64,000 bases of DNA from JAYKJB01 sp035284745 [NCBI: Candidatus Sericytochromatia bacterium]. Lineage in GTDB: Bacteria; Cyanobacteriota; Sericytochromatia; S15B-MN24. The stretch covers positions 62,001 through 126,000 of the forward strand of contig JAYKIL010000031.1 of assembly GCA_035284745.1 (NCBI GenBank), read 5' to 3'. Each line of letters begins with the position of its first letter. The stretch's first letter is position 1. A program made the position numbers and the translations under genes. The notes beneath the pieces were generated by a model, which ran no database searches, was not told the DNA's origin, and saw only the letters and a program-made list of their open reading frames with translations. Below are positions 1-64,000 of this stretch, one piece after another.

Positions 1-814
1 AAGCGGCTCCGGGTGGGTCCCAGGAGACCCTCAGGGGGACATCATGGCCGTTGGCGAGGGCTGCCGCGACGTCATTCAGTGCCGCCGATTTGTTTTTTAC
101 TTCTGAAATTTGGTAACGGGCACCCGTCACGGGGGTCAGTTGCTCATTGAGCATTTGGCTGATAGCGATACCCGTCCCCCCTGTCGCCCCCCGTTGAACG
201 GCCCGCCCCCCATATTGTTCGAGCCAACGCTTCTGTTGTTCGGCCAATGCTTGATTGTTTCCCAACGGGTCGATGGCACTGAGGTCCCACGTTTTGTTCA
301 ATTCCCAGGCATAACGGGGATCCGCTTCACCCGCTGCCACTTGTAATAGGGTGGGGCCGCACGAATCCTGCCATTGTTGAACCAGGTCACGCGCATCCCG
401 CATGGTGCTCCGCCGAATGATCTGGTCCTCGGCCAACCCGCGCATTTCTTGCGCATATTGCACCAAGTGAGACCAGGGCTCATTCGCCGCGAACGCCTTA
501 AGAATAAAAATTTGCTCAACGCGCAAGCGACTGTTATTCAAGAGCGTTTTCAGACTTTCCAGTTGGCCTGCCTGCAAAAACGACAACTGGCGTTCCAGTT
601 TCAGCAGGTGAGGGCGCGCTACCAAGTCAGTTCGCAGCCCCTCTTGCAGCACGTTTAACATTTCTTGCCGAAGCAATTCTACGCTTTGGCTGACTGTTTT
701 CAAGGAAACGGCAGGACCGTGCTGTGAGGGCGATTGCCCGCCTGACGGCCCATATAGAAATTCCGGGCGCCAGCGTGTGGGTGTGGGCTGCTGCGAAGCG
801 GTGCTGATGTTCAT
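1..814 (-). CDS. Partial hypothetical protein, C-terminus outside window
   Basis: An uninterrupted minus-strand frame runs from the ATG at 814 to the window edge, giving at least 271 residues without a stop. A GGAG lies about 13 bases upstream of the ATG. The N-terminal 40 residues are polar and Pro/Ser/Gln-rich. Residues about 40-190 are predicted helical and Gln/Leu-rich. After that comes a Gly-rich stretch (GGTG), then a segment resembling the start of papain- or C39-like cysteine hydrolases, in which a His would normally follow. I do not recognise the family, and the catalytic part would lie outside the window. There is no signal peptide. It is the most downstream gene seen in this minus-strand run. 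Confidence 0.7.
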   Translation of the reverse strand, partial: MNISTASQQPTPTRWRPEFLYGPSGGQSPSQHGPAVSLKTVSQSVELLRQEMLNVLQEGLRTDLVARPHLLKLERQLSFLQAGQLESLKTLLNNSRLRVEQIFILKAFAANEPWSHLVQYAQEMRGLAEDQIIRRSTMRDARDLVQQWQDSCGPTLLQVAAGEADPRYAWELNKTWDLSAIDPLGNNQALAEQQKRWLEQYGGRAVQRGATGGTGIAISQMLNEQLTPVTGARYQISEVKNKSAALNDVAAALANGHDVPLRVSWDPPGAA

Positions 815-922
815 AGCCGGCGAAACACTCCAAGGCGCAAGGGGCACAGGATGTCACCCCTTGCTTGTAGGCATTGAAAGCCGGTGGGTGACTTCGCTTA
901 CCCAGAGCTTAATGCGATTTTA

Positions 923-1957
923 TTAAAAAAGCGTGTCTCGGATGCGACCGGCGATCACATTACGCACCTCGACGGGGATGTAAGCAGAGAGGTTGCCCTG
1001 CGTGTATCCGATGGCCGTCGCCGTTACCACGGTTGAGCCGGGAGCCAGCGCACGTAATTGTCCCGTTTCCGAGACGGTCACGATGCTTGAGTCCCCCGAT
1101 TCCCAACGGACCAGTGGGTCGAAACCTCCGGTCCACGTGGGAACATCTGCTTGCAACCAAAAAGAATCTCCCACGTTCATTACAACCCGCGAGGGCCGGA
1201 TACGAATACCGCTAATTTCTGCGGGCGGAGCGGGTTCTATGATGGCTAATGTCACTTGCTGTGCGAGTGCCGGATAGGCCAATGAATAGGCCGTTATCGT
1301 AACGGTTCCCGGGCGCAACGCGTTCACTACCCCCGCCTCATCGATGGTTGCAATCTCAGGATTTTCGCTTCGCCAAACCGCGGCAGCGGGTGTTTCAAAC
1401 CCCGGGGGGCCCTGCAAGGCCAGAAATCGCAGTTTGTCGCCAGGAGCGACGCGGGGGACACTCGGATAGATGGCGAGAGAGTAACCAGGCGGCGGTGGGG
1501 GGCCGGGTGGGATATCAGGCGAGGTTCCTGCCGCGGGTTGAGGGCCGGGCGTTCGAATCAGCGAATCAGAGGGCCCAATGGTCAATTGAAACGTGGCCTC
1601 TCGAGGTGGCGTGCGGGTGGTTGCCGCGATGACGACAGTCCCCGCTTTCAATGCGGTGACAACCCCCTGCGCGCTGATACTTGCGATACTGGGATCCGCG
1701 GAGCGCCACTCGGGCATCACTTCAATGGGGGCGTCTCGATCGTCTCGACCCAGGGCCGTCATTTGTAGTGTTTCCCCCACGGAGAGGCGGTCACCGTCAG
1801 CCTGAATTTCAATGCTAAAGAGTGCTGACCCTGAAGGGTTCTCCATTTGCGGGGCTACGGGCAATGAATTTCCTCGACAGCCAACCAGAGCGATGAACGC
1901 GAGCAGCAGGCTCCATCGCAGGAAAACTCTGTAACAAGGTTGAGTCTCGGTTTGCAC
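923..1957 (-). CDS. Lipoprotein with three BIG2-type Ig-like domains
   Basis: A 344-residue secreted surface protein. The GTG start at 1957 was chosen because a GGAAGG box precedes it and a hydrophobic signal segment with lipobox LVGC follows at residues about 13-27; the open frame extends another 122 codons upstream but overlaps the phosphatase gene. Three BIG2 (bacterial Ig-like, group 2) repeats follow, each with the signature pattern W-R/E-S, S-I/P-x-I-A-x-V/I and G-V-V-x-A-L-x-x-G-T-V. Pro-rich linkers separate the repeats. Such domains mediate surface adhesion or scaffold assembly in other proteins; the ligand here is unknown. It sits 22 bases downstream of the phosphatase and is probably cotranscribed with it. 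Confidence 0.85.
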   Translation of the reverse strand: MQTETQPCYRVFLRWSLLLAFIALVGCRGNSLPVAPQMENPSGSALFSIEIQADGDRLSVGETLQMTALGRDDRDAPIEVMPEWRSADPSIASISAQGVVTALKAGTVVIAATTRTPPREATFQLTIGPSDSLIRTPGPQPAAGTSPDIPPGPPPPPGYSLAIYPSVPRVAPGDKLRFLALQGPPGFETPAAAVWRSENPEIATIDEAGVVNALRPGTVTITAYSLAYPALAQQVTLAIIEPAPPAEISGIRIRPSRVVMNVGDSFWLQADVPTWTGGFDPLVRWESGDSSIVTVSETGQLRALAPGSTVVTATAIGYTQGNLSAYIPVEVRNVIAGRIRDTLF

Positions 1958-1979
1958 GGCCGCCTCGCCTTCCGCAAGT

Positions 1980-2861
1980 CTACCTATCGGGTTCGTCGGC
2001 CGATGACTTGCTTGGTTCGGGCAGCACGGAGGGCGCAGGGGGAATTCGACGCTCCAGTGTGTTGGGCGCCGCACCCGTGAGGCGTGAGAACCAGGCACGG
2101 ACTTTAGCACGTGCGCGCTGCCACCAGCCCTGAGGCGTTGATTCTTCCGGTTCCGCTGGGATGGGTCGGTGCAACCAGCGACAGCGTTCGTTGAGGGGTA
2201 AAGTATGCCAGTACTCGAAAAATTTTTGTATATATTCAATTTTTGAACGTTGCCCGTGTTCGTGTACGCCGAATTCGCGCATTTCTGAAACGGCAGCCTC
2301 CACGCTCCACGCATCACGCGCAATTCTTAAACACGCCGCCATCGCACCGGTTCTATCGACGCCGTGGTAGCAGTGAAAAAAGACAACGCCGTGATGAGGG
2401 TTGGTGACCGCATCGAGAAAAGCAAGGGTCAGTTCGTGGGTGGGGGGGCCGAGCGGAGGGAGCGGTAGATAGATATAGCGCAGGCCTAATTTCTGAAGAA
2501 CCGCGCGCTCGCGATCACTCTCGGGCCGAAGGTTGATAACCGTTTCAACGCCCTGGGCCAGAAGGGTCTCAAAGGCTTCATCGCTGGGTTGACTGCCTCG
2601 CCATACATTGTCCCCGACCGAGCCCAGGCGTTTCACCTCTCGACCATGTAGAAACGGTCGCGTGGCCAAATCGTAGGCCTGATAACCGAGTTTCCGCAAC
2701 CAAGGAAGATCCCGGCCGATTTTGATGAGATGGGTTGCTCCTTTGTGCACCCATTCCTGGCTGTGTTTTGTCATTCGCTCCCGCAGAGACGTGTCGGGCG
2801 ACGAATCCGGGTTCTTTTTCTCTTGTTCACCACCACCTTGGGTGCTGGGAAAATGGGACAT
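1980..2861 (-). CDS. Dual-specificity/tyrosine phosphatase-like protein
   Basis: A 293-residue cytoplasmic protein with the Cys-based phosphatase P-loop HCYHGVDRTG (Cys164, Arg170, the HCxxGxxR signature). A probable general-acid region lies upstream around residues 130-145. The first 35 residues are charged and disordered, and the last 70 are Pro/Arg-rich. The closest known group is the bacterial DSP/Siw14-like phosphatases that act on phosphotyrosine or inositol polyphosphates; the substrate cannot be told from sequence. The Ig-like lipoprotein gene follows after 22 bases. Confidence 0.85.
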   Translation of the reverse strand: MSHFPSTQGGGEQEKKNPDSSPDTSLRERMTKHSQEWVHKGATHLIKIGRDLPWLRKLGYQAYDLATRPFLHGREVKRLGSVGDNVWRGSQPSDEAFETLLAQGVETVINLRPESDRERAVLQKLGLRYIYLPLPPLGPPTHELTLAFLDAVTNPHHGVVFFHCYHGVDRTGAMAACLRIARDAWSVEAAVSEMREFGVHEHGQRSKIEYIQKFFEYWHTLPLNERCRWLHRPIPAEPEESTPQGWWQRARAKVRAWFSRLTGAAPNTLERRIPPAPSVLPEPSKSSADEPDR

Positions 2862-2885
2862 AGGCCTTCTTAATGACGCTGAGTG

Positions 2886-4058
2886 TTAGCGTTTCGAATG
2901 AAACGCCGCCATACCCGCAAACGCCGTTTCATATTTATTTTGGGCATTCCACATCATATACCCCGTTGCGTGAGTGTCCCGTCCGGCTCTCAGTTGTTCG
3001 CTGATATATCGAGGCGTGAAGGACGTGACGCGATAAGGCATCGCTTGCATCCACGGTCGAATGACGACGCCTGTATCAGCCACCTTCTTGTTCATCAGGC
3101 TCAGCCCCTTATGCATAAACAGATAGGGTTGGTCCGCTGGGTTTGGAACGCCAGCGAAGCCTCGATTAAAGTGAGATGGATACAACATTGGGCATATCAC
3201 GTCGGTGTGTCGGGCCATGTCTTCCAATTTCTGGCCGGTGATCCTCTCATCAATGGGTTGGGCCCATGCCATGATGCCGTACACATCCACGGAGACAACC
3301 ACGCCCATCGGTTTTAAGGTCTCGTAGGCTTTTTTAAGAAATGCCGTGATGACCTCGTGTTTTTGAGTTTTTTCCGCATCGAATGCATACCGCGCATTTT
3401 GTGTATCGCCCATGGCCGGGAAGCGTATGTAATCGAACTGAATTTCATCCACGCCCGCGGCAATCATCTCCTTGGCGATATCAATGTTGTAATTTTGAAC
3501 AGCAGGCAAAGAGGGATCGACCCAACTTTGGCGGCCTAATTCTTTCCAAACGCCACCTCCTGCTCGCTTTGCCGCAAGGTCTGGGCGTTTTCTTGCCAAG
3601 ATGGGGTCGTGAAAACAAACCACGCGACCTGCGACATAAACTCCCTGTGCGTGCGCTTCCGCTACTTTAGCCTTCAGGTCCCGTATAGGGCCATCTTTTG
3701 ATGCGCCAAGGGTTTTGGCCAGCGGGACCTCTGTTTTCCAAGAGATAATGCCGCCCTCATCCTTCGCATCAAATACCAACAAATTCCCTCCGGACGCTTT
3801 CAGCCCTTTCATGAGGGTTTGGTACCGTGGAAGGACCATGCTGGTTGCCGTGATATAAATCCCCCGTGCCTCGGAGTTTTTACTGAGGCTCAGTCTGACC
3901 CCACCCGTATTCGGTGAACTCGAGGACGGGGTTTCAACCGGTTTTCCGGGAGTGGTCGCGGATGTCGCCGCCAGGGCGGCACCCGTGGCCTGGCAGAGTA
4001 TCACGAAAGACGCAAGGATGGGACGGATCACTTTAAAAATTCTCCTGGTCAGGTGCAA
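2886..4058 (-). CDS. Putative glycoside hydrolase, DUF4015 family
   Basis: A 390-residue protein with an N-terminal signal peptide (positive start, hydrophobic core, cleavage near ALA at about residue 30). The mature part is a TIM-barrel-like domain of the DUF4015 / putative glycosyl hydrolase (YngK-like) type. Visible hallmarks are GIYITA at the first strand, FDAKDEGG, WVDPS and DEIQFDYIRFP, where acidic residues sit at the ends of strands as in retaining hydrolases. The substrate is unknown. It lies between the phosphatase and serC, with only short gaps. Confidence 0.8.
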   Translation of the reverse strand: MHLTRRIFKVIRPILASFVILCQATGAALAATSATTPGKPVETPSSSSPNTGGVRLSLSKNSEARGIYITATSMVLPRYQTLMKGLKASGGNLLVFDAKDEGGIISWKTEVPLAKTLGASKDGPIRDLKAKVAEAHAQGVYVAGRVVCFHDPILARKRPDLAAKRAGGGVWKELGRQSWVDPSLPAVQNYNIDIAKEMIAAGVDEIQFDYIRFPAMGDTQNARYAFDAEKTQKHEVITAFLKKAYETLKPMGVVVSVDVYGIMAWAQPIDERITGQKLEDMARHTDVICPMLYPSHFNRGFAGVPNPADQPYLFMHKGLSLMNKKVADTGVVIRPWMQAMPYRVTSFTPRYISEQLRAGRDTHATGYMMWNAQNKYETAFAGMAAFHSKR

Positions 4059-4072
4059 ACAAAGTTCTATGG

Positions 4073-4087
4073 CCCGTTGTAAACGGG
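4073..4087 (-). other. Intergenic hairpin between serC and DUF4015 gene
   Basis: A perfect 6-bp inverted repeat (CCCGTT/AACGGG) with a 3-base loop sits directly after the serC stop. There is no T-tract after it on the minus strand, so it is more likely an mRNA-processing or stability hairpin than a rho-independent terminator. Confidence 0.4.
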
Positions 4088-4094
4088 GGGGGAA

Positions 4095-5180
4095 TTAACG
4101 GCCTCTTCCGGCGAAACTTTCCATAAAGTTGACCAAAGCCTCTACGCCCTCTTCTGGCATCGCATTGTAGATTGAAGCGCGGCAGCCACCCACGGAGCGG
4201 TGCCCTGCAAGACCAATAAGGCCTGCTGCTTCTGCCTCTTTCAAGAAGGCTTTTTCCGTGTCAGTGTCTGGAAGGCGAAAAGTCACGTTCATTTTTGACC
4301 GAGCCGAAATTCGTGCGTGTCCTTGGTAAAGGTCCGGGTAGCGGTCTATCACCTGATATATGCGGTCGCTCTTGCGTCCATTTCGCACCTCAATCGCTTC
4401 CAAGCCTCCTTGCTCCATCATCCACGCCAGGACATTTCGGAGCATATAGACCGCCAGTGTCGGGGGCGTGTTGTACATCGACCCTGCTTCAATATGGGTT
4501 CGGTAATTCAACATTGTCGGAGTGGTTTCGGGCGCGCGAGCCGCTAAGTTTTCATCCACTACGACCACCGTAACCCCTGATGGACCCAGATTTTTCTGCG
4601 CTCCCGCATAAATCAGCCCAAAGTCTTTCACATTGAGCCGCCGGCTGAGGATGTCACTCGACATGTCGGCCACCAGTGGAACCCCCGTATTCGAGGGGAA
4701 TGTCTGCCATTGCGTGCCCTGAACGGTTTCGTTCGAGGTGAGATGTAGATAGTCACAATCTTTTGCGGCCGTTGGTTCAAATTCCGGCATGTGATCGAAT
4801 TGAGTTTCCGCACTGGAGGCCACCAGTGTGGGTTGCCCCAATTTTTTCGCTTCTTTATAGGCTTTGTTCGCCCACTCGCCGCTGTTGACGTAGCCACCAC
4901 GCAAGCCAAAGTTCAGCGGAATCATCGCAAATTGGAGGGTTGCACCCCCTTGCAGAAACAACACACGGTGCGTGTCCGGAACCGCGAGAAGTTCTCTGAA
5001 AAGCGCCTCTGCTTCAGATTGCAGTGCCATGTAGGGTTTGGCACGGTGAGATATTTCCATCACGGACATTCCCGTCTGGGAAAAGTTGAGCAATTCATCT
5101 TTTGCTCGTTCTAGGGCGGGTCGCGGGAGGGTCGCGGGGCCTGCATAAAAGTTCCAGACAGGAGCGTGGGTCAGCAACAT
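4095..5180 (-). CDS. serC: Phosphoserine aminotransferase
   Basis: A 361-residue PLP enzyme that converts 3-phosphohydroxypyruvate and glutamate into O-phosphoserine and 2-oxoglutarate, the second step of serine synthesis. The sequence shows the family start WNFYAGPA, the substrate-loop LFLQGGATLQF, and the PLP-binding lysine in YAGAQKNLGPSG (Lys196). Length matches the family. The ATG at 5180 has a GAGGAA ribosome site 5 bases upstream. serA and serB are not in the window. The product also serves the serine O-acetyltransferase encoded further along. Confidence 0.96.
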   Translation of the reverse strand: MLLTHAPVWNFYAGPATLPRPALERAKDELLNFSQTGMSVMEISHRAKPYMALQSEAEALFRELLAVPDTHRVLFLQGGATLQFAMIPLNFGLRGGYVNSGEWANKAYKEAKKLGQPTLVASSAETQFDHMPEFEPTAAKDCDYLHLTSNETVQGTQWQTFPSNTGVPLVADMSSDILSRRLNVKDFGLIYAGAQKNLGPSGVTVVVVDENLAARAPETTPTMLNYRTHIEAGSMYNTPPTLAVYMLRNVLAWMMEQGGLEAIEVRNGRKSDRIYQVIDRYPDLYQGHARISARSKMNVTFRLPDTDTEKAFLKEAEAAGLIGLAGHRSVGGCRASIYNAMPEEGVEALVNFMESFAGRGR

Positions 5181-5245
5181 TTGTTCCTCATTTCTCTCAT
5201 TGCGAGAGACATTGTATCGCTTCTGCTCTGATGCGCCAGGTCTGG

Positions 5246-6889
5246 TTACGGAAGTCTGCTCCAGTCCAGTAGAAACAAGGGATTGAATGTCCGAGGTTCA
5301 CCCCAAGAGAACCGGGGCGCCGAGACGAAGGCCATCTCTTGCGGGCGCTCATCTGCGTCCGTTAAGACGAGCGTTAAACCGAGGACGCCCGCGAGGTGCA
5401 GGGAGTAGCGTCTTGCTTGCAGGCTCAAACGCGGGTCTGTGGTCGGCGGCGTGGATAAAAATTTGAGGGGGGGGCGTCCACCCACTGCCTCCCAGGGAAT
5501 GGCCGCCTCGAGTTGATAGCCTCTGAGTGCACCGTCGAAGGGGTCGGTGAGTGGTTTCGAGGCCACCAGTATGCCGCGCGTCCCGGATTCTGGAACCCAC
5601 GCCCAAGCCAGGCCATCCCCCTGTTTTGTCGGCGCCAGGCCAATTTGCCAATCGTCAGCGTTTCTGATGCCTTGCGCGAAGTCTGACTGCAGGTCACGAT
5701 CGAGCCACAAAGTGATGTGATCACCTTCAAAGAGGCGGTAGCCAGGCTCGGACGGTCGGAATTTATCGTCCATCACGTCAGCGCGAATGTACAGCGCTTG
5801 CGAATCCCACATGACACGGGCGGCACCACTGAAATCGTGGGTCCCTCGCCGCTGTCGGCGCCGATAACGTAGAAGCTCCAAGTCTTCCAACCAGACGGTT
5901 CCAATATGACTCAGTTCGGCGGACTCCCAATCGTCGAATGAAGCATCGATAATCGGGCTTTTAGGGGCACGGATGGCGTAAATCGGCGGCGCTGGACGAA
6001 CAGGGTGGCGTTTTCCATTCTGATCCAAGAAAGTATCGAGCGAGAATTGGCCGCTGGAATGACGGAATACAAGGCTGCCGGCAATTTCTGCCAGAAAGTG
6101 AATCCCTTTGTCTCGGGAGGTGAGTTGGCGGATATACCAGGTCGGTTTCAAGGCGACCTCGTGGTGTCTCCCTCCATCCGGCGATATCATCTCGTGCCGG
6201 GCCTCACGAGCGACCTCATAGGTGCGGTCGGGGCGAAAACGCGACATCGTCTCCTCCTCAAACACCTTTTCCCAGCCGGTAATGCCGGCTGAAAAGGCGC
6301 GCAGCACCCCCCGGCCCAAGCGCCCGCCCAAAGCGGATTCCGCACTTTGTTGTACCAAAAATCCTGCGCTATGACGTTCGAATGGCACAGCCTCAATGCG
6401 AGTGCGGGTTTCTAAGGTGTTTTCGAAGGCGTGCAGGTTTCCTTTTTCCCAGCCCCCCAGACCAGGCGCGAGGTATCTTAGTTCTCCCGAAAAGTGAGGG
6501 GACGGCGGTGCGACGACCGCAAAACCCAGCAGCACAGCACGGCCCCCTTTCTCATTTGTCGGCCCCACCCAGCTGTATCCCACCCCCCACAATTCTTCGC
6601 CCGTATGGCGGTCTCGCAATGCAGCGACGTGCTCAATTTGCCCCTTTTCTACTTTGACGGCGCCCAAACGCGTCTCAATCCAAAGGGGCTCTTCAGGGAA
6701 TTGGGGCGCAATGAGCCTGAGCAGTTTTTCCGGTTGCCAACGGGTGGCTGGTGGCGCCGGCAAAATTTCAACCTTTGGCTGTTGCAAGCGATTCCAGCCA
6801 ATCGCCGCAGCGAGGCCCAATGTCATCAGCAGAATGAAACGGAGCACCAAGCGACGCCATTTTTTGAGACGAGAAGAGTACGTTGCCAC
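5246..6889 (-). CDS. Membrane-anchored protein with CBM9-like domain
   Basis: A 547-residue protein starting with GTG. A single transmembrane or signal-anchor segment occupies residues about 14-31, and the rest is predicted periplasmic or extracellular. The middle is of unknown fold. From about residue 310 there is a segment with the CBM9 / DOMON-like pattern: IDASFDDWESAE, ALYIRADVMDD, GDHITLWLDRD, YQLEAAIPWEA. This pattern is seen in carbohydrate- or haem-binding beta-sandwiches. A role in binding an exported polymer is plausible but unproven. It precedes serC by about 65 bases. Confidence 0.75.
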   Translation of the reverse strand: MATYSSRLKKWRRLVLRFILLMTLGLAAAIGWNRLQQPKVEILPAPPATRWQPEKLLRLIAPQFPEEPLWIETRLGAVKVEKGQIEHVAALRDRHTGEELWGVGYSWVGPTNEKGGRAVLLGFAVVAPPSPHFSGELRYLAPGLGGWEKGNLHAFENTLETRTRIEAVPFERHSAGFLVQQSAESALGGRLGRGVLRAFSAGITGWEKVFEEETMSRFRPDRTYEVAREARHEMISPDGGRHHEVALKPTWYIRQLTSRDKGIHFLAEIAGSLVFRHSSGQFSLDTFLDQNGKRHPVRPAPPIYAIRAPKSPIIDASFDDWESAELSHIGTVWLEDLELLRYRRRQRRGTHDFSGAARVMWDSQALYIRADVMDDKFRPSEPGYRLFEGDHITLWLDRDLQSDFAQGIRNADDWQIGLAPTKQGDGLAWAWVPESGTRGILVASKPLTDPFDGALRGYQLEAAIPWEAVGGRPPLKFLSTPPTTDPRLSLQARRYSLHLAGVLGLTLVLTDADERPQEMAFVSAPRFSWGEPRTFNPLFLLDWSRLP

Positions 6890-6928
6890 GGCAGAGTGCT
6901 CAGGGCGCCAGCGGAGGACGCCCGGTGG

Positions 6929-7705
6929 TTACACGGGCATCATACCGCATCCGTCTGAGGAGAGGGCCCGGTCTGCCGCAATCCAGAGTGGCAGAATACG
7001 GCTCTGTGCGTTGATGCGCCAAAAAGGTTGTCGAGTCAGTTTGGCGTGACGAAACCAGACGGTTCTTGCGGCCGGAAGCTGCAAGTGTTGCTCCGACTGC
7101 ATCTTTTCGAAATGGTCTGCCTGAAGCCGGCAGCCATAGACCGTGGGGGATGGCCTTGAGCGGTGAACAAGGGCGAAAAAACCATACATACGGCAGGCGA
7201 GGGGACGAACGGAGTAGATACTGCAAGCCCCCCCGAGAAGAAACGGGCAGCGATAACCGTTTCTTCTCCACACATGGTCTGCAATCGGTTCAAAGTGCCA
7301 GATCGTGTGCAGGAAACGATAGGTGCCCAATCGATGCAGGTGTTCACGTTCAAAACGTGACGTGAAATTTTGCCATTGTTCGCGGGTCCAATTTTCGCGA
7401 ATGTACGCTCTTATTAAACGCCATTCCAGCAGGCTCACATCAAACACTGCGGTGGGAGAGTCGCAGCAACCGCTGCAGCCCATTCTGCAAACAGTGCCAG
7501 CATAGCTGTCTCGCACGCTTTGGGCGATGTTATCAACCACGGTGTAGAGGTCGGACTCATCTCCGCTCTCGCCGAGGTTGGTTGTCGCACCCACTGCCCG
7601 GCGAAAGAACTCCAGTGCGTCCGTCAGAGGAGACCCCGAAGGGGGAGCGCTCGTGTTAGCCGCCTGTTGGGCGGCAGCCAGTATACTTTCGAAATCGTTT
7701 GACAT
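6929..7705 (-). CDS. YkgJ-type cysteine-cluster protein
   Basis: A 258-residue protein carrying the zinc- or iron-chelating CxxxCxxCC pattern (CRMGCSGCCDS) around residues 78-86, followed by CPFLLGGACSIYSVRPLACRMYGF, the diagnostic second half of the YkgJ/UPF0153 family. The biochemical role of the family is not established. The gene lies divergent from the subtilase, with a 189-base spacer. The ribosome site before the ATG is weak. Confidence 0.85.
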   Translation of the reverse strand: MSNDFESILAAAQQAANTSAPPSGSPLTDALEFFRRAVGATTNLGESGDESDLYTVVDNIAQSVRDSYAGTVCRMGCSGCCDSPTAVFDVSLLEWRLIRAYIRENWTREQWQNFTSRFEREHLHRLGTYRFLHTIWHFEPIADHVWRRNGYRCPFLLGGACSIYSVRPLACRMYGFFALVHRSRPSPTVYGCRLQADHFEKMQSEQHLQLPAARTVWFRHAKLTRQPFWRINAQSRILPLWIAADRALSSDGCGMMPV

Positions 7706-7894
7706 GTGCGACCAGGGGGCGTGCCTCAGCGGTGCGACTTGTGCCCGTCAATGGAAACATGGGATGATAAGAAATTATGCCAGATGAGGCGTGAACGCTG
7801 CTGGCAGGCGCGGTTTTCTCGCGTGAACTCCTCGGTGGTTTGCACGAGATGTTTTTTTGGATGATTCGCGCTTCTCGGAACGGTCGCTCGTACA

Positions 7895-8833
7895 ATGGAT
7901 GAAACTAGTAATCAGCGGTGGCAATGGTCATTGCGCCGCATCGACGCCCCCACCTCATGGCAACATACTCGCTCTCACCGCGATGTGATTGTTGCTGTCG
8001 TAGATACAGGGGTCGATGTTGAGCATCCGGAACTTGCGGGTCGGGTGCTCAAGGGCATCAATCTTCTCTCACCGAGGCGTCCTGCCCATGATGACAATGG
8101 TCACGGAACGGCGGTTGCTGGTCTGATTGCTGCCGCTGGCAACAATGGCCGGGGATTTTCGGGGGTCGCCCCTGAATGTCGAATTTTGCCGGTCAAGGTC
8201 AACGAGCCGGCCACGGGTGCGGTTTCTGCCGAACACATCGCGCAAGGCATTCGTTGGGCCGTCCGAGAAGGAGCCACCGTCATCAATGCAAGTGTTGGCG
8301 TGGTTCAGTGGGAACACGGTTTGACCAACGAGGCGCTTGAGGATTTGGCCGATGCGATCCGTTTCGCGCTGAAACATCACGTACCGGTTGTGTGTGCTGC
8401 TGGTCCTGCGTTGAGCCCACCTCCTTTTCCTGGCACGTGGAGTATGCTGTGGGATTTTAGAGGCTTGATCGCGGCCGGTGGGACGGACCGTCACGATCGC
8501 CGGGCTGCTTGTTCTCCGGTGGGGAACTTTATTTCGGTCACCGCTCCATCGGACGGTGTCTTAACGACCTTTCCGAGAAGTCAAGGTCGCTTGTACGGAA
8601 CCTTCGGCGGGACTTCGGCAGCGGCACCTCACGTTTCGGGCCTGGCCGCGCTTATCCTCTCGTTACGCCCGGAATTGCGTCCTTTCGAGGTGAAGGCCGT
8701 TATCCAGCAAAATGCGGATCGGCTTGGCGGCGCAGATTATCATCCGGAGTATGGTTATGGCCGCATCAACGTTGCGAAGACAATCAAGGCCGTCCTGGCG
8801 ATGCGGGGCGCAGAGCGCGCAGAGGGCGCCTAA
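7895..8833 (+). CDS. Subtilisin-like serine protease without secretion signal
   Basis: A 312-residue S8 peptidase. The catalytic residues fit Asp37 (VVDTGVD), His70 (DDNGHGTAVAG) and Ser241 (GGTSAAAPHVSG). No signal peptide or prodomain is present, so it looks intracellular, like Bacillus ISP. The oxyanion-hole motif, normally AAGN, reads AAGP (residues 168-171), so the stabilising Asn is missing or displaced. Activity is therefore uncertain. The gene is isolated on the plus strand among minus-strand genes, and its stop overlaps the convergent neighbour by 4 bases. Confidence 0.9.
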   Translation: MDETSNQRWQWSLRRIDAPTSWQHTRSHRDVIVAVVDTGVDVEHPELAGRVLKGINLLSPRRPAHDDNGHGTAVAGLIAAAGNNGRGFSGVAPECRILPVKVNEPATGAVSAEHIAQGIRWAVREGATVINASVGVVQWEHGLTNEALEDLADAIRFALKHHVPVVCAAGPALSPPPFPGTWSMLWDFRGLIAAGGTDRHDRRAACSPVGNFISVTAPSDGVLTTFPRSQGRLYGTFGGTSAAAPHVSGLAALILSLRPELRPFEVKAVIQQNADRLGGADYHPEYGYGRINVAKTIKAVLAMRGAERAEGA

Positions 8834-9645
8834 TCCCGCTTTGCGCCGGTGAGCAGGGCGCGGCACGCCGCCACGCCTGCATCCGTGGAGTTCGTGATGA
8901 AGTGCAGCGGTCCTCCCACCCAATCTCTCCCCGATGAACCGAGCAGTACGGGCAGAATGGTCTCCAGATGGGCCTGTCTTGCGCGCACGTTCAGATAGGA
9001 ATCGGCCCCTTGAGCTCCCGCCACAAAAACAAACCCTGCCCAGTTTAAGTAGTCTCTCTCTTGAAGGCCGAGGACCGTTTCCAGCAATTGAGAGACGCTC
9101 CCCCCGACAGGGGTTGGACCGTGGGCGCGCGCGACGATCGCCATCAGTCGCAGCGTAGAACTGGCCCCGGGTAACAAGGCGCCATCCAATGCTAAATCCG
9201 CGGCCGCTCGCAAATTTCCTCGGTCGGACGGAAGCTTGATCATCGCAGCAAGGCGTTTTCCCCGCTCGTTCTCTAGCAGCCAACCGTCCTGCTGTTCTTC
9301 AATGGCGAGATGCAGTTGCCATCCCAGAGCGAAGGCTTGGAGCAGGGTGGCTTTGCTGCGTGCCTCTCCCCAGAGTGCGTTAAATTCTTTTCTCTTATCC
9401 TGTCGGATGGGGTGGATATGAGGACTTCCAGACGCCTGGTCCCATCCCGGGAAGATAGCACCCCAGTAAAAGGTATCCCTGTGGGGCGCCAATCCCGGCT
9501 GGCTGGTGACCAATTGGGCGAAGGCCCGTTCGGCAGCGACCAAGTGTGTTAGTGGGCCGGCTGCGTCTGCCCGACCGGCGAGAAAAAAAACCGAAGCGGC
9601 ACCCCAAAGGGCGCCGCTCACAACGTGAATAAACCTCTTGCGCAA
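8830..9645 (-). CDS. Secreted zinc-dependent phospholipase C-like protein
   Basis: A 271-residue protein starting with TTG; this start is preferred because a good signal peptide follows at once (MRKRF, hydrophobic core, ADA cleavage near residue 28). The mature N-terminus GPLTHLVAAERA, then GAIFPGWDQA, HIHP and ALGWQLHLAIEE resemble the His/Asp metal-site pattern of the zinc-dependent phospholipase C family. Assignment is by motif spacing only. It lies 3 bases after the FKBP gene and is likely cotranscribed with it. Confidence 0.6.
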   Translation of the reverse strand: MRKRFIHVVSGALWGAASVFFLAGRADAAGPLTHLVAAERAFAQLVTSQPGLAPHRDTFYWGAIFPGWDQASGSPHIHPIRQDKRKEFNALWGEARSKATLLQAFALGWQLHLAIEEQQDGWLLENERGKRLAAMIKLPSDRGNLRAAADLALDGALLPGASSTLRLMAIVARAHGPTPVGGSVSQLLETVLGLQERDYLNWAGFVFVAGAQGADSYLNVRARQAHLETILPVLLGSSGRDWVGGPLHFITNSTDAGVAACRALLTGAKRD

Positions 9646-9648
9646 GGG

Positions 9649-10188
9649 CTATCGGATTCCTAGAAGCTCAACTTCGAAAATCAAGGTCGAATTGGGAGGA
9701 ATCTCACCGTTTCCGGCACCGCGTTCGCCGTACCCCAGGTCGGAGGGAATGACGAGTTTTCTTTTCTCACCCAGTTTCATGCCTGCCACGCCCTCGTCCC
9801 AGCCGCGAATCACCATTCCTTGGCCCAACTGAAACTCGAAGGGTTGGCCCCGGTCAACGGACGAGTCGAATTTTTTGCCTGACGTGAGCCACCCGGTGTA
9901 ATGGACAGAAACCGAGTCTCCGCTCTTGGCTTCCTTCGCACCCTCTTTGGCAGGTTGCAAAATGGTGTACCCGAGGCCAGACTTTGTCGTTACCTGCGCG
10001 TTCGCCGTAATGGCTTTACCGTCATCGGTTGCCGCAGGACTTTCGGGTGCTGCTGGACTGGGGGATTCTGTGGTCTTCGCCACCCCCTGCTCGGCAGGAG
10101 AGGACTCACTGCTTGGCTTCTTCTCTCCACCATCGCAGGCTGTCAAGCCCAAGGTCAGGGCTGTAATTAAGGCAATTTTACGAATCAT
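9649..10188 (-). CDS. FKBP-type peptidyl-prolyl isomerase lipoprotein
   Basis: A 179-residue lipoprotein that catalyses prolyl cis-trans isomerisation in the periplasm or at the cell surface. The ATG at 10188 has an AGGAGT site 8 bases upstream; the longer frame start at 10236 lacks one. The signal peptide ends in a lipobox (LTAC). A Ser/Pro/Ala-rich linker follows, then an FKBP domain at about residues 80-179 with [26 protein letters not shown] and [14 protein letters not shown]. Confidence 0.93.
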
Positions 10189-10243
10189 AGGGCAACTCCT
10201 TTGCTTGTTGCTACGACGGTTCAGTTTACCATGCACGGTCTGG

Positions 10244-11332
10244 TTAGACTGCCCACGGAAAAACGCGCTCGCAAACGGCCTCTTTCTGTCTCACCCGGTA
10301 TTCGCGGTGCGCCGCCTGGCCTTCTTGGTTCTCTTCAAAGGCAGCTTGGTCCATAATCTGAACTTCGAACGGAATAAAGGCCCGCTGAACTTCCTCACCG
10401 CGGCGTACCTTCACCAAGGCGCGCGCGGTGAATTGCATGGTCTGAAATGTGGAGGCACTGTGGGGGTTCCGGTCGTGCTCTCGCGAGGGTGGGGTATCGA
10501 TTTGATGCACGAGTCCCGTGAACTCTCGAAAGTTAATATCTCCCTGTCTGTAGGATTCATCCAGGTCATCGAATGTTTTTTGAAAGGCGTTCATGTCGAT
10601 CAACGTGTTCACAGAACGGCTGGGTTTAACGTTTGGATAGGCGAATACGTTGTTGACTCGCAAATATTTGAGCAGCAACAAAGCGTATGCTTTGTCCGGC
10701 GTCACGAAACGAACCCCCAGATGGTCGTAAATTTCTTGGGCCACGCTGTCTACCTTGTGCAAAAGCTTCAAAACGAGGCTTTCCCAAGGTTTTTCTGCCT
10801 TAAAATCGCATCGCAACAAGGGGATGATCATCTCCCCATCGGTTATCAGCATGCGGGATTGTCCAAGCTTGAGATGGGCAGAGAATCGCTCAAAGATTTG
10901 ACTCCGGGCTGCTTTGACCAATGCGGGGTCCTGCGCATACCGCGCGTGGGCCACCGCATGCCCCACCTTGAGGAACGAACAGGCCCAGTCCCGCAACGGG
11001 TGGTCAGGCGTTGACGCGAGCAAGAACAATTCAGGGAAGGTTTTCGGCAGGTCTTCGGGAAGGCCCGAGAGTGAACGCCACGGAAGGAGCACCGAGTTAA
11101 AAAAATGGGCCGTCTGCTGACTGATTTCTTCTAATTCAGACGCATCCAGGGGATCATCCGGGTCGAGACCGTAGGCCCTCAGATTGTCCAGCGCGGCCTC
11201 CCTCGTGCTCACCCGCAAACCCACCAGGTCGATGACTGAACGCCCTTCAACAATCGCTCCCAGCGTTTGCCACGGGAAACGATAGATGGGGTCGGAGATG
11301 GGGGACCCACCAATTTCGCTATGGGAAGTCAT
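10244..11332 (-). CDS. TIGR04552-like protein with divergent RelA/SpoT-type fold
   Basis: A 362-residue cytoplasmic protein resembling the uncharacterised TIGR04552 family known mostly from Myxococcota and Leptospira (assignment from memory). I see the order of RelA/SpoT synthetase motifs: [17 protein letters not shown] (residues 177-193), IYDHLGVRF (201-209), STFQTMQFT (294-302) in the place of GYxSLHTTV, and PFEVQIMD (321-328) in the place of PVEIQIRT. The Asp of the second motif is present. The Arg of the Q-I-R motif and the His of the YxSLH motif are replaced, so ppGpp synthesis looks doubtful. It sits 55 bases upstream of the FKBP gene and 78 bases downstream of the selenoprotein. Confidence 0.6.
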
Positions 11333-11410
11333 CGGTGATTACTCAACGCCAAGGGCCGCGAACCTCAAAGCCATCTCGAATTTTCCGGGCGTCCTCTCTG
11401 TGCTCTGCAC

Positions 11411-11632
11411 TTAGATGGCTTTGAGCAATTCAACGACCTCGCCATCCTCCAAGAATCTTTGTGTCTCGTGCTTGTCAAAAATTACGCGGTCGCCCACGCG
11501 AACTTGAAAAACCCCGCCACTGCCCCGAACGAGTTGGGGGTGGACGCCAAAGGCTTTTTCTATTTCGGCAGCCACACGGGCTGCCCGAGGTTCGTAGTTT
11601 CAAACCCCGCAATATGTTATTTCGATTTGCAT
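11411..11632 (-). CDS. SelW/Rdx-family selenoprotein with in-frame UGA
   Basis: A 73-residue protein of the SelT/SelW/SelH (Rdx) thioredoxin-like family, probably a thiol redox protein. Reading from ATG 11632 gives MQIEITYCGV, then TGA at 11602-11600, then NYEPRAARVAAEIEKAFGV, VRGSGGVFQVRVGD and LEDGEVVELLKAI before TAA. The CGVU active site with Sec at position 11 and the YEPRA, GSGG.F.V and DGEVV motifs are family hallmarks. The frame stays coherent and family-like on both sides of the TGA, which argues for selenocysteine and against a pseudogene. A GGGAG site lies 10 bases before the ATG. Conventional ORF finding misses it. It requires selA, selB, selC and selD elsewhere in the genome. Confidence 0.9.
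11567..11585 (-). promoter_or_regulatory. Bacterial SECIS-like hairpin downstream of the Sec codon
   Basis: The RNA of the minus strand forms a perfect 7-bp stem (GGCAGCC/GGCUGCC) closing a 5-base CGUGU loop. It starts 14 bases after the UGA codon, so the apical loop is about 21 bases downstream, inside the window that SelB recognises in known bacterial SECIS elements. It contains a GU step in the loop, as expected. The base of the stem can extend by one pair past a bulged G. Confidence 0.75.
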
Positions 11633-11859
11633 CAAACTCACACTCCCAAAAATTAAATTTTTTCTTTACAACGCCAAAATTCGGCTTGCCGTCTGTGAAT
11701 CTTCTCACAAATGTGACTTTGGGTAAATTCTTCGTCTCAGAAACTTGCCAAATTTGCGCAGGCTTGTTGTATGCTATGCGAGAACTTTTTTGCTGCAGTC
11801 GTTGCCGACGCATCGCTTCGCTTGCGGGACGTCACACATCAGAGGAAATACAGCGCACT

Positions 11860-12393
11860 ATGAATAAGCATGCGGGAGGTCGTCCGGCGAAGAGCGGTGC
11901 ACGGCGCGAACTGAAAACCTTCCGACTGGTTCCCGATGCCATCGATCGTTTGGACACCATTGCTGCCGAGCGAGGTGCGTCCACCAGCGATGTGTTGAAC
12001 GACTTGCTGTTAGGAGTGCGTCGGGCGGACCACGGCGACCATTCACGGGGCCCTCGTTTCAGCGTGTTGCCGGGGCAGCACGACGTGGAAAGCAGCAAAG
12101 TTGCCTCCCTTGAACGTTTCAAAGTCCTCACCGGTCGGGGGCGTCCGGGGCAAACGGAGGATTCTGCGCGTTTGGCGCACGAACTGGCTCGCCTGCGCGA
12201 TGCGTTGGGGGGTGTTTTGGGTGAGGTGGAGCATTTGATGGCCGAGCAAATTGCTGGAGATGCTCAGCCGATACGCGCTGGGAGCAAAGCGGCAGACCCT
12301 TACGCCCACGGATTTCGCGACGGGATGTTAGAGGCCTTAGAAACGGCATACGCCCTGCTGCAGGCTGAACTTTTGATAACGGAAGGATTCTAA
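11860..12393 (+). CDS. Ribbon-helix-helix DNA-binding protein
   Basis: A 177-residue protein. The ATG at 11860 was chosen because AGAGGAAA lies 11 bases upstream and the preceding 133 codons of open frame are not protein-like and cover the selenoprotein and its upstream region. Residues about 13-50 (RRELKTFRLVPDAIDRLDTI and the following helix) match a ribbon-helix-helix/Arc-type domain. The C-terminal half is helical and may oligomerise. The gene converges on parB with 20 bases between stops. A role in segregation or local transcription control is an inference. Confidence 0.7.
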   Translation: MNKHAGGRPAKSGARRELKTFRLVPDAIDRLDTIAAERGASTSDVLNDLLLGVRRADHGDHSRGPRFSVLPGQHDVESSKVASLERFKVLTGRGRPGQTEDSARLAHELARLRDALGGVLGEVEHLMAEQIAGDAQPIRAGSKAADPYAHGFRDGMLEALETAYALLQAELLITEGF

Positions 12394-12413
12394 AACCTTC
12401 TTCCTGCTGGGCG

Positions 12414-13274
12414 TTATTGCAGCCGTTGCAGGTCCTCGCGCAACGCGCTTCTCAGCGTCTCCGCATTGACGTGGGTGGCGCCTGCCGCCCACATCGGCTT
12501 AAGCAGTTCCGTCACGCTTAATGTGTCGATAGCCATCGACTCGCACGGGGGAACTTTACGGGGCATTGCCCCATTTTTTTTCGCGCGCAAACGCGCAACC
12601 CGTTGTTCGGTTTCCCGGACGCTCATCTGTTTCGTCTGAATTTCGGCGATCACCTGTTGGCGAATGCCCGCATCCCCAATTTGCACGACTGCCTTGGCGT
12701 GCCCAGGATGAAACGCGTGATGGGGGTTTTTTTCTGAGAGGGCGAGCGCGTCTTGAACCTCAGCAGGATATCTCAGCATCCGAATTCGCTGTTCCACGTA
12801 GGTTTTGGACTTACCAATTTTTTCGCCGAGCTGGCGATGGGACCATTGGGTGTCCTCCAGAATCTGTTGTAAAACGCGGGCTTCCTCCAGGGGGCTAATG
12901 TCTTCCCTTTGAAGATTTTCTATTAACGCCACTTGCCGTGCGGTGACATCATCAACCTGCCGTATCACGACGGGTACACTGTCCAGCTCTGCCAGAAGGC
13001 TGGCACGGAAACGTCGTTCTCCGGCGATAATTTCATAGCGCCCCGGGGTTTTTGTGGGATGAGGCCGCACAATAAGCGGCTGAAGAACGCCATGCGCACG
13101 AATGCTGGCTGCAAGTTCTTGAAGTCCCTCTTGATCAATCAACGTTCGAGGTTGACCGGGGTGAGGTTCGAGGTGCGCGAGCCTCATTTGACGCGGGGCG
13201 GCGTCCAGTGAAAGATTTCGGCTCGCTTCATACAAAGCCGCAAAAGAACCTGCAGCAGGGGTCGCAGCATTCAT
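12414..13274 (-). CDS. ParB/Spo0J-family protein
   Basis: A 286-residue protein with the ParB nuclease-like N-domain at about residues 30-120: LEPHPGQPRT, SIRAHGVLQPLIVRP and the CTP-binding motif GERRFRA (residues 85-91). It continues with ENLQREDISPLEEA and a KorB-type helix-turn-helix (HRQLGEKIGKSKTYVEQRIRML) at about 140-165. The C-terminus is short. Its start ATG overlaps the stop of the upstream ATPase (ATGA). There is no adjacent parA, so it may be a second, non-canonical ParB rather than the main chromosome partition protein. Confidence 0.88.
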   Translation of the reverse strand: MNAATPAAGSFAALYEASRNLSLDAAPRQMRLAHLEPHPGQPRTLIDQEGLQELAASIRAHGVLQPLIVRPHPTKTPGRYEIIAGERRFRASLLAELDSVPVVIRQVDDVTARQVALIENLQREDISPLEEARVLQQILEDTQWSHRQLGEKIGKSKTYVEQRIRMLRYPAEVQDALALSEKNPHHAFHPGHAKAVVQIGDAGIRQQVIAEIQTKQMSVRETEQRVARLRAKKNGAMPRKVPPCESMAIDTLSVTELLKPMWAAGATHVNAETLRSALREDLQRLQ

Positions 13275-14128
13275 GAGTCAATCTCCGTCAACGCTTGTTC
13301 GACGAGGGCAGGGGAAACCGAGGAAATTCCCGCGAAGGTGGCGAGAGTAAAGGCGGACAGGCAAATCTTGTTTATTTCTCGGGGAATGCCCCCGCTGGCT
13401 TCATAGATGCGCGCGATCGCCTCGGGTTCGAACATGTCAGGGGGGTACCCTGCCACTTGAAGTCGAAACCTTATCATTCCGTCCGTGTCCGCATGGTCGA
13501 GTGGTTCGAGTGTCGAGCGCGTTACAATTCGTGAACAGAGAGCACGCTTGGGTTTGAGTTTATTTCGCAACTCGTTCTGTCCAAACAAAACGATTTGAAC
13601 CAATTTGTGATCGTCTGTCTCGAAGTTCAAAAGCTGACGCAATAACTCAAACTGAGGTCCCTTCAGGAGTTGTGCCTCATCAATCAGCAGTACAACCAAG
13701 CGATTGGCTTGATAGCTCGCGGTAAAGAATTCATTGAGGCGAGCCAACGTGGCTTGTTTGCTGCGTGCAGGGGCGACCCCGAATTCTGCACAAATGGCAA
13801 GAAGCAGTTGGTGCTCGGAGGGGAACGACGGGTTGGGCAGGTAGGCGACCAGGAATTTCTCTGGGTAGTCGATGAAGTGGTGCAAAAGATGCCTTCCAAC
13901 CGTCGTCTTCCCCATTCCGATATCGCCGAAAATGACGGTGAGACCTTGCCGGTGCTCGACCAGATAAAGGCTTTTTGCGATGGCGGAGCGGTGTTGAGTG
14001 CCAACATACAAATAGCGAGGATTGGGGGTCAGGCTGAAGGGCAACTCACTGTATCCCGGTAATGCGTGACCAGCTTCAGAGGGTGCGAAAATAGCGGGAC
14101 CAAGGTGGGGGCTCAAAGCTTTGACCAC
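13271..14128 (-). CDS. ExeA/TniB-type AAA+ ATPase
   Basis: A 285-residue P-loop ATPase starting with GTG. Residues 27-45 match the ExeA/GspA head (LPFSLTPNPRYLYVGTQHRSA). Walker A is GDIGMGKT (68-75) and Walker B LVVLLIDEAQ (144-153), followed by a sensor strand (IVLFGQNEL) and the C-terminal lid GGIPREINKICLSAF. Members of this group act in secretin assembly or as transposition regulators (TniB/TnsC). Translational coupling with parB suggests they form one module. No peptidoglycan-binding domain is present. Confidence 0.85.
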   Translation of the reverse strand: MVKALSPHLGPAIFAPSEAGHALPGYSELPFSLTPNPRYLYVGTQHRSAIAKSLYLVEHRQGLTVIFGDIGMGKTTVGRHLLHHFIDYPEKFLVAYLPNPSFPSEHQLLLAICAEFGVAPARSKQATLARLNEFFTASYQANRLVVLLIDEAQLLKGPQFELLRQLLNFETDDHKLVQIVLFGQNELRNKLKPKRALCSRIVTRSTLEPLDHADTDGMIRFRLQVAGYPPDMFEPEAIARIYEASGGIPREINKICLSAFTLATFAGISSVSPALVEQALTEIDS

Positions 14129-14244
14129 GGGGAAGTTCCTCAGCAGTACGTGACGGGGAAGGCGACCGAATAAGGGTTAACTCTTGCACTGAGGTTACCC
14201 TTTCAGGGGCAACACTTCAGGGGCTTCCGTCACACGTCCAGGGT

Positions 14245-15438
14245 TTAGATGCTCGCGGGCACAAAAGCGAGGCCCCCGGGATGCCCTTCTAGTTTGAAGC
14301 TCCGTTCCACGACACCGCTGGGTACATCGATTTCCGCGATGGTTGCGTTACCCGTGCAGGCGACAAAAAGTTTTTGGTGGGTGTCGTCTGGAACTAACAA
14401 CGTTGGATTGCTTCCTACGGCCACGCGTCGTTCGAGTTTTCCTGTTTCAGCATCAAAAAATTGAACGACCCCAGGGTTGGTGTTCATACTGGCAACGGCC
14501 AGTTTTTGAGGGCCTATCCAAGCAAGGGCGCTTGGCCCGGGGGCGGTGGGTATCGTCCTGAGGACTTTCAGGGGTGACAGGCCAATCACCGCGATCCGAT
14601 CGGCGCCACGGCACGCCAAAAACAGGGACCGTCCATCCTGTGAAAAGATCCCGGCCCCTGCACCAGCCCAAGACAGTTCGAGTCGTCCCTTGATGGTGTT
14701 GAGGGCCGCATCTCCCACGACAACGCTACTGCTTCCCAAAGAACCTGCGTGTTCCGGGTCGAGGGCGACCCGCAGTCCCAGCTCTCCGACACCGGCCGCT
14801 CCCGGCAAGGCCCCTGTATAGGTTCGAGAGATGACGTAGAGATCGCCGTTTTGGGGATGTTCAAGCAGGCGCGTCGGCGCTGAATCCTCCCCTAAAACCC
14901 CGAGTTGTTGACGGGTCTCGAGGGTGCCCGCATCCAGTTGCGAGATCCTGTGCCCTCTGAGTTCCGTGACCCAGAGTTGTTTTTGCCCACGCGTGAAGGC
15001 CATACTTCCAGGCAGGGAGCCTTTTACGCTGCCTGGATGACATGTTTTGCAACTGGCTGCGCGAGCCATCGTCTGAGGGCCAAGGGCCCGATGAGGGAGT
15101 ATGTCAGGCGCAGCACCGATGATGCGTTGGCGGACCGGGGTCCCTTGTTGGGTCGTTGAGAAAGCGCTAATGCTTTGAGAGCCGCTTTCTAACACGTAAA
15201 CTGACCCATTCTGGTCCACGAGAATCTGGTGGGGCAGGTGGCCCACAGACATGCTTTTTTGAATCTGCCCGGTCGTTAGGTCAATGGTGCTGACGCGATC
15301 AAAAGTAGGCTCGCTGACGTATAAATGGCCTCGGGTGTTTACCCGTTTGCCCGGACCCCAAAAAAACCAAGCAGCGGTGGCCCCGGCCAAAAGGAGCAAG
15401 ATTCCCACTTGAAGCAGATTGGGACTTCGCCCCTTCAT
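14245..15438 (-). CDS. Beta-propeller protein with single c-type haem motif
   Basis: A 397-residue protein anchored by an N-terminal membrane segment (residues about 9-27) and otherwise exported. YVTN/NHL-like repeats (LYVSEPTFDRVSTIDLTTG, QILVDQNGSVYVLESGS, and later copies) form a probable seven-bladed propeller. A single CKTCH haem-attachment motif lies in a loop at residues 130-134, which suggests a covalent haem and an electron-transfer or sensing role. It is the last gene of the run that starts at dnaJ and lies 4 bases after rlmB. Confidence 0.7.
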   Translation of the reverse strand: MKGRSPNLLQVGILLLLAGATAAWFFWGPGKRVNTRGHLYVSEPTFDRVSTIDLTTGQIQKSMSVGHLPHQILVDQNGSVYVLESGSQSISAFSTTQQGTPVRQRIIGAAPDILPHRALGPQTMARAASCKTCHPGSVKGSLPGSMAFTRGQKQLWVTELRGHRISQLDAGTLETRQQLGVLGEDSAPTRLLEHPQNGDLYVISRTYTGALPGAAGVGELGLRVALDPEHAGSLGSSSVVVGDAALNTIKGRLELSWAGAGAGIFSQDGRSLFLACRGADRIAVIGLSPLKVLRTIPTAPGPSALAWIGPQKLAVASMNTNPGVVQFFDAETGKLERRVAVGSNPTLLVPDDTHQKLFVACTGNATIAEIDVPSGVVERSFKLEGHPGGLAFVPASI

Positions 15439-15442
15439 CGGC

Positions 15443-16423
15443 TTATACGGTTGGTTTCAAGTAGAGCCGTTGTCTGACGGCCTCATACATTAACACGGCT
15501 CCAGCGGCCGAGGCATTCAGACTCTCCAGTTCTCCCGCCAGGGGAAGCTTGACGCGATGATCGCAATGGCTCGCCAGAAGTCGGGAAAGCCCTTTTCCCT
15601 CAGCACCGATGACCAGGACGAGCGGTTGTGTTAGGTCCACCTGGTATGGCAATGACTCGCCCGTGGCATCGGCGCCGACCAGCCAGAATCCGCTTTTTTT
15701 AAGCAATTCAGCCGCTTGGCTCAGATTGCCGGTCCGCGCAACGGGGAGTCGGTCCACCGCGCCCGCGGATACTTTGGCGACCACGGGCGTGATGCCCACT
15801 GCGCGTCGATTGGGGATAATGACGCCCTGAAATCCGGCGCCTTCCGCTGTCCGTATCAGAGCACCGAGATTCTGAGGGTCTTCGACACCGTCCAACATAA
15901 GCAGAGCAGGATAGGTCTGACCTTTAGCCGTTGTGATCAGGTCCTCAAGTTCAACATAATCGGCTTGAGCGATAGAAACCACAACGCCCTGGTGATTCGC
16001 GCCTGATGTCAGGGCATCCAGCTTGGGGCGTTCAACCATTTGAACCGCAGCACCTTTGAGTTTTGCCAATTGGCGAATGTTGGCGACAAGGGCCTGATTT
16101 TGCAGGTCGCGCAGGACCCATACCTTATTGACAGCTCGCGTCCCCTCAAGGGCTGCCAAAACAGGATGGCGACCGTAAACGATATCGCCCATGGGGACCT
16201 CGTCGGAGGGGCTGCGGTGGGACGCGGGCGGTGGCGCAAAGGCGGCGCGTCCCTCGGGCCGTGGTGGGCGAGTTTTTGATGCTCCGTCAGGGCGATGGCT
16301 TTTTTTGGGGTTGCCCGAAGCGTTCCGCGCCACTTTCCCCCGGGGCTCACGAGCGGGAGCGTCTTTTGGGTTTCTTCTGGGGTTTGGCGATTTGAGGCTG
16401 CGAGACGAACGGTCAGCGGGCAT
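15443..16423 (-). CDS. rlmB: 23S rRNA (guanosine 2'-O)-methyltransferase RlmB-type
   Basis: A 326-residue SPOUT methyltransferase. The first 75 residues are a basic, Arg/Pro/Ser-rich extension that is unusual in length. The substrate-binding domain starts at DIVYGRHPVLAAL. The knotted catalytic domain shows the three conserved motifs: LDGVEDPQNLGALIRTAEGAG, LVLVIGAEGKGLS and LPLAGELESLNASAAGAVLMYE. It methylates a ribosomal RNA guanosine using SAM; the exact site is inferred. It overlaps mrnC by 11 bases. Confidence 0.93.
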   Translation of the reverse strand: MPADRSSRSLKSPNPRRNPKDAPAREPRGKVARNASGNPKKSHRPDGASKTRPPRPEGRAAFAPPPASHRSPSDEVPMGDIVYGRHPVLAALEGTRAVNKVWVLRDLQNQALVANIRQLAKLKGAAVQMVERPKLDALTSGANHQGVVVSIAQADYVELEDLITTAKGQTYPALLMLDGVEDPQNLGALIRTAEGAGFQGVIIPNRRAVGITPVVAKVSAGAVDRLPVARTGNLSQAAELLKKSGFWLVGADATGESLPYQVDLTQPLVLVIGAEGKGLSRLLASHCDHRVKLPLAGELESLNASAAGAVLMYEAVRQRLYLKPTV

Positions 16424-16811
16424 GGGTGGAATTCTCCATCAGAGTGTCAGCGATTGATAGGAGGGTGGCAAGTCGGGTGGGGTCGTTTTTGAGATACACG
16501 TACCCCAAAACCGCTTCAAAGGCGGTACTTAATCGGTACTCTTGAGCGGACGCTCGACTGGAGGTCCCGATCCCTTTGTGGTTACGAGCGCGGCGAAATA
16601 CTGATTTTTCTTCCGTCTCTAAAAAAGGTTCAATTTGCAGGGCGACCAGCGCTTGGCTCGGGGCACTGACCCGCGCGATGGTCGCTTTGTGAAGTGCATC
16701 CACCTGGCCTGCTACGGCCCGCAGGGATTGTTCTCGAACGTGCAGTTCAAAAACGGCGTCGCCCACGTATGCCAGGGCGCGAACCGATAGTTGGGACCAG
16801 TTGTTTGTCAC
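16413..16811 (-). CDS. mrnC: RNase Mini-III
   Basis: A 132-residue RNase III catalytic domain without a double-stranded RNA-binding domain, involved in 23S rRNA maturation. The signatures are ALAYVGDAVFELHVRE, with the catalytic Asp, and the C-terminal EYRLSTAFEAVLGYVYL, with the second acidic site. It overlaps cysS by 4 bases at its start. The order cysE-cysS-mrnC-rlmB is the classical arrangement in Bacillota and is also found in cyanobacterial relatives. Confidence 0.95.
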   Translation of the reverse strand: MTNNWSQLSVRALAYVGDAVFELHVREQSLRAVAGQVDALHKATIARVSAPSQALVALQIEPFLETEEKSVFRRARNHKGIGTSSRASAQEYRLSTAFEAVLGYVYLKNDPTRLATLLSIADTLMENSTHAR

Positions 16812-18253
16812 GTTTGGTTCACATCATTGATCGGCTCCCACGCGGTGGTGCCGTCCTTCTGATCGATGAGGCGTATTTGAATGCCTGTCAGCCGATCTCG
16901 GATGGTGTCGGCCAAACTCCAATTTTTTTGCGCCTTCGCCGCTGCCCTCGCTTCAATCAAAATTTCAAGCAACGCTGTTGAGTGATCACCCAAAGGGGAT
17001 ACTTCCACGGCAGGGGGCGACAAATCAAGGCCGAGAACAGTTTGGGCCAATTCACGAATGCGCGTCACCGCCGGCCGTAGCGAGTATGCTAAGGGCTGGG
17101 GTTCCTGTGTCAAGCGGCGCAAGTTGTTCGTCATAGAGTGCAGGTGGGCCAGGGCTGAGGCCGTGTTGAAGTCCTGACATAAGGCCTCTTCGAAGCCCTG
17201 TGTCACGCTTTTTTCCAATACTTCGGCCTCAGGCGCATCCTTTTCCCGTTCAGCGTGGGAAGCAGCCTCGATTCGAGCCAGGTTTTCACGCCACTTGGCA
17301 AGCCCGCTGGCGGCTCCCCGAATGGCTTCCTCCGTGAAGTCTAGATCGCTGCGATAGAGAGTCTGCAGCATAAAATAACGAAGCGGCTGGGCCCCAAAAG
17401 TCGCAATGACCTCTCGTGCAGTGCGGATGTTGCCCAGGGACTTGCTCATTTTTTCTGAGCCCATATTTAGAAACCCGGTATGCATCCATACTCGGGCAAA
17501 GGGTTTCCCAGTCAAACCCTCTGACTGTGCGATTTCATTTTCGTGGTGTGGAAACTTTAAATCTTTTCCCCCCGCGTGAATATCGATGGTATCACCCAGA
17601 ATGCGGCGGACCATCGCAGAACATTCGATGTGCCACCCAGGGCGTCCGGGTCCCCAAGGACTTTCCCAAAAGGGTTCGTCCTGCTTCGCTGCTTTCCAAA
17701 GTGCGAAGTCTGCGGGGTCGTGCTTTCTGAGGTCTACTTCCACGCGGGCGCCTGCCTCGTTGTCCTCTCCGCCGCGACCCGACAATTTTCCATACTCAGA
17801 GAAACCTGCGACCCGAAAATAGACATCCCCCCCGACCGCGTACGCCAGATTTTTGTCAATCAGCCCCTTGATGTGTTCTATCATTTGAGGCACGGTGTCC
17901 GTTGCCCGGGGATATTCCGTGGCCCGCTGAACGCCCAGCGCATCCATATCAGTAAAGTATTCTTGCGTGTATTTCTCTGCCAGTTCACGGGGCGTTACAC
18001 CTTCTGTGTGTGCGCGGGCAATGATTTTGTCGTCGATATCCGTAAAATTCTGGACGAACTGGACCTCGAAACCGAGTTGCTGAAGGAAGCGTCGGAAGAC
18101 GTCCCAAATTAAAAATGTTCTTGCATTGCCAATGTGAAGAAGGCCGTATACGGTTGGTCCGCACACGTACATTGAGACCCGTCCTGATTCCCGGGGCTCA
18201 AATTCTTCAATACGCTTAGACAGGCTGTTGAACAGTCGCAGGGCCGGCGGCAA
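16808..18253 (-). CDS. cysS: Cysteinyl-tRNA synthetase
   Basis: A 481-residue class I aminoacyl-tRNA synthetase that charges tRNA-Cys. Visible landmarks are the zinc/substrate motif YVCGPTVY, the HIGH box as HIGNARTF, DIHAGGKDLKFPHHENEIAQSE and the KMSKS loop EKMSKSLGN. Length is typical. It lies 2 bases after cysE, which keeps cysteine synthesis and cysteine use under one transcript. Confidence 0.97.
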   Translation of the reverse strand: MPPALRLFNSLSKRIEEFEPRESGRVSMYVCGPTVYGLLHIGNARTFLIWDVFRRFLQQLGFEVQFVQNFTDIDDKIIARAHTEGVTPRELAEKYTQEYFTDMDALGVQRATEYPRATDTVPQMIEHIKGLIDKNLAYAVGGDVYFRVAGFSEYGKLSGRGGEDNEAGARVEVDLRKHDPADFALWKAAKQDEPFWESPWGPGRPGWHIECSAMVRRILGDTIDIHAGGKDLKFPHHENEIAQSEGLTGKPFARVWMHTGFLNMGSEKMSKSLGNIRTAREVIATFGAQPLRYFMLQTLYRSDLDFTEEAIRGAASGLAKWRENLARIEAASHAEREKDAPEAEVLEKSVTQGFEEALCQDFNTASALAHLHSMTNNLRRLTQEPQPLAYSLRPAVTRIRELAQTVLGLDLSPPAVEVSPLGDHSTALLEILIEARAAAKAQKNWSLADTIRDRLTGIQIRLIDQKDGTTAWEPINDVNQT

Positions 18254-18255
18254 GC

Positions 18256-18939
18256 TTAACTCCCCCGCTTCAGTTCGCGGTTTTCTTGGCGGAGGCGGTC
18301 CACCTCTGCTTCGATTTGTGACAGGCGATCCTGCATGGCGGCGAGGATTCCCATGGTCGGATCGGGAAGGTTAATCTGCATGGCCGGGTCAGGCGTTTTG
18401 GGGTGCTCTGGTGAGGACACCACCCTGCCCGGAATCCCTACCACCGTCGCGCCTGCAGGCACAGCACGAGTGACCACAGAGCCAGACCCGATAAAGGCTC
18501 CGTCACCCACTTCAAATGCCCCCAGCACCTTTGCCCCTGAGCCAATGACGACGTTCCGACCAATGGTCGGGTGTCTTTTCACCTTTTGCAGGCTTGTGCC
18601 CCCCAAGGTGACCCCCTGATAGATCATACAGCCTTCGCCGACCTCGGCGGTTTCTCCGATGACAACACCCATGCCATGGTCGATGAATACGCCGCGCGAG
18701 ATAGCCGCACCGGGGTGAATCTCGATCCCAGTGCACCAGCGGTTGAGGTGAGAAATAAAACGCGGCACCCACGGAATTCCCGCTTGATGCAAGTCGTGCG
18801 CGACGCGATGCACTGCCAGTGCGTGCAAGCCCGGGTAGCAGGTCCATACCTCGGTCCACGAACGGGCTGCTGGGTCTCTTCGCCAAATGGCTTCGGCATC
18901 GGCCTTCAGGTCCAACAGCCAATCCAGGGGTGAGCGCAA
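18256..18939 (-). CDS. cysE: Serine O-acetyltransferase
   Basis: A 227-residue enzyme making O-acetylserine for cysteine synthesis. The short N-terminal helical domain and the left-handed beta-helix of hexapeptide repeats (IEIHPGAAIS, VFIDHGMGVVIGETAEVGE, YQGVTLGGTS, PTIGRNVVIGSGAKVLG) are those of the CysE/EpsC type. The catalytic His sits in IDHGMG. The tail after about residue 180 ends in a predicted coiled coil (MQDRLSQIEAEVDRLRQENRELK). It starts 2 bases after dnaJ ends. Confidence 0.95.
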   Translation of the reverse strand: MRSPLDWLLDLKADAEAIWRRDPAARSWTEVWTCYPGLHALAVHRVAHDLHQAGIPWVPRFISHLNRWCTGIEIHPGAAISRGVFIDHGMGVVIGETAEVGEGCMIYQGVTLGGTSLQKVKRHPTIGRNVVIGSGAKVLGAFEVGDGAFIGSGSVVTRAVPAGATVVGIPGRVVSSPEHPKTPDPAMQINLPDPTMGILAAMQDRLSQIEAEVDRLRQENRELKRGS

Positions 18940-18941
18940 CG

Positions 18942-20075
18942 TTAAGAACCTCCGAAAGCCTTCTTTATGCCATCAAGAATTCCTGAATGGCCACGTTTTT
19001 CAGCCTTTCCCGTCCGAAGTTCCTCCAGTCGTTCGAGCAACTCGATTTCCTCTGGAGTGAGGTGCGTCGGAACCTGAACGACCACTTCAACGTGCAGATC
19101 CCCTCGCCGTTGGGATGCCCCGAGATAGGGCACGCCTTGGCCTCTCAAGTCAAAGACTGTCCCCGTCTGGGTCCCCGCAGGGATGAGGAGCTTCTGAGGT
19201 TCTTCCATCGTCGGTACGTCAATTTCAGTGCCCAGAGCCGCTTGAGCGTAAGAAATAGGAATCGACAGGTAAAGTTCGGTATCGCGACGTTTGAACTGTT
19301 TGTCCGAGAGAACGTGGAGGACGATAAAGAGGTCCCCGGGAGGGCCGTTACGGCTTCCCGCATCTCCTTCCCCGGTCACCCGCAGGCGTGCACCTGTATC
19401 AACCCCCGGCGGAATTTTGACCTTGAGTTGCTTGTCCGAAGCTTTCTTGCCCTCTCCGCGACACGCCGTGCACGGATTGTCGATCGTTTGACCTTCACCT
19501 TTACAGCGAGGGCAGATGGCACTTTGGGCAAATTGACCAAACGGCGTCCGATGAATTTGTTGAACCTGTCCTTGCCCCTTGCACGTTGAGCAGCTAGAGG
19601 CCTGGGTTCCTTTTTTGGCACCCGAACCCGTACAGGTTGCGCACGTCTCGAGATGCTTGATGTCGACCGTTTTCTCCGCGCCGAAAATCGCGTCACGGAA
19701 AGTAATGTCGAGGTCTAAACGAAGGTCTGAGCCCCTTTCCGGGCCCCGGCGGCGTGAACGCCCCCCCATGCTCCCCCCGAAGAAGGCTTCGAAAATGTCG
19801 CCAAGACCCCCACCGCCAAAACCGTTGAAGTCGAAACCTCCCTCGAAGCCTTGACCTCCCGGACCTGCGTGACCAAATTGATCATACATCGCCCGTTTTT
19901 GCGGATCGCTCAGGGTTTCATAGGCCTCTGTGATGGACTTGAATTTGTCCTCGGCCCCTTTTTCTTTATTGACATCTGGGTGGTATTTACGCGCAAGTTT
20001 TCGGTACGACTTCTTAATGTCGTCTTCGCTGGCCCCTTTAGCGAGCCCCAATAATTCATAGTAATCGGTTTTCAT
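18942..20075 (-). CDS. dnaJ: Chaperone DnaJ
   Basis: A 377-residue Hsp40 that delivers substrates to DnaK and stimulates its ATPase. It has the J-domain with HPD (YHPDVNKE, residues about 31-37), a Gly/Phe-rich linker (about 70-110), four CxxCxGxG zinc repeats ([32 protein letters not shown]) and the two C-terminal substrate domains. A terminator separates it from dnaK, so its expression may partly uncouple from the heat-shock transcript. Confidence 0.97.
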
Positions 20076-20124
20076 TTTGCACCGACCGGTGGACAGGCCG
20101 TCTCAAAAACGGCAAGGGTTTTAG

Positions 20125-20154
20125 AAAACGGGCCCGAGCGCCAAGCCCGGGCCC
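20125..20154 (-). terminator. Rho-independent terminator between dnaK and dnaJ
   Basis: On the minus strand a perfect 7-bp GC stem (GGGCCCG/CGGGCCC, arms at 20148-20154 and 20130-20136) is followed by GTTTTCTAAAA. It starts 7 bases after the dnaK stop. It should stop or attenuate transcripts coming from the hrcA promoter before dnaJ. Confidence 0.75.
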
Positions 20155-20161
20155 TGCGCAT

Positions 20162-22057
20162 TTACTTGACTTCCTCGTAGTCGGCGTCAACCACGTTGTC
20201 GTCAGCGGCACCCCCGTCTGACGGTTCGGCCCCGCTGCCATCCGGCGATGGCGCAGCCCCGCTCTGTGCGTACAAAGAAGCCGTGACCGCGTAAATCGCT
20301 TTTTGCAGGTCATCCGTTTTTTCTTTCAACACCTCGAAGTCCTCCGTGTCGAGAACCTCTTTGAGCGCGCCCAACGCTTCGGTGACTTCGTCCTTCAGTT
20401 CCTGCGACGCTTTCTCGCCGGATTCTTTGAGGATCTTCTCAGCAGAGTAAATCGCCGCATCCGCAAGGTTACGCCCTTCGATCAGGTCACGACGCTTACG
20501 GTCCTCTTCTGCAAATTTCTCCGCTTCGAGGGTCATGCGATCGATCTCGTCTTTCGACAAGCCGCCGTTGTTGGTGATGGTGATCTTTTGCTCGTTATTG
20601 GTGGCCTTGTCTCGCGCGGACACGTTTACGATGCCGTTCGCATCGATATCAAACGTGACTTCGATTTGAGGCACACCCCGAGGCGCCGGCGGAATACCGG
20701 TCAGGTGGAATTTGCCCAGCGTCTTGTTGTCGGCGGACATTTCACGTTCACCTTGCAAGACGTGCACTTCTACCGCCGTCTGGCCGTCAGCCGCGGTGGA
20801 GAAGGTTTGTGTCTTGCTGGTGGGGATGGTGGTATTGCGCTCGATGAGCTTAGTGAACACGCCCCCCAATGTCTCGATGCCAAGCGACAAAGGCGTGACG
20901 TCAAGCAGCAAGAGATCCTTCTTTTCCCCGGCCAAAACGCCCGCTTGGATGGCAGCGCCCAACGCGACTGCTTCATCTGGATTGACGGACTTGTCAGGCT
21001 CTTTGCCTAGATACTTGCGAATGGCGTCTTGAACGGCGGGAATCCGGGTCGAGCCGCCCACCAAAAGAACCTTGTCGATTTGCTCTGGCTTGAGACCCGA
21101 GTCGTTCATCGCTGAACGAACGGGACCCATCGTCGCCTCTACCAAGTCAGCGGTCATCTCATCGAATTTAGCGCGTGTCAAGTTCAGGTTCAGGTGCTTG
21201 GGCCCCGAAGCATCTGCCGTGATGAACGGCAGGTTAATCTCCGTGCTGACCGTTGCAGACAACTCGATTTTGGCTTTTTCGGCAGCTTCTTTTAAGCGCT
21301 GTAAAGCCATCTTGTCTTTGGCAAGGTCAATGCCTTCTTGTTTTTTGAATTCGGCAATCAGCCATTCCATCACCTTGTTGTCGAAGTCGTCACCGCCCAG
21401 GTGGTTGTTGCCGCTGGTCGCCTTCACTTCGAAAACTCCGTCACCGAGTTCTAGAATTGAGACGTCAAACGTTCCGCCGCCCAAGTCATAGACGATGATG
21501 GTGTGGTCGTGGCCTTTGTCCGCCCCGTAAGCCAGCGCCGAGGCCGTCGGCTCGTTAATGATTCGGAGAACTTCCAAGCCAGCAATCGTTCCGGCATCTT
21601 TGGTGGCCTGACGTTGCGCGTCGTTGAAGTAAGCCGGGCAAGTGATGACAGCTTTGGTCACTTTCTCGCCCAAATAAGCCTCAGCATCTGCCTTCAGCTT
21701 CTGTAGAATGATGGCTGAAATTTGCTGAGGGGTGTGGGTTTCTTGGCCGATCTGAACCACCGGAACACCCCCAGCACCCTGTACTGTCTTGTAGGGCACC
21801 ACGGAACGTTCCGAGGACGTATCTTGCCAACTCCGTCCGATGAATCGCTTGATTGAGAAGATCGTGTTCTCGGGGTTGGTAATCGCCTGACGCTTGGCAA
21901 CCTGGCCGACGAGGCGTTCGCCAGTTTTGGTAAAACCCACGACAGAGGGCGTTGTGCGGTTGCCCTCGGCGTTCGGGATAACCACCGGCTTGCCGCCCTC
22001 GAGCACGCACACGCACGAGTTTGTCGTGCCAAGATCGATGCCGATCACTTTGCTCAT
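20162..22057 (-). CDS. dnaK: Chaperone DnaK (Hsp70)
   Basis: A 631-residue ATP-dependent chaperone. The ATG at 22057 has an AGGAGA site 7 bases upstream and begins [16 protein letters not shown], the family start; the frame upstream of it is spurious. Nucleotide-binding motifs [15 protein letters not shown] and [13 protein letters not shown] are intact, as is the linker [16 protein letters not shown]. The tail is Gly/Ala/Asp-rich and ends EEVK. It follows grpE by 22 bases. Confidence 0.98.
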
Positions 22058-22079
22058 TGAAGTATCTCCTTGGGTCGTC

Positions 22080-22781
22080 TTACGACACTGATTCGGACGT
22101 CGCCGAGTCGTTTGGGGTAGTTGGATCATCCGGCGCCGATGCCGACACCGTTATGGCCGGCATAGCCGGGTTATTCGCAATTTTTACCAGGGCATGGCGA
22201 AGCACCTTACCGTGTAAGGTGTAGCCCCGCCGAAACTCTTCCAAAACCGTTTGGTCAGGCTTGTCGTCGGACTCTTCTTGCAGCACCGCTTCGTGCTGGT
22301 TTGGATCGAAAGGCTGCCCGCTCACATTCATGGGAACCACGCCCTCTTTTGATAAGAAATCCAGCACTTGTTTGTAGATCATTTGTACGCCTGTCAACAC
22401 TTGCTGTGGCTCAGTGGCACGCTCTCCGACCTGTAGGGCCCGCTCGAAGTTGTCGAGGACCTCTAAAAACTGTTCCAGTATTCTCTCCCCGGCAGACTTT
22501 ACAAGCGCTTCGCGATCTTGGGTTTGCCGCCGCCGGAAGTTCTCGAAATCGGCGGCCAGTCGCTTCAAGTGGGCTTGTGTATCTTGATGGGCTTCGTCTT
22601 TTGCCAGCAACTGGGCCCGTAAGTCATCCACGACCGCTTGGAGTCCCGTGGCATCTGAGGGTACTTCGCCCACAGGTGGCATCGTGTTCTCTCGGACGTC
22701 CGTGGGCGCCTCGGTGTCTACAGCGTTTGAGTCTGAATGTTCGGTAGGATGAGCAGTTGACTGCATATCTTCCACGTTCAC
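22080..22781 (-). CDS. grpE: Nucleotide exchange factor GrpE
   Basis: A 233-residue co-chaperone that releases ADP from DnaK. The GTG at 22781 is chosen because GGAGG lies 6 bases upstream; an internal ATG six codons on is possible. An acidic disordered N-terminus leads into the long coiled coil ([20 protein letters not shown]) and the beta-domain with the family signature ([30 protein letters not shown]). The C-terminal tail is Thr/Ser-rich. Confidence 0.95.
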
Positions 22782-22872
22782 TTCTGTCCTCCCAACGGGC
22801 TTCGGCCAATGCCTGATGTACTTCCTTTTAAGCAGATAAAGCACGCCATTTTAACACACGCTCAACGGTTCT

Positions 22873-23919
22873 TTACGCTCCGGGATAACCGAACAGGCGG
22901 GAGAGCGTGCGTGTGAGATGCTGCGCCATTGTCTCAACGGCGGCAATTGCGCGAGGATATCCCAGGCGAGTAGGGCCCATGACACCGACTTCGCCAAACA
23001 CCTGGTGGCCGATCGAGTAAGGGGCGGTGACCACACTGCACTCGTGCAGATCGGCCAGAGGAATCTCTCTCCCTATCAACACCCGGGCAATTTCTGTTTC
23101 AGTCGAGCCCGCTTGCGACATCACGTTGGCGAGGGCACTCTCCCGTTCCAACAAGCTCAGCAAAGACCGTATCTTGTTCAGTTCGCCAAATTCCGGTTGT
23201 TCGGCCAGGAAACTCGCGTTGGCCACGAAGACACGGTCTTGCGTGGGGGCCGGCGCCATAATTTTGGCCAGTAACGCCTCCAGTACCGAAGCGTACTCAC
23301 TCAGTTCTTCGCACATGGCGCCAACCAACTGCGCGGTGAGGCCGTTGAGTGGCTGGTTACGAAGGTGAAAATTCAAAAAGTTGGTGAGTGTCGCCATTTC
23401 ACCTTCACCCATGGGGGTTGGCAGAACAACCCGTCGATTCAGGGTGCCGCCCCGATCGGTCACGACAACGACAAGCGCCTCTTGGGCGCTCAGCGGAAGA
23501 ACCTGAACGAATTTTAGCCGGGCAGATTGTTGTTGGGGCGCTCGTACAATGGCGGTGCATTGGGCCAGAACCGCCGTTATTTTCGCAGTGTGCTGAAGAA
23601 TTTCGTACAAGTCGTTTTCATCAAAAGTGAAGCGCTCAAGAATTCCCAAATCTTCTTTTGGAAAGTCCCCAACCCTCTCCATCAAGACATCGACGAAAAT
23701 TCGGTACCCTGCATCGGAAGGAATTCGCCCGGCAGAGGTGTGGGGCTGTCTGAGGAGACCTTCATCCTCTAGGTCGGCCATTTCGTTCCGCAGCGTGGCC
23801 GGGGAAAGCCCAAAGTCAAACTTTTTGGCGAGAACCCGCGAGCCCACGGGTTCCGCCGTCAGGATGTAGTCTTCGATTAAAGCCTTCAAAATGGCTTGCT
23901 GTCGAGATGATAGCAACAT
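22873..23919 (-). CDS. hrcA: Heat-inducible transcription repressor HrcA
   Basis: A 348-residue repressor that binds CIRCE and is titrated by GroEL in other bacteria. The ATG at 23919 (MLLSSRQQAILKALIEDY) is chosen over the ATG at 23937, which falls within the CIRCE element. The winged helix (EPVGSRVLAKKFDFGLSPATLRNEMADLEDEGLL) and the HrcA domain with HTSAGRIPSDAGYR and the C-terminal IGHQVFGEVGVMGPTRLGYPRAI are complete. The gene heads grpE-dnaK and is autoregulated through the adjacent CIRCE. Confidence 0.97.
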   Translation of the reverse strand: MLLSSRQQAILKALIEDYILTAEPVGSRVLAKKFDFGLSPATLRNEMADLEDEGLLRQPHTSAGRIPSDAGYRIFVDVLMERVGDFPKEDLGILERFTFDENDLYEILQHTAKITAVLAQCTAIVRAPQQQSARLKFVQVLPLSAQEALVVVVTDRGGTLNRRVVLPTPMGEGEMATLTNFLNFHLRNQPLNGLTAQLVGAMCEELSEYASVLEALLAKIMAPAPTQDRVFVANASFLAEQPEFGELNKIRSLLSLLERESALANVMSQAGSTETEIARVLIGREIPLADLHECSVVTAPYSIGHQVFGEVGVMGPTRLGYPRAIAAVETMAQHLTRTLSRLFGYPGA

Positions 23920-23930
23920 CACAAAACTGT

Positions 23931-23957
23931 TTAGCACTCAGAGTGGGCGAGTGCTAA
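23931..23957 (-). promoter_or_regulatory. CIRCE operator
   Basis: An exact 9-9-9 inverted repeat, TTAGCACTC-N9-GAGTGCTAA, matching the consensus without mismatch. It lies 11 bases upstream of the hrcA start codon and directly downstream of the promoter, so HrcA binding would block transcription of hrcA-grpE-dnaK. Confidence 0.98.
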
Positions 23958-23958
23958 T

Positions 23959-23987
23959 AGCCTAAGGGTTTAGTCTCGTTGTGTCAA
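23959..23987 (-). promoter_or_regulatory. Housekeeping sigma promoter of hrcA-grpE-dnaK
   Basis: Read on the minus strand, a perfect -35 hexamer TTGACA (23982-23987) is followed after exactly 17 bases by TAGGCT (23959-23964), a weak -10 with three matches including the two critical first bases and final T. CIRCE follows at once, the usual arrangement for an HrcA-repressed promoter. Confidence 0.75.
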
Positions 23988-24006
23988 GTGACATGCTTCC
24001 CGGTGA

Positions 24007-26520
24007 TTAGGTCGCAGCAGGCACGTCCTCTGGCACCGTCAACCGACGAATCAATGCCGTGTAATCTTCTATAATCTGGTCCGCTTGCATCGCAGAGTTC
24101 GCGTCGGCGAAAAGGTGGACCACAGGGTCTACGGGATCGGGCAGCACCAAAGCCCAACCGCCTTGGCAGAAGACTTTCACGCCGTCAATGAGTTCCGTTT
24201 GTCCGTGTTTACTTTGCTCAACGAGCACCCGCATGACCGTGCCTTTCTGTTCCCAAGGGCAGGGGACAACCTCGTGCACGTGGTGAAAATCGGGCAGATC
24301 GTCGACCAGGTCCGCGACCGAGCGTCCCGACGCGGCCAAAGCCTCCGCAATTCGGCCTGCCGCCATCATGGCATCATATCCAGGGTGGATAGCAGGGAAG
24401 ATAAACTTACCGTCAAGGTTCCCCGCCATGATGACGCCTTCGTGGCGAGATGCCTCCATCATGGCGCGAGAGTTTACTTTGGTCCGGATCACGGTCGTAC
24501 CAGATTCAGCCGCCACCGATTCAATAATGGAGGGGGCGCTGACCGGAACAACGACCTTCCCGTGAGGGTGCAAGGTTCCAACAAGCCGAACCATCAGGAC
24601 CAAAAGGCGCCCCGAGCTAATGATGCGGCCTCGGGGGTCTACCAAATGAAGTCGTTCGGCATTGTCATCAATTTGGAAACCGAAGGTCGCCTTAAGAGCG
24701 AGCACAATATGGCTCAGCTGTTGCCGCAATTCTTCTCTTTGGCGCGGGCTCGGAGGTTGACTCGCGGCGTGCGCGTTTAAAACCACGGTCTCCGCTCCCA
24801 TACGGCCCAGCAAGCCAGGAAGCATCACGTTGCTGAATGAGTTTGCGTAGTCGATGACTATTTTGGGCCGCATCCGCTTCAGGCCCTCTGGGCTGATGGC
24901 GCGACAGTAACCACTGGCATAGTGTTCCGTGACCCTCGCCGGAAACGAGATGTTTCCAATGTCGGCCAAACTGACCCGCCGAAAGTCTTCTTTGAAGAAA
25001 TTCGACTCAATTTTTTTCTCCTCAGCTTTCGATATGGTCATGCCTTTACTGTCCAAGAAGTCAATGACCACTTCGTTTTCGGAGTCGGCCGACATCCGAA
25101 TATGAATTCCTCCCCGCGCGTTGGTCTCTGGCAGGAAAAAACGGGTTATCGGGAGGCTTGTAGATTCTAAGTTGTGAACGTTCACACCAACCGACAGCAG
25201 GCCAGAAATCATTCCTCGGTTGATCATCCTGCTTGCGGGGGTCGAGTCGCGACTGACCGTGACTGAACTGCCCAACGGCAATGTCGCTCCGTAACTGGCG
25301 CCCAGTTTGACCGCGAATTCCGGGGTAATTTCAATGTTGGCCAGGCCTTCAACCCCTGTGGCTCCAAACAAAGTCCGTTGAGCCTGAGAGCCCCAAATCA
25401 GAGAACTTGTGAGGGTCGCACCCGCGTCGATGGTTTTATTTGGCCAGATTTTGACTTCCGGTTTGATTTGCGCCTCTTCACCCACCACACAATCGTTGGC
25501 AACGATGGCGCCCTCCAGTATCACCGCTCCTCGTTTGATGCTAGACCCCTTACCGATCACACAGCCTCTGAGCTGGACCTCTTCTCCGATGTAGACGTTG
25601 TTCCAGATAATGGGACGTTTAAGCGATGACCCCTCGCCGACGATGACGTTATCGCCAAGGACGGTTCCAGGGGTTAGCGTTGCTCCGGCACCAATCTGGC
25701 AATTGTGGCCGATCACTACGGGCCCGCTGATCTGCGCACTGGGGGCAATCACGGTTCCTTCTCCCACCCAAATATTTCCCTCTATGCGCGTGTAACCGTG
25801 GTCAATCGCCACCTTTCCATCCAAGATGTCATAGTGCGCTTGGCGATAGCTTTGGAGGTTCCCAACGTCTTCCCAGTATCCGTCAGCCACATAGCCGTAC
25901 ATCGGGTCTTGGCGTTGAAGCAGCAGGGGAAACAAGTCTTTCGAGAAGTCCACTTCCTGGTCAGGTGGAAGAAGGGCCAGGACTTGGGGTTCGAGGATGT
26001 AGGTGCCCGTGTTAATGGTGTCGGAAAAGACCTCCGACATCGATGGCTTCTCTAAAAAACGCTGAATTCGCCCCTCTTCATCAGTGATAACTACGCCGAA
26101 TTCAAGCGGGTTGTTGACGCGTTTCAAGACAATGGTGGCGAGGCTTTGCTTGGCCTTGTGAAACGCCACCGCTTGGGCCAGGTCGATGTCTGTCAGAGAA
26201 TCTCCTGAGATGACCAGGAAGGTATCGTCCAGAAGGTCTTCGATCGCTTTGACGCAACCGGCCGTACCGAGTGGCATTTTTTCTTCGACGGCATAGCTGA
26301 TTTTTACACCGAAATCGTGTCCGTCACCAAAGTAGTTCTGAATGACGTGGGGCAAGTAATAAAGAGTGATCACAATGTCCGTCACGCCGTGACGCTTCAA
26401 TAAATTAATGATGTGCTCTGCCATCGGCTTCGTCAGCATGGGCACCATTGGCTTTGGAATGTCGCAGGTCAATGGTCGCAGACGCGTGCCAGAACCACCT
26501 GCCATCAATACTGCTTTCAT
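24007..26520 (-). CDS. Fused NDP-sugar pyrophosphorylase / phosphohexomutase-like protein
   Basis: An 837-residue protein. ATG 26520 is preceded by GAGGAGG. Residues 1-230 form a nucleotidyltransferase (VLMAGGSGTRLRPLT, ISGDSLTDIDL, GYWEDVGNL). About 250-370 are left-handed beta-helix repeats. The rest is an alpha-D-phosphohexomutase-like region (VSRDSTPASRM onward), in which the usual phosphoserine motif TASHNP is replaced by ARGGIHIRMS. Such fusions are annotated as mannose-1-phosphate guanylyltransferase or glucose-1-phosphate transferase. The mutase half may be inactive. The product probably supplies an activated sugar to the glycosyltransferase next to it. Confidence 0.85.
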   Translation of the reverse strand: MKAVLMAGGSGTRLRPLTCDIPKPMVPMLTKPMAEHIINLLKRHGVTDIVITLYYLPHVIQNYFGDGHDFGVKISYAVEEKMPLGTAGCVKAIEDLLDDTFLVISGDSLTDIDLAQAVAFHKAKQSLATIVLKRVNNPLEFGVVITDEEGRIQRFLEKPSMSEVFSDTINTGTYILEPQVLALLPPDQEVDFSKDLFPLLLQRQDPMYGYVADGYWEDVGNLQSYRQAHYDILDGKVAIDHGYTRIEGNIWVGEGTVIAPSAQISGPVVIGHNCQIGAGATLTPGTVLGDNVIVGEGSSLKRPIIWNNVYIGEEVQLRGCVIGKGSSIKRGAVILEGAIVANDCVVGEEAQIKPEVKIWPNKTIDAGATLTSSLIWGSQAQRTLFGATGVEGLANIEITPEFAVKLGASYGATLPLGSSVTVSRDSTPASRMINRGMISGLLSVGVNVHNLESTSLPITRFFLPETNARGGIHIRMSADSENEVVIDFLDSKGMTISKAEEKKIESNFFKEDFRRVSLADIGNISFPARVTEHYASGYCRAISPEGLKRMRPKIVIDYANSFSNVMLPGLLGRMGAETVVLNAHAASQPPSPRQREELRQQLSHIVLALKATFGFQIDDNAERLHLVDPRGRIISSGRLLVLMVRLVGTLHPHGKVVVPVSAPSIIESVAAESGTTVIRTKVNSRAMMEASRHEGVIMAGNLDGKFIFPAIHPGYDAMMAAGRIAEALAASGRSVADLVDDLPDFHHVHEVVPCPWEQKGTVMRVLVEQSKHGQTELIDGVKVFCQGGWALVLPDPVDPVVHLFADANSAMQADQIIEDYTALIRRLTVPEDVPAAT

Positions 26521-26661
26521 CGTGTGATCCCTCCTCCTCAAACCGGCAAGCCACCGGTTAGGCACCCTGCAAGAAGCCTTTTCCGGCCACGATTCTACCT
26601 CATCTCACCGGACTTCAAGGTTCAACAAATGGCCTTATCCGACAGTGTGAGGTCTGGCGTT

Positions 26662-27918
26662 TCAGATGCGAGCTTTTTCTTTCTTTACCGCACCGGACGA
26701 TTCCGGTGCCGGCGCCTCCGACGGCGGTGAAGAACCGTTGGATTCCGTTAAAACCCTGGTATAAACGGCGGCCGTGGTGCGGGCGATGGCAGGCCAATTG
26801 AAGACCTCTTCAACGCGCTTTCTGCCGTTGGCCGCCAACCAGTTCGCATAGTCGACATTTTTTAAGACTTCCAAAATGCCCCAACTGAGGGAATCCGCAT
26901 CGCCTGAGAAAGTCGTGATGCCACTCTTGGTGTGCTCCACGATGCTTCCGAGCCCTCCGGTGTCGGCCACGACCACGGGAACCTTCGCTGCCATCCCTTC
27001 CAGAGCCACGATGCCGAAGGGTTCGTACAGGCTTGGAAAAACAGCCACGTCGATGACTTGGTAAAGTTTGAGCAGATCTTGGTCTGAAACGAAGCCCGTG
27101 AAATTTACGTACGGCGCCACGCCCAATTCGTGAGCCCGCCGTTTCAGGTCGGCCAGGAATCCTCCCTTCCCGACGACGACGAACCGCGCGTCGCCAAAAC
27201 CAGCCAGCACTTTCGGCACTGCTTCTAGCAACACCTGAGCTCCTTTTTCTGGAGTCATCCGGCCGACAAAGAATACTAATTTCTGGTGATCGGCTGCGAA
27301 ATGTCTGCGAAACTGGACCCGTTCCGTTGCGCTGAGCGTGGGATTGAATTTTTCATACTTCACGCCGTTCGGGATGATGTTAATTTTGTCTTCCGGCACT
27401 CCAAAGGCTTGCTTGGTCTCGGCCAGCATGTACTGGCTGCACACGATGACACGCCACGCTTCGAAGCAAAGGCGCCATTCCATTTGGTTGACAAACTGCG
27501 AGAATTCAGATGCCAAGTGTCCTCGGTTACGGCCCGCTTCGGTCGCATGGATGGTGGCAATGAGCGGGATTCCAAGGCCTTTTTTCAGCGTGATGCCTGC
27601 GTGGGCAGTCAACCAATCGTGGGCGTGAACGACATCAAATGGGCGATTCCGATGGGCTTCCAAGGCGTAGGCGACCATTCCATGTTGCAACTGCAGCACC
27701 CACGACAGGAAGTCGGGCGGGTCAAAAGGGAAGTTTTTCACCCTGTGAAGATGCACCCCGTTCACCGTTTCCCGTTCAGCGGTTCCGGGATGGTCTGCTG
27801 TGACGACGTGTATCTCGTGGCCTTGGGCGGCCAACGCTTCGGAAATCTCCTCCACGTGTCGGGCAATTCCACCTACGATGCGCGGTGGATATTCCCAAGA
27901 GAGCATTAGTATGCGCAT
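26662..27918 (-). CDS. Glycosyltransferase family 4, glycogen-synthase-like
   Basis: A 418-residue GT-B enzyme. The start MRILMLSWEYPPRIVGGIARHV carries the Gly loop typical of glycogen synthases and GT4 enzymes. The C-domain has FVGRMTPEKGAQVLLEA, the E-x7-E region EPFGIVALEGMAAKVPVV, and TGGLGSIV. The last 30 residues are low-complexity Ser/Pro/Ala/Lys. It probably transfers glucose from ADP- or UDP-glucose to an alpha-glucan; donor and acceptor cannot be told from sequence. Confidence 0.88.
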   Translation of the reverse strand: MRILMLSWEYPPRIVGGIARHVEEISEALAAQGHEIHVVTADHPGTAERETVNGVHLHRVKNFPFDPPDFLSWVLQLQHGMVAYALEAHRNRPFDVVHAHDWLTAHAGITLKKGLGIPLIATIHATEAGRNRGHLASEFSQFVNQMEWRLCFEAWRVIVCSQYMLAETKQAFGVPEDKINIIPNGVKYEKFNPTLSATERVQFRRHFAADHQKLVFFVGRMTPEKGAQVLLEAVPKVLAGFGDARFVVVGKGGFLADLKRRAHELGVAPYVNFTGFVSDQDLLKLYQVIDVAVFPSLYEPFGIVALEGMAAKVPVVVADTGGLGSIVEHTKSGITTFSGDADSLSWGILEVLKNVDYANWLAANGRKRVEEVFNWPAIARTTAAVYTRVLTESNGSSPPSEAPAPESSGAVKKEKARI

Positions 27919-28036
27919 GCCAGACCTTTCAAATGAGACTGGGGGCAGGCCGGGTCGCGACGTTGCGCCAGGCCGGCTTTATATACCCGCAACCGCCCGC
28001 CTTCCGCGCTAACTGCTCGGAGGAGGGAGCATTTTT

Positions 28037-28420
28037 TCAAAAGCCGGGGTCGAAGTTGCCGCCGGATTCACCCCGTGCGTTCCAATCTCCGCCACTCTCG
28101 GCCTTGGACCCTAACAACTGGAAGTCGCTCGCCGAGATAGTCGTCATGTCTTGTTTTTGGCCGTTCTGATCGGTCCAACTGCGGTGCTCCAGGCGTCCGA
28201 TAATTCCTACCAATTTCCCCTTTTTGACGTATTCTGCCGCTATTTCAGCGCGCTTGTCCCACACTTCAATGCGAAACCAATCCGTCGTATCAACCCCCTC
28301 GGTTCGCTTCACCGGGCGATTGACCGCAATGTTGAAATGCGCTCTGGCGCGACCACTCTCGAAATACTTTATCTCCGCATCGGCCCCCGCGCGGCCGACT
28401 AAAACCACGGAATTCAACAT
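28037..28420 (-). CDS. ssb: Single-stranded DNA-binding protein
   Basis: A 127-residue OB-fold protein starting MLNSVVLVGRAGADAEIKYF at the ATG 28420. The domain is complete (FNIAVNR, DWFRIEVWDK, YVKKGKLVGIIGRL). The C-terminal linker is unusually short and ends FDPGF, a weak version of the acidic DDDIPF tip that recruits partner proteins. It may be one of two Ssb paralogues. Confidence 0.93.
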   Translation of the reverse strand: MLNSVVLVGRAGADAEIKYFESGRARAHFNIAVNRPVKRTEGVDTTDWFRIEVWDKRAEIAAEYVKKGKLVGIIGRLEHRSWTDQNGQKQDMTTISASDFQLLGSKAESGGDWNARGESGGNFDPGF

Positions 28421-28982
28421 ACAATTCGCCCTCTCAGAGAAAAAGACACACGCCAATGCGTTGCAGGGAATAGAGCGTGCCCCTCTCAGGGGAGGGCCGC
28501 GTCCGACTGAATTTTAACATTTCTCGGAGCGGGGAAAGGCACGAGTGATCAATCTTGGGAGTGTCACACTTGCTGCCCTGGAGCAGTATAAAGTTGCAGG
28601 TCTCGAGGTCCGTGGTATACTGCACTATAAGTCTTCGTGTGTTCCAACAGGACACACCGCTTGATTCCAAGAGCACGCAACGCAAACCGTGCCCACCTGC
28701 TGATACTCCCGCCCCCTGTTGAGAAGGAAAGACGCCAGTTCAATCTTCCGACGTGTTGCTTTCCGACAGAGACTCCTCGGGGATCGATTCAAACAGTGTC
28801 GTGCAATAAGAGACGTTTGCAATCTCCGTTTGAAGTCATTGAGGATTCTGATAGAAATTTCTGCCGCCCTGTCGCCGGAAAACGAGGAGATGTTACTTTT
28901 TGTTTTTGGCGCACGAGTTCCACAGCCCGCCTCACCGCGCATTTGATGATGCTCAGGCATTCAATGCTTAAACAGGACTGAT
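28421..28982 (+). other. Gene-poor 560-base region upstream of the RNase E gene
   Basis: No convincing gene is present. It carries a hairpin-like CCCCT-CTC-AGGGG near 28480 and the plus-strand promoter at 28594-28621. If that promoter is used, the ribonuclease transcript has a leader of about 355 bases, comparable to the long self-cleaved rne leader of E. coli. Autoregulation through the leader is an inference. Confidence 0.5.
28594..28621 (+). promoter_or_regulatory. Candidate promoter for the RNase E/G gene
   Basis: TTGCAG (28594-28599) and TATACT (28616-28621) are separated by 16 bases, with four of six and five of six consensus matches. No other promoter of this quality is visible in the intergenic region. 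Confidence 0.6.
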
Positions 28983-31607
28983 GTGGCTCCTTTCTTGCAA
29001 AAAAACGAAGATCGAATGAGGAAAACTCTCGTACGACCCCCAAAAAAAGAAATCGTGATCAGCGAGGCCAACGACCTTGCCGTTGTGTTCGAAAATGGTC
29101 GGGCTTCAGAATTTTTTCTGAGACACGGTGACCAACTTGTTGGCGACATTATTTGGGGGCAGGTTGATGCCGTGGTCCCCGGTATTGAGGCCGCCTTCGT
29201 AAATATTGGACAAGACCGGAACGGGTTCATTCACGTCGCGGATTTGCCGTCGATGCAAACCCCCCGCAAGACGGCACCCCCGAAAAAGCCGACGATCAAG
29301 GTTCGCGATAGAATTCTGGTGCAGATTGCGAAAGCGCCGACCGGAACTAAAGGAGCCCGGCTGACTGGTCGGATCACCATTCCGGGCCGCTTTTTGGTGT
29401 TGGTGCCTCACGACAACAGAGTTTCCATTTCTAGACGGATCACCGATGGCTACGAACGTGAGCGTTTGCGCGAATTGACGTTGCGTTTGAAGGATCCCGG
29501 CCACGGTTTAATTGTTCGGACGGAAGCCATTGGGCGCTCAGAAGAAGAACTACGGCAAGACATTGAGGAACTCATCGAGATTTGGGCAGACATCTTGCAT
29601 CAGGTTCAGATTGTGGAACCGCCGGCTCTTCTGCATCGCGACAGCGACCTGATTCATCGGGTGTTGCGGGATGCCTTAACGGGTGATGTAAACAGAATCG
29701 TTGTGGACACACACACTGGCTATCACAAGGCACGCGAGATCCTGCAAGGCTGGATGCCCGAAGTTGCCGATCAAGTCGAATTGCACGAGGGAGCGCAATC
29801 CATTATGGAAAGGTACAAAATTAGCGAGGAGCTTGATGCGGCCATTTCACCCAAAGTGTGGCTGCCGAGCGGAGGCTACTTGATACTGGAGCACACGGAG
29901 GCCTTGACGGTCATCGACGTGAATTCGGGTCGTCTGACGCAGAGCAAATCCCTGGCTGAAACAGTTCTGCGGACGAACATTGAGGCGGCTGAAGAGATTG
30001 CCCGCCAACTGAGGCTCCGAGACATTGGCGGCATCATTGTGATTGACTTTATTTCGATGGATGAACACCGCGATCGCCAGAAGGTTTTTCAAGCGTTTCT
30101 CGAGTCGTTGAAACAAGACAAGAGTCGCCCGCAGGTCACTAACTTCTCGGAACATGGCCTGATAGAAGTGAGCCGGCGCAGGCAGGGGCAAAATCTGTTG
30201 GAGCAATTGACCTTACCGTGCGATTTGTGTGGCGGGACAGGTCGTAAAAAAGCAAGCCATCTCCTGTCTGAGAACCCTGTCCATCAGGCTGTGCGGGTCG
30301 GCCGAATCGAAGAGGAAGCGGCAGAAATTTTAGAAGAACTTGAGGTGGCTGAAGAAGAATTGGGGCTCGAACTGTTGGACGGCTCGCCGGAGGGTGACGG
30401 TGAAGGCAGCGGTGACCCGGCGCGACGTCGTCGTCGGCGGCGGCGCAGAGGCCGTGGCCGTGGCGGTGCGGAGACTGAACTTGGACCTATTCTGACAGAA
30501 CCGGGCGATGCGATTGCGCTTGAAGAAGGCCTGTTTGCGGAAGAAGCCTTCGTTGCGGTTGAGCCTTCGCGTGCTCCACGCCCTCGCAACGATTTCGGCC
30601 GCAGGGAAACTCGCCAGGTTCGAGAGGTTGCCGTTTCGGATGATTTCGGTATGGTCGAAGAGGTCGACCTGTTCGGGGATCAAAGGCCAGGTTCCTCCCC
30701 GGCAGGCGCACGTTCACGTGAGCGCGGTGGGCGCGACCGCGGCGGACGGGACCGTTTTGGTGGCCGTGAGCGCTTTGGTGACAGAGGTCGTCCGGGACGC
30801 GATCGGTTTGCTGGCCGCGACGACCGGGGTGGTGGCGCAGGTGGTTTGGATGGGGCATTGATGGGGCCTCGCGTCGCTGCCGCTGAACCCACGGGGACGT
30901 TGCACGTGACGGCGCCGGGTCCGCGCGTCCGTCGCGTGGAACGCCGTTCGGACACGGCGGTGGCTGCGACTTCACCAGCAACTGAAACACCTACTGTGAA
31001 GCCTACGCTTCCTGTACCGGCTGCGGCGGCGGTTCGTTCCCCCGCTCCGACCGATGTTCAGGAGGCCCCGAAGGCAGTGGCTGAAGAGCGTCGGCGCCCA
31101 GCCAAACCGTTGCCTGTGCCTGAAGAGCTTTCGCAAACGGCGGTGCCTGGGGTTTTTGTGCTTAAAAAGAAAGCGGCCGGCCGGCCGAGTCTAGACAGTT
31201 TGTTGGGCGATGCGCCGGAGACCTCGCAGTCGGAGGTCAAACCCGCAAAGGCCCCGGCCAAGCGAACGGTGAAAAAGTCTACAACGGCGGCGGTCATGGA
31301 AAATTCGGCGGCATTGCCTTCCGATGAGACCTTGGCGGTGGCTAAGAAAAAGCCGGTTCGGAAGGCGGCGACCACCAGCAAAGAGACCACTGCGACCGAA
31401 GCGACCGAGAAGAAGGCTTCTACACCGAAAAAGACGACCGTGCGTAAAAGTGCACAGAACACTGAGGCCGCTGCAGCGCTCCCCGAAGAGCCCAAGAAGG
31501 CACCTGCGAAGAAGGTGGCGGCTGCCAAAGGAAAGTCTACCGAATCAGACGTGGCAGCGGTCAAGAAAACCGTGGTGCGCAAGGCCGCCGTTAAGACCTC
31601 GAAGTAA
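28983..31607 (+). CDS. Ribonuclease E/G with long basic tail
   Basis: An 874-residue endoribonuclease for RNA decay and rRNA processing. The GTG at 28983 has AGGA 5 bases upstream; ATG 29016 is an alternative. The S1 domain (VGDIIWGQVDAVVPGIEAA) is at about 53-120, the DNase-I-like catalytic domain has Asp312 (IDVNSG) and Asp355 (VIDF), and the zinc link is CDLC (413-416). These catalytic and zinc positions are spaced exactly as in E. coli RNase E, 9 residues later. Residues 421-874 are disordered: an acidic stretch, RRRRRRR-G-R, RGG/RDR repeats (about 580-620), then a Lys/Ala-rich histone-H1-like tail. Confidence 0.93.
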   Translation: MAPFLQKNEDRMRKTLVRPPKKEIVISEANDLAVVFENGRASEFFLRHGDQLVGDIIWGQVDAVVPGIEAAFVNIGQDRNGFIHVADLPSMQTPRKTAPPKKPTIKVRDRILVQIAKAPTGTKGARLTGRITIPGRFLVLVPHDNRVSISRRITDGYERERLRELTLRLKDPGHGLIVRTEAIGRSEEELRQDIEELIEIWADILHQVQIVEPPALLHRDSDLIHRVLRDALTGDVNRIVVDTHTGYHKAREILQGWMPEVADQVELHEGAQSIMERYKISEELDAAISPKVWLPSGGYLILEHTEALTVIDVNSGRLTQSKSLAETVLRTNIEAAEEIARQLRLRDIGGIIVIDFISMDEHRDRQKVFQAFLESLKQDKSRPQVTNFSEHGLIEVSRRRQGQNLLEQLTLPCDLCGGTGRKKASHLLSENPVHQAVRVGRIEEEAAEILEELEVAEEELGLELLDGSPEGDGEGSGDPARRRRRRRRRGRGRGGAETELGPILTEPGDAIALEEGLFAEEAFVAVEPSRAPRPRNDFGRRETRQVREVAVSDDFGMVEEVDLFGDQRPGSSPAGARSRERGGRDRGGRDRFGGRERFGDRGRPGRDRFAGRDDRGGGAGGLDGALMGPRVAAAEPTGTLHVTAPGPRVRRVERRSDTAVAATSPATETPTVKPTLPVPAAAAVRSPAPTDVQEAPKAVAEERRRPAKPLPVPEELSQTAVPGVFVLKKKAAGRPSLDSLLGDAPETSQSEVKPAKAPAKRTVKKSTTAAVMENSAALPSDETLAVAKKKPVRKAATTSKETTATEATEKKASTPKKTTVRKSAQNTEAAAALPEEPKKAPAKKVAAAKGKSTESDVAAVKKTVVRKAAVKTSK

Positions 31608-31714
31608 ACCCTGAGGGGCGTTGAGGTGTTACGTTCCAGGGCTGCCGAGGGGGAGCCTACGGAGTACCCGATGGACTCGTCAGGCCTGAGTGCCTGTCGA
31701 GCGGGGGTGCGGTA

Positions 31715-32689
31715 GTGAGCTCGGGGCACGAGGAACTGCCCGACTGCTCTGGCGACGAAGAGGCCTGGCTTGTCGAAGCGGGTGACGAAGGGTTGCGTCT
31801 GGATGCCTATCTGTGTGCTCATCTCGAGGATGTGTCTCGCACGCGGGCGCAACGTTGGATAGCAGATGGGCTCGCGCGCGTGGACGGCGCTAGCAGCAAG
31901 TCTTCGGCGCGCCTTAAAACAGGCCAGGTCGTGACTTTGTTGGTGAGTCCGGTGCTTCAGGAGGTGAAACTGTCACCGGAGGCCTTGCCGTTGGAGATCG
32001 TGTTCGAAGACTCCGACATGATTGTTTTGAACAAGGCGGTGGGGATGGTTGTTCACCCTTCGCCAGGACATGCCACCGGAACCATGGTGCACGCGTTGTT
32101 ACACCATTGTCGAGGACAGTTGTCTGGGATTGGTGGGGTGGCCCGCCCCGGTATTGTTCACCGCTTGGATAAAGACACGTCGGGACTCATTATGGCGGCC
32201 AAGACTGATTTGGCACACGCTTCGCTTTCGGATCAAATTGCGAAAAAAGAGGCTTCCCGTCTGTACTGGGCCGTTGTTGGCGGCCATCTACCCACGTCGG
32301 TGGGACGGGTGGATGCCCCGCTTGCGCGTCACGTCGTTCATCGGCAAAGGATGGCTGTGGTGGCGGGGGGCAGGCCGGCGGCCACGCGCTGGGAAGTGTT
32401 GGAGTCCTTTAGGGGCTACGAATGGGTTGCGTGTTTGCTGGAAACGGGCCGGACCCATCAGATTCGAGTCCATATGAACTACCTGGGACACCCGATTGTG
32501 GGTGATCCCGTCTACGGGGGGGACCGTTCTTTGCCCGTAAAGCTCTCAGGCCAAGCACTGCACGCGCGCGGGTTGCGGGTAAGGCATCCCCGGACCGCTG
32601 AGATATTGGAGTTTGAGGCATCACCTCCCGAACCTTTTTCCAAACTATTGAACTACTTGAGGTTACATCGCGCAGAAAAAGGTCGGTGA
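31715..32689 (+). CDS. rluD: RluD-type rRNA pseudouridine synthase
   Basis: A 324-residue enzyme converting uridines of 23S rRNA to pseudouridine. It has an N-terminal S4 RNA-binding domain (LDAYLCAHLEDVSRTRAQRWI, residues about 26-75) and a catalytic domain with the active-site Asp in GIVHRLDKDTSG. The motifs LLETGRTHQIRVH and IVGDPVYGG complete the family pattern. The start is GTG with a weak ribosome site. Substrate position is inferred. Confidence 0.93.
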   Translation: MSSGHEELPDCSGDEEAWLVEAGDEGLRLDAYLCAHLEDVSRTRAQRWIADGLARVDGASSKSSARLKTGQVVTLLVSPVLQEVKLSPEALPLEIVFEDSDMIVLNKAVGMVVHPSPGHATGTMVHALLHHCRGQLSGIGGVARPGIVHRLDKDTSGLIMAAKTDLAHASLSDQIAKKEASRLYWAVVGGHLPTSVGRVDAPLARHVVHRQRMAVVAGGRPAATRWEVLESFRGYEWVACLLETGRTHQIRVHMNYLGHPIVGDPVYGGDRSLPVKLSGQALHARGLRVRHPRTAEILEFEASPPEPFSKLLNYLRLHRAEKGR

Positions 32690-32702
32690 GTTTTTTAGTT
32701 GG

Positions 32703-32927
32703 TCAATGGCAGCTACATCCGCCCCCACAGCCGCCTCCCCGTGAGGTAGGGTGCGGCGCTTGCGGTGCAGCGATGCCCTTGCCTGCCACGTTGGCCGCGA
32801 AAGTGCTCATCAACCGCTGCAGCGTGTGGCTCTGGCACGTAGGACACACGGCTTGCTCTTTGGCGCTGGCAAGAAACACCTCGAAGGCATTTTTGCACGA
32901 CTCGCACCGGTACTCGTAGATAGGCAC
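32703..32927 (-). CDS. FmdB-family zinc-ribbon protein
   Basis: A 74-residue protein. The GTG at 32927 follows a GGAGG site by 6 bases and begins with the family motif PIYEYRCESC. It has two CxxC pairs (CESC, CPTC) forming a zinc ribbon, and ends with a Gly/Cys-rich tail GGGCGGGCSCH that may bind a further metal. Family members are small putative regulators. The start is divergent from the gcvPB start. Confidence 0.9.
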   Translation of the reverse strand: MPIYEYRCESCKNAFEVFLASAKEQAVCPTCQSHTLQRLMSTFAANVAGKGIAAPQAPHPTSRGGGCGGGCSCH

Positions 32928-33172
32928 TGCATACCTCCAAGCGTTGACTTCTTTGTCTGACGAGGGAACGATCCGATCATACCACGGGTCCCGACCCATC
33001 GTTCACGGCTCCCTTGATGCGATGCCCGTGGACACCGCGTCGCCCCCCCTGATACGATACGGCGGCGGGTGTGAGTGACATGGAAGAGTGTTAAGCGCGA
33101 CGGGGAGAGGTGGCTGTTGGCAAGAACAGCCTGATCCGTACCGTTCGAGGCGTCATTGTCGGAGTGTGTCCT

Positions 33173-34681
33173 GTGAGTTCGGAAACTACTATATTTGAAA
33201 AAGCCGTTCCAGGTCGCGTGGGGATGCGACTTCCATCTTCGGGCGTGCCTCTTACCCACTGGCGGGGAGGCCTGCCTCGCGGGATGCGTCGCGAAACCGT
33301 GTTGCCATTACCGGCGTTAACAGAACCGGAGGTGATTCGGCACTTTACCCGGCTTTCAAGAAAAAACTTTGCGATTGATGCAGGTTTCTATCCTTTGGGC
33401 TCGTGCACGATGAAGTACAACCCGAAACTGAACGAATTAATGTCCCGCCTTCCTGGTTTCGCTGGCTTGCACCCCTATCAGCCCACTGAAACGGCGCAAG
33501 GGGCACTCACGGTGATGGCCGAACTTGAGCAGGCTCTGCAGGCGTTGACAGGGATGGCCCGGGTGACGCTACAGCCAGCCGCTGGCGCCCACGGCGAACT
33601 GACTGGCATCTTGATGATTAAGGCCTATCACCAAGATCGAAGCGATGATGCCCGCACCGAAATTATCGTTCCAGACTCGGCACACGGAACCAATCCCGCA
33701 ACCGCTGCACTCGCAGGATATACCGTGATTACGGTTCCATCGGATGGGCGCGGTCAGGTGGATATGGAGGCACTTCGGGGCGTGGTCGGGCCTCGAACGG
33801 CCGGGATGATGTTGACAAACCCGAATACGCTGGGTTTGTTTGAAGAAAACATTGCAGAAATTACCGGTTTGATTCACCAAGCCGGCGGCTTAATGTACTA
33901 CGACGGAGCCAATTTTAATGCGATTATGGGGCTCGTGCGTCCCGGCGATATGGGTTTCGATGTCGTTCACTTAAACTTGCATAAGACGATGACGACACCT
34001 CACGGAGGCGGCGGCCCGGGTTCGGGTCCTGTGGGTGTGTCGAAGATTCTGGAACCTTATCTGCCGACCCCCTTGGTTCAGAACCGGGATGGTGTCTACT
34101 ATTTTGATTTTGATCGTCCCAAGTCCATCGGTCGGGTGAAGGCGTATTATGGAAACTTTGGGATGCACGTACGGGCGCTCAGTTACATTCTCACGATGGG
34201 AGGAGATGGGCTGCGGCAGGCCAGTGAAGATGCGGTTCTCAATGCGAACTATCTTCGGGTGAAGCTACAATCACATTTTCGCTTGCCCTTCGAGCAAGTC
34301 TGTATGCACGAATTTGTTTTATCGGGGGACCGGCAGAAAAAGGCGGGTGCCAACACCCTCGCCATTGGGAAGCGCCTCATTGACTATGGGTACCATCCGC
34401 CGACAATCTATTTTCCTTTGGTCGTCCCCGAGGCGTTAATGATTGAACCCACCGAGACCGAGAGTCGCGCGACGTTGGATGCGTTTGCTGCGGCCATGAC
34501 GGCCATCGCCAAGGAAGTAGAGTCGGATGCTTCTCTCGTGACGGGGGCTCCTTACTCTGCCCCGGTGGGACGCGTTGATGAGGCCCAGGCCGCGCGCAAA
34601 CCGAATTTCCGCTGGGCGCTCCCCCAGGAAGGCACCGTGGAGGCGGCGGCGGTGGCGGCCCGACCCGCTGGTTGCGCTTGA
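33173..34681 (+). CDS. gcvPB: Glycine dehydrogenase (decarboxylating) subunit 2
   Basis: A 502-residue PLP protein, the C-terminal half of the two-subunit P-protein that decarboxylates glycine. The GTG at 33173 is chosen because GGAG lies 8 bases upstream and the product then begins like other GcvPB proteins ([12 protein letters not shown]); a start at 33110 is possible. Motifs include [36 protein letters not shown], and the PLP lysine in VHLNLHKT. The partner gcvPA, gcvT and gcvH are absent from the window. Confidence 0.95.
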
Positions 34682-34699
34682 AGAATGGGGTTGAACTAA

Positions 34700-35398
34700 A
34701 TGATTGACGGCGCGGCTGATGAATTATTTGAGGTGGCTGTTCGGGCATCTCAAGCCGTCGGAACCAATTTGGTGTCGGTGGTTTTAACGGAACTGCCGCC
34801 GGGGCTTCGCGAGTCGTACCATACGCCCGGACAGTACCTTGTGCTGCAACTCAATGAGCAGAGGCTCTACCTGGCACTGGCTTCTGCGCCAGGAGACGAG
34901 GATTTTGAGTTGTTGGTGCGCACGGGTGGCGGGAATGCCGCGGATCAGTTAGCCCAGCTCACGGTCGGGGCCCGTCTAAAGGTGCGGTCGGTTGCTGGGA
35001 AGGGGTTCCCCCGCACCTCTCCCGGCTCTGCCGCTACGTGCATGGTGGTGGCTGGTTCTGGAATTGCGCCCATGCGTGCGGTCATTGGGCACGCGATAGC
35101 GACTGGTCAACCTCTTGACGGGTGGAGTCTCTATTGGGGAGCCAAAAATAATACCTGCCGTCCCTATCTAGAGGAAGTTCCTGCTTGGCAAAATTTGGGG
35201 TTGCAGGTGGTGATGGCTGACAGCGAACCACTCAATGGAGCTTCAGGTCAGTATGTGCAGGACGCTTTGCGAAATTTGTCTTTGGAGCCGTCACGCCAGC
35301 AGGTTTTCTTGTGTGGAATGAAGCCAATGATAGAGGCCGTCAAGGAGCAATTGACGGCTCGAGGACTGCCCCAGGCAGCGATTCACCTGAATTTTTAA
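34700..35398 (+). CDS. Ferredoxin-NADP reductase-like flavoprotein
   Basis: A 232-residue FAD/NAD(P)H oxidoreductase. An FAD-binding beta-barrel (TPGQYLVLQL, with the RxYS motif altered to RLYLALAS) is followed by an NAD(P) domain (VVAGSGIAPMRAVI, then VFLCGMKPMIEAVKEQL). No iron-sulfur domain is present, so it needs a separate carrier. It sits between gcvPB and the cobalamin adenosyltransferase with gaps of 18 and 11 bases. Partner unknown; it could reduce cobalamin for the next gene product. Confidence 0.8.
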   Translation: MIDGAADELFEVAVRASQAVGTNLVSVVLTELPPGLRESYHTPGQYLVLQLNEQRLYLALASAPGDEDFELLVRTGGGNAADQLAQLTVGARLKVRSVAGKGFPRTSPGSAATCMVVAGSGIAPMRAVIGHAIATGQPLDGWSLYWGAKNNTCRPYLEEVPAWQNLGLQVVMADSEPLNGASGQYVQDALRNLSLEPSRQQVFLCGMKPMIEAVKEQLTARGLPQAAIHLNF

Positions 35399-35409
35399 AG
35401 GAGTTGGTG

Positions 35410-35961
35410 ATGCGTATTTATACCAAGACGGGAGATGCGGGTGAGACATCGCTGTACCGTGGTGGCCGGATCCCCAAAAATGCAAGTCGCCTCGAAGCCT
35501 ACGGCACCTTGGATGAGTTGAACGCCGTATTGGGGCAGGCATTGGCTTTCGCTCCTGAGGAAGAAGCCTTGGACGCGCACGTTTACGCGGTGGTGAAACG
35601 GGTTCAGCGAGATCTTTTCTGCCTGGGCGCGCAACTGGCGACCCTGGGTGAGCAACCGCCCGCGTGGCGCATTGAAGAAAACGATGTCAAACGCCTCGAA
35701 ATGGCCATTGATGCGATGGATGCTGAACTTCCCCCGATGCAGACCTTCATTCTTCCGGGGGGACATCCGTTCGGCGCGACGTTGCACGTGGCACGGACCG
35801 TCGCGCGGCGGGCGGAACGTTTAATTGTGGGGGTCTCTCGCTCGGAGGATATTGATCCGAGCATTGGCATTTACATTAATCGATTGTCCGATTACCTTTT
35901 CGTTGCCGCGCGTTATGCGAATATGCGGCTTGATAAACCGGAACCGCCATTGGTCATTTAA
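35410..35961 (+). CDS. PduO-type cob(I)alamin adenosyltransferase
   Basis: A 183-residue enzyme that transfers adenosyl from ATP to cob(I)alamin. The ATG at 35410 follows AAGGAG. The family start MRIYTKTGDAGETSLYRG with the ATP-binding loop is intact, followed by GTLDELNAVLGQA, the FILPGGHP region and ARTVARRAERLIV. The gene requires reduced cobalamin, which the preceding flavin reductase might supply. It ends 8 bases past the stop of the convergent membrane protein. Confidence 0.93.
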   Translation: MRIYTKTGDAGETSLYRGGRIPKNASRLEAYGTLDELNAVLGQALAFAPEEEALDAHVYAVVKRVQRDLFCLGAQLATLGEQPPAWRIEENDVKRLEMAIDAMDAELPPMQTFILPGGHPFGATLHVARTVARRAERLIVGVSRSEDIDPSIGIYINRLSDYLFVAARYANMRLDKPEPPLVI

Positions 35962-36643
35962 GGGGCCCGTGAGGGCTCCAGAGGGTTCGAAGCGGAGCAT
36001 AGTCCCGAAGAAAGATAATTTTGCTAGAACGCAAAGTGGGCGGCTGCAGACATTGATTAAGAAGGCCGAGCGGTAAACCGAGGCCGAGGGAAAAAAAAGC
36101 CTGCGTCCAGGCGTCAATGGGGTGCGGGACCAAGACATACGGCGGCGTCTCCAGCCCCCGAAGCCCCAGGCTGATGAACCCACTGTAAACGATGCCCCAA
36201 CCCCAGTGTGCTTTGCCGGCAAACAAGGCGTAGGCGATGCCCGCAAAACCTCCGCCCAGTCCCCAGATCAAAATCTGTTGAGTCTCCCAGCCTGTGAGGC
36301 CCCCTGTCGTCAAAAAGGTGGGGGCGCCGCCTGCTCTCGCGTTCAGAATCATTCCTGCAAAAATTCCCGCTGTTGTTCCGGAGAGCATTCCCGCTCCGGT
36401 CAGTCGCAAGAGGTATCTTTCGTGCCATCCAGCGAGCAGAAGAATCAGACAAGACAGAGCTATCAAGGGAGCTAAATCGGGGGACATGGACATTGAGATG
36501 CTCTTGGCGCTGCGCAGCACGAATATTGCGGGGGGGATTGCGGAAAGGGCTGCCGCAAGCATTGCGAAACGGGTTTTGGGGCGCCGCCAAATCGCGCCGA
36601 GTCCAATGGGAAGGCCCGGTAGATGGGGGGGGCGTCTCGTCAT
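35954..36643 (-). CDS. Polytopic membrane protein, unknown function
   Basis: A 229-residue protein with about five predicted membrane segments (first at residues about 27-43) and a Gly-rich core (GLGGGFAGIAYALFAGKAHWGWG). The ATG at 36643 has a GGAGG site 7 bases upstream. The frame extends 39 codons further but lacks a ribosome site. I do not recognise the family. It is convergent with the adenosyltransferase. Confidence 0.75.
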   Translation of the reverse strand: MTRRPPHLPGLPIGLGAIWRRPKTRFAMLAAALSAIPPAIFVLRSAKSISMSMSPDLAPLIALSCLILLLAGWHERYLLRLTGAGMLSGTTAGIFAGMILNARAGGAPTFLTTGGLTGWETQQILIWGLGGGFAGIAYALFAGKAHWGWGIVYSGFISLGLRGLETPPYVLVPHPIDAWTQAFFSLGLGLPLGLLNQCLQPPTLRSSKIIFLRDYAPLRTLWSPHGPLK

Positions 36644-36718
36644 TGGTGTGCCTCCTGTAGCCTCTGTTATATGCAACATGAAGGCAGAAGAGAACACCTG
36701 GTCGCTGGAAACAAAAAA

Positions 36719-36776
36719 ACCTAACCAGTGGACTGCTGACGGCTTATTTGCACAAGTCAAGCATCCCGGTTAGGTA
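36719..36776 (+). other. Inverted repeat in the divergent intergenic region
   Basis: ACCTAACC (36719-36726) and GGTTAGGT (36769-36776) are perfect complements spaced by 42 bases. A second hairpin, CTTAA-GCAAA-TTAAG, follows near 36812-36826. Together they could form a structured leader for the gene at 36917. No known riboswitch class fits. Confidence 0.35.
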
Positions 36777-36916
36777 TTTCGACTATACCGAAGCGGGTCT
36801 CCTTAAGCAAATTAAGTTTCGGTGAATGCATAGAACCCTGTGATGGCTTCGAATTGCGGAGGGTGTGCTTCCCTTCATACTTGACGGGTATAAAGGGCGT
36901 GAGCGAGGAGTCTGAA

Positions 36917-37705
36917 ATGCCGGGGCGAGACGTCCTGAAATATGTCATGGGCTTCTTTGGAAAAGGGGCGATTCCTGCAAGCCCTGCCAAGCCACGGCGG
37001 CCTCAACGGATGCCGCCCCCTCCGGTACTTGCGTCTCGGCCGCCGGACCCCGAAACGTTGAACCCTGCCAATATTACTCACGTAGGCCGTACGTCGGACC
37101 AACGGGATCTGATTCGAACCCAGGGGTTGGGGTCATTTTTGGTGGATCGGGAAACTCCCACCATCTGTTATTTTTTACAAGGACAGGTGGCGGAGATACC
37201 GACCGTGGAATTAAGGCACCTGTTCGCTTGTTTGATGGAAAAACGAGACTTTGAGGCTTTTTCTCCTCACTATGTCGATCTCCTGAACGTGGCCTCGTTC
37301 GAATTGCAGGCACGATCGGGAAAAATTCAGCGGGCGACGCCGGGCCCAAAAGGTCGGCCTGCTCCCGCCAAACCATTGCCTCGCACACCTTTGAATCGAA
37401 ACGCTCAGCCCCATTGGCCGGACCCAGAGAACCCTGCAACGATCACGAGAGTGGGACGTTCGGCCGCTGATACTGAATTAATCATGACGCTGGGCCTCGG
37501 TACTTTTGTTGTCTATAGAGACCCTGCGAGGCTCCGTTATTTTGACCGGGGACGGGAGTGGGATGTCCCGCCGGGTGAGCTGCAAATATTAATTGAAGCC
37601 CTTCAGGCGAAGCAGGACACGAACTTGCATCAGGCGAGCTATCTCGATCTTCTTAATGTGGCGATGACGATGCAAGAATCCCTTCCTAAGAGACGTCGTC
37701 GATAG
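36917..37705 (+). CDS. Hypothetical protein with two tandem repeats
   Basis: A 262-residue protein. The ATG at 36917 follows GAGGAG by 6 bases. After a Pro-rich linker it contains two copies of an unrecognised domain of about 85 residues (43-130 and 168-252). They share PDPE-x-N, ATIT-x-VGR, LGLGTFxV, a strand-rich middle and YxDLLNVA. The Pro/Lys-rich stretch 141-165 separates them. No catalytic motif or membrane segment is evident. A domain-pair scaffold or ligand-binding role is possible but unproven. Confidence 0.75.
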   Translation: MPGRDVLKYVMGFFGKGAIPASPAKPRRPQRMPPPPVLASRPPDPETLNPANITHVGRTSDQRDLIRTQGLGSFLVDRETPTICYFLQGQVAEIPTVELRHLFACLMEKRDFEAFSPHYVDLLNVASFELQARSGKIQRATPGPKGRPAPAKPLPRTPLNRNAQPHWPDPENPATITRVGRSAADTELIMTLGLGTFVVYRDPARLRYFDRGREWDVPPGELQILIEALQAKQDTNLHQASYLDLLNVAMTMQESLPKRRRR

Positions 37706-37798
37706 CTTGCGGGCCTTTCACTCGCCATTGTGACCCTTGCCGCTTCGAAGCATTGCGTGAAACCTTTATGGTGGATAGCACTGAACAGGAGGGCTGTC

Positions 37799-38371
37799 GT
37801 GCCGCGCGCGTTGTCGAGTGAAGCTACCCAAGAGGCCGCTGCATTTGCGCTTGTGAACGCCGTTCGTCAGGTTCGGGATCTTTATTTGGCACCCGTTTCT
37901 CAAGTGGTGTTGAACTATCAGGGTGAGGTTGACGCCCTTGGATGCGGCTGGTCCGCTTTTGAGGCAGGCGTTGCCCTCCTTGAGGTTGTTGCCACTGGGC
38001 GCTTGGGGACTCACGGTCGGGTGCTCGGTGTGCAAGCAAATTTTGAGAGAATGCAGCCGATCGTGAGCGTCGCGATAGAGCGCTCGCTGCCTGTGCTGCG
38101 TCTTGGCTTTGCCTCAAGAGATTTTTATGCTCTCGACCTGGAGGAGGAATACCGTTTGGCATTTCGGCCTGTGTTCAGCAGTGCCGATCCCTGGTACCAG
38201 CAGCGTGGTCAGTCCTTGGAGAACTTAGCGCGTGCCTGGAATATTCCGGTGAATCAGGGTGTTTATGAATTGGGCACGTGGCACGGCTTGGAAAATACGT
38301 GGGACCGCGAGGCGCCGAGACGGGTGCTCGCCTTGGCGTGGCTGTTACACGCGTTTCGGCCCGGGGTTTGA
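37799..38371 (+). CDS. Hypothetical protein, possibly degenerate nucleoside phosphorylase
   Basis: A 190-residue protein. The GTG at 37799 follows AGGAGGG by 6 bases, so the 23-codon upstream extension is omitted. Its C-terminal part (FSSADPWYQQRGQSLENLA, then NQGVYELGTWHGLENTW) recalls the order of purine nucleoside phosphorylase motifs (Y-D-P-x-L-R and G-V-Y-x3-G-P-x-x-E-T), but the Gly-Pro and Thr are lost and the protein is about 80 residues shorter. It overlaps the end of the convergent ubiB-like gene by 27 bases. Assignment is weak. Confidence 0.5.
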   Translation: MPRALSSEATQEAAAFALVNAVRQVRDLYLAPVSQVVLNYQGEVDALGCGWSAFEAGVALLEVVATGRLGTHGRVLGVQANFERMQPIVSVAIERSLPVLRLGFASRDFYALDLEEEYRLAFRPVFSSADPWYQQRGQSLENLARAWNIPVNQGVYELGTWHGLENTWDREAPRRVLALAWLLHAFRPGV

Positions 38372-40171
38372 TGGGGGGCTGAACGGCCACCGAAAAACCG
38401 TCAGCAGTCGCCACGCACCCAGCCATTGGGGCAGATGACCCCGCCAAGTGTCTTGCGCCAGACGGGCGAGCACCCTTTGCATAAGAGGGACGGCCTCCGG
38501 TGACAAGGCCCAGGCCGCCAGTTTTGTGCCCAGTTCTTGAAGGTTGATCCTGGGGTCGTCCCGCAACATTTCGGCCAGCTTGGACATTTGTTCCCAGTCC
38601 GGCGTTTCGCCACTCAAAACGGCGTCCGCCAGTCGCGAGCGTAAGTCTTCTGCATCAGCGGATAGCAGCCAGCTCATCCCCATTTGGGCCACCTCACCCA
38701 GACGAAAGCCTGGATCGCGCTGTGCCAGGCGAATTAATTCATTGAGCCGCGCCCAGTTGATACCATTATCATTGAGTAGTTCGCCCAAAAACCGCTCGCG
38801 CAAAGATTTTCCTCCCTCGGTGAGCAGTAATTTTGCAGCGTAGGGGATAGAAACATCGAATGCATGGAACTTTGGGTCTAGCTGTAAGCCAATTCCCTCG
38901 AGGGCGATCAGCGTGCGGATGATCATCGAGAAGGAAATGGGCACACGCAGTTGGTATCGGTAAAAAATATCCGCGAGTGGCTCGGTCATCTGACGAAAAG
39001 TGGGGCGCTGGGACAGAGGAGCATTCGTCGCCTCCAGAATCCATTGTATGGTGGGCTTCAAGGGAGCCGGGTCCTGTCCTTTTTCCAAAAAACCTAATGC
39101 TGCCATATCGTCCACGAGCGCGTTCACATCCTGGTCGACGAGATGCAGAAAGGTGTCTACCAAGCGCAGTTGCATGGCCCTGGGAATTTCCCCCATCATT
39201 CCAAAGTCGAGAAAAATTAAATGCCCGTGCGCGTCAACCATGATGTTCCCGGGGTGCAGATCTGCGTGGTAAAAGCCGTCCTCAAGGAGTTGCTTCAGGT
39301 TGACGTGAACGGCGTGACGGACAAGTGCTGGTGGATCCACTCCAGCCCGCTGTAATCCGGCGATATCCGTCACGCGCACTCCGTGCATGTAGCTCATCGT
39401 GAGGACCCGTCGTGAGGAGTGAATTCGATACATTTCTGGAATCGCCACCCCAGGGAAACGGGAAAAATTCGACCGGAAACGATCGGCGTGGTCCGCTTCG
39501 AGCCTGTAATCAATTTCTTCGTGGAGCTTGCGGTCGAATTCATCCAAGATTTCAATCAGAGGCAAGCTGCCCAACCAACGAGTATGGCGAGTAATCCAGC
39601 GAGCGATCAGTTGTAGTGCCCCCAAATCGACGGCGAATGTTTCTAACAGGTTTGGGCGCTGCACTTTGACGGCCACTTCTTCGCCGGTATGCAGCCAGGT
39701 GTGGTAGACCTGTCCGAGACTCGCCGCCGCCACCGGGGTTGAGGGAAAATCGCGAAAAATTTCTGCCACGGGCCGCCCCAATTCCTCTTCGATGAATTCC
39801 CTGGCTTGCTCGGTCGGAAATGGTGGAACCCGGTCCTGTAAATGCGCCATTTCTTCGACGTAGCTCAGAGGCAGAAGGTCTACTCTTGTGGAGAGCGCTT
39901 GCCCCACCTTGATGAAGGTGGGGCCCAACGCGATACATTGATGACGCAACCAGCCTGCGAGTCTCCGCTCGTGCGCTTGTCGTTCAAAGGGCGCTAAGTT
40001 TCGCGTTTTTTTGATTTCTTGATGCCGTTTCCACGCAAAAATCCCGACAATCCACGCCACCCGGATGGCACGCACCCAGATTCGCCAAATACGGGTGGGA
40101 TCAGCGGGTGCGCGTAACGGGGGTTCTCGTGTGAGCCCCGGGGGGGGAAGTCCCAACAAAGCAGGCGACAC
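38345..40171 (-). CDS. ABC1/UbiB-family atypical kinase
   Basis: A 608-residue protein of the ABC1 (UbiB/ADCK) family, linked in other bacteria to ubiquinone or other quinone and lipid supply. The diagnostic KxGQ motif is FIKVGQALSTR. Kinase-like features include VAAASLGQVYHTWLHTGEEVAVKVQRPN (Ala-rich nucleotide loop and the lysine) and the catalytic segment DGFYHADLHPGNI with LDFGMMGE. The GTG start at 40171 lacks a clear ribosome site. The C-terminus is helical and has no clear membrane pair. Confidence 0.9.
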   Translation of the reverse strand: MSPALLGLPPPGLTREPPLRAPADPTRIWRIWVRAIRVAWIVGIFAWKRHQEIKKTRNLAPFERQAHERRLAGWLRHQCIALGPTFIKVGQALSTRVDLLPLSYVEEMAHLQDRVPPFPTEQAREFIEEELGRPVAEIFRDFPSTPVAAASLGQVYHTWLHTGEEVAVKVQRPNLLETFAVDLGALQLIARWITRHTRWLGSLPLIEILDEFDRKLHEEIDYRLEADHADRFRSNFSRFPGVAIPEMYRIHSSRRVLTMSYMHGVRVTDIAGLQRAGVDPPALVRHAVHVNLKQLLEDGFYHADLHPGNIMVDAHGHLIFLDFGMMGEIPRAMQLRLVDTFLHLVDQDVNALVDDMAALGFLEKGQDPAPLKPTIQWILEATNAPLSQRPTFRQMTEPLADIFYRYQLRVPISFSMIIRTLIALEGIGLQLDPKFHAFDVSIPYAAKLLLTEGGKSLRERFLGELLNDNGINWARLNELIRLAQRDPGFRLGEVAQMGMSWLLSADAEDLRSRLADAVLSGETPDWEQMSKLAEMLRDDPRINLQELGTKLAAWALSPEAVPLMQRVLARLAQDTWRGHLPQWLGAWRLLTVFRWPFSPPSNPGPKRV

Positions 40172-40180
40172 GTCAAAGGG

Positions 40181-40762
40181 TTAGCGCTGAATAATTCCAC
40201 AGGCGATCCTTGGACCGCCACTGACACCCGACTTGGCGGGGCCTGAGATACCTTGGTCAGGATTTTTGTGAATAATAATCGCGCTCCCGTCGGCGTCGAA
40301 AAGGCTGAGCGGCCCATCACTCAGGGTCACGCGGGTGGTCCACGCGTCCAGGCGGCCCTGACCCCGTTCATCGATCACAATATTCGGCAGATCGCCCAGG
40401 TGGTAGGGGTGGTTAACGTCGGGATCGCTGTTGCTGCTGGGGCCGGGGTCAAAATGTCCGCCCGCTGACGTGAAGGGGGGGGTGCACTCTCCTACGCCGT
40501 GGATGTGAACACCGTGTCGCCCTGGAGTCAGAGCCTGAGGGTCGCCTTGCAGTTCGATCACGACACGGACTGCCCGACCCTCGTCGTTTTGAACTTCTAT
40601 CAGGGTGGCGTGACCCACAATGCCTTGACCCAGAATGGCGGCTTGCGCGCGGGCCACCTCTCGTCCAGCGACGTGGTGACGTTGACTGTCCTGCAAAATC
40701 AAGGCGCAACCCGACACGCTGAGCAGGGTCGCTGCGAGGGTCACAAAAGACATCATTTGCAC
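40181..40762 (-). CDS. sodC: Cu/Zn superoxide dismutase lipoprotein
   Basis: A 193-residue exported enzyme that dismutates superoxide. The GTG at 40762 is preceded by GAGGAGGT with 7 bases of spacing. The signal peptide ends in lipobox VSGC. Metal ligands are visible in VHIHGVGEC, GGHFDP, HPYHLGDLPNI and SAIIIHKNPD; the final active-site Arg lies near GGPRIACG. It lies 9 bases upstream of the ubiB-like gene and may share a transcript with it. Confidence 0.95.
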   Translation of the reverse strand: MQMMSFVTLAATLLSVSGCALILQDSQRHHVAGREVARAQAAILGQGIVGHATLIEVQNDEGRAVRVVIELQGDPQALTPGRHGVHIHGVGECTPPFTSAGGHFDPGPSSNSDPDVNHPYHLGDLPNIVIDERGQGRLDAWTTRVTLSDGPLSLFDADGSAIIIHKNPDQGISGPAKSGVSGGPRIACGIIQR

Positions 40763-40869
40763 GGTCGGACCTCCTCGACGATATTGTGGTGAGGATTGTA
40801 GCATAGTCGTGCATCTCATCGGCGGAGGGGCATCGCGGGCGCAGACCGCGGTACAGTGAAGGGGTTTAT

Positions 40870-42363
40870 TTGGGCAAAACGTTATTCCAGACGGTACCCG
40901 CTGCTTTTCCCGCGGCCGTTTTGGGTGATGGGAAGAGTGTTGGCCTGCTGCGGGCCGATGGCAGCATTAACGCCCTGGCTTTTCCAGACAGGGCCGGTGA
41001 GTCTTGGTTCGGGGCTGACGCCACTTTCACCCTGGCCCCCGTCGAGGCGGCGGTCGCGTCTTTTGAATACGTCGGAGTGACGCCCGTTTTGCAAACGACC
41101 TGGCAACAGGGGGACGCCCGTGCGTGTGTGACCGATTTCATGCCGCTTCGCGGTAATGTCACGGGGAGCCCCACGTGGCCGCGGCGTCGCATCATTCGGA
41201 TTGTCGAGGCGTTGGATGCCGAGATGGATTTTCGAATGGTTTTGACCGCCCATCTTGGTGGCGAGCCCGTCGAACTGCTTGAAGACCCTGAAGGGGTTGT
41301 GCTAGTGGCAGCGCGCGAATCACTGGTCTTTCAGACGAGTGGCGAAGTTCTTCTTGCTGCCGATGGAGTGGTCTCTAGCACCTTTCGCTTGGCACGCGGT
41401 GAGCGGCGGGTGTTTGTTTTGACGTGGCATCCGACACCCGATCCTGAGGTGCATTCTATCAACGCCCGGGAGGCAGACTGGGAATTGGACGGCACTTTGG
41501 ATTATTGGATGACGTGGGAGCGACGCTGTCCGTTTAATGGTGTGCAGCGAGCACACGTGATGGGCGCATTGGTCTTGCTTGCTGCCACTGGGGGGCTCGA
41601 ACCGAATTTTATCCACTCTCAGATTCATTTTGGCGCTCAGACCAGATTGTTAGCGGCTGCTGCCCTCAGTGCGTGGGGGTATGAAGAAGCACTGGCGGTT
41701 GCTTTGCGGGGGTGGAGCCCTCAAGGGGAACGCCTCGACGAGTTGATAGACGGCGCTCAGTTGTTATCGGCGTTGGCTCAGGCCGCCGTCTCGGGGTTGA
41801 TAGAGGCGCGAGTCTGGCTTCCCCATCTGGAAAAAATAGAAATTTTTGCCCAGAATTTGAGCCATTGCGTGATGGACATCGACGCCTTGAAGTGCTCTGG
41901 CGAACAGCTGGTTGCTTTGGCCTTGGCATTGGATGCAGTTTTTTGCCTTGAAGAGGAAGGGCTCTGGCGGGCTGACACGATGCCTCTCCGCGCGGCCCAG
42001 GAGACATTGAAAACCCATATGGCCGCAGTGGGCGAACTGCCACGCGGGTGGCGTTCGCTGTTCGAGCCAACGGAGGTTTTAGATGGGTTATTCCTTGATG
42101 ATCCTGGGCGCCCGATCCTCGGATGGCGAGAGACCTTGTGGGCGGTCCGGCTGACATTGCGTGCGGGGGCATACACACAGGCCCGTCGGGCGATGGATCG
42201 CTTTTGGTTAACACATCAGACGGTTTTCTGCGCGGAGATACCAGACGCACACGGCGCAGACCATGATCTGTGGGCCCATGCCGCCTGGTTGTCAGCATTG
42301 ATTTATCTTGTGGATCCCCCCACACCGGGGCGGCTCGAGTTGCCTGATGAGTGGGATTGGTGA
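40870..42363 (+). CDS. GH15-like (glucoamylase/trehalase-type) protein
   Basis: A 497-residue protein. The N-domain LGDGKSVGLLRADGSINALAFPDRAG follows the GNG-DGSIDWL pattern of GH15-type enzymes, and the C-terminal half is an alpha/alpha barrel-like helical array. I cannot locate the two catalytic Glu motifs of GH15, so activity is uncertain. The TTG start at 40870 is weak; no better in-frame start is nearby. Substrate unknown; it is grouped by theme with the glycogen genes of the window. Confidence 0.65.
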   Translation: MGKTLFQTVPAAFPAAVLGDGKSVGLLRADGSINALAFPDRAGESWFGADATFTLAPVEAAVASFEYVGVTPVLQTTWQQGDARACVTDFMPLRGNVTGSPTWPRRRIIRIVEALDAEMDFRMVLTAHLGGEPVELLEDPEGVVLVAARESLVFQTSGEVLLAADGVVSSTFRLARGERRVFVLTWHPTPDPEVHSINAREADWELDGTLDYWMTWERRCPFNGVQRAHVMGALVLLAATGGLEPNFIHSQIHFGAQTRLLAAAALSAWGYEEALAVALRGWSPQGERLDELIDGAQLLSALAQAAVSGLIEARVWLPHLEKIEIFAQNLSHCVMDIDALKCSGEQLVALALALDAVFCLEEEGLWRADTMPLRAAQETLKTHMAAVGELPRGWRSLFEPTEVLDGLFLDDPGRPILGWRETLWAVRLTLRAGAYTQARRAMDRFWLTHQTVFCAEIPDAHGADHDLWAHAAWLSALIYLVDPPTPGRLELPDEWDW

Positions 42364-42458
42364 GAGGGACGTGGCCCATGTCCGTCGCCTTTGTTACAAT
42401 CCGAGGCGTTCCGGCGCTGTTGCCGTGAACCAGGTTTGATGCGAGGAGGATCTCTGCT

Positions 42459-42779
42459 GTGATGAAGTTTGTTGCGTTGTATCGGCAACCGGAGGACAAA
42501 ACCGCGTTTGACACGCATTTCAATTCGGTGCACGTGCCCTTGTGTGAGGCGGTGCCAAATCTGTTGAAAATGGAAGTCACGCGATTCACCGGAACCCCTC
42601 GTGGGGAGAGCGACATCTATCTGATGGCGCAGATGTATTTCGCGGATCAAAAGTCGATGATGGAAGGCCTGATGTCTGAGGCGGGTAAGGCGACAGCCAA
42701 GGATGCCCGGGCCTTTGCGGGCGAAATTTTTAGCGGCTATTTTGGCGAAGTACAGGCGCCAGCCTCCGTGGAGGCTTAA
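42459..42779 (+). CDS. EthD-domain protein
   Basis: A 106-residue alpha/beta-barrel-dimer protein of the EthD family (MKFVALYRQPED, HVPLCEAVPNLLKMEVTRFTG, YFADQKSMMEG). The GTG at 42459, or ATG three bases later, follows GAGGAGG. EthD members support oxidation of unusual substrates in several systems, and some are decarboxylases or dehydratases. It is the first gene of the catabolic cluster and lies 4 bases before a crotonase. Confidence 0.85.
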   Translation: MMKFVALYRQPEDKTAFDTHFNSVHVPLCEAVPNLLKMEVTRFTGTPRGESDIYLMAQMYFADQKSMMEGLMSEAGKATAKDARAFAGEIFSGYFGEVQAPASVEA

Positions 42780-42783
42780 ATGG

Positions 42784-43599
42784 ATGATGCACGCTGAAAA
42801 GTGGCCTCACGCCTCGTCGCACGCTGAAAACAACCAATACATTCGTGTGTGGCGCGAGGGACGCGTGGGTGTCGTTCAGATCAGCCGTCCTGAGGCCCTC
42901 AACGCCCTCAGCATCCCTTTAATGCGGGAGCTGTTGGAGGCATTGTGGGCTTTTGATGCGGACAATGATGTGGGCGCAGTGGTTTTGACCGGGGACGCGC
43001 GCGCCTTTGCTGCGGGCGCGGACATCAAAGAAATGGAGGGCCAAGGGGCCATTGAAATGTTGCTCGAATCAGGTTTGGGCCTGTGGGATGCCGTTGGTAC
43101 GGTTCGCAAGCCGATCGTGGCGGCGGTGAGCGGCCATTGTCTGGGTGGGGGCTGTGAACTCGCAATGGCCTGCGACATGATCGTAGCCTCTGAGTCAGCG
43201 CGTTTTGGCCAACCTGAAATTAATCTTGGGGTGATACCCGGAGCCGGTGGCACCCAGAGACTCGCAAGGGCATTGGGGACGCGTCGGGCGATGGAGATGA
43301 TTCTCACCGGTGCGACGTTCGGGGCCTCCGAGGCCTTGGCCTCAGGTTTGGTTAATCGGGTGGTTCCCGTGGAATTATTTTTGGAGGAGGCGGTTGCTTT
43401 GGCCGCAACCGTGGCCGCCAAGCCGCCAGTGGCGGTTCGGTTGGCCAAACAGTTGATACACGCCACGGACGAGGTGAGTCTCGGGGAAGGACTACAGCGG
43501 GAACGACACGCCTTTTTCCTTCTTTTTGCCAGTGAAGATCAAAAGGAAGGGATGCGTGCTTTCGTCGAAAAACGTGCGCCACACTGGAGGGGACGTTAG
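42784..43599 (+). CDS. Enoyl-CoA hydratase (PaaF-like)
   Basis: A 271-residue crotonase that hydrates 2-enoyl-CoA. Both catalytic Glu are present (GGGCELAMACD and QPEINLGVIPGAGG). The oxyanion-hole region AFAAGADIKEM is intact. The start ATG at 42784 lies 4 bases after the EthD stop. Its fit to PaaF of phenylacetate degradation is plausible, but ordinary beta-oxidation cannot be excluded. Confidence 0.92.
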   Translation: MMHAEKWPHASSHAENNQYIRVWREGRVGVVQISRPEALNALSIPLMRELLEALWAFDADNDVGAVVLTGDARAFAAGADIKEMEGQGAIEMLLESGLGLWDAVGTVRKPIVAAVSGHCLGGGCELAMACDMIVASESARFGQPEINLGVIPGAGGTQRLARALGTRRAMEMILTGATFGASEALASGLVNRVVPVELFLEEAVALAATVAAKPPVAVRLAKQLIHATDEVSLGEGLQRERHAFFLLFASEDQKEGMRAFVEKRAPHWRGR

Positions 43600-43601
43600 A
43601 A

Positions 43602-44402
43602 ATGACGGCTGCGACATATTCGACCATTCTGTACCACGTCAAGGAGGGGATCGCCTCTCTGGTGTTCAACCGACAAGAGGTGCTCAATGCTTTCAATGAC
43701 CGAATGTCCGAAGAGGTCTATGTTGCGCTGAGGCACGCGGCCCGGGACGAAAATACAAGATGCGTCATCATTACGGGGGCTGGGAAAGCTTTTTGCGCTG
43801 GCCAGGACCTCGGAAGTCGCAATGTGGCTGATTTTGATGGCGAATTGCATCTTGGGGAGTCTGTGCGCGAACGTTACAACCCGATTATCCAGCTGATCAG
43901 AACCATGGATAAGCCCGTTGTTGCCGCTTTGAACGGGGTCGCCGCAGGTGCCGGGTGTTCTATTGCGTTGGCTTGTGATCTCCGTTTGGCGTCCACCAAG
44001 GCAAATTTGATTCAAGCTTTCGTCAGAATTGGCGCCGCGCCTGATTCAGGGTCATCTTTTTTCCTCCCGCGTCTCGTGGGATTGGGGCGGGCGACAGAGC
44101 TTTTGTTTCTTGGCGATAAGATCAACGCGGTGGAAGCAGAGCGTTGGGGTTTGGTGAACCGCGTGGCTGAGCCGGAGGCCTTTGATGCCTTGGTTCAAGA
44201 TTACGCCCACCGTTTATCCCAGGCACCGACGCGTGCGATTGCCCTCGCAAAACGTGCTTTGAACCAAGCGATGGATACCGATCTGACGACGACGCTCGAG
44301 CATGAGGCTTGGATGCAGGAACTTGCGGGAAGAAGTTCTGATTACGCCGAGGGGGTGCGTGCCTTTACGGAGAAGCGGCCGCCGGTTTACACTGGAAAGT
44401 AG
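43602..44402 (+). CDS. PaaG-like 2-(1,2-epoxy)phenylacetyl-CoA isomerase / enoyl-CoA isomerase
   Basis: A 266-residue crotonase-fold isomerase starting 2 bases after the previous gene. It lacks the first hydratase Glu (AAGAGCSIALACD) and has the PaaG-type Asp in IGAAPDSGSSFFLPR. The close similarity to E. coli PaaG continues through the tail LAGRSSDYAEGVRAFTEKRPP. PaaG converts epoxyphenylacetyl-CoA to its oxepin. Here it lies directly upstream of a diiron protein of the PaaA/PaaC family. Confidence 0.88.
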   Translation: MTAATYSTILYHVKEGIASLVFNRQEVLNAFNDRMSEEVYVALRHAARDENTRCVIITGAGKAFCAGQDLGSRNVADFDGELHLGESVRERYNPIIQLIRTMDKPVVAALNGVAAGAGCSIALACDLRLASTKANLIQAFVRIGAAPDSGSSFFLPRLVGLGRATELLFLGDKINAVEAERWGLVNRVAEPEAFDALVQDYAHRLSQAPTRAIALAKRALNQAMDTDLTTTLEHEAWMQELAGRSSDYAEGVRAFTEKRPPVYTGK

Positions 44403-44500
44403 TCGGTGAGGTTGCAGAGTTTGGCTAAGCAACCTGCTGTCTTCGGTGGGAAGTGGAACTTGAGGCAACGAGGCCTCGTTCGAGGGAGGAGTCACATCCA

Positions 44501-45319
44501 ATGTTGAAGACCGAAGAAGTGGAAGCGAGAATGCTTGCCAAGATAGAGGCAGGCCAAAAAATTGAGTCAGTCGACGAGATGACTGACGACTACAAGACTC
44601 ATTTGACCAACCTGATGATGATGCAGGCCGATTCTGAGTTGGCCGGTTGCTACGGTTACCTGCCTTGGATACAAAAGGCCCCGACGATTGAAGAGAAGTT
44701 TGCCGTTTCGAACATTGTGCGGGATGAGATGCGTCATGCCTTGGCGATGTACAACTTGCTTGAACGGCTCGGTGTAAATATCGAGTCGCATATTGCAAAG
44801 CACGATTACACCAGCAGGCCGACGGATGCTGTCAGCAATATTGGGGATGCACGGTTGGGGGATGACAAACGGGTCAACATTTTTTACTACCCCATCGATA
44901 CTTGGTATGACTTCATTATGTTCAACTTTTGTATGGATCGAGGCGCCGGGCATCAATTGGAAGATGTGCGGCAATGTAGTTATGGCCCTTGGGCGCGAGA
45001 GATTGAAAAAATCTTCAAAGAAGAGATGGTCCATGTGGCCCACGGGAATTACTGGGTGAAGAAACTGGCCGAGAACCCGGAAACCAAGCCCGAACTTCAG
45101 GCCACGCTCGACAAATGGTACATCCGAACGATGAATATTTTTGGTCGACCGGGTTCCCGTAGGAACGCACTGTATCGCAAATACCGTTTGAAATTGAGAG
45201 ACAACGATGCCGTTCGCCAGGCTTTTCACGAGGAAGTGTCTGGTTTGTGCTCGCAATGGGGCTTGAGCCTTCCTCGATGGGATGCGCCTTGGGCTGATGC
45301 GAAGCCTAAAAAAGCGTGA
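44501..45319 (+). CDS. PaaA/PaaC-family diiron protein, ring-epoxidase-like
   Basis: A 272-residue ferritin-like protein of the phenylacetyl-CoA epoxidase PaaA/PaaC family (Pfam Phenol_MetA_deg-type name uncertain). Two ExxH motifs fit a dinuclear iron site: DEMRH (Glu76/His79) and EEMVH (Glu175/His178), with a candidate Glu46 before the first. The ATG at 44501 was chosen as the first methionine after a GAGGAG region. No PaaB, PaaC partner, PaaD or PaaE is adjacent. It overlaps the start of the next gene by 4 bases. Confidence 0.85.
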   Translation: MLKTEEVEARMLAKIEAGQKIESVDEMTDDYKTHLTNLMMMQADSELAGCYGYLPWIQKAPTIEEKFAVSNIVRDEMRHALAMYNLLERLGVNIESHIAKHDYTSRPTDAVSNIGDARLGDDKRVNIFYYPIDTWYDFIMFNFCMDRGAGHQLEDVRQCSYGPWAREIEKIFKEEMVHVAHGNYWVKKLAENPETKPELQATLDKWYIRTMNIFGRPGSRRNALYRKYRLKLRDNDAVRQAFHEEVSGLCSQWGLSLPRWDAPWADAKPKKA

Positions 45320-46986
45320 ACAGTATTCCTGCGGACTCCATCTTTACCGGGCATGATCGCGTTGTGAGTCAGCCGTCCTTGGGCGTTCTGGGGGCCGGTA
45401 CCATGGGGACGGGGATTGCCCAACTCCTTTTGGCATCAGGCTTGCAGGTGACGGTCTATGACCCGCACGGAGACGCACTGTCGCGAGCGACACGGGCCAT
45501 CGAACAGGGCCTTGGGCGGTTAATGCAAAAAGGAACATTGACCGCCGAATTCTGTTCATCTGCTTTAAAGAACCTCACGTGCACGTCGACTTTGTCGAAT
45601 ATTTCAAAGCTGGACGGGGTGATTGAGGCGGCACCGGAGGACTTTGCCCTCAAGGTTCAACTGTTGTCGCAGGTTGCGGATGTGCTTTCGCCAGAGGCCT
45701 TCTTGGCAACGAACACCAGTTCACTCTCTGTGTCGGCCTTGGCTGCGGCCTTGCCCGACCCCTCTCGACTGTTGGGTATTCATTTTTTTAATCCGGTCCA
45801 TGCGATGTCGTTGGTTGAATTGGTGAGGGGTGACGCCACCGCGGATGATGTGTTTGAACGCGCGTGGGACTTGGTGGAACAAATTGGCAAGGCACCCATC
45901 GCATGTCGGGATACCCCGGGATTTATCGTGAACAGAGTGGCCCGGGGCTACTATGGTGAGGCACTGCGCTTGGTTGGAGACCATGGGGCGGAACCGGAAG
46001 ATGTTGACCGGGCCTTGGTTCTCGGTCTGGGGTTCCCGCTGGGCCCTTGTGCATTGATGGATCTGATTGGCATGGATGTGAACCTTTCTGTGTCGAGGCA
46101 AGTGTGGCAAGCCTTTTTTTACGAAGCGCGTTTCGCCCCTCATCCGTTGCAACAGCGTTTAGTGGACACCGGGCGCCTGGGGCGAAAAACCGGGCACGGT
46201 TTTTATCGTTATCCCCGGGCTGAGATCACGACACCTTCGGAGCCGTCGCTGCCAGTTCGTCCGTTGCGCGTGATGTTTGCAGGTCAGAGCGCGGCTTTAG
46301 ATGCGTGGGCCCGCCCTCTGGTGGCGGCGGGGCACCACGTGGAATTGTTTGGTGATCACTTGGAATCAATCGCACCCGGTGACTGGGATGGCGCATTTGA
46401 AATTGGGGAGGCACTCCCGGAGGTACGGGCGGCGAGAAGGGCTCGTTTGGCCTCGTGTCTGCCTGGGAATGCTTGGATCGCCAGTGATGACCTGTCTGTC
46501 ACGTCCACTGAAATTGAGGTGGCGACAGGGCGTGTTGCCTGGCGATTTTGTGCTTGGCCAGGGGGCCAATCTGACGTGCGTAAGGGAATCGAGGTGGCGT
46601 TCGCTCCGCATTGTCCCGAAATGCGTCAAGAACAAGTGAGGGCGCTCTGGCAGTCTACGGGTCGGGAAATGTTGTGCGGGCCAGATTTGCCGGGCCTCAT
46701 TGGGCCGAGAACTTTGGTGATGCTCATCAACGAGGCTGCTTTTGCGGTTGAGTCTGGAGTGGCAACTCCTGAGGCGATCGACCGGGCGATGTGTTTAGGA
46801 ACTGGTTACCCCTGCGGTCCCTTGGAGTGGGCTGATCGGGTGGGTCCGGATCGTGTTGTCGCACTGTTACGTACGCTGAGGGAACTGTTTGGCGAACGTT
46901 ATCGACCTGCGCCTTGGTTGGTGCGGCGCGCCACTGCTGGCTGGCCTTTGAGCGACTCTCCGGCCAGTTCTCAGCGCTGGCGCTGA
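45316..46986 (+). CDS. 3-hydroxyacyl-CoA dehydrogenase, PaaH-like with extra C-terminal domain
   Basis: A 556-residue NAD-dependent dehydrogenase. The GTG start overlaps the stop of the diiron gene (GTGA). The Rossmann motif LGVLGAGTMGTGIAQ, catalytic His in GIHFFNPVHAM and Asn in NTSSLS are intact. After the first dehydrogenase unit a second 3HCDH C-domain follows (PRTLVMLINEAAFAVESGVATPEAIDRAM). This two-domain architecture is PaaH-like. It closes the operon and ends 2 bases before the convergent antiporter stop. Confidence 0.92.
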   Translation: MNSIPADSIFTGHDRVVSQPSLGVLGAGTMGTGIAQLLLASGLQVTVYDPHGDALSRATRAIEQGLGRLMQKGTLTAEFCSSALKNLTCTSTLSNISKLDGVIEAAPEDFALKVQLLSQVADVLSPEAFLATNTSSLSVSALAAALPDPSRLLGIHFFNPVHAMSLVELVRGDATADDVFERAWDLVEQIGKAPIACRDTPGFIVNRVARGYYGEALRLVGDHGAEPEDVDRALVLGLGFPLGPCALMDLIGMDVNLSVSRQVWQAFFYEARFAPHPLQQRLVDTGRLGRKTGHGFYRYPRAEITTPSEPSLPVRPLRVMFAGQSAALDAWARPLVAAGHHVELFGDHLESIAPGDWDGAFEIGEALPEVRAARRARLASCLPGNAWIASDDLSVTSTEIEVATGRVAWRFCAWPGGQSDVRKGIEVAFAPHCPEMRQEQVRALWQSTGREMLCGPDLPGLIGPRTLVMLINEAAFAVESGVATPEAIDRAMCLGTGYPCGPLEWADRVGPDRVVALLRTLRELFGERYRPAPWLVRRATAGWPLSDSPASSQRWR

Positions 46987-46987
46987 A

Positions 46988-48859
46988 TCATACTTTCGCT
47001 TCGAGAAGGGCGCGGGCTTGGGTCAGTGCCTCTGGGGCTCCCATCAGAGTCAGGCGATCGCCCAGTCGAAGAACGGAAGAGCCCGTGGGTACACTGATGG
47101 TGTTTTGGTGTTTTAAAAGTACCACGAGACAGCCTTCGGGAAGTTTGATTTCTCGCAACGCCCGTTCTGCGAAGGCAGGGTTACCTAACTGCACTTCGAG
47201 ACTGCCATTGCCCCGTTGATCAGAGGCCAGTCCCAAAATGAGGGGGACGGCATTGGGTCTCGAAACCAGGCCGGCCAGTGTCGCGGCCTGTGCTTCGACC
47301 ATGAGGAGGGTTTCTATTCCGCTCTCTGCAAAGGCCGTTTCATTTTTGGATTCGTTGACCCGCGCGATGAGACGCGGCGTGGGACGGATCCCTCTGGCAC
47401 TTTGGCAAATCATCAAGTTTGCCTTGTCGCTGGGAGAGCAAGCCACCAGGGTTTGGCACCACTCGATTCCTGCTTGGCGCAAAATCTCAGGCGAGGTGGC
47501 GTCTCCCAGAAGGGCGTGAACGCCCAGAGACTGTGTCAGGTGGATGTTATCCGGTTCACTGTCCAGGAGGGTGACATGCTCACCTTCCCCGTGTAACTGG
47601 TGAGCCATTTTTCGCGCGACGTCGTCGCCACCGACAATTAGAATCTTTTTCGGCATGATGTTCAGCCGGTTGGCCACCCAACCCGCCATTCCTCCTTCAA
47701 TCGTCACTGTCAGGACCACCGTCAACAGGACCAATGGGCCTATGACACCACCCCCCCGGATGTTCCAGGCCTCGAGCTCTAGCGTTAGCAGTGAGGCCAA
47801 TGACGCGGCGACGATTCCCCGAGGCCCCATCCAAGCAATGAAGGCACGTTCTCTTTTTCGGAGTTGCGTTCCCAGGGTGCTCACATAAACGGCCAAAGGG
47901 CGAATGACGGCCATCAGTAGAACCACGACCAGCAAGCCTTGGGGGCCCAACGCGCTGAAGTCTGCGAGGTTGACGCCGGCTGCGAGCAACACAAAAACAA
48001 GGCTCAACGCGATGGTGACCAGGTCGCCCTTGAATTGCTTGACGGTTTCTTTGTGTGGCAGTTTCAACGTACCGGCGACGAGTCCCGCGACGGCCACCGC
48101 CGCGATGCCCGATTCGTGTGCAATTGCTTGTGCGCTCGAGTATGTGACCAACGCGGTCGCGAGCGTGCTGGTGCGCACCAGTTCGCCCGGCGCCTGTGGC
48201 GCCAACATCAAGGCTCCGCGTAGCCCAAACGCACCGACAAAGCCGATCGACGCACCGACGACGAGGTGCGATAGCAGTTGACCGAGGCCCCCCGCAAAAC
48301 CCTCTGACGAGCCGGTGATATAACTGAATACCGCTGCCGTCAGCAGGACGCCCACCGCGTCTACCAAGACACTTTCGGCCTCCAAGACGGTGCGAACATT
48401 GTGCGGAAGAGGCACGCGCTTGACGATCGGGACTACCACCGTGGGGCCCGTTACACAGACAATGGCCCCGTAAAGAAGTGCAATTTTCCAAGGAATATCG
48501 AGTAAAAAGTGGGCTGCTGCACCGGCCAAGGACCACGTAATGGCGGCACCGAAGGTGATGAGCATCAGAACACTGCGAGATGCCGTCCTGAGCTGTCGAA
48601 TGTCGATCGAGAGGGCCCCTTCAAACACGATGATGGCGACGCCAATGGCTACGATGGCCCGCATCCCGACCCCGAAGCTTCCCGGATCCACGATACCCAA
48701 ACCCGCCTGCCCGAATGCCAACCCGCCCCCTAAGAGAAACAGGATGGCAGGAAGGCCGAGGCGGGCCGATAAAAATTGCGAAGCGGCTCCCCACATCAGA
48801 ATGAGACTGACAGTGAGAACCATCGCGAGGGCGGGATAATGTGGGAAAAATTCGTCCAA
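46988..48859 (-). CDS. Monovalent cation:proton antiporter with TrkA domains
   Basis: A 623-residue CPA1/NhaP-type antiporter. About 12 membrane segments fill residues 10-400, including VFEGALSIDIRQL and a transport core near VLVDAVGVLLTAAVFS. After them comes a TrkA-N Rossmann domain (KILIVGGDDVARKMAHQLHGEG) and a TrkA-C domain at the C-terminus (LPEGCLVVLLKHQN), which usually bind NAD(H) or nucleotides and gate activity. Ion specificity (Na or K) is not visible. Confidence 0.9.
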   Translation of the reverse strand: MDEFFPHYPALAMVLTVSLILMWGAASQFLSARLGLPAILFLLGGGLAFGQAGLGIVDPGSFGVGMRAIVAIGVAIIVFEGALSIDIRQLRTASRSVLMLITFGAAITWSLAGAAAHFLLDIPWKIALLYGAIVCVTGPTVVVPIVKRVPLPHNVRTVLEAESVLVDAVGVLLTAAVFSYITGSSEGFAGGLGQLLSHLVVGASIGFVGAFGLRGALMLAPQAPGELVRTSTLATALVTYSSAQAIAHESGIAAVAVAGLVAGTLKLPHKETVKQFKGDLVTIALSLVFVLLAAGVNLADFSALGPQGLLVVVLLMAVIRPLAVYVSTLGTQLRKRERAFIAWMGPRGIVAASLASLLTLELEAWNIRGGGVIGPLVLLTVVLTVTIEGGMAGWVANRLNIMPKKILIVGGDDVARKMAHQLHGEGEHVTLLDSEPDNIHLTQSLGVHALLGDATSPEILRQAGIEWCQTLVACSPSDKANLMICQSARGIRPTPRLIARVNESKNETAFAESGIETLLMVEAQAATLAGLVSRPNAVPLILGLASDQRGNGSLEVQLGNPAFAERALREIKLPEGCLVVLLKHQNTISVPTGSSVLRLGDRLTLMGAPEALTQARALLEAKV

Positions 48860-48885
48860 ACGAATGGCTCCTCTGAATGAGAGGT

Positions 48886-50154
48886 CTACGCTTGCCGGGG
48901 GTGTTCCACGTTGGTGTCAGTCATCACGTTTTCCACGGAATTTTGTGATTTTAATGCAATCAGCACCATGGTTGCCATGATGGCCGCAGCAAACACATAA
49001 CTGGGCCTGGCCCCAAAACTGCTAAAGGCAAGTCCACCCCACAGTGGGCCGAGAACGCGTCCAAGACTCGCGAGTGATTGCGCCGTGCCGAGTGTCTCTC
49101 CTTGGGTCGAGCGAGTGGCCGTGAGCGAAATCAGCGCAGTCAGGGAGGGATTCGTGATGCCACTGCCGGCGCAGAGGGGCACCAAGGCCACCAGAAGCCA
49201 CGGCAGGGAGGGGGCAAAGGGCATAGAACTGAGCCCTATTGCGAGTAAAATTCCTCCAGCCACCACCAACCGCGTTTCGCCAAATCGGCGAGCCAAGCGG
49301 CCCACCAGTCCCCCTTGCATGATGACGACGAGCACGCCGATGTATGCGAAGGTATATCCGTTCTCGACTTCTGTGAAGCCGAAGGCATCACGCGTCAGGA
49401 GGGGGAAGGTGGCCTCCATGGTGGCGAAGGCGAAGATACTTAGAAAGTACATCACCATCAAGGGTCCCATCCCAGGGATTTGCGCCGAGGCAAGCAGCCG
49501 CGCCACGCTGAAACCTCGCGCGACCACCTCCCCCCGCCTTTCGACGGGGAGCGATTCGGGGAGTTTGAAAAAAGCGAATCCTGCATTGGCAAGCGCAAGA
49601 CCGCCCGCAACAAAGGCGGGAACTCCTTGACCGTAGGGTGCCAGTATTCCGCCCAATGCGGGCCCAAACACAAACCCCAGGCCAAAGGCTGCGCCGATGA
49701 TACCCATCCCCTTGGCTCGGTTTTCAGGAGTGGTTGAGTCAGCGATGTAAGCCTGGGCGACGCCGATGGTCGCGGTTGCAATTCCTGCAAGGAGACGCGC
49801 GGCGAAAAGCGCCAACAGGGCCGTTGTCACACCCAGGGTCGTCTCTGGCAGTGAACTTCCAATCTGTGACCACCAATTGGGATCCACGACAAGGCCCAGA
49901 CAAACGGACGTAAGCGCTGACCCGAGGAGGGAGACAATCAAAACGGGCCGTCGACCCCGTTGATCTGAGATTCTGCCCCAAAAGGGGCTCGCGACCATCT
50001 GAGCCAATGAATAGACTGCCATCAACGCGCCCACCGCGAAGGCGTCAGCGCCGAAGCGGACCGCATAGTAGGGAAGTTGTGGCAGAATCAAGCCAAATCC
50101 CAAGAGGTCGAGAAAGACGGTGATGAATAAAATCACCAAAGGAGCACGTGCCAT
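48886..50154 (-). CDS. MFS efflux transporter, TetA-like
   Basis: A 422-residue 12-helix major facilitator. It starts with FLDLLGFGLILPQLPYYA and has the loop motif GRISDQRGRRP between helices 2 and 3. The helix-5 motif RLLAGIATATIGVAQAYIAD fits drug:proton antiporters of the TetA/DHA1 group. Substrate unknown. It lies 26 bases before the antiporter, so the two may be cotranscribed. Confidence 0.88.
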   Translation of the reverse strand: MARAPLVILFITVFLDLLGFGLILPQLPYYAVRFGADAFAVGALMAVYSLAQMVASPFWGRISDQRGRRPVLIVSLLGSALTSVCLGLVVDPNWWSQIGSSLPETTLGVTTALLALFAARLLAGIATATIGVAQAYIADSTTPENRAKGMGIIGAAFGLGFVFGPALGGILAPYGQGVPAFVAGGLALANAGFAFFKLPESLPVERRGEVVARGFSVARLLASAQIPGMGPLMVMYFLSIFAFATMEATFPLLTRDAFGFTEVENGYTFAYIGVLVVIMQGGLVGRLARRFGETRLVVAGGILLAIGLSSMPFAPSLPWLLVALVPLCAGSGITNPSLTALISLTATRSTQGETLGTAQSLASLGRVLGPLWGGLAFSSFGARPSYVFAAAIMATMVLIALKSQNSVENVMTDTNVEHPRQA

Positions 50155-50194
50155 GAAACTTTCACGCTCATTATCGTAGGCTGAACAGAGTGCA

Positions 50195-50222
50195 AGAAAA
50201 AGCCGCCCCGGTTCAGGGCGGC
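50195..50222 (-). terminator. Rho-independent terminator
   Basis: On the minus strand a GC-rich stem (GCCGCCC/GGGCGGC, with one extra loop-side G) around a short loop is followed by TTTTTC. It lies 22 bases after the stop of the 134-residue gene and separates it from the MFS gene. Confidence 0.85.
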
Positions 50223-50244
50223 GTCAATCCCACCGGAGGTCCTT

Positions 50245-50649
50245 TTAAACGCGGGGTGCGCGAATCCCAAACTTGTCTCGGGAGTGGCGCGCCTCGTCCG
50301 CTTCACGTTCTTGATGTTGCTTGATGAGCTCCTCAACCCTGAATTGGATAAAGTGCGTCACGTCGTTCACCTTCAGGGCGTCCGCGGTTTCGTCTAATTT
50401 TTCCTGGCGGATATAGAGCGACCGGAAATATTGCTCGACCAATGCCAAGCGCACGGTCCACGGGTCGTGCCCCTCCTTGCGCATTTTTTCGCGATGAACG
50501 GCATAGGTGCCCCGACTTGATGTCCAGAGGTTTTCCATCAGGTCCATCAAATCTTGAGGACTGACCTCTTCGAGGGGGTCTCCGTATTTGCCTATATATT
50601 GCTCCCGAACTTCAGGAACTTGGAATTTTGCTAGTTCTCGCCGGTTCAC
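50245..50649 (-). CDS. Conserved-looking hypothetical protein
   Basis: A 134-residue soluble, charged and helical protein (EQYIGKYGDPLEEVSPQDLMDLM, then VTHFIQFRVEELIKQHQ). No catalytic or membrane motif is visible. The gene has its own downstream terminator. I do not recognise the family. Confidence 0.7.
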   Translation of the reverse strand: MNRRELAKFQVPEVREQYIGKYGDPLEEVSPQDLMDLMENLWTSSRGTYAVHREKMRKEGHDPWTVRLALVEQYFRSLYIRQEKLDETADALKVNDVTHFIQFRVEELIKQHQEREADEARHSRDKFGIRAPRV

Positions 50650-50804
50650 GGGTCAACCTCCAACTGTGGCCCTTTTAAGAACCTCCCAGAGGGCACCGGA
50701 CCACACGCTACGATCCTACCACCGATTGCTGTGAACGACAAACTCCGCAGTTGTGACACCGCGGGGTCTCGACGGCCGGAATTTTGGGGGCCGGGGCAGT
50801 CGTT

Positions 50805-50957
50805 TCACTCGGCTTCTTGGGATAGATAAACCTTCGCGTCCAAGGCCGCCACCAAGGCCAGTCCGTGTAACTCGTTACCTTGGCTGTCTTGACACACGAT
50901 AGGCGGATGCACAGGAATACTTGCCTGGACTGAGGCCATCGAATGGGGTTTAGACAC
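50805..50957 (-). CDS. Small ORF with possible frameshifted continuation
   Basis: A 50-residue GTG-started frame (MSKPHSMAS..., ending KVYLSQEAE) with GAGGA 9 bases upstream, lying 2 bases after the EF-hand gene's stop. A second frame continues past its stop and ends at 50708 with TTAPAPKIPAVETP and a CHNCGVC zinc-knuckle-like motif. The two pieces could be one short gene joined by a frameshift. Existence of a protein is uncertain. Confidence 0.3.
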   Translation of the reverse strand: MSKPHSMASVQASIPVHPPIVCQDSQGNELHGLALVAALDAKVYLSQEAE

Positions 50958-50959
50958 GC

Positions 50960-51673
50960 TTAGAAATCCTCGTCGTCCGGGGTGGGTTCTGATGGCTCCG
51001 TTGGTTCCTGTGGTTCAGATGGTGGCGAAGGAGGAGTCCCGTAATTCGGATTGATTCCCTTGATGAAGGCGCTCATGCAGTAATCCTCGAATTCGGCTTG
51101 GGATAGCATTTCATCTCCTGTTTTATCCGCCGCCTCGAACAATGTATCGTCGAGTTCGTTAAGAACAACGCGCAATCGGAGCCCATCCATGCGCAAATTG
51201 ATGCCAACTTTTTGCAGCGCTTTGTCACTGAGTTCGAGGGGCTTCAGGTGTCGGTCACGGTCCGAATCGAGTCGCTGGAATGCGCGCCACAGGACATCGC
51301 GTGTTTGTCGCATAAACGCGTTTTTGTCTTGCCGTATAAAACCAAAAACGGAACCACTGGTTGCGAAGTTCATGAATTCCGTCTTCGTCAGCTTACCATT
51401 CCGGTTCTTGTCGGCCCGTGTAAAGTCTCTAAGATCCATCGCGGAACCTGCCTCGTATTCGTCGACTTGGTTGTCTGCATTGGCATCAAGGCGCGAGAAG
51501 GCTGCGAGGTGAAGGTGCTTGAAGCCATTTTTCAGCGTTTTCGTGGCGGCTGCTTGGGCGCCTGACGCGGCCTGTCTGGTTGGGAAGGTTGCACGATAGG
51601 GTTGTACGCCGCAGCCTCCGAGGACCGCCCCCAAAACACATAGAGTCATTAATTGAGTCCGCAACATGGGCAT
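50960..51673 (-). CDS. EF-hand lipoprotein
   Basis: A 237-residue lipoprotein with signal peptide and lipobox LGGC. At least four EF-hand loops follow: DANADNQVDEYE, DKNRNGKLTKTE, DSDRDRHLKPLE and DKTGDEMLSQAE, all with Asp/Asn at the calcium positions. The C-terminal tail is Pro/Glu/Ser-rich and acidic. It probably binds Ca2+ outside the cytoplasm. The ATG two codons on has the better ribosome spacing. Confidence 0.85.
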   Translation of the reverse strand: MPMLRTQLMTLCVLGAVLGGCGVQPYRATFPTRQAASGAQAAATKTLKNGFKHLHLAAFSRLDANADNQVDEYEAGSAMDLRDFTRADKNRNGKLTKTEFMNFATSGSVFGFIRQDKNAFMRQTRDVLWRAFQRLDSDRDRHLKPLELSDKALQKVGINLRMDGLRLRVVLNELDDTLFEAADKTGDEMLSQAEFEDYCMSAFIKGINPNYGTPPSPPSEPQEPTEPSEPTPDDEDF

Positions 51674-51942
51674 CTTTCTCCTCCGAAAACGTGGCGCACC
51701 GGCGGCAGGTAGAACCTTGGCGCAGGGGTCTTATCCATTTTGTCGGGGAGGGTGTCGTAAACTTAGTAAATTTAAGATTAAATTAGGTTTAAAAATTGTG
51801 CGGAATTGACGCTGAGGGCGAGATTTTGGGCCGCCAAAGGGGAGTCACTTCGCTCTTTTGCTCTGCGTGCATCCGGTAGGTTCGGGATGCACACCCTTCG
51901 GGTAGAACCAATATGAACTGTTCTCCCGGAGGGTCGTTTCGC

Positions 51943-53562
51943 GTGATTCAACAAGCGGGGCAAGGCAACCAAATCGAGGAAATTCGCAGTTTGGTGCGCC
52001 AACTAGACAACAAGTTGAATCGCTTGGGGGATTGGTCTCCGGAAGCGGGTGAGCCCGGCGCGTCTCCGTGGGAACGAATGAGCCAAATCACCGACTTTGC
52101 AGCCGCCGTGGGAGGCGCCAGCGAGTTTGATCAGGTCCTTGATCGCTCTTTGGTTCATTTGGTCAAGCTTTTTCAGGCAGACCGGGCCTATCTCACCTTG
52201 CGGGATTCGGAGAAGTCCTTCGCAGAGCGCCTCCGCTCGAAGCAAAAGAATGATGGCAACGCCTGGATTTACGAAAAAATTGCGCGTTGGGTGGTCGACA
52301 AAGTATTTTCCAGCGAAGAAATGATCTTTGTGGACGATATGGCGACGCAACCGGAGTTGGCTGAAGAGGCCGCTGCCTATGATGTCACGCTTGCGTCCCT
52401 CATCGCCGTTCCGTTCATCGACGAGGGCAAGCTACTGGGTGTCGTTTACGTGGACCGCTCTTCCGGGCAGCCCTTTTCACATCGCGATGTTGAACTTCTG
52501 CGCTCCCTTGGGCAAGTCATGAGTCGCGCCGGCATCAATGCGCGAAATTTTGCGGAACAGGCTGCGAGGCGACAAAACCTGGAGCTGTTAAATAAGCTAT
52601 ACCAGGCAATTTCAAGGACACTCGAGCTGGATCAACTGTTGGACCAGGTCGCCAGTATTACGTTGGAGGTGACGCAAGCCGAACGGGCGTTCATTTTGCT
52701 GATGAACAACGGGCAGTTGCGGTTCGCCGCAGGGCGCGATCGCGGAGGCCCGCTGAACGCCCAGGCGAGCCGTGAATTGTCACGCTCAGTCTGCCAAAAA
52801 GTGCTGAAAACTCAGCAAGGGGTCTATGTGTTCGACACCTCCTCGGATGAGGAATTCTCAAGTAAACTCTCGGTGGTGAGCTTGAAGCTTAATTCGGTGG
52901 TGGCGGTCCCCTTGAAAGGGCAGCAGGGTTTGTCTGGCATTCTCTACATTGATGCAAAGTCCCAAGCGATGCAGTCGCTCGAAAAAGAAATGGCTATTTT
53001 GAGCAATATTGCCAATGTGGCGAGTCTCGCCATTGACAATGCCCGTCTGTATCGGCAGGCCACCACGGATGGCCTCACGGGTTTGTATGTGCGCTCGTTT
53101 TTTATGGTTCGTATGGAGGAAGAAGCCAATCGTTCCGCTCGCTACGGGCGCGTTTTCTCGCTGTTGGTATTGGACATTGATCATTTCAAGAAGTTTAACG
53201 ACACCTATGGTCATCAGACGGGGGATGAGGTGATCAAGCTGGTCGCTCACATCATTAAGCGGGCGATTCGGGTGGGCCTTGATATTCCAGGGCGGTATGG
53301 CGGCGAGGAACTGGTTCTTCTGTTACCTGAAACCAATGCAGAAGGTGCAATGGTTGTCGCGGAACGCTTGAGGCAGAATATTGAAAGCACACAGCTTCCT
53401 GGACCGAATGGCGATGCGCTGAAAGTGACCGTCTCGATTGGGGTGGGGGTTTTTCCCATTCACGGCGGCACGGCCACGCAGCTGTTTGAGAGGGCAGACC
53501 AAGCCCTGTACCAGAGCAAGCAGCATGGCAGGAACCGCTGCACCTTGGCTGGCGGTTCCTAG
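51943..53562 (+). CDS. Diguanylate cyclase with two GAF domains
   Basis: A 539-residue cytoplasmic sensor. The GTG at 51943 follows GGAGGG by about 10 bases; ATG 51913 (ten codons earlier) lacks a ribosome site. GAF1 lies at about 70-190 and GAF2 at about 215-360 (LDQLLDQVASITLEVTQAERAFILL), joined by a helix. The GGDEF domain has DHFKKFNDTYGHQTGDEV and a GGEEL signature, consistent with c-di-GMP synthesis. The inhibitory RxxD site, normally before GGEEF, reads VGLD and looks absent. Its input ligand is unknown. Confidence 0.93.
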   Translation: MIQQAGQGNQIEEIRSLVRQLDNKLNRLGDWSPEAGEPGASPWERMSQITDFAAAVGGASEFDQVLDRSLVHLVKLFQADRAYLTLRDSEKSFAERLRSKQKNDGNAWIYEKIARWVVDKVFSSEEMIFVDDMATQPELAEEAAAYDVTLASLIAVPFIDEGKLLGVVYVDRSSGQPFSHRDVELLRSLGQVMSRAGINARNFAEQAARRQNLELLNKLYQAISRTLELDQLLDQVASITLEVTQAERAFILLMNNGQLRFAAGRDRGGPLNAQASRELSRSVCQKVLKTQQGVYVFDTSSDEEFSSKLSVVSLKLNSVVAVPLKGQQGLSGILYIDAKSQAMQSLEKEMAILSNIANVASLAIDNARLYRQATTDGLTGLYVRSFFMVRMEEEANRSARYGRVFSLLVLDIDHFKKFNDTYGHQTGDEVIKLVAHIIKRAIRVGLDIPGRYGGEELVLLLPETNAEGAMVVAERLRQNIESTQLPGPNGDALKVTVSIGVGVFPIHGGTATQLFERADQALYQSKQHGRNRCTLAGGS

Positions 53563-53574
53563 CACAGCGGGCCG

Positions 53575-54435
53575 TTATCGCTCGTAGAGAAAGACCCCCT
53601 CGCCGCTCTTTCGTCCAAGCATCCCGGCGCGGACGTACTTTTTCAGCAGCGGACACGGACGATACTTGTCGTCGCCTATCTCTGTATACAAGACCTCCAT
53701 AATCGACAAGCACGTATCGAGTCCGATGAAGTCGGCCAGGGTCAGGGGCCCCATCGGGTGGTTCATGCCAAGTTTCATCACGGTGTCGATGTCCTGTGCG
53801 CTCGCCACGCCCTCTTGCAATGCGAAGAAAGCTTCGTTGATCATCGGCAAAAGAATGCGATTACTCACGAATCCCGCGGCGTCATTCACCGTCACGGGGG
53901 TTTTTCCCATCGATTCAGCTAATTGCATCACTGCGGAGTGGGTTGCGTCTGACGTTTTCAACCCCCGAATGACCTCTACCAACTGCATCAGGGGCACCGG
54001 ATTCATGAAATGCATGCCAATGAAACGTTCAGGCGCTTGAACGGCCGCTGCTAACTGGGTGATCGGGAGTGAACTGGTGTTACTGGCAAGGATGGTGTCC
54101 GGCCGACACAGTTCGGACAATTGCTTGAACAGGGCCACCTTGACATCCAAGTTTTCCACAATCGCTTCAATCACGAGGTCGCAATTCGCGAGTGCGGCAA
54201 TGTCACTGCTGTAGCTGAGTCGAGCGATTGCTGCATCCCGGGTCTCGGCAGTGATTTTTCCTTTGTCCACGAATTTACCCAGGCTGCTCGCAATCCCTTT
54301 GGCTGCCCGTTCCAACTGGGGCGTCGCGGCATCAAACACAGTGACGCGAAAACCCGCAGAGGCAAACACCTGTGCGATACCAGAGCCCATTTGGCCGGCG
54401 CCAACAATTCCCACTTGAGAGAACGACATAGTCAC
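53575..54435 (-). CDS. 3-hydroxybutyryl-CoA dehydrogenase
   Basis: A 286-residue dehydrogenase that oxidises or reduces 3-hydroxybutyryl-CoA. The GTG at 54435 has AGGAGG 6 bases upstream; ATG 54429 is an alternative. The motifs [36 protein letters not shown] and [15 protein letters not shown] are complete. It directly follows the thiolase by 10 bases and acts with it and the crotonase upstream in four-carbon acyl-CoA metabolism. Confidence 0.95.
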
Positions 54436-54445
54436 AACCTGCCTC

Positions 54446-55633
54446 CTAAATTTGCAAATTTTCGAGAATGATGGCGTCTCCTTGGGCTGCCCCCGAGCAA
54501 ATTGCCGCAGCACCATACCTTTTGCCGGTTGACACCAATTCGTGCGCCAGCGTCGTCACCAGCCGTGCTCCGGATGCGCCGATCGGATGGCCCATCGCCA
54601 CAGCCCCCCCGTTTACGTTCACCTTCTCTGCGTCGATCCCGAGTAACTGCATACTGGTCAGCGTGACGGCGGCGAAGGCCTCGTTGATTTCAATCACGTC
54701 CAATTCGGAGAGTTGTAAGCCCGTTTTAGCCAGTGCCTTTTGAATGGCTAAGGCGGGGACCGTGTGAAGATAAGGCGCTTCTTGCCCCACCATGGCATGT
54801 CCTACGATGGCGGCCAATGGTTTCAAACCCCGCCGTTTGGCTTCCTCTTCTGTCATCAAGACCAGCGCCGCCGCCCCGTCATTGACGCCGGGGGCATTGC
54901 CCGCAGTAATCGTCCCGTCCGGACTAAATGCCGGCTTCAGTTTTGCGAGTTTCTCAGCCGTTGTGTCCGGGCGAATTGATTCGTCGCGTGAAACCACAGT
55001 AGGTTCCCCTTTCCCGGCGGGGACGCTCACTGCGATTACCTCTGCACTGAACCGGCCACGCTCCCATGCGGCGTGTGCCCGTTGATGTGAGCGAGCGGCC
55101 CACTCGTCTTGCGCTGCTCGACTGATCTGGTATTCGGCAGCCACGGTCGAGCCATGCACGCCCATATGAACATTGTGGAATGCGCACCACAAGCCGTCAG
55201 AAATCATAGAGTCGAGCAGTTCACCGTGTCCCATCCTGTAACCCGAACGGGCTTTCTTTAGCAGGTAGGGCGCTTGTGTCATCGATTCCATTCCGCCCGC
55301 AACAAAAACGTGACCTTCGCCCGCCCGTGCGAAGGTATCTGCCATGGTGACAGCACGCAAACCGGACGCACAGACTTTGTTGATCGTCAGAGCCGAGGCT
55401 GTCACGGGAATACCGGCTTTGATTGCCGATTGACGCGCTGGAATCTGCCCCACACCCGCCTGAAGAACGGTCCCCATCAGCACGTTCTCCACGTCTCCGG
55501 CGTGAACGTGAGCGCGAGCAATTGCCGCTTCAATCGCGTACGCGCCGAGATCGATGGCCGAGAGTGTGGCGAAGCCCCCAGATAACTTGGTGAAAGGCGT
55601 GCGAACGGCACTCACGATGACTGTTCTACCCAT
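54446..55633 (-). CDS. Acetyl-CoA acetyltransferase (thiolase)
   Basis: A 395-residue thiolase that condenses or cleaves acetoacetyl-CoA. The ATG at 55633 ([14 protein letters not shown]) has GGAG 6 bases upstream, so the 56-codon extension is dropped. The catalytic Cys is in INKVCASGL, with the His loop [16 protein letters not shown] and the second Cys in [14 protein letters not shown]. It starts inside the end of the crotonase gene (8-base overlap) and forms an operon of three genes. Confidence 0.95.
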
Positions 55634-56492
55634 AATTAGCTCCTGAACTAGATGAGGTACCGGGATGTTCACCATCTGATTCCGACAAGGTGTGTCTCGG
55701 CACGGAGGGGAATGCGGAGGCGCGGCGATCGCCCCCCGATTTATTTTGTAGCCAGGCCTTAATTCGCGCCTGGGTTGTTCCATCGGCAAAACAAGCGGCA
55801 AATGCCGTGCGTTCCGATTCGAAGTGATAACGGTGCGAGGAGGCCAGCGCGATTTTGAGCCTTCCGACCACGGGAGGATGTTGCTTTTTTATGGCTGCAA
55901 GCCAAGCGCTGAGCTCCTCGTTCGCGTCACGAGGACCCTCCGGAACCACTGCGTCCACCAATCCCCAAATTGTCGCCTCTTCCGCTCTGACGGGATAACC
56001 GGCCAACATCATTCGGCGCGCACGTGCCGGGCCGATCAGGCCGGGCAGCCGTTGGGTCCCCCCCCATCCAGGGAGCAGGCCCCATTCGCCCGCCTGATAA
56101 TGCATCACCGTGTGGCTCGCAGCCACGCGAAAATCACACGCCAGCGCCAGTTCAATACCGCCACCATAGGCGGGACCATTGATCCAGGCGATGGTGGGTA
56201 TGGCCATTTCAGCCAGAGTGACTGTGGTGTTCTGTCCCATCTCGCTGAACGCGTGGGCCGCGCGTTCGTCTGCGAGATCGGCCACCTCGCGAAGATCGGC
56301 GCCCGCTGAAAAGATTTTATTTCCCGACCCTGTCAAAACCAGGGCTTGAACGTTTCCCGTCTTCTCAATGCTGGTCAGGGTCGAACGGAGTTCGGTCATG
56401 AATGCCCGGGTCAATCGATGAAGACCGTCGTCGCTGTCCCATGTTAAGAACGCGACGTGATTTTCAATGACAATGTTGAGCCAGGTAGACAT
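55626..56492 (-). CDS. Enoyl-CoA hydratase/isomerase family protein
   Basis: A 288-residue crotonase-fold enzyme with the oxyanion loop FSAGADLREV and GGGIELALACD carrying the first Glu. At the second Glu position the sequence reads YQAGEWGLLPGWGG, which appears to shift or remove it, so it may not be a simple hydratase. The C-terminal 40 residues are Ser/Arg-rich and atypical. It heads the thiolase/dehydrogenase operon. Confidence 0.85.
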   Translation of the reverse strand: MSTWLNIVIENHVAFLTWDSDDGLHRLTRAFMTELRSTLTSIEKTGNVQALVLTGSGNKIFSAGADLREVADLADERAAHAFSEMGQNTTVTLAEMAIPTIAWINGPAYGGGIELALACDFRVAASHTVMHYQAGEWGLLPGWGGTQRLPGLIGPARARRMMLAGYPVRAEEATIWGLVDAVVPEGPRDANEELSAWLAAIKKQHPPVVGRLKIALASSHRYHFESERTAFAACFADGTTQARIKAWLQNKSGGDRRASAFPSVPRHTLSESDGEHPGTSSSSGANYG

Positions 56493-56496
56493 CGCG

Positions 56497-56955
56497 CTAC
56501 TGTTTCGCGGCAGGCGTCTCTGGGGCGATCGACTTCAGGCGGATGGCCTTGGCGTATACCGTCACGGTGGTCGTTGTCAAAACCCACGGGGCACCCCAGG
56601 TCTGCACCTCATACCGGGGTGCAATCAGGGCGTCAGCCCCCTTCGCACTTTTAATGGCTTGAAAATGAGCCATGCGATAGGCCGAATTGACAAACCAGTC
56701 AGAGATCGACCAGCCCCCATTCATAATTTCACCGGCGTACTGGGTCTGGTTATTGACCTCAAAGAACAAAAAGTAGGTTGCCTTTCCCGAACCCTTCACG
56801 TCGCCCAAGATTTCATACTGTTCCGGTGTCAGCGGCTGTATCTGCAAGCCCGACAGGTGGGATTGCTGCATCGTGTTGTAATGGAACGTGCAACCCGAAA
56901 GCGATACGGCGATGGGCAGCACGACTGCCAGAAAAATGTGTTTGAAACGAGACAT
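56497..56955 (-). CDS. Hypothetical lipoprotein
   Basis: A 152-residue lipoprotein: signal peptide with lipobox SLSGC at residues about 18-22. The mature part is predicted mixed beta/alpha and shows YEILGDVKGSGKATYFLFF and GADALIAPRYEVQTWG, a pattern typical of small DUF lipoproteins with a TRAM/YbjP-like fold. Function unknown. It is the first gene of the minus-strand group that leads into the crotonase. Confidence 0.78.
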   Translation of the reverse strand: MSRFKHIFLAVVLPIAVSLSGCTFHYNTMQQSHLSGLQIQPLTPEQYEILGDVKGSGKATYFLFFEVNNQTQYAGEIMNGGWSISDWFVNSAYRMAHFQAIKSAKGADALIAPRYEVQTWGAPWVLTTTTVTVYAKAIRLKSIAPETPAAKQ

Positions 56956-57179
56956 CTGGTTTCACCTCGTGCACGGATGGGCCGTCGCCCTTGACAGGCC
57001 GCAGTATCAAATGTGTCAAGCATTATGGCAGATCTTTTCAGGATTCGTCGCGTCTAAGCTATCACTGGGCTGCGATCGTCAATGCGAAAGGCATTTGTTA
57101 TGATGGAGAAGCCTCGCGGGTTAGCGTGTTTGACCGCACTGCTCGGTGGGCATCTTTTTCTCAGTCAGGTAGACGATGA

Positions 57180-57683
57180 ATGTTTGAGTTTCGAGCTTCT
57201 ACAGCCTTACTTACGGCTGCCGTGATCGCATACAGCCTTGCTGGAAGTGTTTCCCCCGTTGCCGCCGAGACCATCTTCAAACGGGATGGAACACAAGTGC
57301 GGGGTAAGATCGTCAAAGAGGACGAGAAAACATTGGTGGTCGACACCCCAGAGGGCAAGCGGAAGGTCAACAAAAAGGACATTGAATTGTTGCCGCCCGT
57401 GTCCCCTGAAATGGCGATGATGACGGGGCTTTTGCTTTCGGGCGGGGGCTACTTGTACCTGGGCACGTACGACAAGGCGCTGCTCTACTTGGGGTTGAGC
57501 GCCGTAGCGGGCGGCCTCACTGCCACTTCCATGAGCCTACTGCGCCCCATTTCGTCGACGACCCCGCAGTTGGCTGTCGGCTTTTTGGTGGGGTATTCGC
57601 TGCCTTGTCTGCTGGGTGCCTTTGATGCGATGGGGGCTGCGCGCACGCGCCAGGAGAGTCCCCGCTTCCGGATCGAATATTAG
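57180..57683 (+). CDS. Hypothetical exported or membrane protein
   Basis: A 167-residue protein with a signal segment (about residues 8-30, AE cleavage), a short beta-rich region (IFKRDGTQVRGKIVKEDEKT, VDTPEGKRKVNKKDIELL) resembling a small OB- or SH3-like sensor, and two or three membrane segments at about 80-150. Function unknown. It precedes the sugar kinase by about 50 bases. Confidence 0.7.
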   Translation: MFEFRASTALLTAAVIAYSLAGSVSPVAAETIFKRDGTQVRGKIVKEDEKTLVVDTPEGKRKVNKKDIELLPPVSPEMAMMTGLLLSGGGYLYLGTYDKALLYLGLSAVAGGLTATSMSLLRPISSTTPQLAVGFLVGYSLPCLLGAFDAMGAARTRQESPRFRIEY

Positions 57684-57731
57684 AAAAGGCACAGTGCGCG
57701 CTTCCAGAGCGGGCCTGTGTGGAGCTCAACC

Positions 57732-58682
57732 GTGCTTGCGACTGTCACCTTGAACCCGTCCCTGGACAAGACCATCTATGTGGAGGCCCTTGGGCTTGAT
57801 GATACCAATCGAGCCCTCGACTTTCGCCTCGACCCAGGGGGCAAAGGCCTCAATGTTTCGCGGGTTCTGTGGGAACTAGGGCAGAACTCGTTGCTCTTCG
57901 GTTTTTTGGGGGGCGATACGGGGCGGAAACTCGAAAAATTTTTGGTCGATGAAGGCTTGGTGTGCGATTTTAATTGGACGGTCGGTGAGACGCGCGAAAA
58001 CCTCATCCTGCAGCAACAAGGCGAAAATTTACAAACCAAGATTTCAATGCCGGGGCCAACCATCCGCGTTGATGAACTGCATCGGTTGAAACGCAAGATT
58101 GCCGGGCGCAGCAAGGATTACAGTTGGATCGTTTTCTCGGGTTCCATTCCGCCAGGCCTGGGAAAGGATGTCTATCGCGAATTGGCAGAGGAGGCGAGCC
58201 TGCGAAATGACCAGGTGGTTTTGGATGCTGATGGCGACGCCTTGCGACAAGGACTGTTGGCGCGACCCTTTATGATTAAACCCAATCTTCACGAACTTCA
58301 ACGGATGGTTGGGCGGCAATTGGCTTCCTCCTCTGCCATTCACGCGGCGCTGGATGAGGTTTTGTCCGGTGGCTTGGTGGAGCTGATTCTTCTCAGCAAC
58401 GGCCCGCACGAGGTCATTGCTGCGACGCGCAAGGAGCGTTGGCTGGCGCGGCCCCCTCGCGTGGAGGTTCGGAGCACGGTGGGGGCGGGAGATTCGATGG
58501 TTGCCGGTTTCTTGAATCAACACGTTCAGGGGGCCGAGTTACCCGACAGCCTGCGATGGGCGGTCGCGGCGGGCACTGCCTGCGTTGCCGCACAAGGGAC
58601 GGAATTGGCTCATTTTGCTGACGTGATGCGATTTGCTCCTGAGGTGCAAATTGAGCCCATCGCCGGAGCTGCGGGATCGTGA
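57732..58682 (+). CDS. PfkB-family sugar kinase, 1-phosphofructokinase-like
   Basis: A 316-residue kinase. The GTG at 57732 follows TGGAG. It starts with TVTLNPSLDKTIYVEAL, the signature of 1-phosphofructokinase/tagatose-6-phosphate kinases, and has the GGKGLNVSRVLWELG loop and the catalytic GAGDSM near the C-terminus. Sugar specificity is inferred. It overlaps hemW by 4 bases. Confidence 0.88.
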   Translation: MLATVTLNPSLDKTIYVEALGLDDTNRALDFRLDPGGKGLNVSRVLWELGQNSLLFGFLGGDTGRKLEKFLVDEGLVCDFNWTVGETRENLILQQQGENLQTKISMPGPTIRVDELHRLKRKIAGRSKDYSWIVFSGSIPPGLGKDVYRELAEEASLRNDQVVLDADGDALRQGLLARPFMIKPNLHELQRMVGRQLASSSAIHAALDEVLSGGLVELILLSNGPHEVIAATRKERWLARPPRVEVRSTVGAGDSMVAGFLNQHVQGAELPDSLRWAVAAGTACVAAQGTELAHFADVMRFAPEVQIEPIAGAAGS

Positions 58683-59881
58683 GCGCGTTTAAGTCTGTCG
58701 CTGTGGCGAAACGCGGCGGGGAGGTGCCCGACCACGACAGTCTATTTCCAACCACAGCGCTGTATGTGCACATCCCGTTTTGCGCACGTAAGTGTTTCTA
58801 TTGTGACTTTCCCTCGTTCGCGGGCCAAGACGACGCGATGGAGGCTTATGTAAAGGCCTTGCGCGAGGAAATTTCTGCGGCGCCTCGCTTGCGGGTTCGC
58901 ACGATTTTTTTTGGCGGCGGCACCCCCTCTTATTTGCCTGCGGCGCTGCTCGGCGAAATACTCGCGGACATTCTGGCGCACTTTGAGGTGCTGCCAGGAG
59001 CAGAAATCACGATGGAGGCGAATCCGGGGAACGAGCGATTGCGTGATGGCTCAGCACTGGATGAATGGCGACGCTATCGGGAGATGGGGTTTAACCGTGT
59101 ATCGCTGGGTGTCCAAAGTTTTGATGCGGATGTTTTGCAAGCCCTGGGGCGGATCCATCGCCCCGAGGATGCGTTGGACGCCGTTCGCGCGGCGCGCAGT
59201 GGGGGGTTTGAACGCTTGAGCATTGACCTGATGTACGGGTTGCCGGGACAGACCCTTGAGACATGGCGCGATACTCTGATGGTTGCATTGAGTCTACGCC
59301 TGCCTCATGTGTCCGCATACAGCCTCATTGTCGAGCCTCATACACCGTTTGAGATGGCCGAACGCCAAGGGCGTTTGCCATTGCCCGATGAGAATACGGA
59401 GCGTGAGATGGCGCGATTGGTGGAAGTGATGCTGTCGGAGGCCGGCTACGATCATTACGAGGTATCGAACTGGGCCCTGCCGGGCTGCGAGAGTCAACAC
59501 AATCAAGTCTATTGGCGCAATGAACCTTGGCTGGGTTTTGGCTCGGGGGCTCACTCCTATTGGGGGCGCAGGCGTTGGTCCAATCCCTCGACTATCACCA
59601 AGTACCTGTCTGATGGCCCCGCGGTGCCCCCATCCGTTGAGCAGGCGCTACATACTGAGCAGGAAGAGACCATGTTTATGGGGCTCCGTTTGCTTAAGGA
59701 AGGGATGAGCAATGAGCGCTTTGAGGCTCGTTTTGGCTGTGATTTACAGTCCCGTTATGGCACGGTGATTGACGACTTGGCGTCGCGCGGGCTGGTCACT
59801 TTTACTGATGGGCGTTTGTGTCTCACGCCGGAGGGTTTGCCACTGGCTAACGAGGTTTTCGGAGCGTTCTTGGACTGCTGA
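58679..59881 (+). CDS. hemW: HemW / coproporphyrinogen III oxidase-like radical SAM protein
   Basis: A 400-residue radical SAM protein with the 4Fe-4S site CARKCFYCDF (CxxxCxxC) after the signature YVHIPFC. The motifs FFGGGTPSYL, EANPG, VSLGVQSFD, and DLMYGLPGQT are those of HemW, a haem chaperone, rather than of the true oxidase HemN. The cysteine spacing fits HemW. The GTG start overlaps the kinase stop. Confidence 0.93.
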   Translation: MSAFKSVAVAKRGGEVPDHDSLFPTTALYVHIPFCARKCFYCDFPSFAGQDDAMEAYVKALREEISAAPRLRVRTIFFGGGTPSYLPAALLGEILADILAHFEVLPGAEITMEANPGNERLRDGSALDEWRRYREMGFNRVSLGVQSFDADVLQALGRIHRPEDALDAVRAARSGGFERLSIDLMYGLPGQTLETWRDTLMVALSLRLPHVSAYSLIVEPHTPFEMAERQGRLPLPDENTEREMARLVEVMLSEAGYDHYEVSNWALPGCESQHNQVYWRNEPWLGFGSGAHSYWGRRRWSNPSTITKYLSDGPAVPPSVEQALHTEQEETMFMGLRLLKEGMSNERFEARFGCDLQSRYGTVIDDLASRGLVTFTDGRLCLTPEGLPLANEVFGAFLDC

Positions 59882-59901
59882 ATTTTAACGCCACCGCGCA
59901 G

Positions 59902-61248
59902 CTAGTTGATAGAAATAGCTTGAATTCGCTCGAATTCTTCGCGATATTGACGAACCAGTTCGGGGGCATTTTTGAAAATCAACAGGTTTTCGTTGTTGTC
60001 GCTTTGGGCGCTTTGGGAAAAATTGTAGGAGCCCATAATCAGCGTATTGTCATCCACGATGATGACTTTGTGATGCATCAACGAGGGGTTCGTGTCGACC
60101 CTGACATCCAAACGATCGCCCCACACGTTTTCAACAGGATTCATTCGCTGGTATTCGCTGTAGCGAGATGCTGCTTGGCTTTTTTCAAAGACGCCTTCGA
60201 CCTTAATTCCTGCCGCCGCGCGATTCAGCATGGCATCAGCAATTTCGTCTTCTGTGAAACTGAAGGCCAAAAACTGGATGCGAGTGCGCGCGTTTTTAAT
60301 CTCTTCCAGGATGGCTGCTTTCGCCCCTCCCTGGGTGGAGGTGAAGGGCGAGAAGAAAGCCTCTACTTCCATCGAGCCCAATGGGGTACGGGTTGGGGGA
60401 GGGTGGTCATCGAGGAGGGAATCATTGTTGCTGCGATCCGGCCCAAAGTTTCGCCACACGTACATTTTTTCAAATTCATGGGTGAAGGCTTTGGCCAGGG
60501 CCTGCGACTCTAGGCGGATGGCATTGTTATTTTCTTCATAACTTCCGTGCTCGGTAATATTGTAAGAGCCTGTCCAGACAGTCTGACCGTTCGCGACCAA
60601 AAATTTGTTGTGCATCAGGCCCTGGCGATCATCAGGCAGAATTTCCACGCCTGCAGCCCTTAGTTTCTCGATCATCGGTCTCAAATTTCCATTGGAATCC
60701 GTGTAGTAATCGCGTTCGGTCACCAGTCGTATGCGCACACCCCGTTGGGCCGCCCGAATGATCGCTTGGGTGACGTTATCGACACCAATTGAAAAGAAAG
60801 CAGCATCCAGTGTTCCGCCCGAGGGGATCGTGTCAATAAGCCGCACCAGTTGTTTATCGGGATTGTCTGCAGAACTCAGGCATTTGGCTTTGTTGGTGAT
60901 TCGGACTTGCTCATTGCTTAACCCGTGCAGCGGGGACGCATAGGCCTTCGTGAAATAGACAGACGCCTGATCGCGCCCGGGTGTTTGGGGCGGGATTTCT
61001 GGTGTTGGTTGGGGGAGAGGTACCGGTGAGAAAAGTCTGGTGAGCCAATCCCAAGCACGACGAAAAAAATTGGTGAAAGGAGAGTTTTGCGGGTTCAGTC
61101 CCGGCCACGGAGGCAAGGATTGAGACGCACGGAAGGTCTTTTGTGTTGCGGGGGATTGAGCGCGGACGACCGTTCTACGTATGTTGGCATAGTCCCCCAC
61201 GCGGGCGAATCCGGCTTGATTCGAGCGGTTTTGAATCCCGTATGGCAT
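59902..61248 (-). CDS. Phospholipase D-like protein
   Basis: A 448-residue protein with two HKD-type motifs. The second, HHKVIIVDD followed by GSYNFS, is canonical (HxKx4D). The first, HNKFLVANG followed by GSYNIT, has Asn where Asp is expected. The N-terminus is about 75 residues of Asn/Arg/Pro-rich linker without a signal peptide. The start ATG 61248 follows a G-rich ribosome site. Single-domain PLD nucleases or cardiolipin synthases are alternatives. Confidence 0.85.
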   Translation of the reverse strand: MPYGIQNRSNQAGFARVGDYANIRRTVVRAQSPATQKTFRASQSLPPWPGLNPQNSPFTNFFRRAWDWLTRLFSPVPLPQPTPEIPPQTPGRDQASVYFTKAYASPLHGLSNEQVRITNKAKCLSSADNPDKQLVRLIDTIPSGGTLDAAFFSIGVDNVTQAIIRAAQRGVRIRLVTERDYYTDSNGNLRPMIEKLRAAGVEILPDDRQGLMHNKFLVANGQTVWTGSYNITEHGSYEENNNAIRLESQALAKAFTHEFEKMYVWRNFGPDRSNNDSLLDDHPPPTRTPLGSMEVEAFFSPFTSTQGGAKAAILEEIKNARTRIQFLAFSFTEDEIADAMLNRAAAGIKVEGVFEKSQAASRYSEYQRMNPVENVWGDRLDVRVDTNPSLMHHKVIIVDDNTLIMGSYNFSQSAQSDNNENLLIFKNAPELVRQYREEFERIQAISIN

Positions 61249-61452
61249 CTCTGACCCCCTGGTTTCGAAGTGTTTATCGTCCAAACGGATTCAAAACGGT
61301 TTAAGTTGACTTCAATTTTTTGTAGAAAAAATCTTAAGTTTCGGGTTTTTAAACGTTTGATGGGCATGTGAAAGGGCGGGCAAGGGTTGGAGCGGTAGGG
61401 TTTGCACCTTTAGGATGGGCGTCGTGTGCCATGCGCGAAGAGAGGCTTGCCC

Positions 61453-63702
61453 ATGTCGGAATTACCGTCGCCCTCTCACGGTAAAGATGCTGCTGCGGGA
61501 CCTGACTTGGATCTTGATCAGGTCTTGCGCGACGGGATGCCCGCCGTGCTCGAAACCTGTCGCCATACGCGGCAAGTGATATCTCAGGATGGCCTTTTTT
61601 TGGTTTCTGGTGATGACGGTGCCCTTTATCATCACTGCACCTGCGGAACCGGTCTCTACTTCCACGACACGCGGTACTTATCCGGTTGGCGATTGGCCTT
61701 GGCGGGTCAAAAGCCCACCCTGTTATCGTTTTCCGCTGAGCGAAATTTCATGTCACGCATTGAGTTCATGAATGCCCATCTCGCTCTCCCGAACGGCGTG
61801 GAGGTTCCTCAGGAGAGTATTCATCTTTCGGTGACGCGTTTGATTCGTAACTACGTCCACGAGCGGATTGAGGTGGTCAATTATTCGCCCACAACCTTGG
61901 ATATATCCCTGACCTGTGCCTTCACGGCTGATTTTGCCGACATGTTTGAGGTGAGAGGCGCGTTCAAGGGGCACAGGGGACAGTTTTTGCCTGTCGAAAC
62001 AGGGGGGCGCGCTGCCACGCTCTCTTACCAGGGCGCGGATGGGATATTGCGTCGAACACGTTTCGGCTTTTTTCCTGAACCTGTCTCTTTCAGGCGCTTG
62101 GAGGCGGCTGAGGAAACGGGTTTTGTGGTTGAGTTCTGCCTGCGTGTTCTCGGCGGTGGGGGGCGTTCCTCCATTGAGATCCACGTCATACCAGAACAAG
62201 GCGATGCTCGATGTGCGTTACCGGCGCGTACATTTGCTGACCTGGGTCAATGGCTTCATCAGGAACAGACCCGCAGGAATGCCGGAGCAACCCGTCTGCA
62301 CAGCGACAACGCGATATACAACTTGGTCTTGCAAAGGAGCGTGCTGGATCTTGAGACGCTGACTTCCATACAGCCCGAGACGGGCCCTTACATTTCTGCA
62401 GGCATCCCCTGGTTTGCATGTCCCTTTGGCCGGGATGCGATTCTGGCTGCTTATCAGAGCCTGATTTTGGGACCGGAACTGGCCAAGGGAACCTTGCGCT
62501 ATCTCGCCCGCTTTCAGGGGCGGGATCTTAATGATTTTCGGGACGAAGAACCGGGCAAGATTCTCCACGAGATTCGTTACGGCGAACTGACCAATTTGGG
62601 GTTGGTACCCCACGCCCCCTACTATGGCTCCATCGATTCAACTCCCCTGTTTTTGATATTGATTTCAGAAACCTACCGGTGGAGCGGCGATCTCGATTTT
62701 GTGCGGGAGATGTGGGAGGCCATTGAGCAAGCATTGATGTGGATCGATGCTTATGGGGATCAAGACGGCGACGGATTTTTGGAATATTCGACGCGATCAA
62801 CCCTCGGTTTGTATAACCAAAATTGGAAAGATTCACACAACAGCAATATCGGTCCAGACTTTCGTATTGCATCGCTACCCATCGCGGTCGTCGAGGTGCA
62901 AGGCTATGTTTACGACGCCAAACGCCGTATGGCGGAGTTGTGCTATGCGCTCGATCTGCGTGTGATGGGGGATCGTCTGGTACGCGAGGCCGAGGATCTA
63001 AAACAAGCCTTTAACCGCGCGTTTTGGAGTGAAATAGACGGCTTTTATGCCCTAGCCCTTGACGGTGAAAAGCAACCTGTTCGGACTTTGGCGTCGAATA
63101 TGGGCCACGCGTTGTGGAGTGGGATTATTGATTCGTCTCGAATTCCAGAAGTCGTCAGGCGTCTGCTGGCACCCGATATGTTTAGTGGTTGGGGCATACG
63201 TACGCTCAGTGCGGCGATGCCTCCATACAACCCACTCAGCTACCACAATGGCTCGGTTTGGCCTCACGATAATAGTTTGATTGCCTGTGGCCTCGCCAGT
63301 TTGGACTACAAAACGGAAGCCCTCGGGATTATGGAATCGATGTACGAGGCGACGTTGAAGTTTCCATATTTTCGTCTTCCGGAATTATTTTGTGGGTTTT
63401 CCCGTGAGGGAGAGCTTGATACGCCTGTTCCATATCCGGTGGCTTGTTCTCCGCAGGCGTGGGCAGCGGGTGCCAATCTTCTATTTTTGCAGTCCATTTT
63501 AGGGCTGAGTCCTGACGCATCTCGCCAGCAATTATTGATAAGGAAACCGGTCCTGCCCTGTTGGCTCGACAACGTCTATCTTCGTGGTTTACGCGTCGGG
63601 CAGGCTCACGCAGACCTGCAATTTGTCCAACTGCACGGGGTCACGACCGCACGTGTGCTTGAAAAAAGCGGGGGGCCCCTCAAGATTATGATTGAAGGGT
63701 GA
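61453..63702 (+). CDS. Glycogen debranching amylo-alpha-1,6-glucosidase
   Basis: A 749-residue enzyme of the bacterial amylo-alpha-1,6-glucosidase family. The N-terminal beta-sandwich domain (FLVSGDDGALYHHCTCGTGLYFHDTRYLSGW) is followed by an (alpha/alpha)6 barrel with the family motif PWFACPFGRDAIL, TYRWSGDLDFV and SVWPHDN. The start is the ATG 61453 with GAGAGG upstream. It would act on limit dextrins from the glycogen path. Confidence 0.92.
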   Translation: MSELPSPSHGKDAAAGPDLDLDQVLRDGMPAVLETCRHTRQVISQDGLFLVSGDDGALYHHCTCGTGLYFHDTRYLSGWRLALAGQKPTLLSFSAERNFMSRIEFMNAHLALPNGVEVPQESIHLSVTRLIRNYVHERIEVVNYSPTTLDISLTCAFTADFADMFEVRGAFKGHRGQFLPVETGGRAATLSYQGADGILRRTRFGFFPEPVSFRRLEAAEETGFVVEFCLRVLGGGGRSSIEIHVIPEQGDARCALPARTFADLGQWLHQEQTRRNAGATRLHSDNAIYNLVLQRSVLDLETLTSIQPETGPYISAGIPWFACPFGRDAILAAYQSLILGPELAKGTLRYLARFQGRDLNDFRDEEPGKILHEIRYGELTNLGLVPHAPYYGSIDSTPLFLILISETYRWSGDLDFVREMWEAIEQALMWIDAYGDQDGDGFLEYSTRSTLGLYNQNWKDSHNSNIGPDFRIASLPIAVVEVQGYVYDAKRRMAELCYALDLRVMGDRLVREAEDLKQAFNRAFWSEIDGFYALALDGEKQPVRTLASNMGHALWSGIIDSSRIPEVVRRLLAPDMFSGWGIRTLSAAMPPYNPLSYHNGSVWPHDNSLIACGLASLDYKTEALGIMESMYEATLKFPYFRLPELFCGFSREGELDTPVPYPVACSPQAWAAGANLLFLQSILGLSPDASRQQLLIRKPVLPCWLDNVYLRGLRVGQAHADLQFVQLHGVTTARVLEKSGGPLKIMIEG

Positions 63703-64000
63703 GCACCATGTGACGGTGAGGGATGGAGCAATCCATAAATACCGGGCCCACCGCCTCAAAACCCATCCGTGAATAAAAACCTTGTGCATGAACTTGACTG
63801 TCCAGTTTGAAAACAGAGACACCCCTAGACACGCCGTGACGCAAGATCTGTTGTAAAAGAGCCGTTCCGGCGCCTTTTTTGCGGTAGGCTTGCCTGATCG
63901 CAAATCGGCCTATTTTCCAGATCTCATCGGTTTTTTCCACCGCGCGGGCGGTTCCGACAGCCAGTCCATCCTCCGTAAAGAGCAACCAGTGACGGGCGTT
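63686..64000 (-). CDS. GNAT-family N-acetyltransferase, partial
   Basis: The C-terminal part of an acetyltransferase continues out of the window at 64000; the visible frame has 104 codons. The motifs EDGLAVGTARAV and IGRFAIRQAYRKKGAGTALLQQIL are the acetyl-CoA-binding part of the GNAT fold, and the tail SVFKLDSQVHAQGFYSRMGF is typical of ElaA-like members. Substrate unknown. Its end overlaps the debranching enzyme stop by 17 bases. Confidence 0.88.
   Translation of the reverse strand, partial: NARHWLLFTEDGLAVGTARAVEKTDEIWKIGRFAIRQAYRKKGAGTALLQQILRHGVSRGVSVFKLDSQVHAQGFYSRMGFEAVGPVFMDCSIPHRHMVLTLQS

What the first reader, a model, noticed from the sequence alone, without database searches (positions are those of the whole stretch)
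11411..11632. Unannotated SelW-like selenoprotein with its own SECIS-like hairpin
The minus-strand frame with in-frame TGA at 11602-11600 yields a complete 73-residue Rdx-family protein with CGVU at residues 8-11, and a perfect 7-bp stem with a 5-base loop begins 14 bases after the UGA. Family motifs lie on both sides of the codon. Standard ORF calling breaks the gene. This implies a functional selenocysteine system in the organism and a redox protein next to a RelA/SpoT-fold gene.
Basis: partly seen in the sequence, partly recalled or inferred. Interest (0 to 1): 0.85.

Follow-up and report, generated by a model that had tools for sequence, protein, structure and literature searches.

The report
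SelW-like selenoprotein gene with recoded stop
A small redox-protein gene that ordinary gene finders miss carries a stop codon that is almost certainly read as the rare amino acid selenocysteine, in a non-photosynthetic relative of cyanobacteria, a phylum usually described as lacking this amino acid.

Summary
The 73-residue minus-strand frame at 11411-11632 is an Rdx/SelW protein (Pfam 6e-18) with TGA at residue 11 of a CxxU motif; the part after the TGA is Rdx by itself. A 7-bp stem with a 5-base loop starts 14 nt after the UGA. Alone that hairpin is weak: 1287 of 20000 synonymous variants keep all seven pairs. Across 27 distinct TGA homologues it exceeds synonymous shuffles (0 of 1000 as high); 26 Cys homologues show no excess. 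The second loop base is G in 27 of 27. The window comes from a class of Cyanobacteriota, probably Sericytochromatia. Of 18 genomes of that class, 5 have this gene, all 5 with TGA, and all 5 are among the 7 holding selA, selB, tRNA-Sec and selD. The window's own genome is not held, so its own sel genes are unseen; its three nearest relatives in a CysS tree have all four. SelW-like proteins are a long-known selenoprotein family: a new member of a known kind. The mild surprise is the host, since published surveys report no selenocysteine in Cyanobacteria. The RelA/SpoT-like neighbour is not a conserved partner.

The parts
11411..11632 (-). SelW-like (Rdx family) selenoprotein gene, 73 codons, ATG to TAA
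   Evidence: homologues
11600..11602 (-). in-frame TGA, residue 11, inferred selenocysteine codon
   Evidence: TGA or a Cys codon at this column in all 63 sequences aligned there (37 TGA, 26 Cys)
11600..11611 (-). CGVU redox motif (CxxU), residues 8-11
   Evidence: CxxU or CxxC in homologues
11567..11585 (-). SECIS-type hairpin: 5' arm 11585-11579, loop 11578-11574 (CGUGU), 3' arm 11573-11567
11643..11647 (-). GGGAG, possible Shine-Dalgarno sequence, 10 nt before the ATG
   Evidence: sequence; not tested further
10244..11332 (-). downstream neighbour, TIGR04562/TIGR04552 family, weak RelA_SpoT resemblance; not shown to be functionally linked
11860..12393 (+). divergent neighbour ORF (MNKHAGGRPAKSGARRELKTF...), also divergent to Rdx in sister genome G008; function not assigned
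   Evidence: likeness seen by eye

Best explanation
The gene encodes a 73-residue SelW-like protein whose UGA codon 11 is decoded as selenocysteine. Shown: family membership on both sides of the UGA, TGA at the same site in relatives, a conserved hairpin right after the UGA, and the full Sec machinery in sister genomes. Inferred from the established bacterial mechanism: SelA and SelD charge tRNA-Sec(UCA), SelB binds the hairpin loop and delivers Sec-tRNA to the ribosome at the UGA. The product would be a small thioredoxin-like thiol/selenol oxidoreductase working through the CGVU pair (a Cys-Sec bridge), with a substrate that cannot be told from sequence.
For: Rdx family match (6.1e-18; 43.2 bits for the part after the UGA alone). 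TGA at the same site in all 5 class genomes with the gene, out of 18 searched, and in the 30 best of the matches in 400 genomes of a second phylum. 26 further homologues have a Cys codon there. Hairpin: 146 of 189 pair cells formed in 27 distinct TGA sequences against 121.1 (sd 4.6) under synonymous shuffling, 0 of 1000 as high, mean folding energy -12.3 against -8.5, 0 of 150 as low; 26 Cys homologues 81 of 182 against 77.7, 247 of 1000 as high, energy -7.2 against -7.3. Covariation score 0.237 against 0.122 (sd 0.019), 0 of 500, and 0.034-0.114 when slid. One pair between two third codon positions appears as CG 17, AU 2, UA 2, GC 2, other 4. Second loop base G in 27 of 27 against 11 of 26. 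Loop GGUCU in 6 of 27, a sequence that E. coli fdhF also has after its UGA. selA 7, selB 7, tRNA-Sec(UCA) 7, selD 8 of 18 class genomes; the 5 gene-bearing genomes are all among the 7 with all four (Fisher p 0.0025). SelA over cut-off in 29 of 30 TGA-form against 17 of 26 Cys-form genomes (three of the 26 also hold a TGA copy). CysS tree of the window and 15 of the 18 class genomes: window with G008 (100/99), G001 (99/99), G007 (87/96), all three with the machinery.
Against: The window's own genome is not held and the window has no tRNA gene, so the machinery is inferred from relatives. The hairpin of this sequence alone has p about 0.06-0.08. In two of the 7 sel-bearing class genomes (G001, G007) the gene was not found, and G001 is the second-nearest relative. 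Six of 27 TGA homologues have only 3 or 4 of the 7 pairs in this register. Two measures of the pair counter are unremarkable: pairs with a change on both sides 331 of 500 shuffles as high, further pair types 155 of 500. The sequences are related, so shuffle counts are not true probabilities. One of 30 TGA-form genomes, G718, shows no SelA over the cut-off. No Rfam match. No protein or selenium measurement.
Confidence: 0.93

Rival explanations
1. A Cys-type SelW gene broken by a TGC/TGT to TGA mutation or sequencing error, now a pseudogene.
For: A single nucleotide separates TGA from TGC/TGT, and Cys homologues exist.
Against: TGA at the same codon in all 5 class relatives found and in the 30 best matches of another phylum; frame intact to the family end; hairpin conserved in TGA forms and not in Cys forms.
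Confidence: 0.02
2. The organism reads TGA generally as a sense codon (code 4 or 25).
For: None found beyond this gene.
Against: 15 of 51 complete ORFs that I picked by hand in the window end in TGA; the five class relatives end this very gene with TGA (L009, L010, L012, L013, L014); the tRNA with anticodon UCA in seven class genomes is tRNA-Sec.
Confidence: 0.01
3. The UGA terminates or is read through at low level without selenium: the source genome has lost Sec decoding and the gene is a relic.
For: The source genome is not held. Sec decoding is patchy in the class, 7 of 18.
Against: The hairpin with all 7 pairs and the family sequence after the UGA are intact; the three nearest relatives in the CysS tree keep all four genes.
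Confidence: 0.04

Closest known systems
Bacterial SelW-like selenoproteins (SelT/SelW/SelH, Rdx family; Pfam PF10262, TIGR02174, NF041051)
   Same: Rdx domain over residues 2-71 of 73, CxxU at the N-terminal motif, Sec codon followed by a hairpin. Described as CxxU, 427 sequences, in ocean metagenomes (PMC2398784, passages) and in Sargasso Sea data (PMC1088965, passages).
   Different: Host phylum: Cyanobacteriota was reported without Sec (PMC1794560, passages; PMC9312934, passages). The protein itself has nothing unusual.
Bacterial SECIS of E. coli fdhF
   Same: Stem-loop just 3' of the UGA; 6 of 27 homologues have the identical GGUCU sequence in the loop; the window has CGUGU, sharing GU in the same loop place.
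   Different: GGUCU lies 3 nt further from the UGA than in fdhF, and the stem is a plain 7-bp helix.
SelW-like Cys homologues (SAV_2001, PDB 3dex; Cyanobacteriota G057 and G329)
   Same: Same domain; CxxC in place of CxxU.
   Different: Cys codon in place of TGA, no conserved hairpin in the Cys set; no SelA match in G057 and G329.

Membership tests
SelT/SelW/SelH (Rdx) family | match to family profile over its length | tested here: met
   PF10262 65.2 bits (cut-off 22.6), residues 2-71 on profile 1-73 of 74; TIGR02174 49.1 (34.2), NF041051 89.9 (88)
SelT/SelW/SelH (Rdx) family | CxxC or CxxU motif near the N-terminus | tested here: met
   CGVU residues 8-11, aligned with CxxU or CxxC of homologues
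SelT/SelW/SelH (Rdx) family | thioredoxin-like fold | not tested
   no structure was predicted; sequence relatives with solved structures include 3dex, 2fa8, 2npb
Bacterial selenoprotein | in-frame UGA aligned with Cys or Sec in homologues | tested here: met
   37 TGA and 26 Cys codons in 63 aligned sequences
Bacterial selenoprotein | SECIS hairpin immediately 3' of the UGA with G in a small apical loop | tested here: met
   apical guanosine given as a common feature in PMC1088965 (passages)
Bacterial selenoprotein | selA, selB, selC, selD in the same genome | tested here: inconclusive
   own genome not held; all four present in G008, G001 and G007, the nearest relatives
Bacterial selenoprotein | selenium in the protein | not testable with these tools
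   needs mass spectrometry or selenium-75 labelling

The most novel reading that the evidence does not exclude
Selenocysteine decoding, with SelW and mostly a Sec-containing SelD, is a working trait of part of a non-photosynthetic class of Cyanobacteriota (probably Sericytochromatia). 'Cyanobacteria lack selenocysteine' would then not hold for this class, while selA passed its cut-off nowhere else among the 386 phylum genomes searched. The trait was either present near the base of the phylum and lost elsewhere, or entered by transfer; Chloroflexota is a candidate, since in a small tree (80 columns) the window and G008 SelW group with L115 from the presumed Chloroflexota set (99/88).
Probability: 0.75. 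Interest if true: 0.5.

Novelty: new member of a known kind. Interest (0 to 1): 0.42.

Why it matters
It recovers a gene that ordinary ORF listing misses and places selenocysteine use in a phylum that a comparative-genomics paper (PMC1794560) and a review (PMC9312934) list as lacking it (passages read of both). If the class branches beside the photosynthetic cyanobacteria, as Sericytochromatia are known to (recalled), it bears on when the phylum lost or gained selenocysteine. It also gives a compact set of 27 distinct SelW SECIS elements with 26 Cys controls, in which selection on RNA structure can be separated from selection on protein.

Tried and rejected
Viral contigs and phage records gave no relative; plasmid hits were distant, under 60% identity in all 20 records. 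A scan of the window for other TGA-interrupted genes gave no candidate that I judged convincing: the frames at 50245-50706(-) and 32409-33035(-) read as ordinary ORFs next to a TGA stop (judged by eye, no family search). Rfam gave no match to the hairpin. A promoter scan found none and one terminator-like site, the number expected by chance. The proposed link to the RelA/SpoT-like gene was tested and not supported. The idea that the hairpin of this one sequence proves a SECIS was rejected as too weak and replaced by the family test. The tRNA-Sec Rfam hit of G012 was rejected: ARAGORN calls it tRNA-Ser; two further hits of G013 just over the Rfam cut-off (47.4 and 47.2 bits) were not examined, as G013 has a confirmed tRNA-Sec. 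A first motif search for SelD Sec sites failed by its pattern; a second found the motif in 4 of 8 loci plus one off-frame match, so SelD counts rest. The Rdx tree has 80 columns and long branches and is not used for firm claims. The Fisher test treats related genomes as independent. Structure prediction was not run.

Full report
Observation. The minus-strand frame 11632-11411 reads MQIEITYCGVUNYEPRAARVAAEIEKAFGVHPQLVRGSGGVFQVRVGDRVIFDKHETQRFLEDGEVVELLKAI and a TAA stop, with one TGA at residue 11. Listing of ORFs of 60 aa or more finds only other frames there. The protein matches Pfam Rdx at 6.1e-18 and NCBIfam NF041051 and TIGR02174 over their cut-offs. The 62 residues after the UGA score 43.2 bits for Rdx alone and the first 35 residues 31.1 bits, both over the 22.6-bit cut-off. 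So the UGA interrupts one continuous family domain.

Host. No genome is held for the window. A genome scan with the window's 852-residue sugar-nucleotide protein found its best match, 77% identity, in MAG 'Cyanobacteria bacterium RYN_339' (G001; NCBI: Cyanobacteriota). Among 18 genomes of the class of G001, CysS is nearest in G008 (67%) and G001 (61%). Gene order around Rdx is shared with G008 (L109). A CysS tree of the window and 15 of the 18 class genomes puts the window with G008 (100/99), then G001 (99/99), then G007 (87/96). The class is probably Sericytochromatia; that name is my inference, since the tool gives no class names.

Homologues. Rdx was found in 5 of 18 class genomes, all five with TGA at the CxxU site. 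In 386 genomes of the phylum it was found in 7: those five, and two Cys forms, G057 and G329. In 400 genomes of the phylum of G004 (a MAG titled 'Anaerolineae', so presumably Chloroflexota) 153 have a match; the match list was cut. I had loci for the 30 best, all 30 with TGA, and fetched the 25 listed matches without a stop inside. Of those 25, 24 have a Cys codon at the site and one (L183) aligns only from the residue after the site, near a contig end, and was dropped. TGA-bearing matches ranked below the best 30 were not aligned. With the window, the five class relatives and G004 this gives 37 TGA and 26 Cys sequences, and no other codon at the site.

Hairpin. The stem GGCAGCC/GGCUGCC with loop CGUGU lies at nt 17-35, counting the U of UGA as 0. 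For this sequence alone, 1287 of 20000 synonymous variants drawn with window codon usage keep all 7 pairs, and 317 of 4000 are at least as stable: suggestive only. Over the 27 distinct TGA 45-mers (from 37 sequences), 146 of 189 pair cells form, against 121.1 (sd 4.6) in synonymous shuffles, 0 of 1000 as high. In the 26 Cys sequences 81 of 182 form, against 77.7, with 247 of 1000 as high. Six of the 27 have only 3 or 4 pairs in this register. The pair counter gives covariation 0.237 against 0.122, 0 of 500, and 0.034-0.114 when the partner is slid; cells paired 77.2% against 69.9%, 0 of 500. Two of its measures are not remarkable: pairs with a change on both sides (331 of 500 shuffles as high) and further pair types (155 of 500). 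The sequences are related, so these are not true probabilities; the Cys set is the fairer control. The pair of columns 21 and 33, both third codon positions, is CG 17, AU 2, UA 2, GC 2, other 4. The second loop base is G in 27 of 27 TGA forms and 11 of 26 Cys forms. Six of the 27 loops are GGUCU, a sequence also found after the UGA of E. coli fdhF, which I recalled and found matched in 5368 of 5426 E. coli genomes. There it lies 3 nt nearer the UGA.

Machinery. In the 18 class genomes, over the curated cut-offs: selA in 7, selB in 7, selD in 8, of which 7 have an in-frame TGA themselves. tRNA-Sec passes in 8, of which ARAGORN confirms 7 with anticodon UCA and calls one, in G012, tRNA-Ser. The same seven genomes hold all four, and the five with Rdx are among them (Fisher p 0.0025; relatedness not corrected). 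In 386 phylum genomes selA passes only in those seven; five others have weak matches under the cut-off. Among genomes behind the aligned sequences, SelA passes in 29 of 30 TGA-form and 17 of 26 Cys-form genomes; three of the 26 (G494, G542, G590) also hold a TGA copy. In G007 selA, selB and tRNA-Sec lie on one contig.

Alternatives. General reassignment of TGA is contradicted by 15 TGA stops among 51 complete, hand-picked window ORFs and by the five relatives that end this same gene with TGA. A point mutation or error is contradicted by the relatives. A relic in a genome that lost the machinery remains possible but unlikely.

Neighbourhood. Rdx lies 78 bp upstream of a TIGR04562-family gene. 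In G008 a frame of 370 codons (stop to stop) on the other strand lies between them. In the 6-16 kb fetched around Rdx from the other four class relatives, tblastn at 1e-5 found no direct window neighbour; one stretch (L111) is cut by a contig end beside Rdx, and one (L112) shows only hydratase-like matches about 7 kb away. In G001 the TIGR04562-type gene, split over two contig ends, has no Rdx in the 2.7 kb upstream. I find no support for a functional link.

Literature. SelW-like is a known bacterial selenoprotein family (PMC1794560, PMC2398784, PMC1088965: passages). Zhang and colleagues did not detect the Sec trait in Cyanobacteria (PMC1794560), and a 2022 review repeats that the lineage appears to lack it (PMC9312934, passages). 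A survey of more than 5200 organisms mentions Cyanobacteria only for orphan SelD in three Prochlorococcus (PMC5029168, passages). A 2022 proteome survey reports one Sec protein in 'Candidatus melainabacteria' (PWT95605.1; PMC9529120, passages), so Sec in a non-photosynthetic relative has a trace in print. No paper in the held library holds both selenocysteine and Sericytochromatia or Tanganyikabacteria; literature outside that library was not searched.

Function. That SelW proteins are small thioredoxin-like oxidoreductases is general knowledge, not tested here. The substrate here is unknown; I favour a selenol/thiol redox role through the Cys8-Sec11 pair.

Noticed in passing
L012, L009, L010, L013, L014: In all five class relatives the same gene also ends with TGA after the domain, so UGA appears to have both meanings within one short message.
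   Followed up: partly
G012 (L067, L022): A SelD with an in-frame TGA in a draft without selA or selB over the cut-offs and without a true tRNA-Sec: incomplete draft or orphan SelD.
   Followed up: no
L065 (G001): The second-nearest relative has the Cys form of SelD (GCAAK) while the seven other class SelD matches over the cut-off carry TGA.
   Followed up: no
window 11860-12393 and L109 8647-9225: A divergently oriented ORF beginning MNKHAGGRPAKSGARRELKTFRLVPDAI is conserved beside Rdx in window and G008 (by eye); possible DNA-binding protein, no family search done.
   Followed up: no
phylum of G004: Rdx matches in 153 of 400 genomes, most listed ones with TGA; three genomes (G494, G542, G590) have one TGA and one Cys copy. 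Cys forms often occur beside SelA (17 of 26 genomes), unlike the statement in PMC1794560 (passage) that SelW-like has very few or no Cys homologues in Sec-containing organisms.
   Followed up: partly
window 42703-46986: Cluster of two enoyl-CoA-hydratase-like ORFs, a possible phenylacetyl-CoA-epoxidase-like ORF and a hydroxyacyl-CoA-dehydrogenase-like ORF; names by eye, not tested.
   Followed up: no
window 32409-33035, minus: A frame with PIYEYRCESC...CPTC...CGGGCSCH then TGA resembles an FmdB-type zinc ribbon protein (by eye).
   Followed up: no
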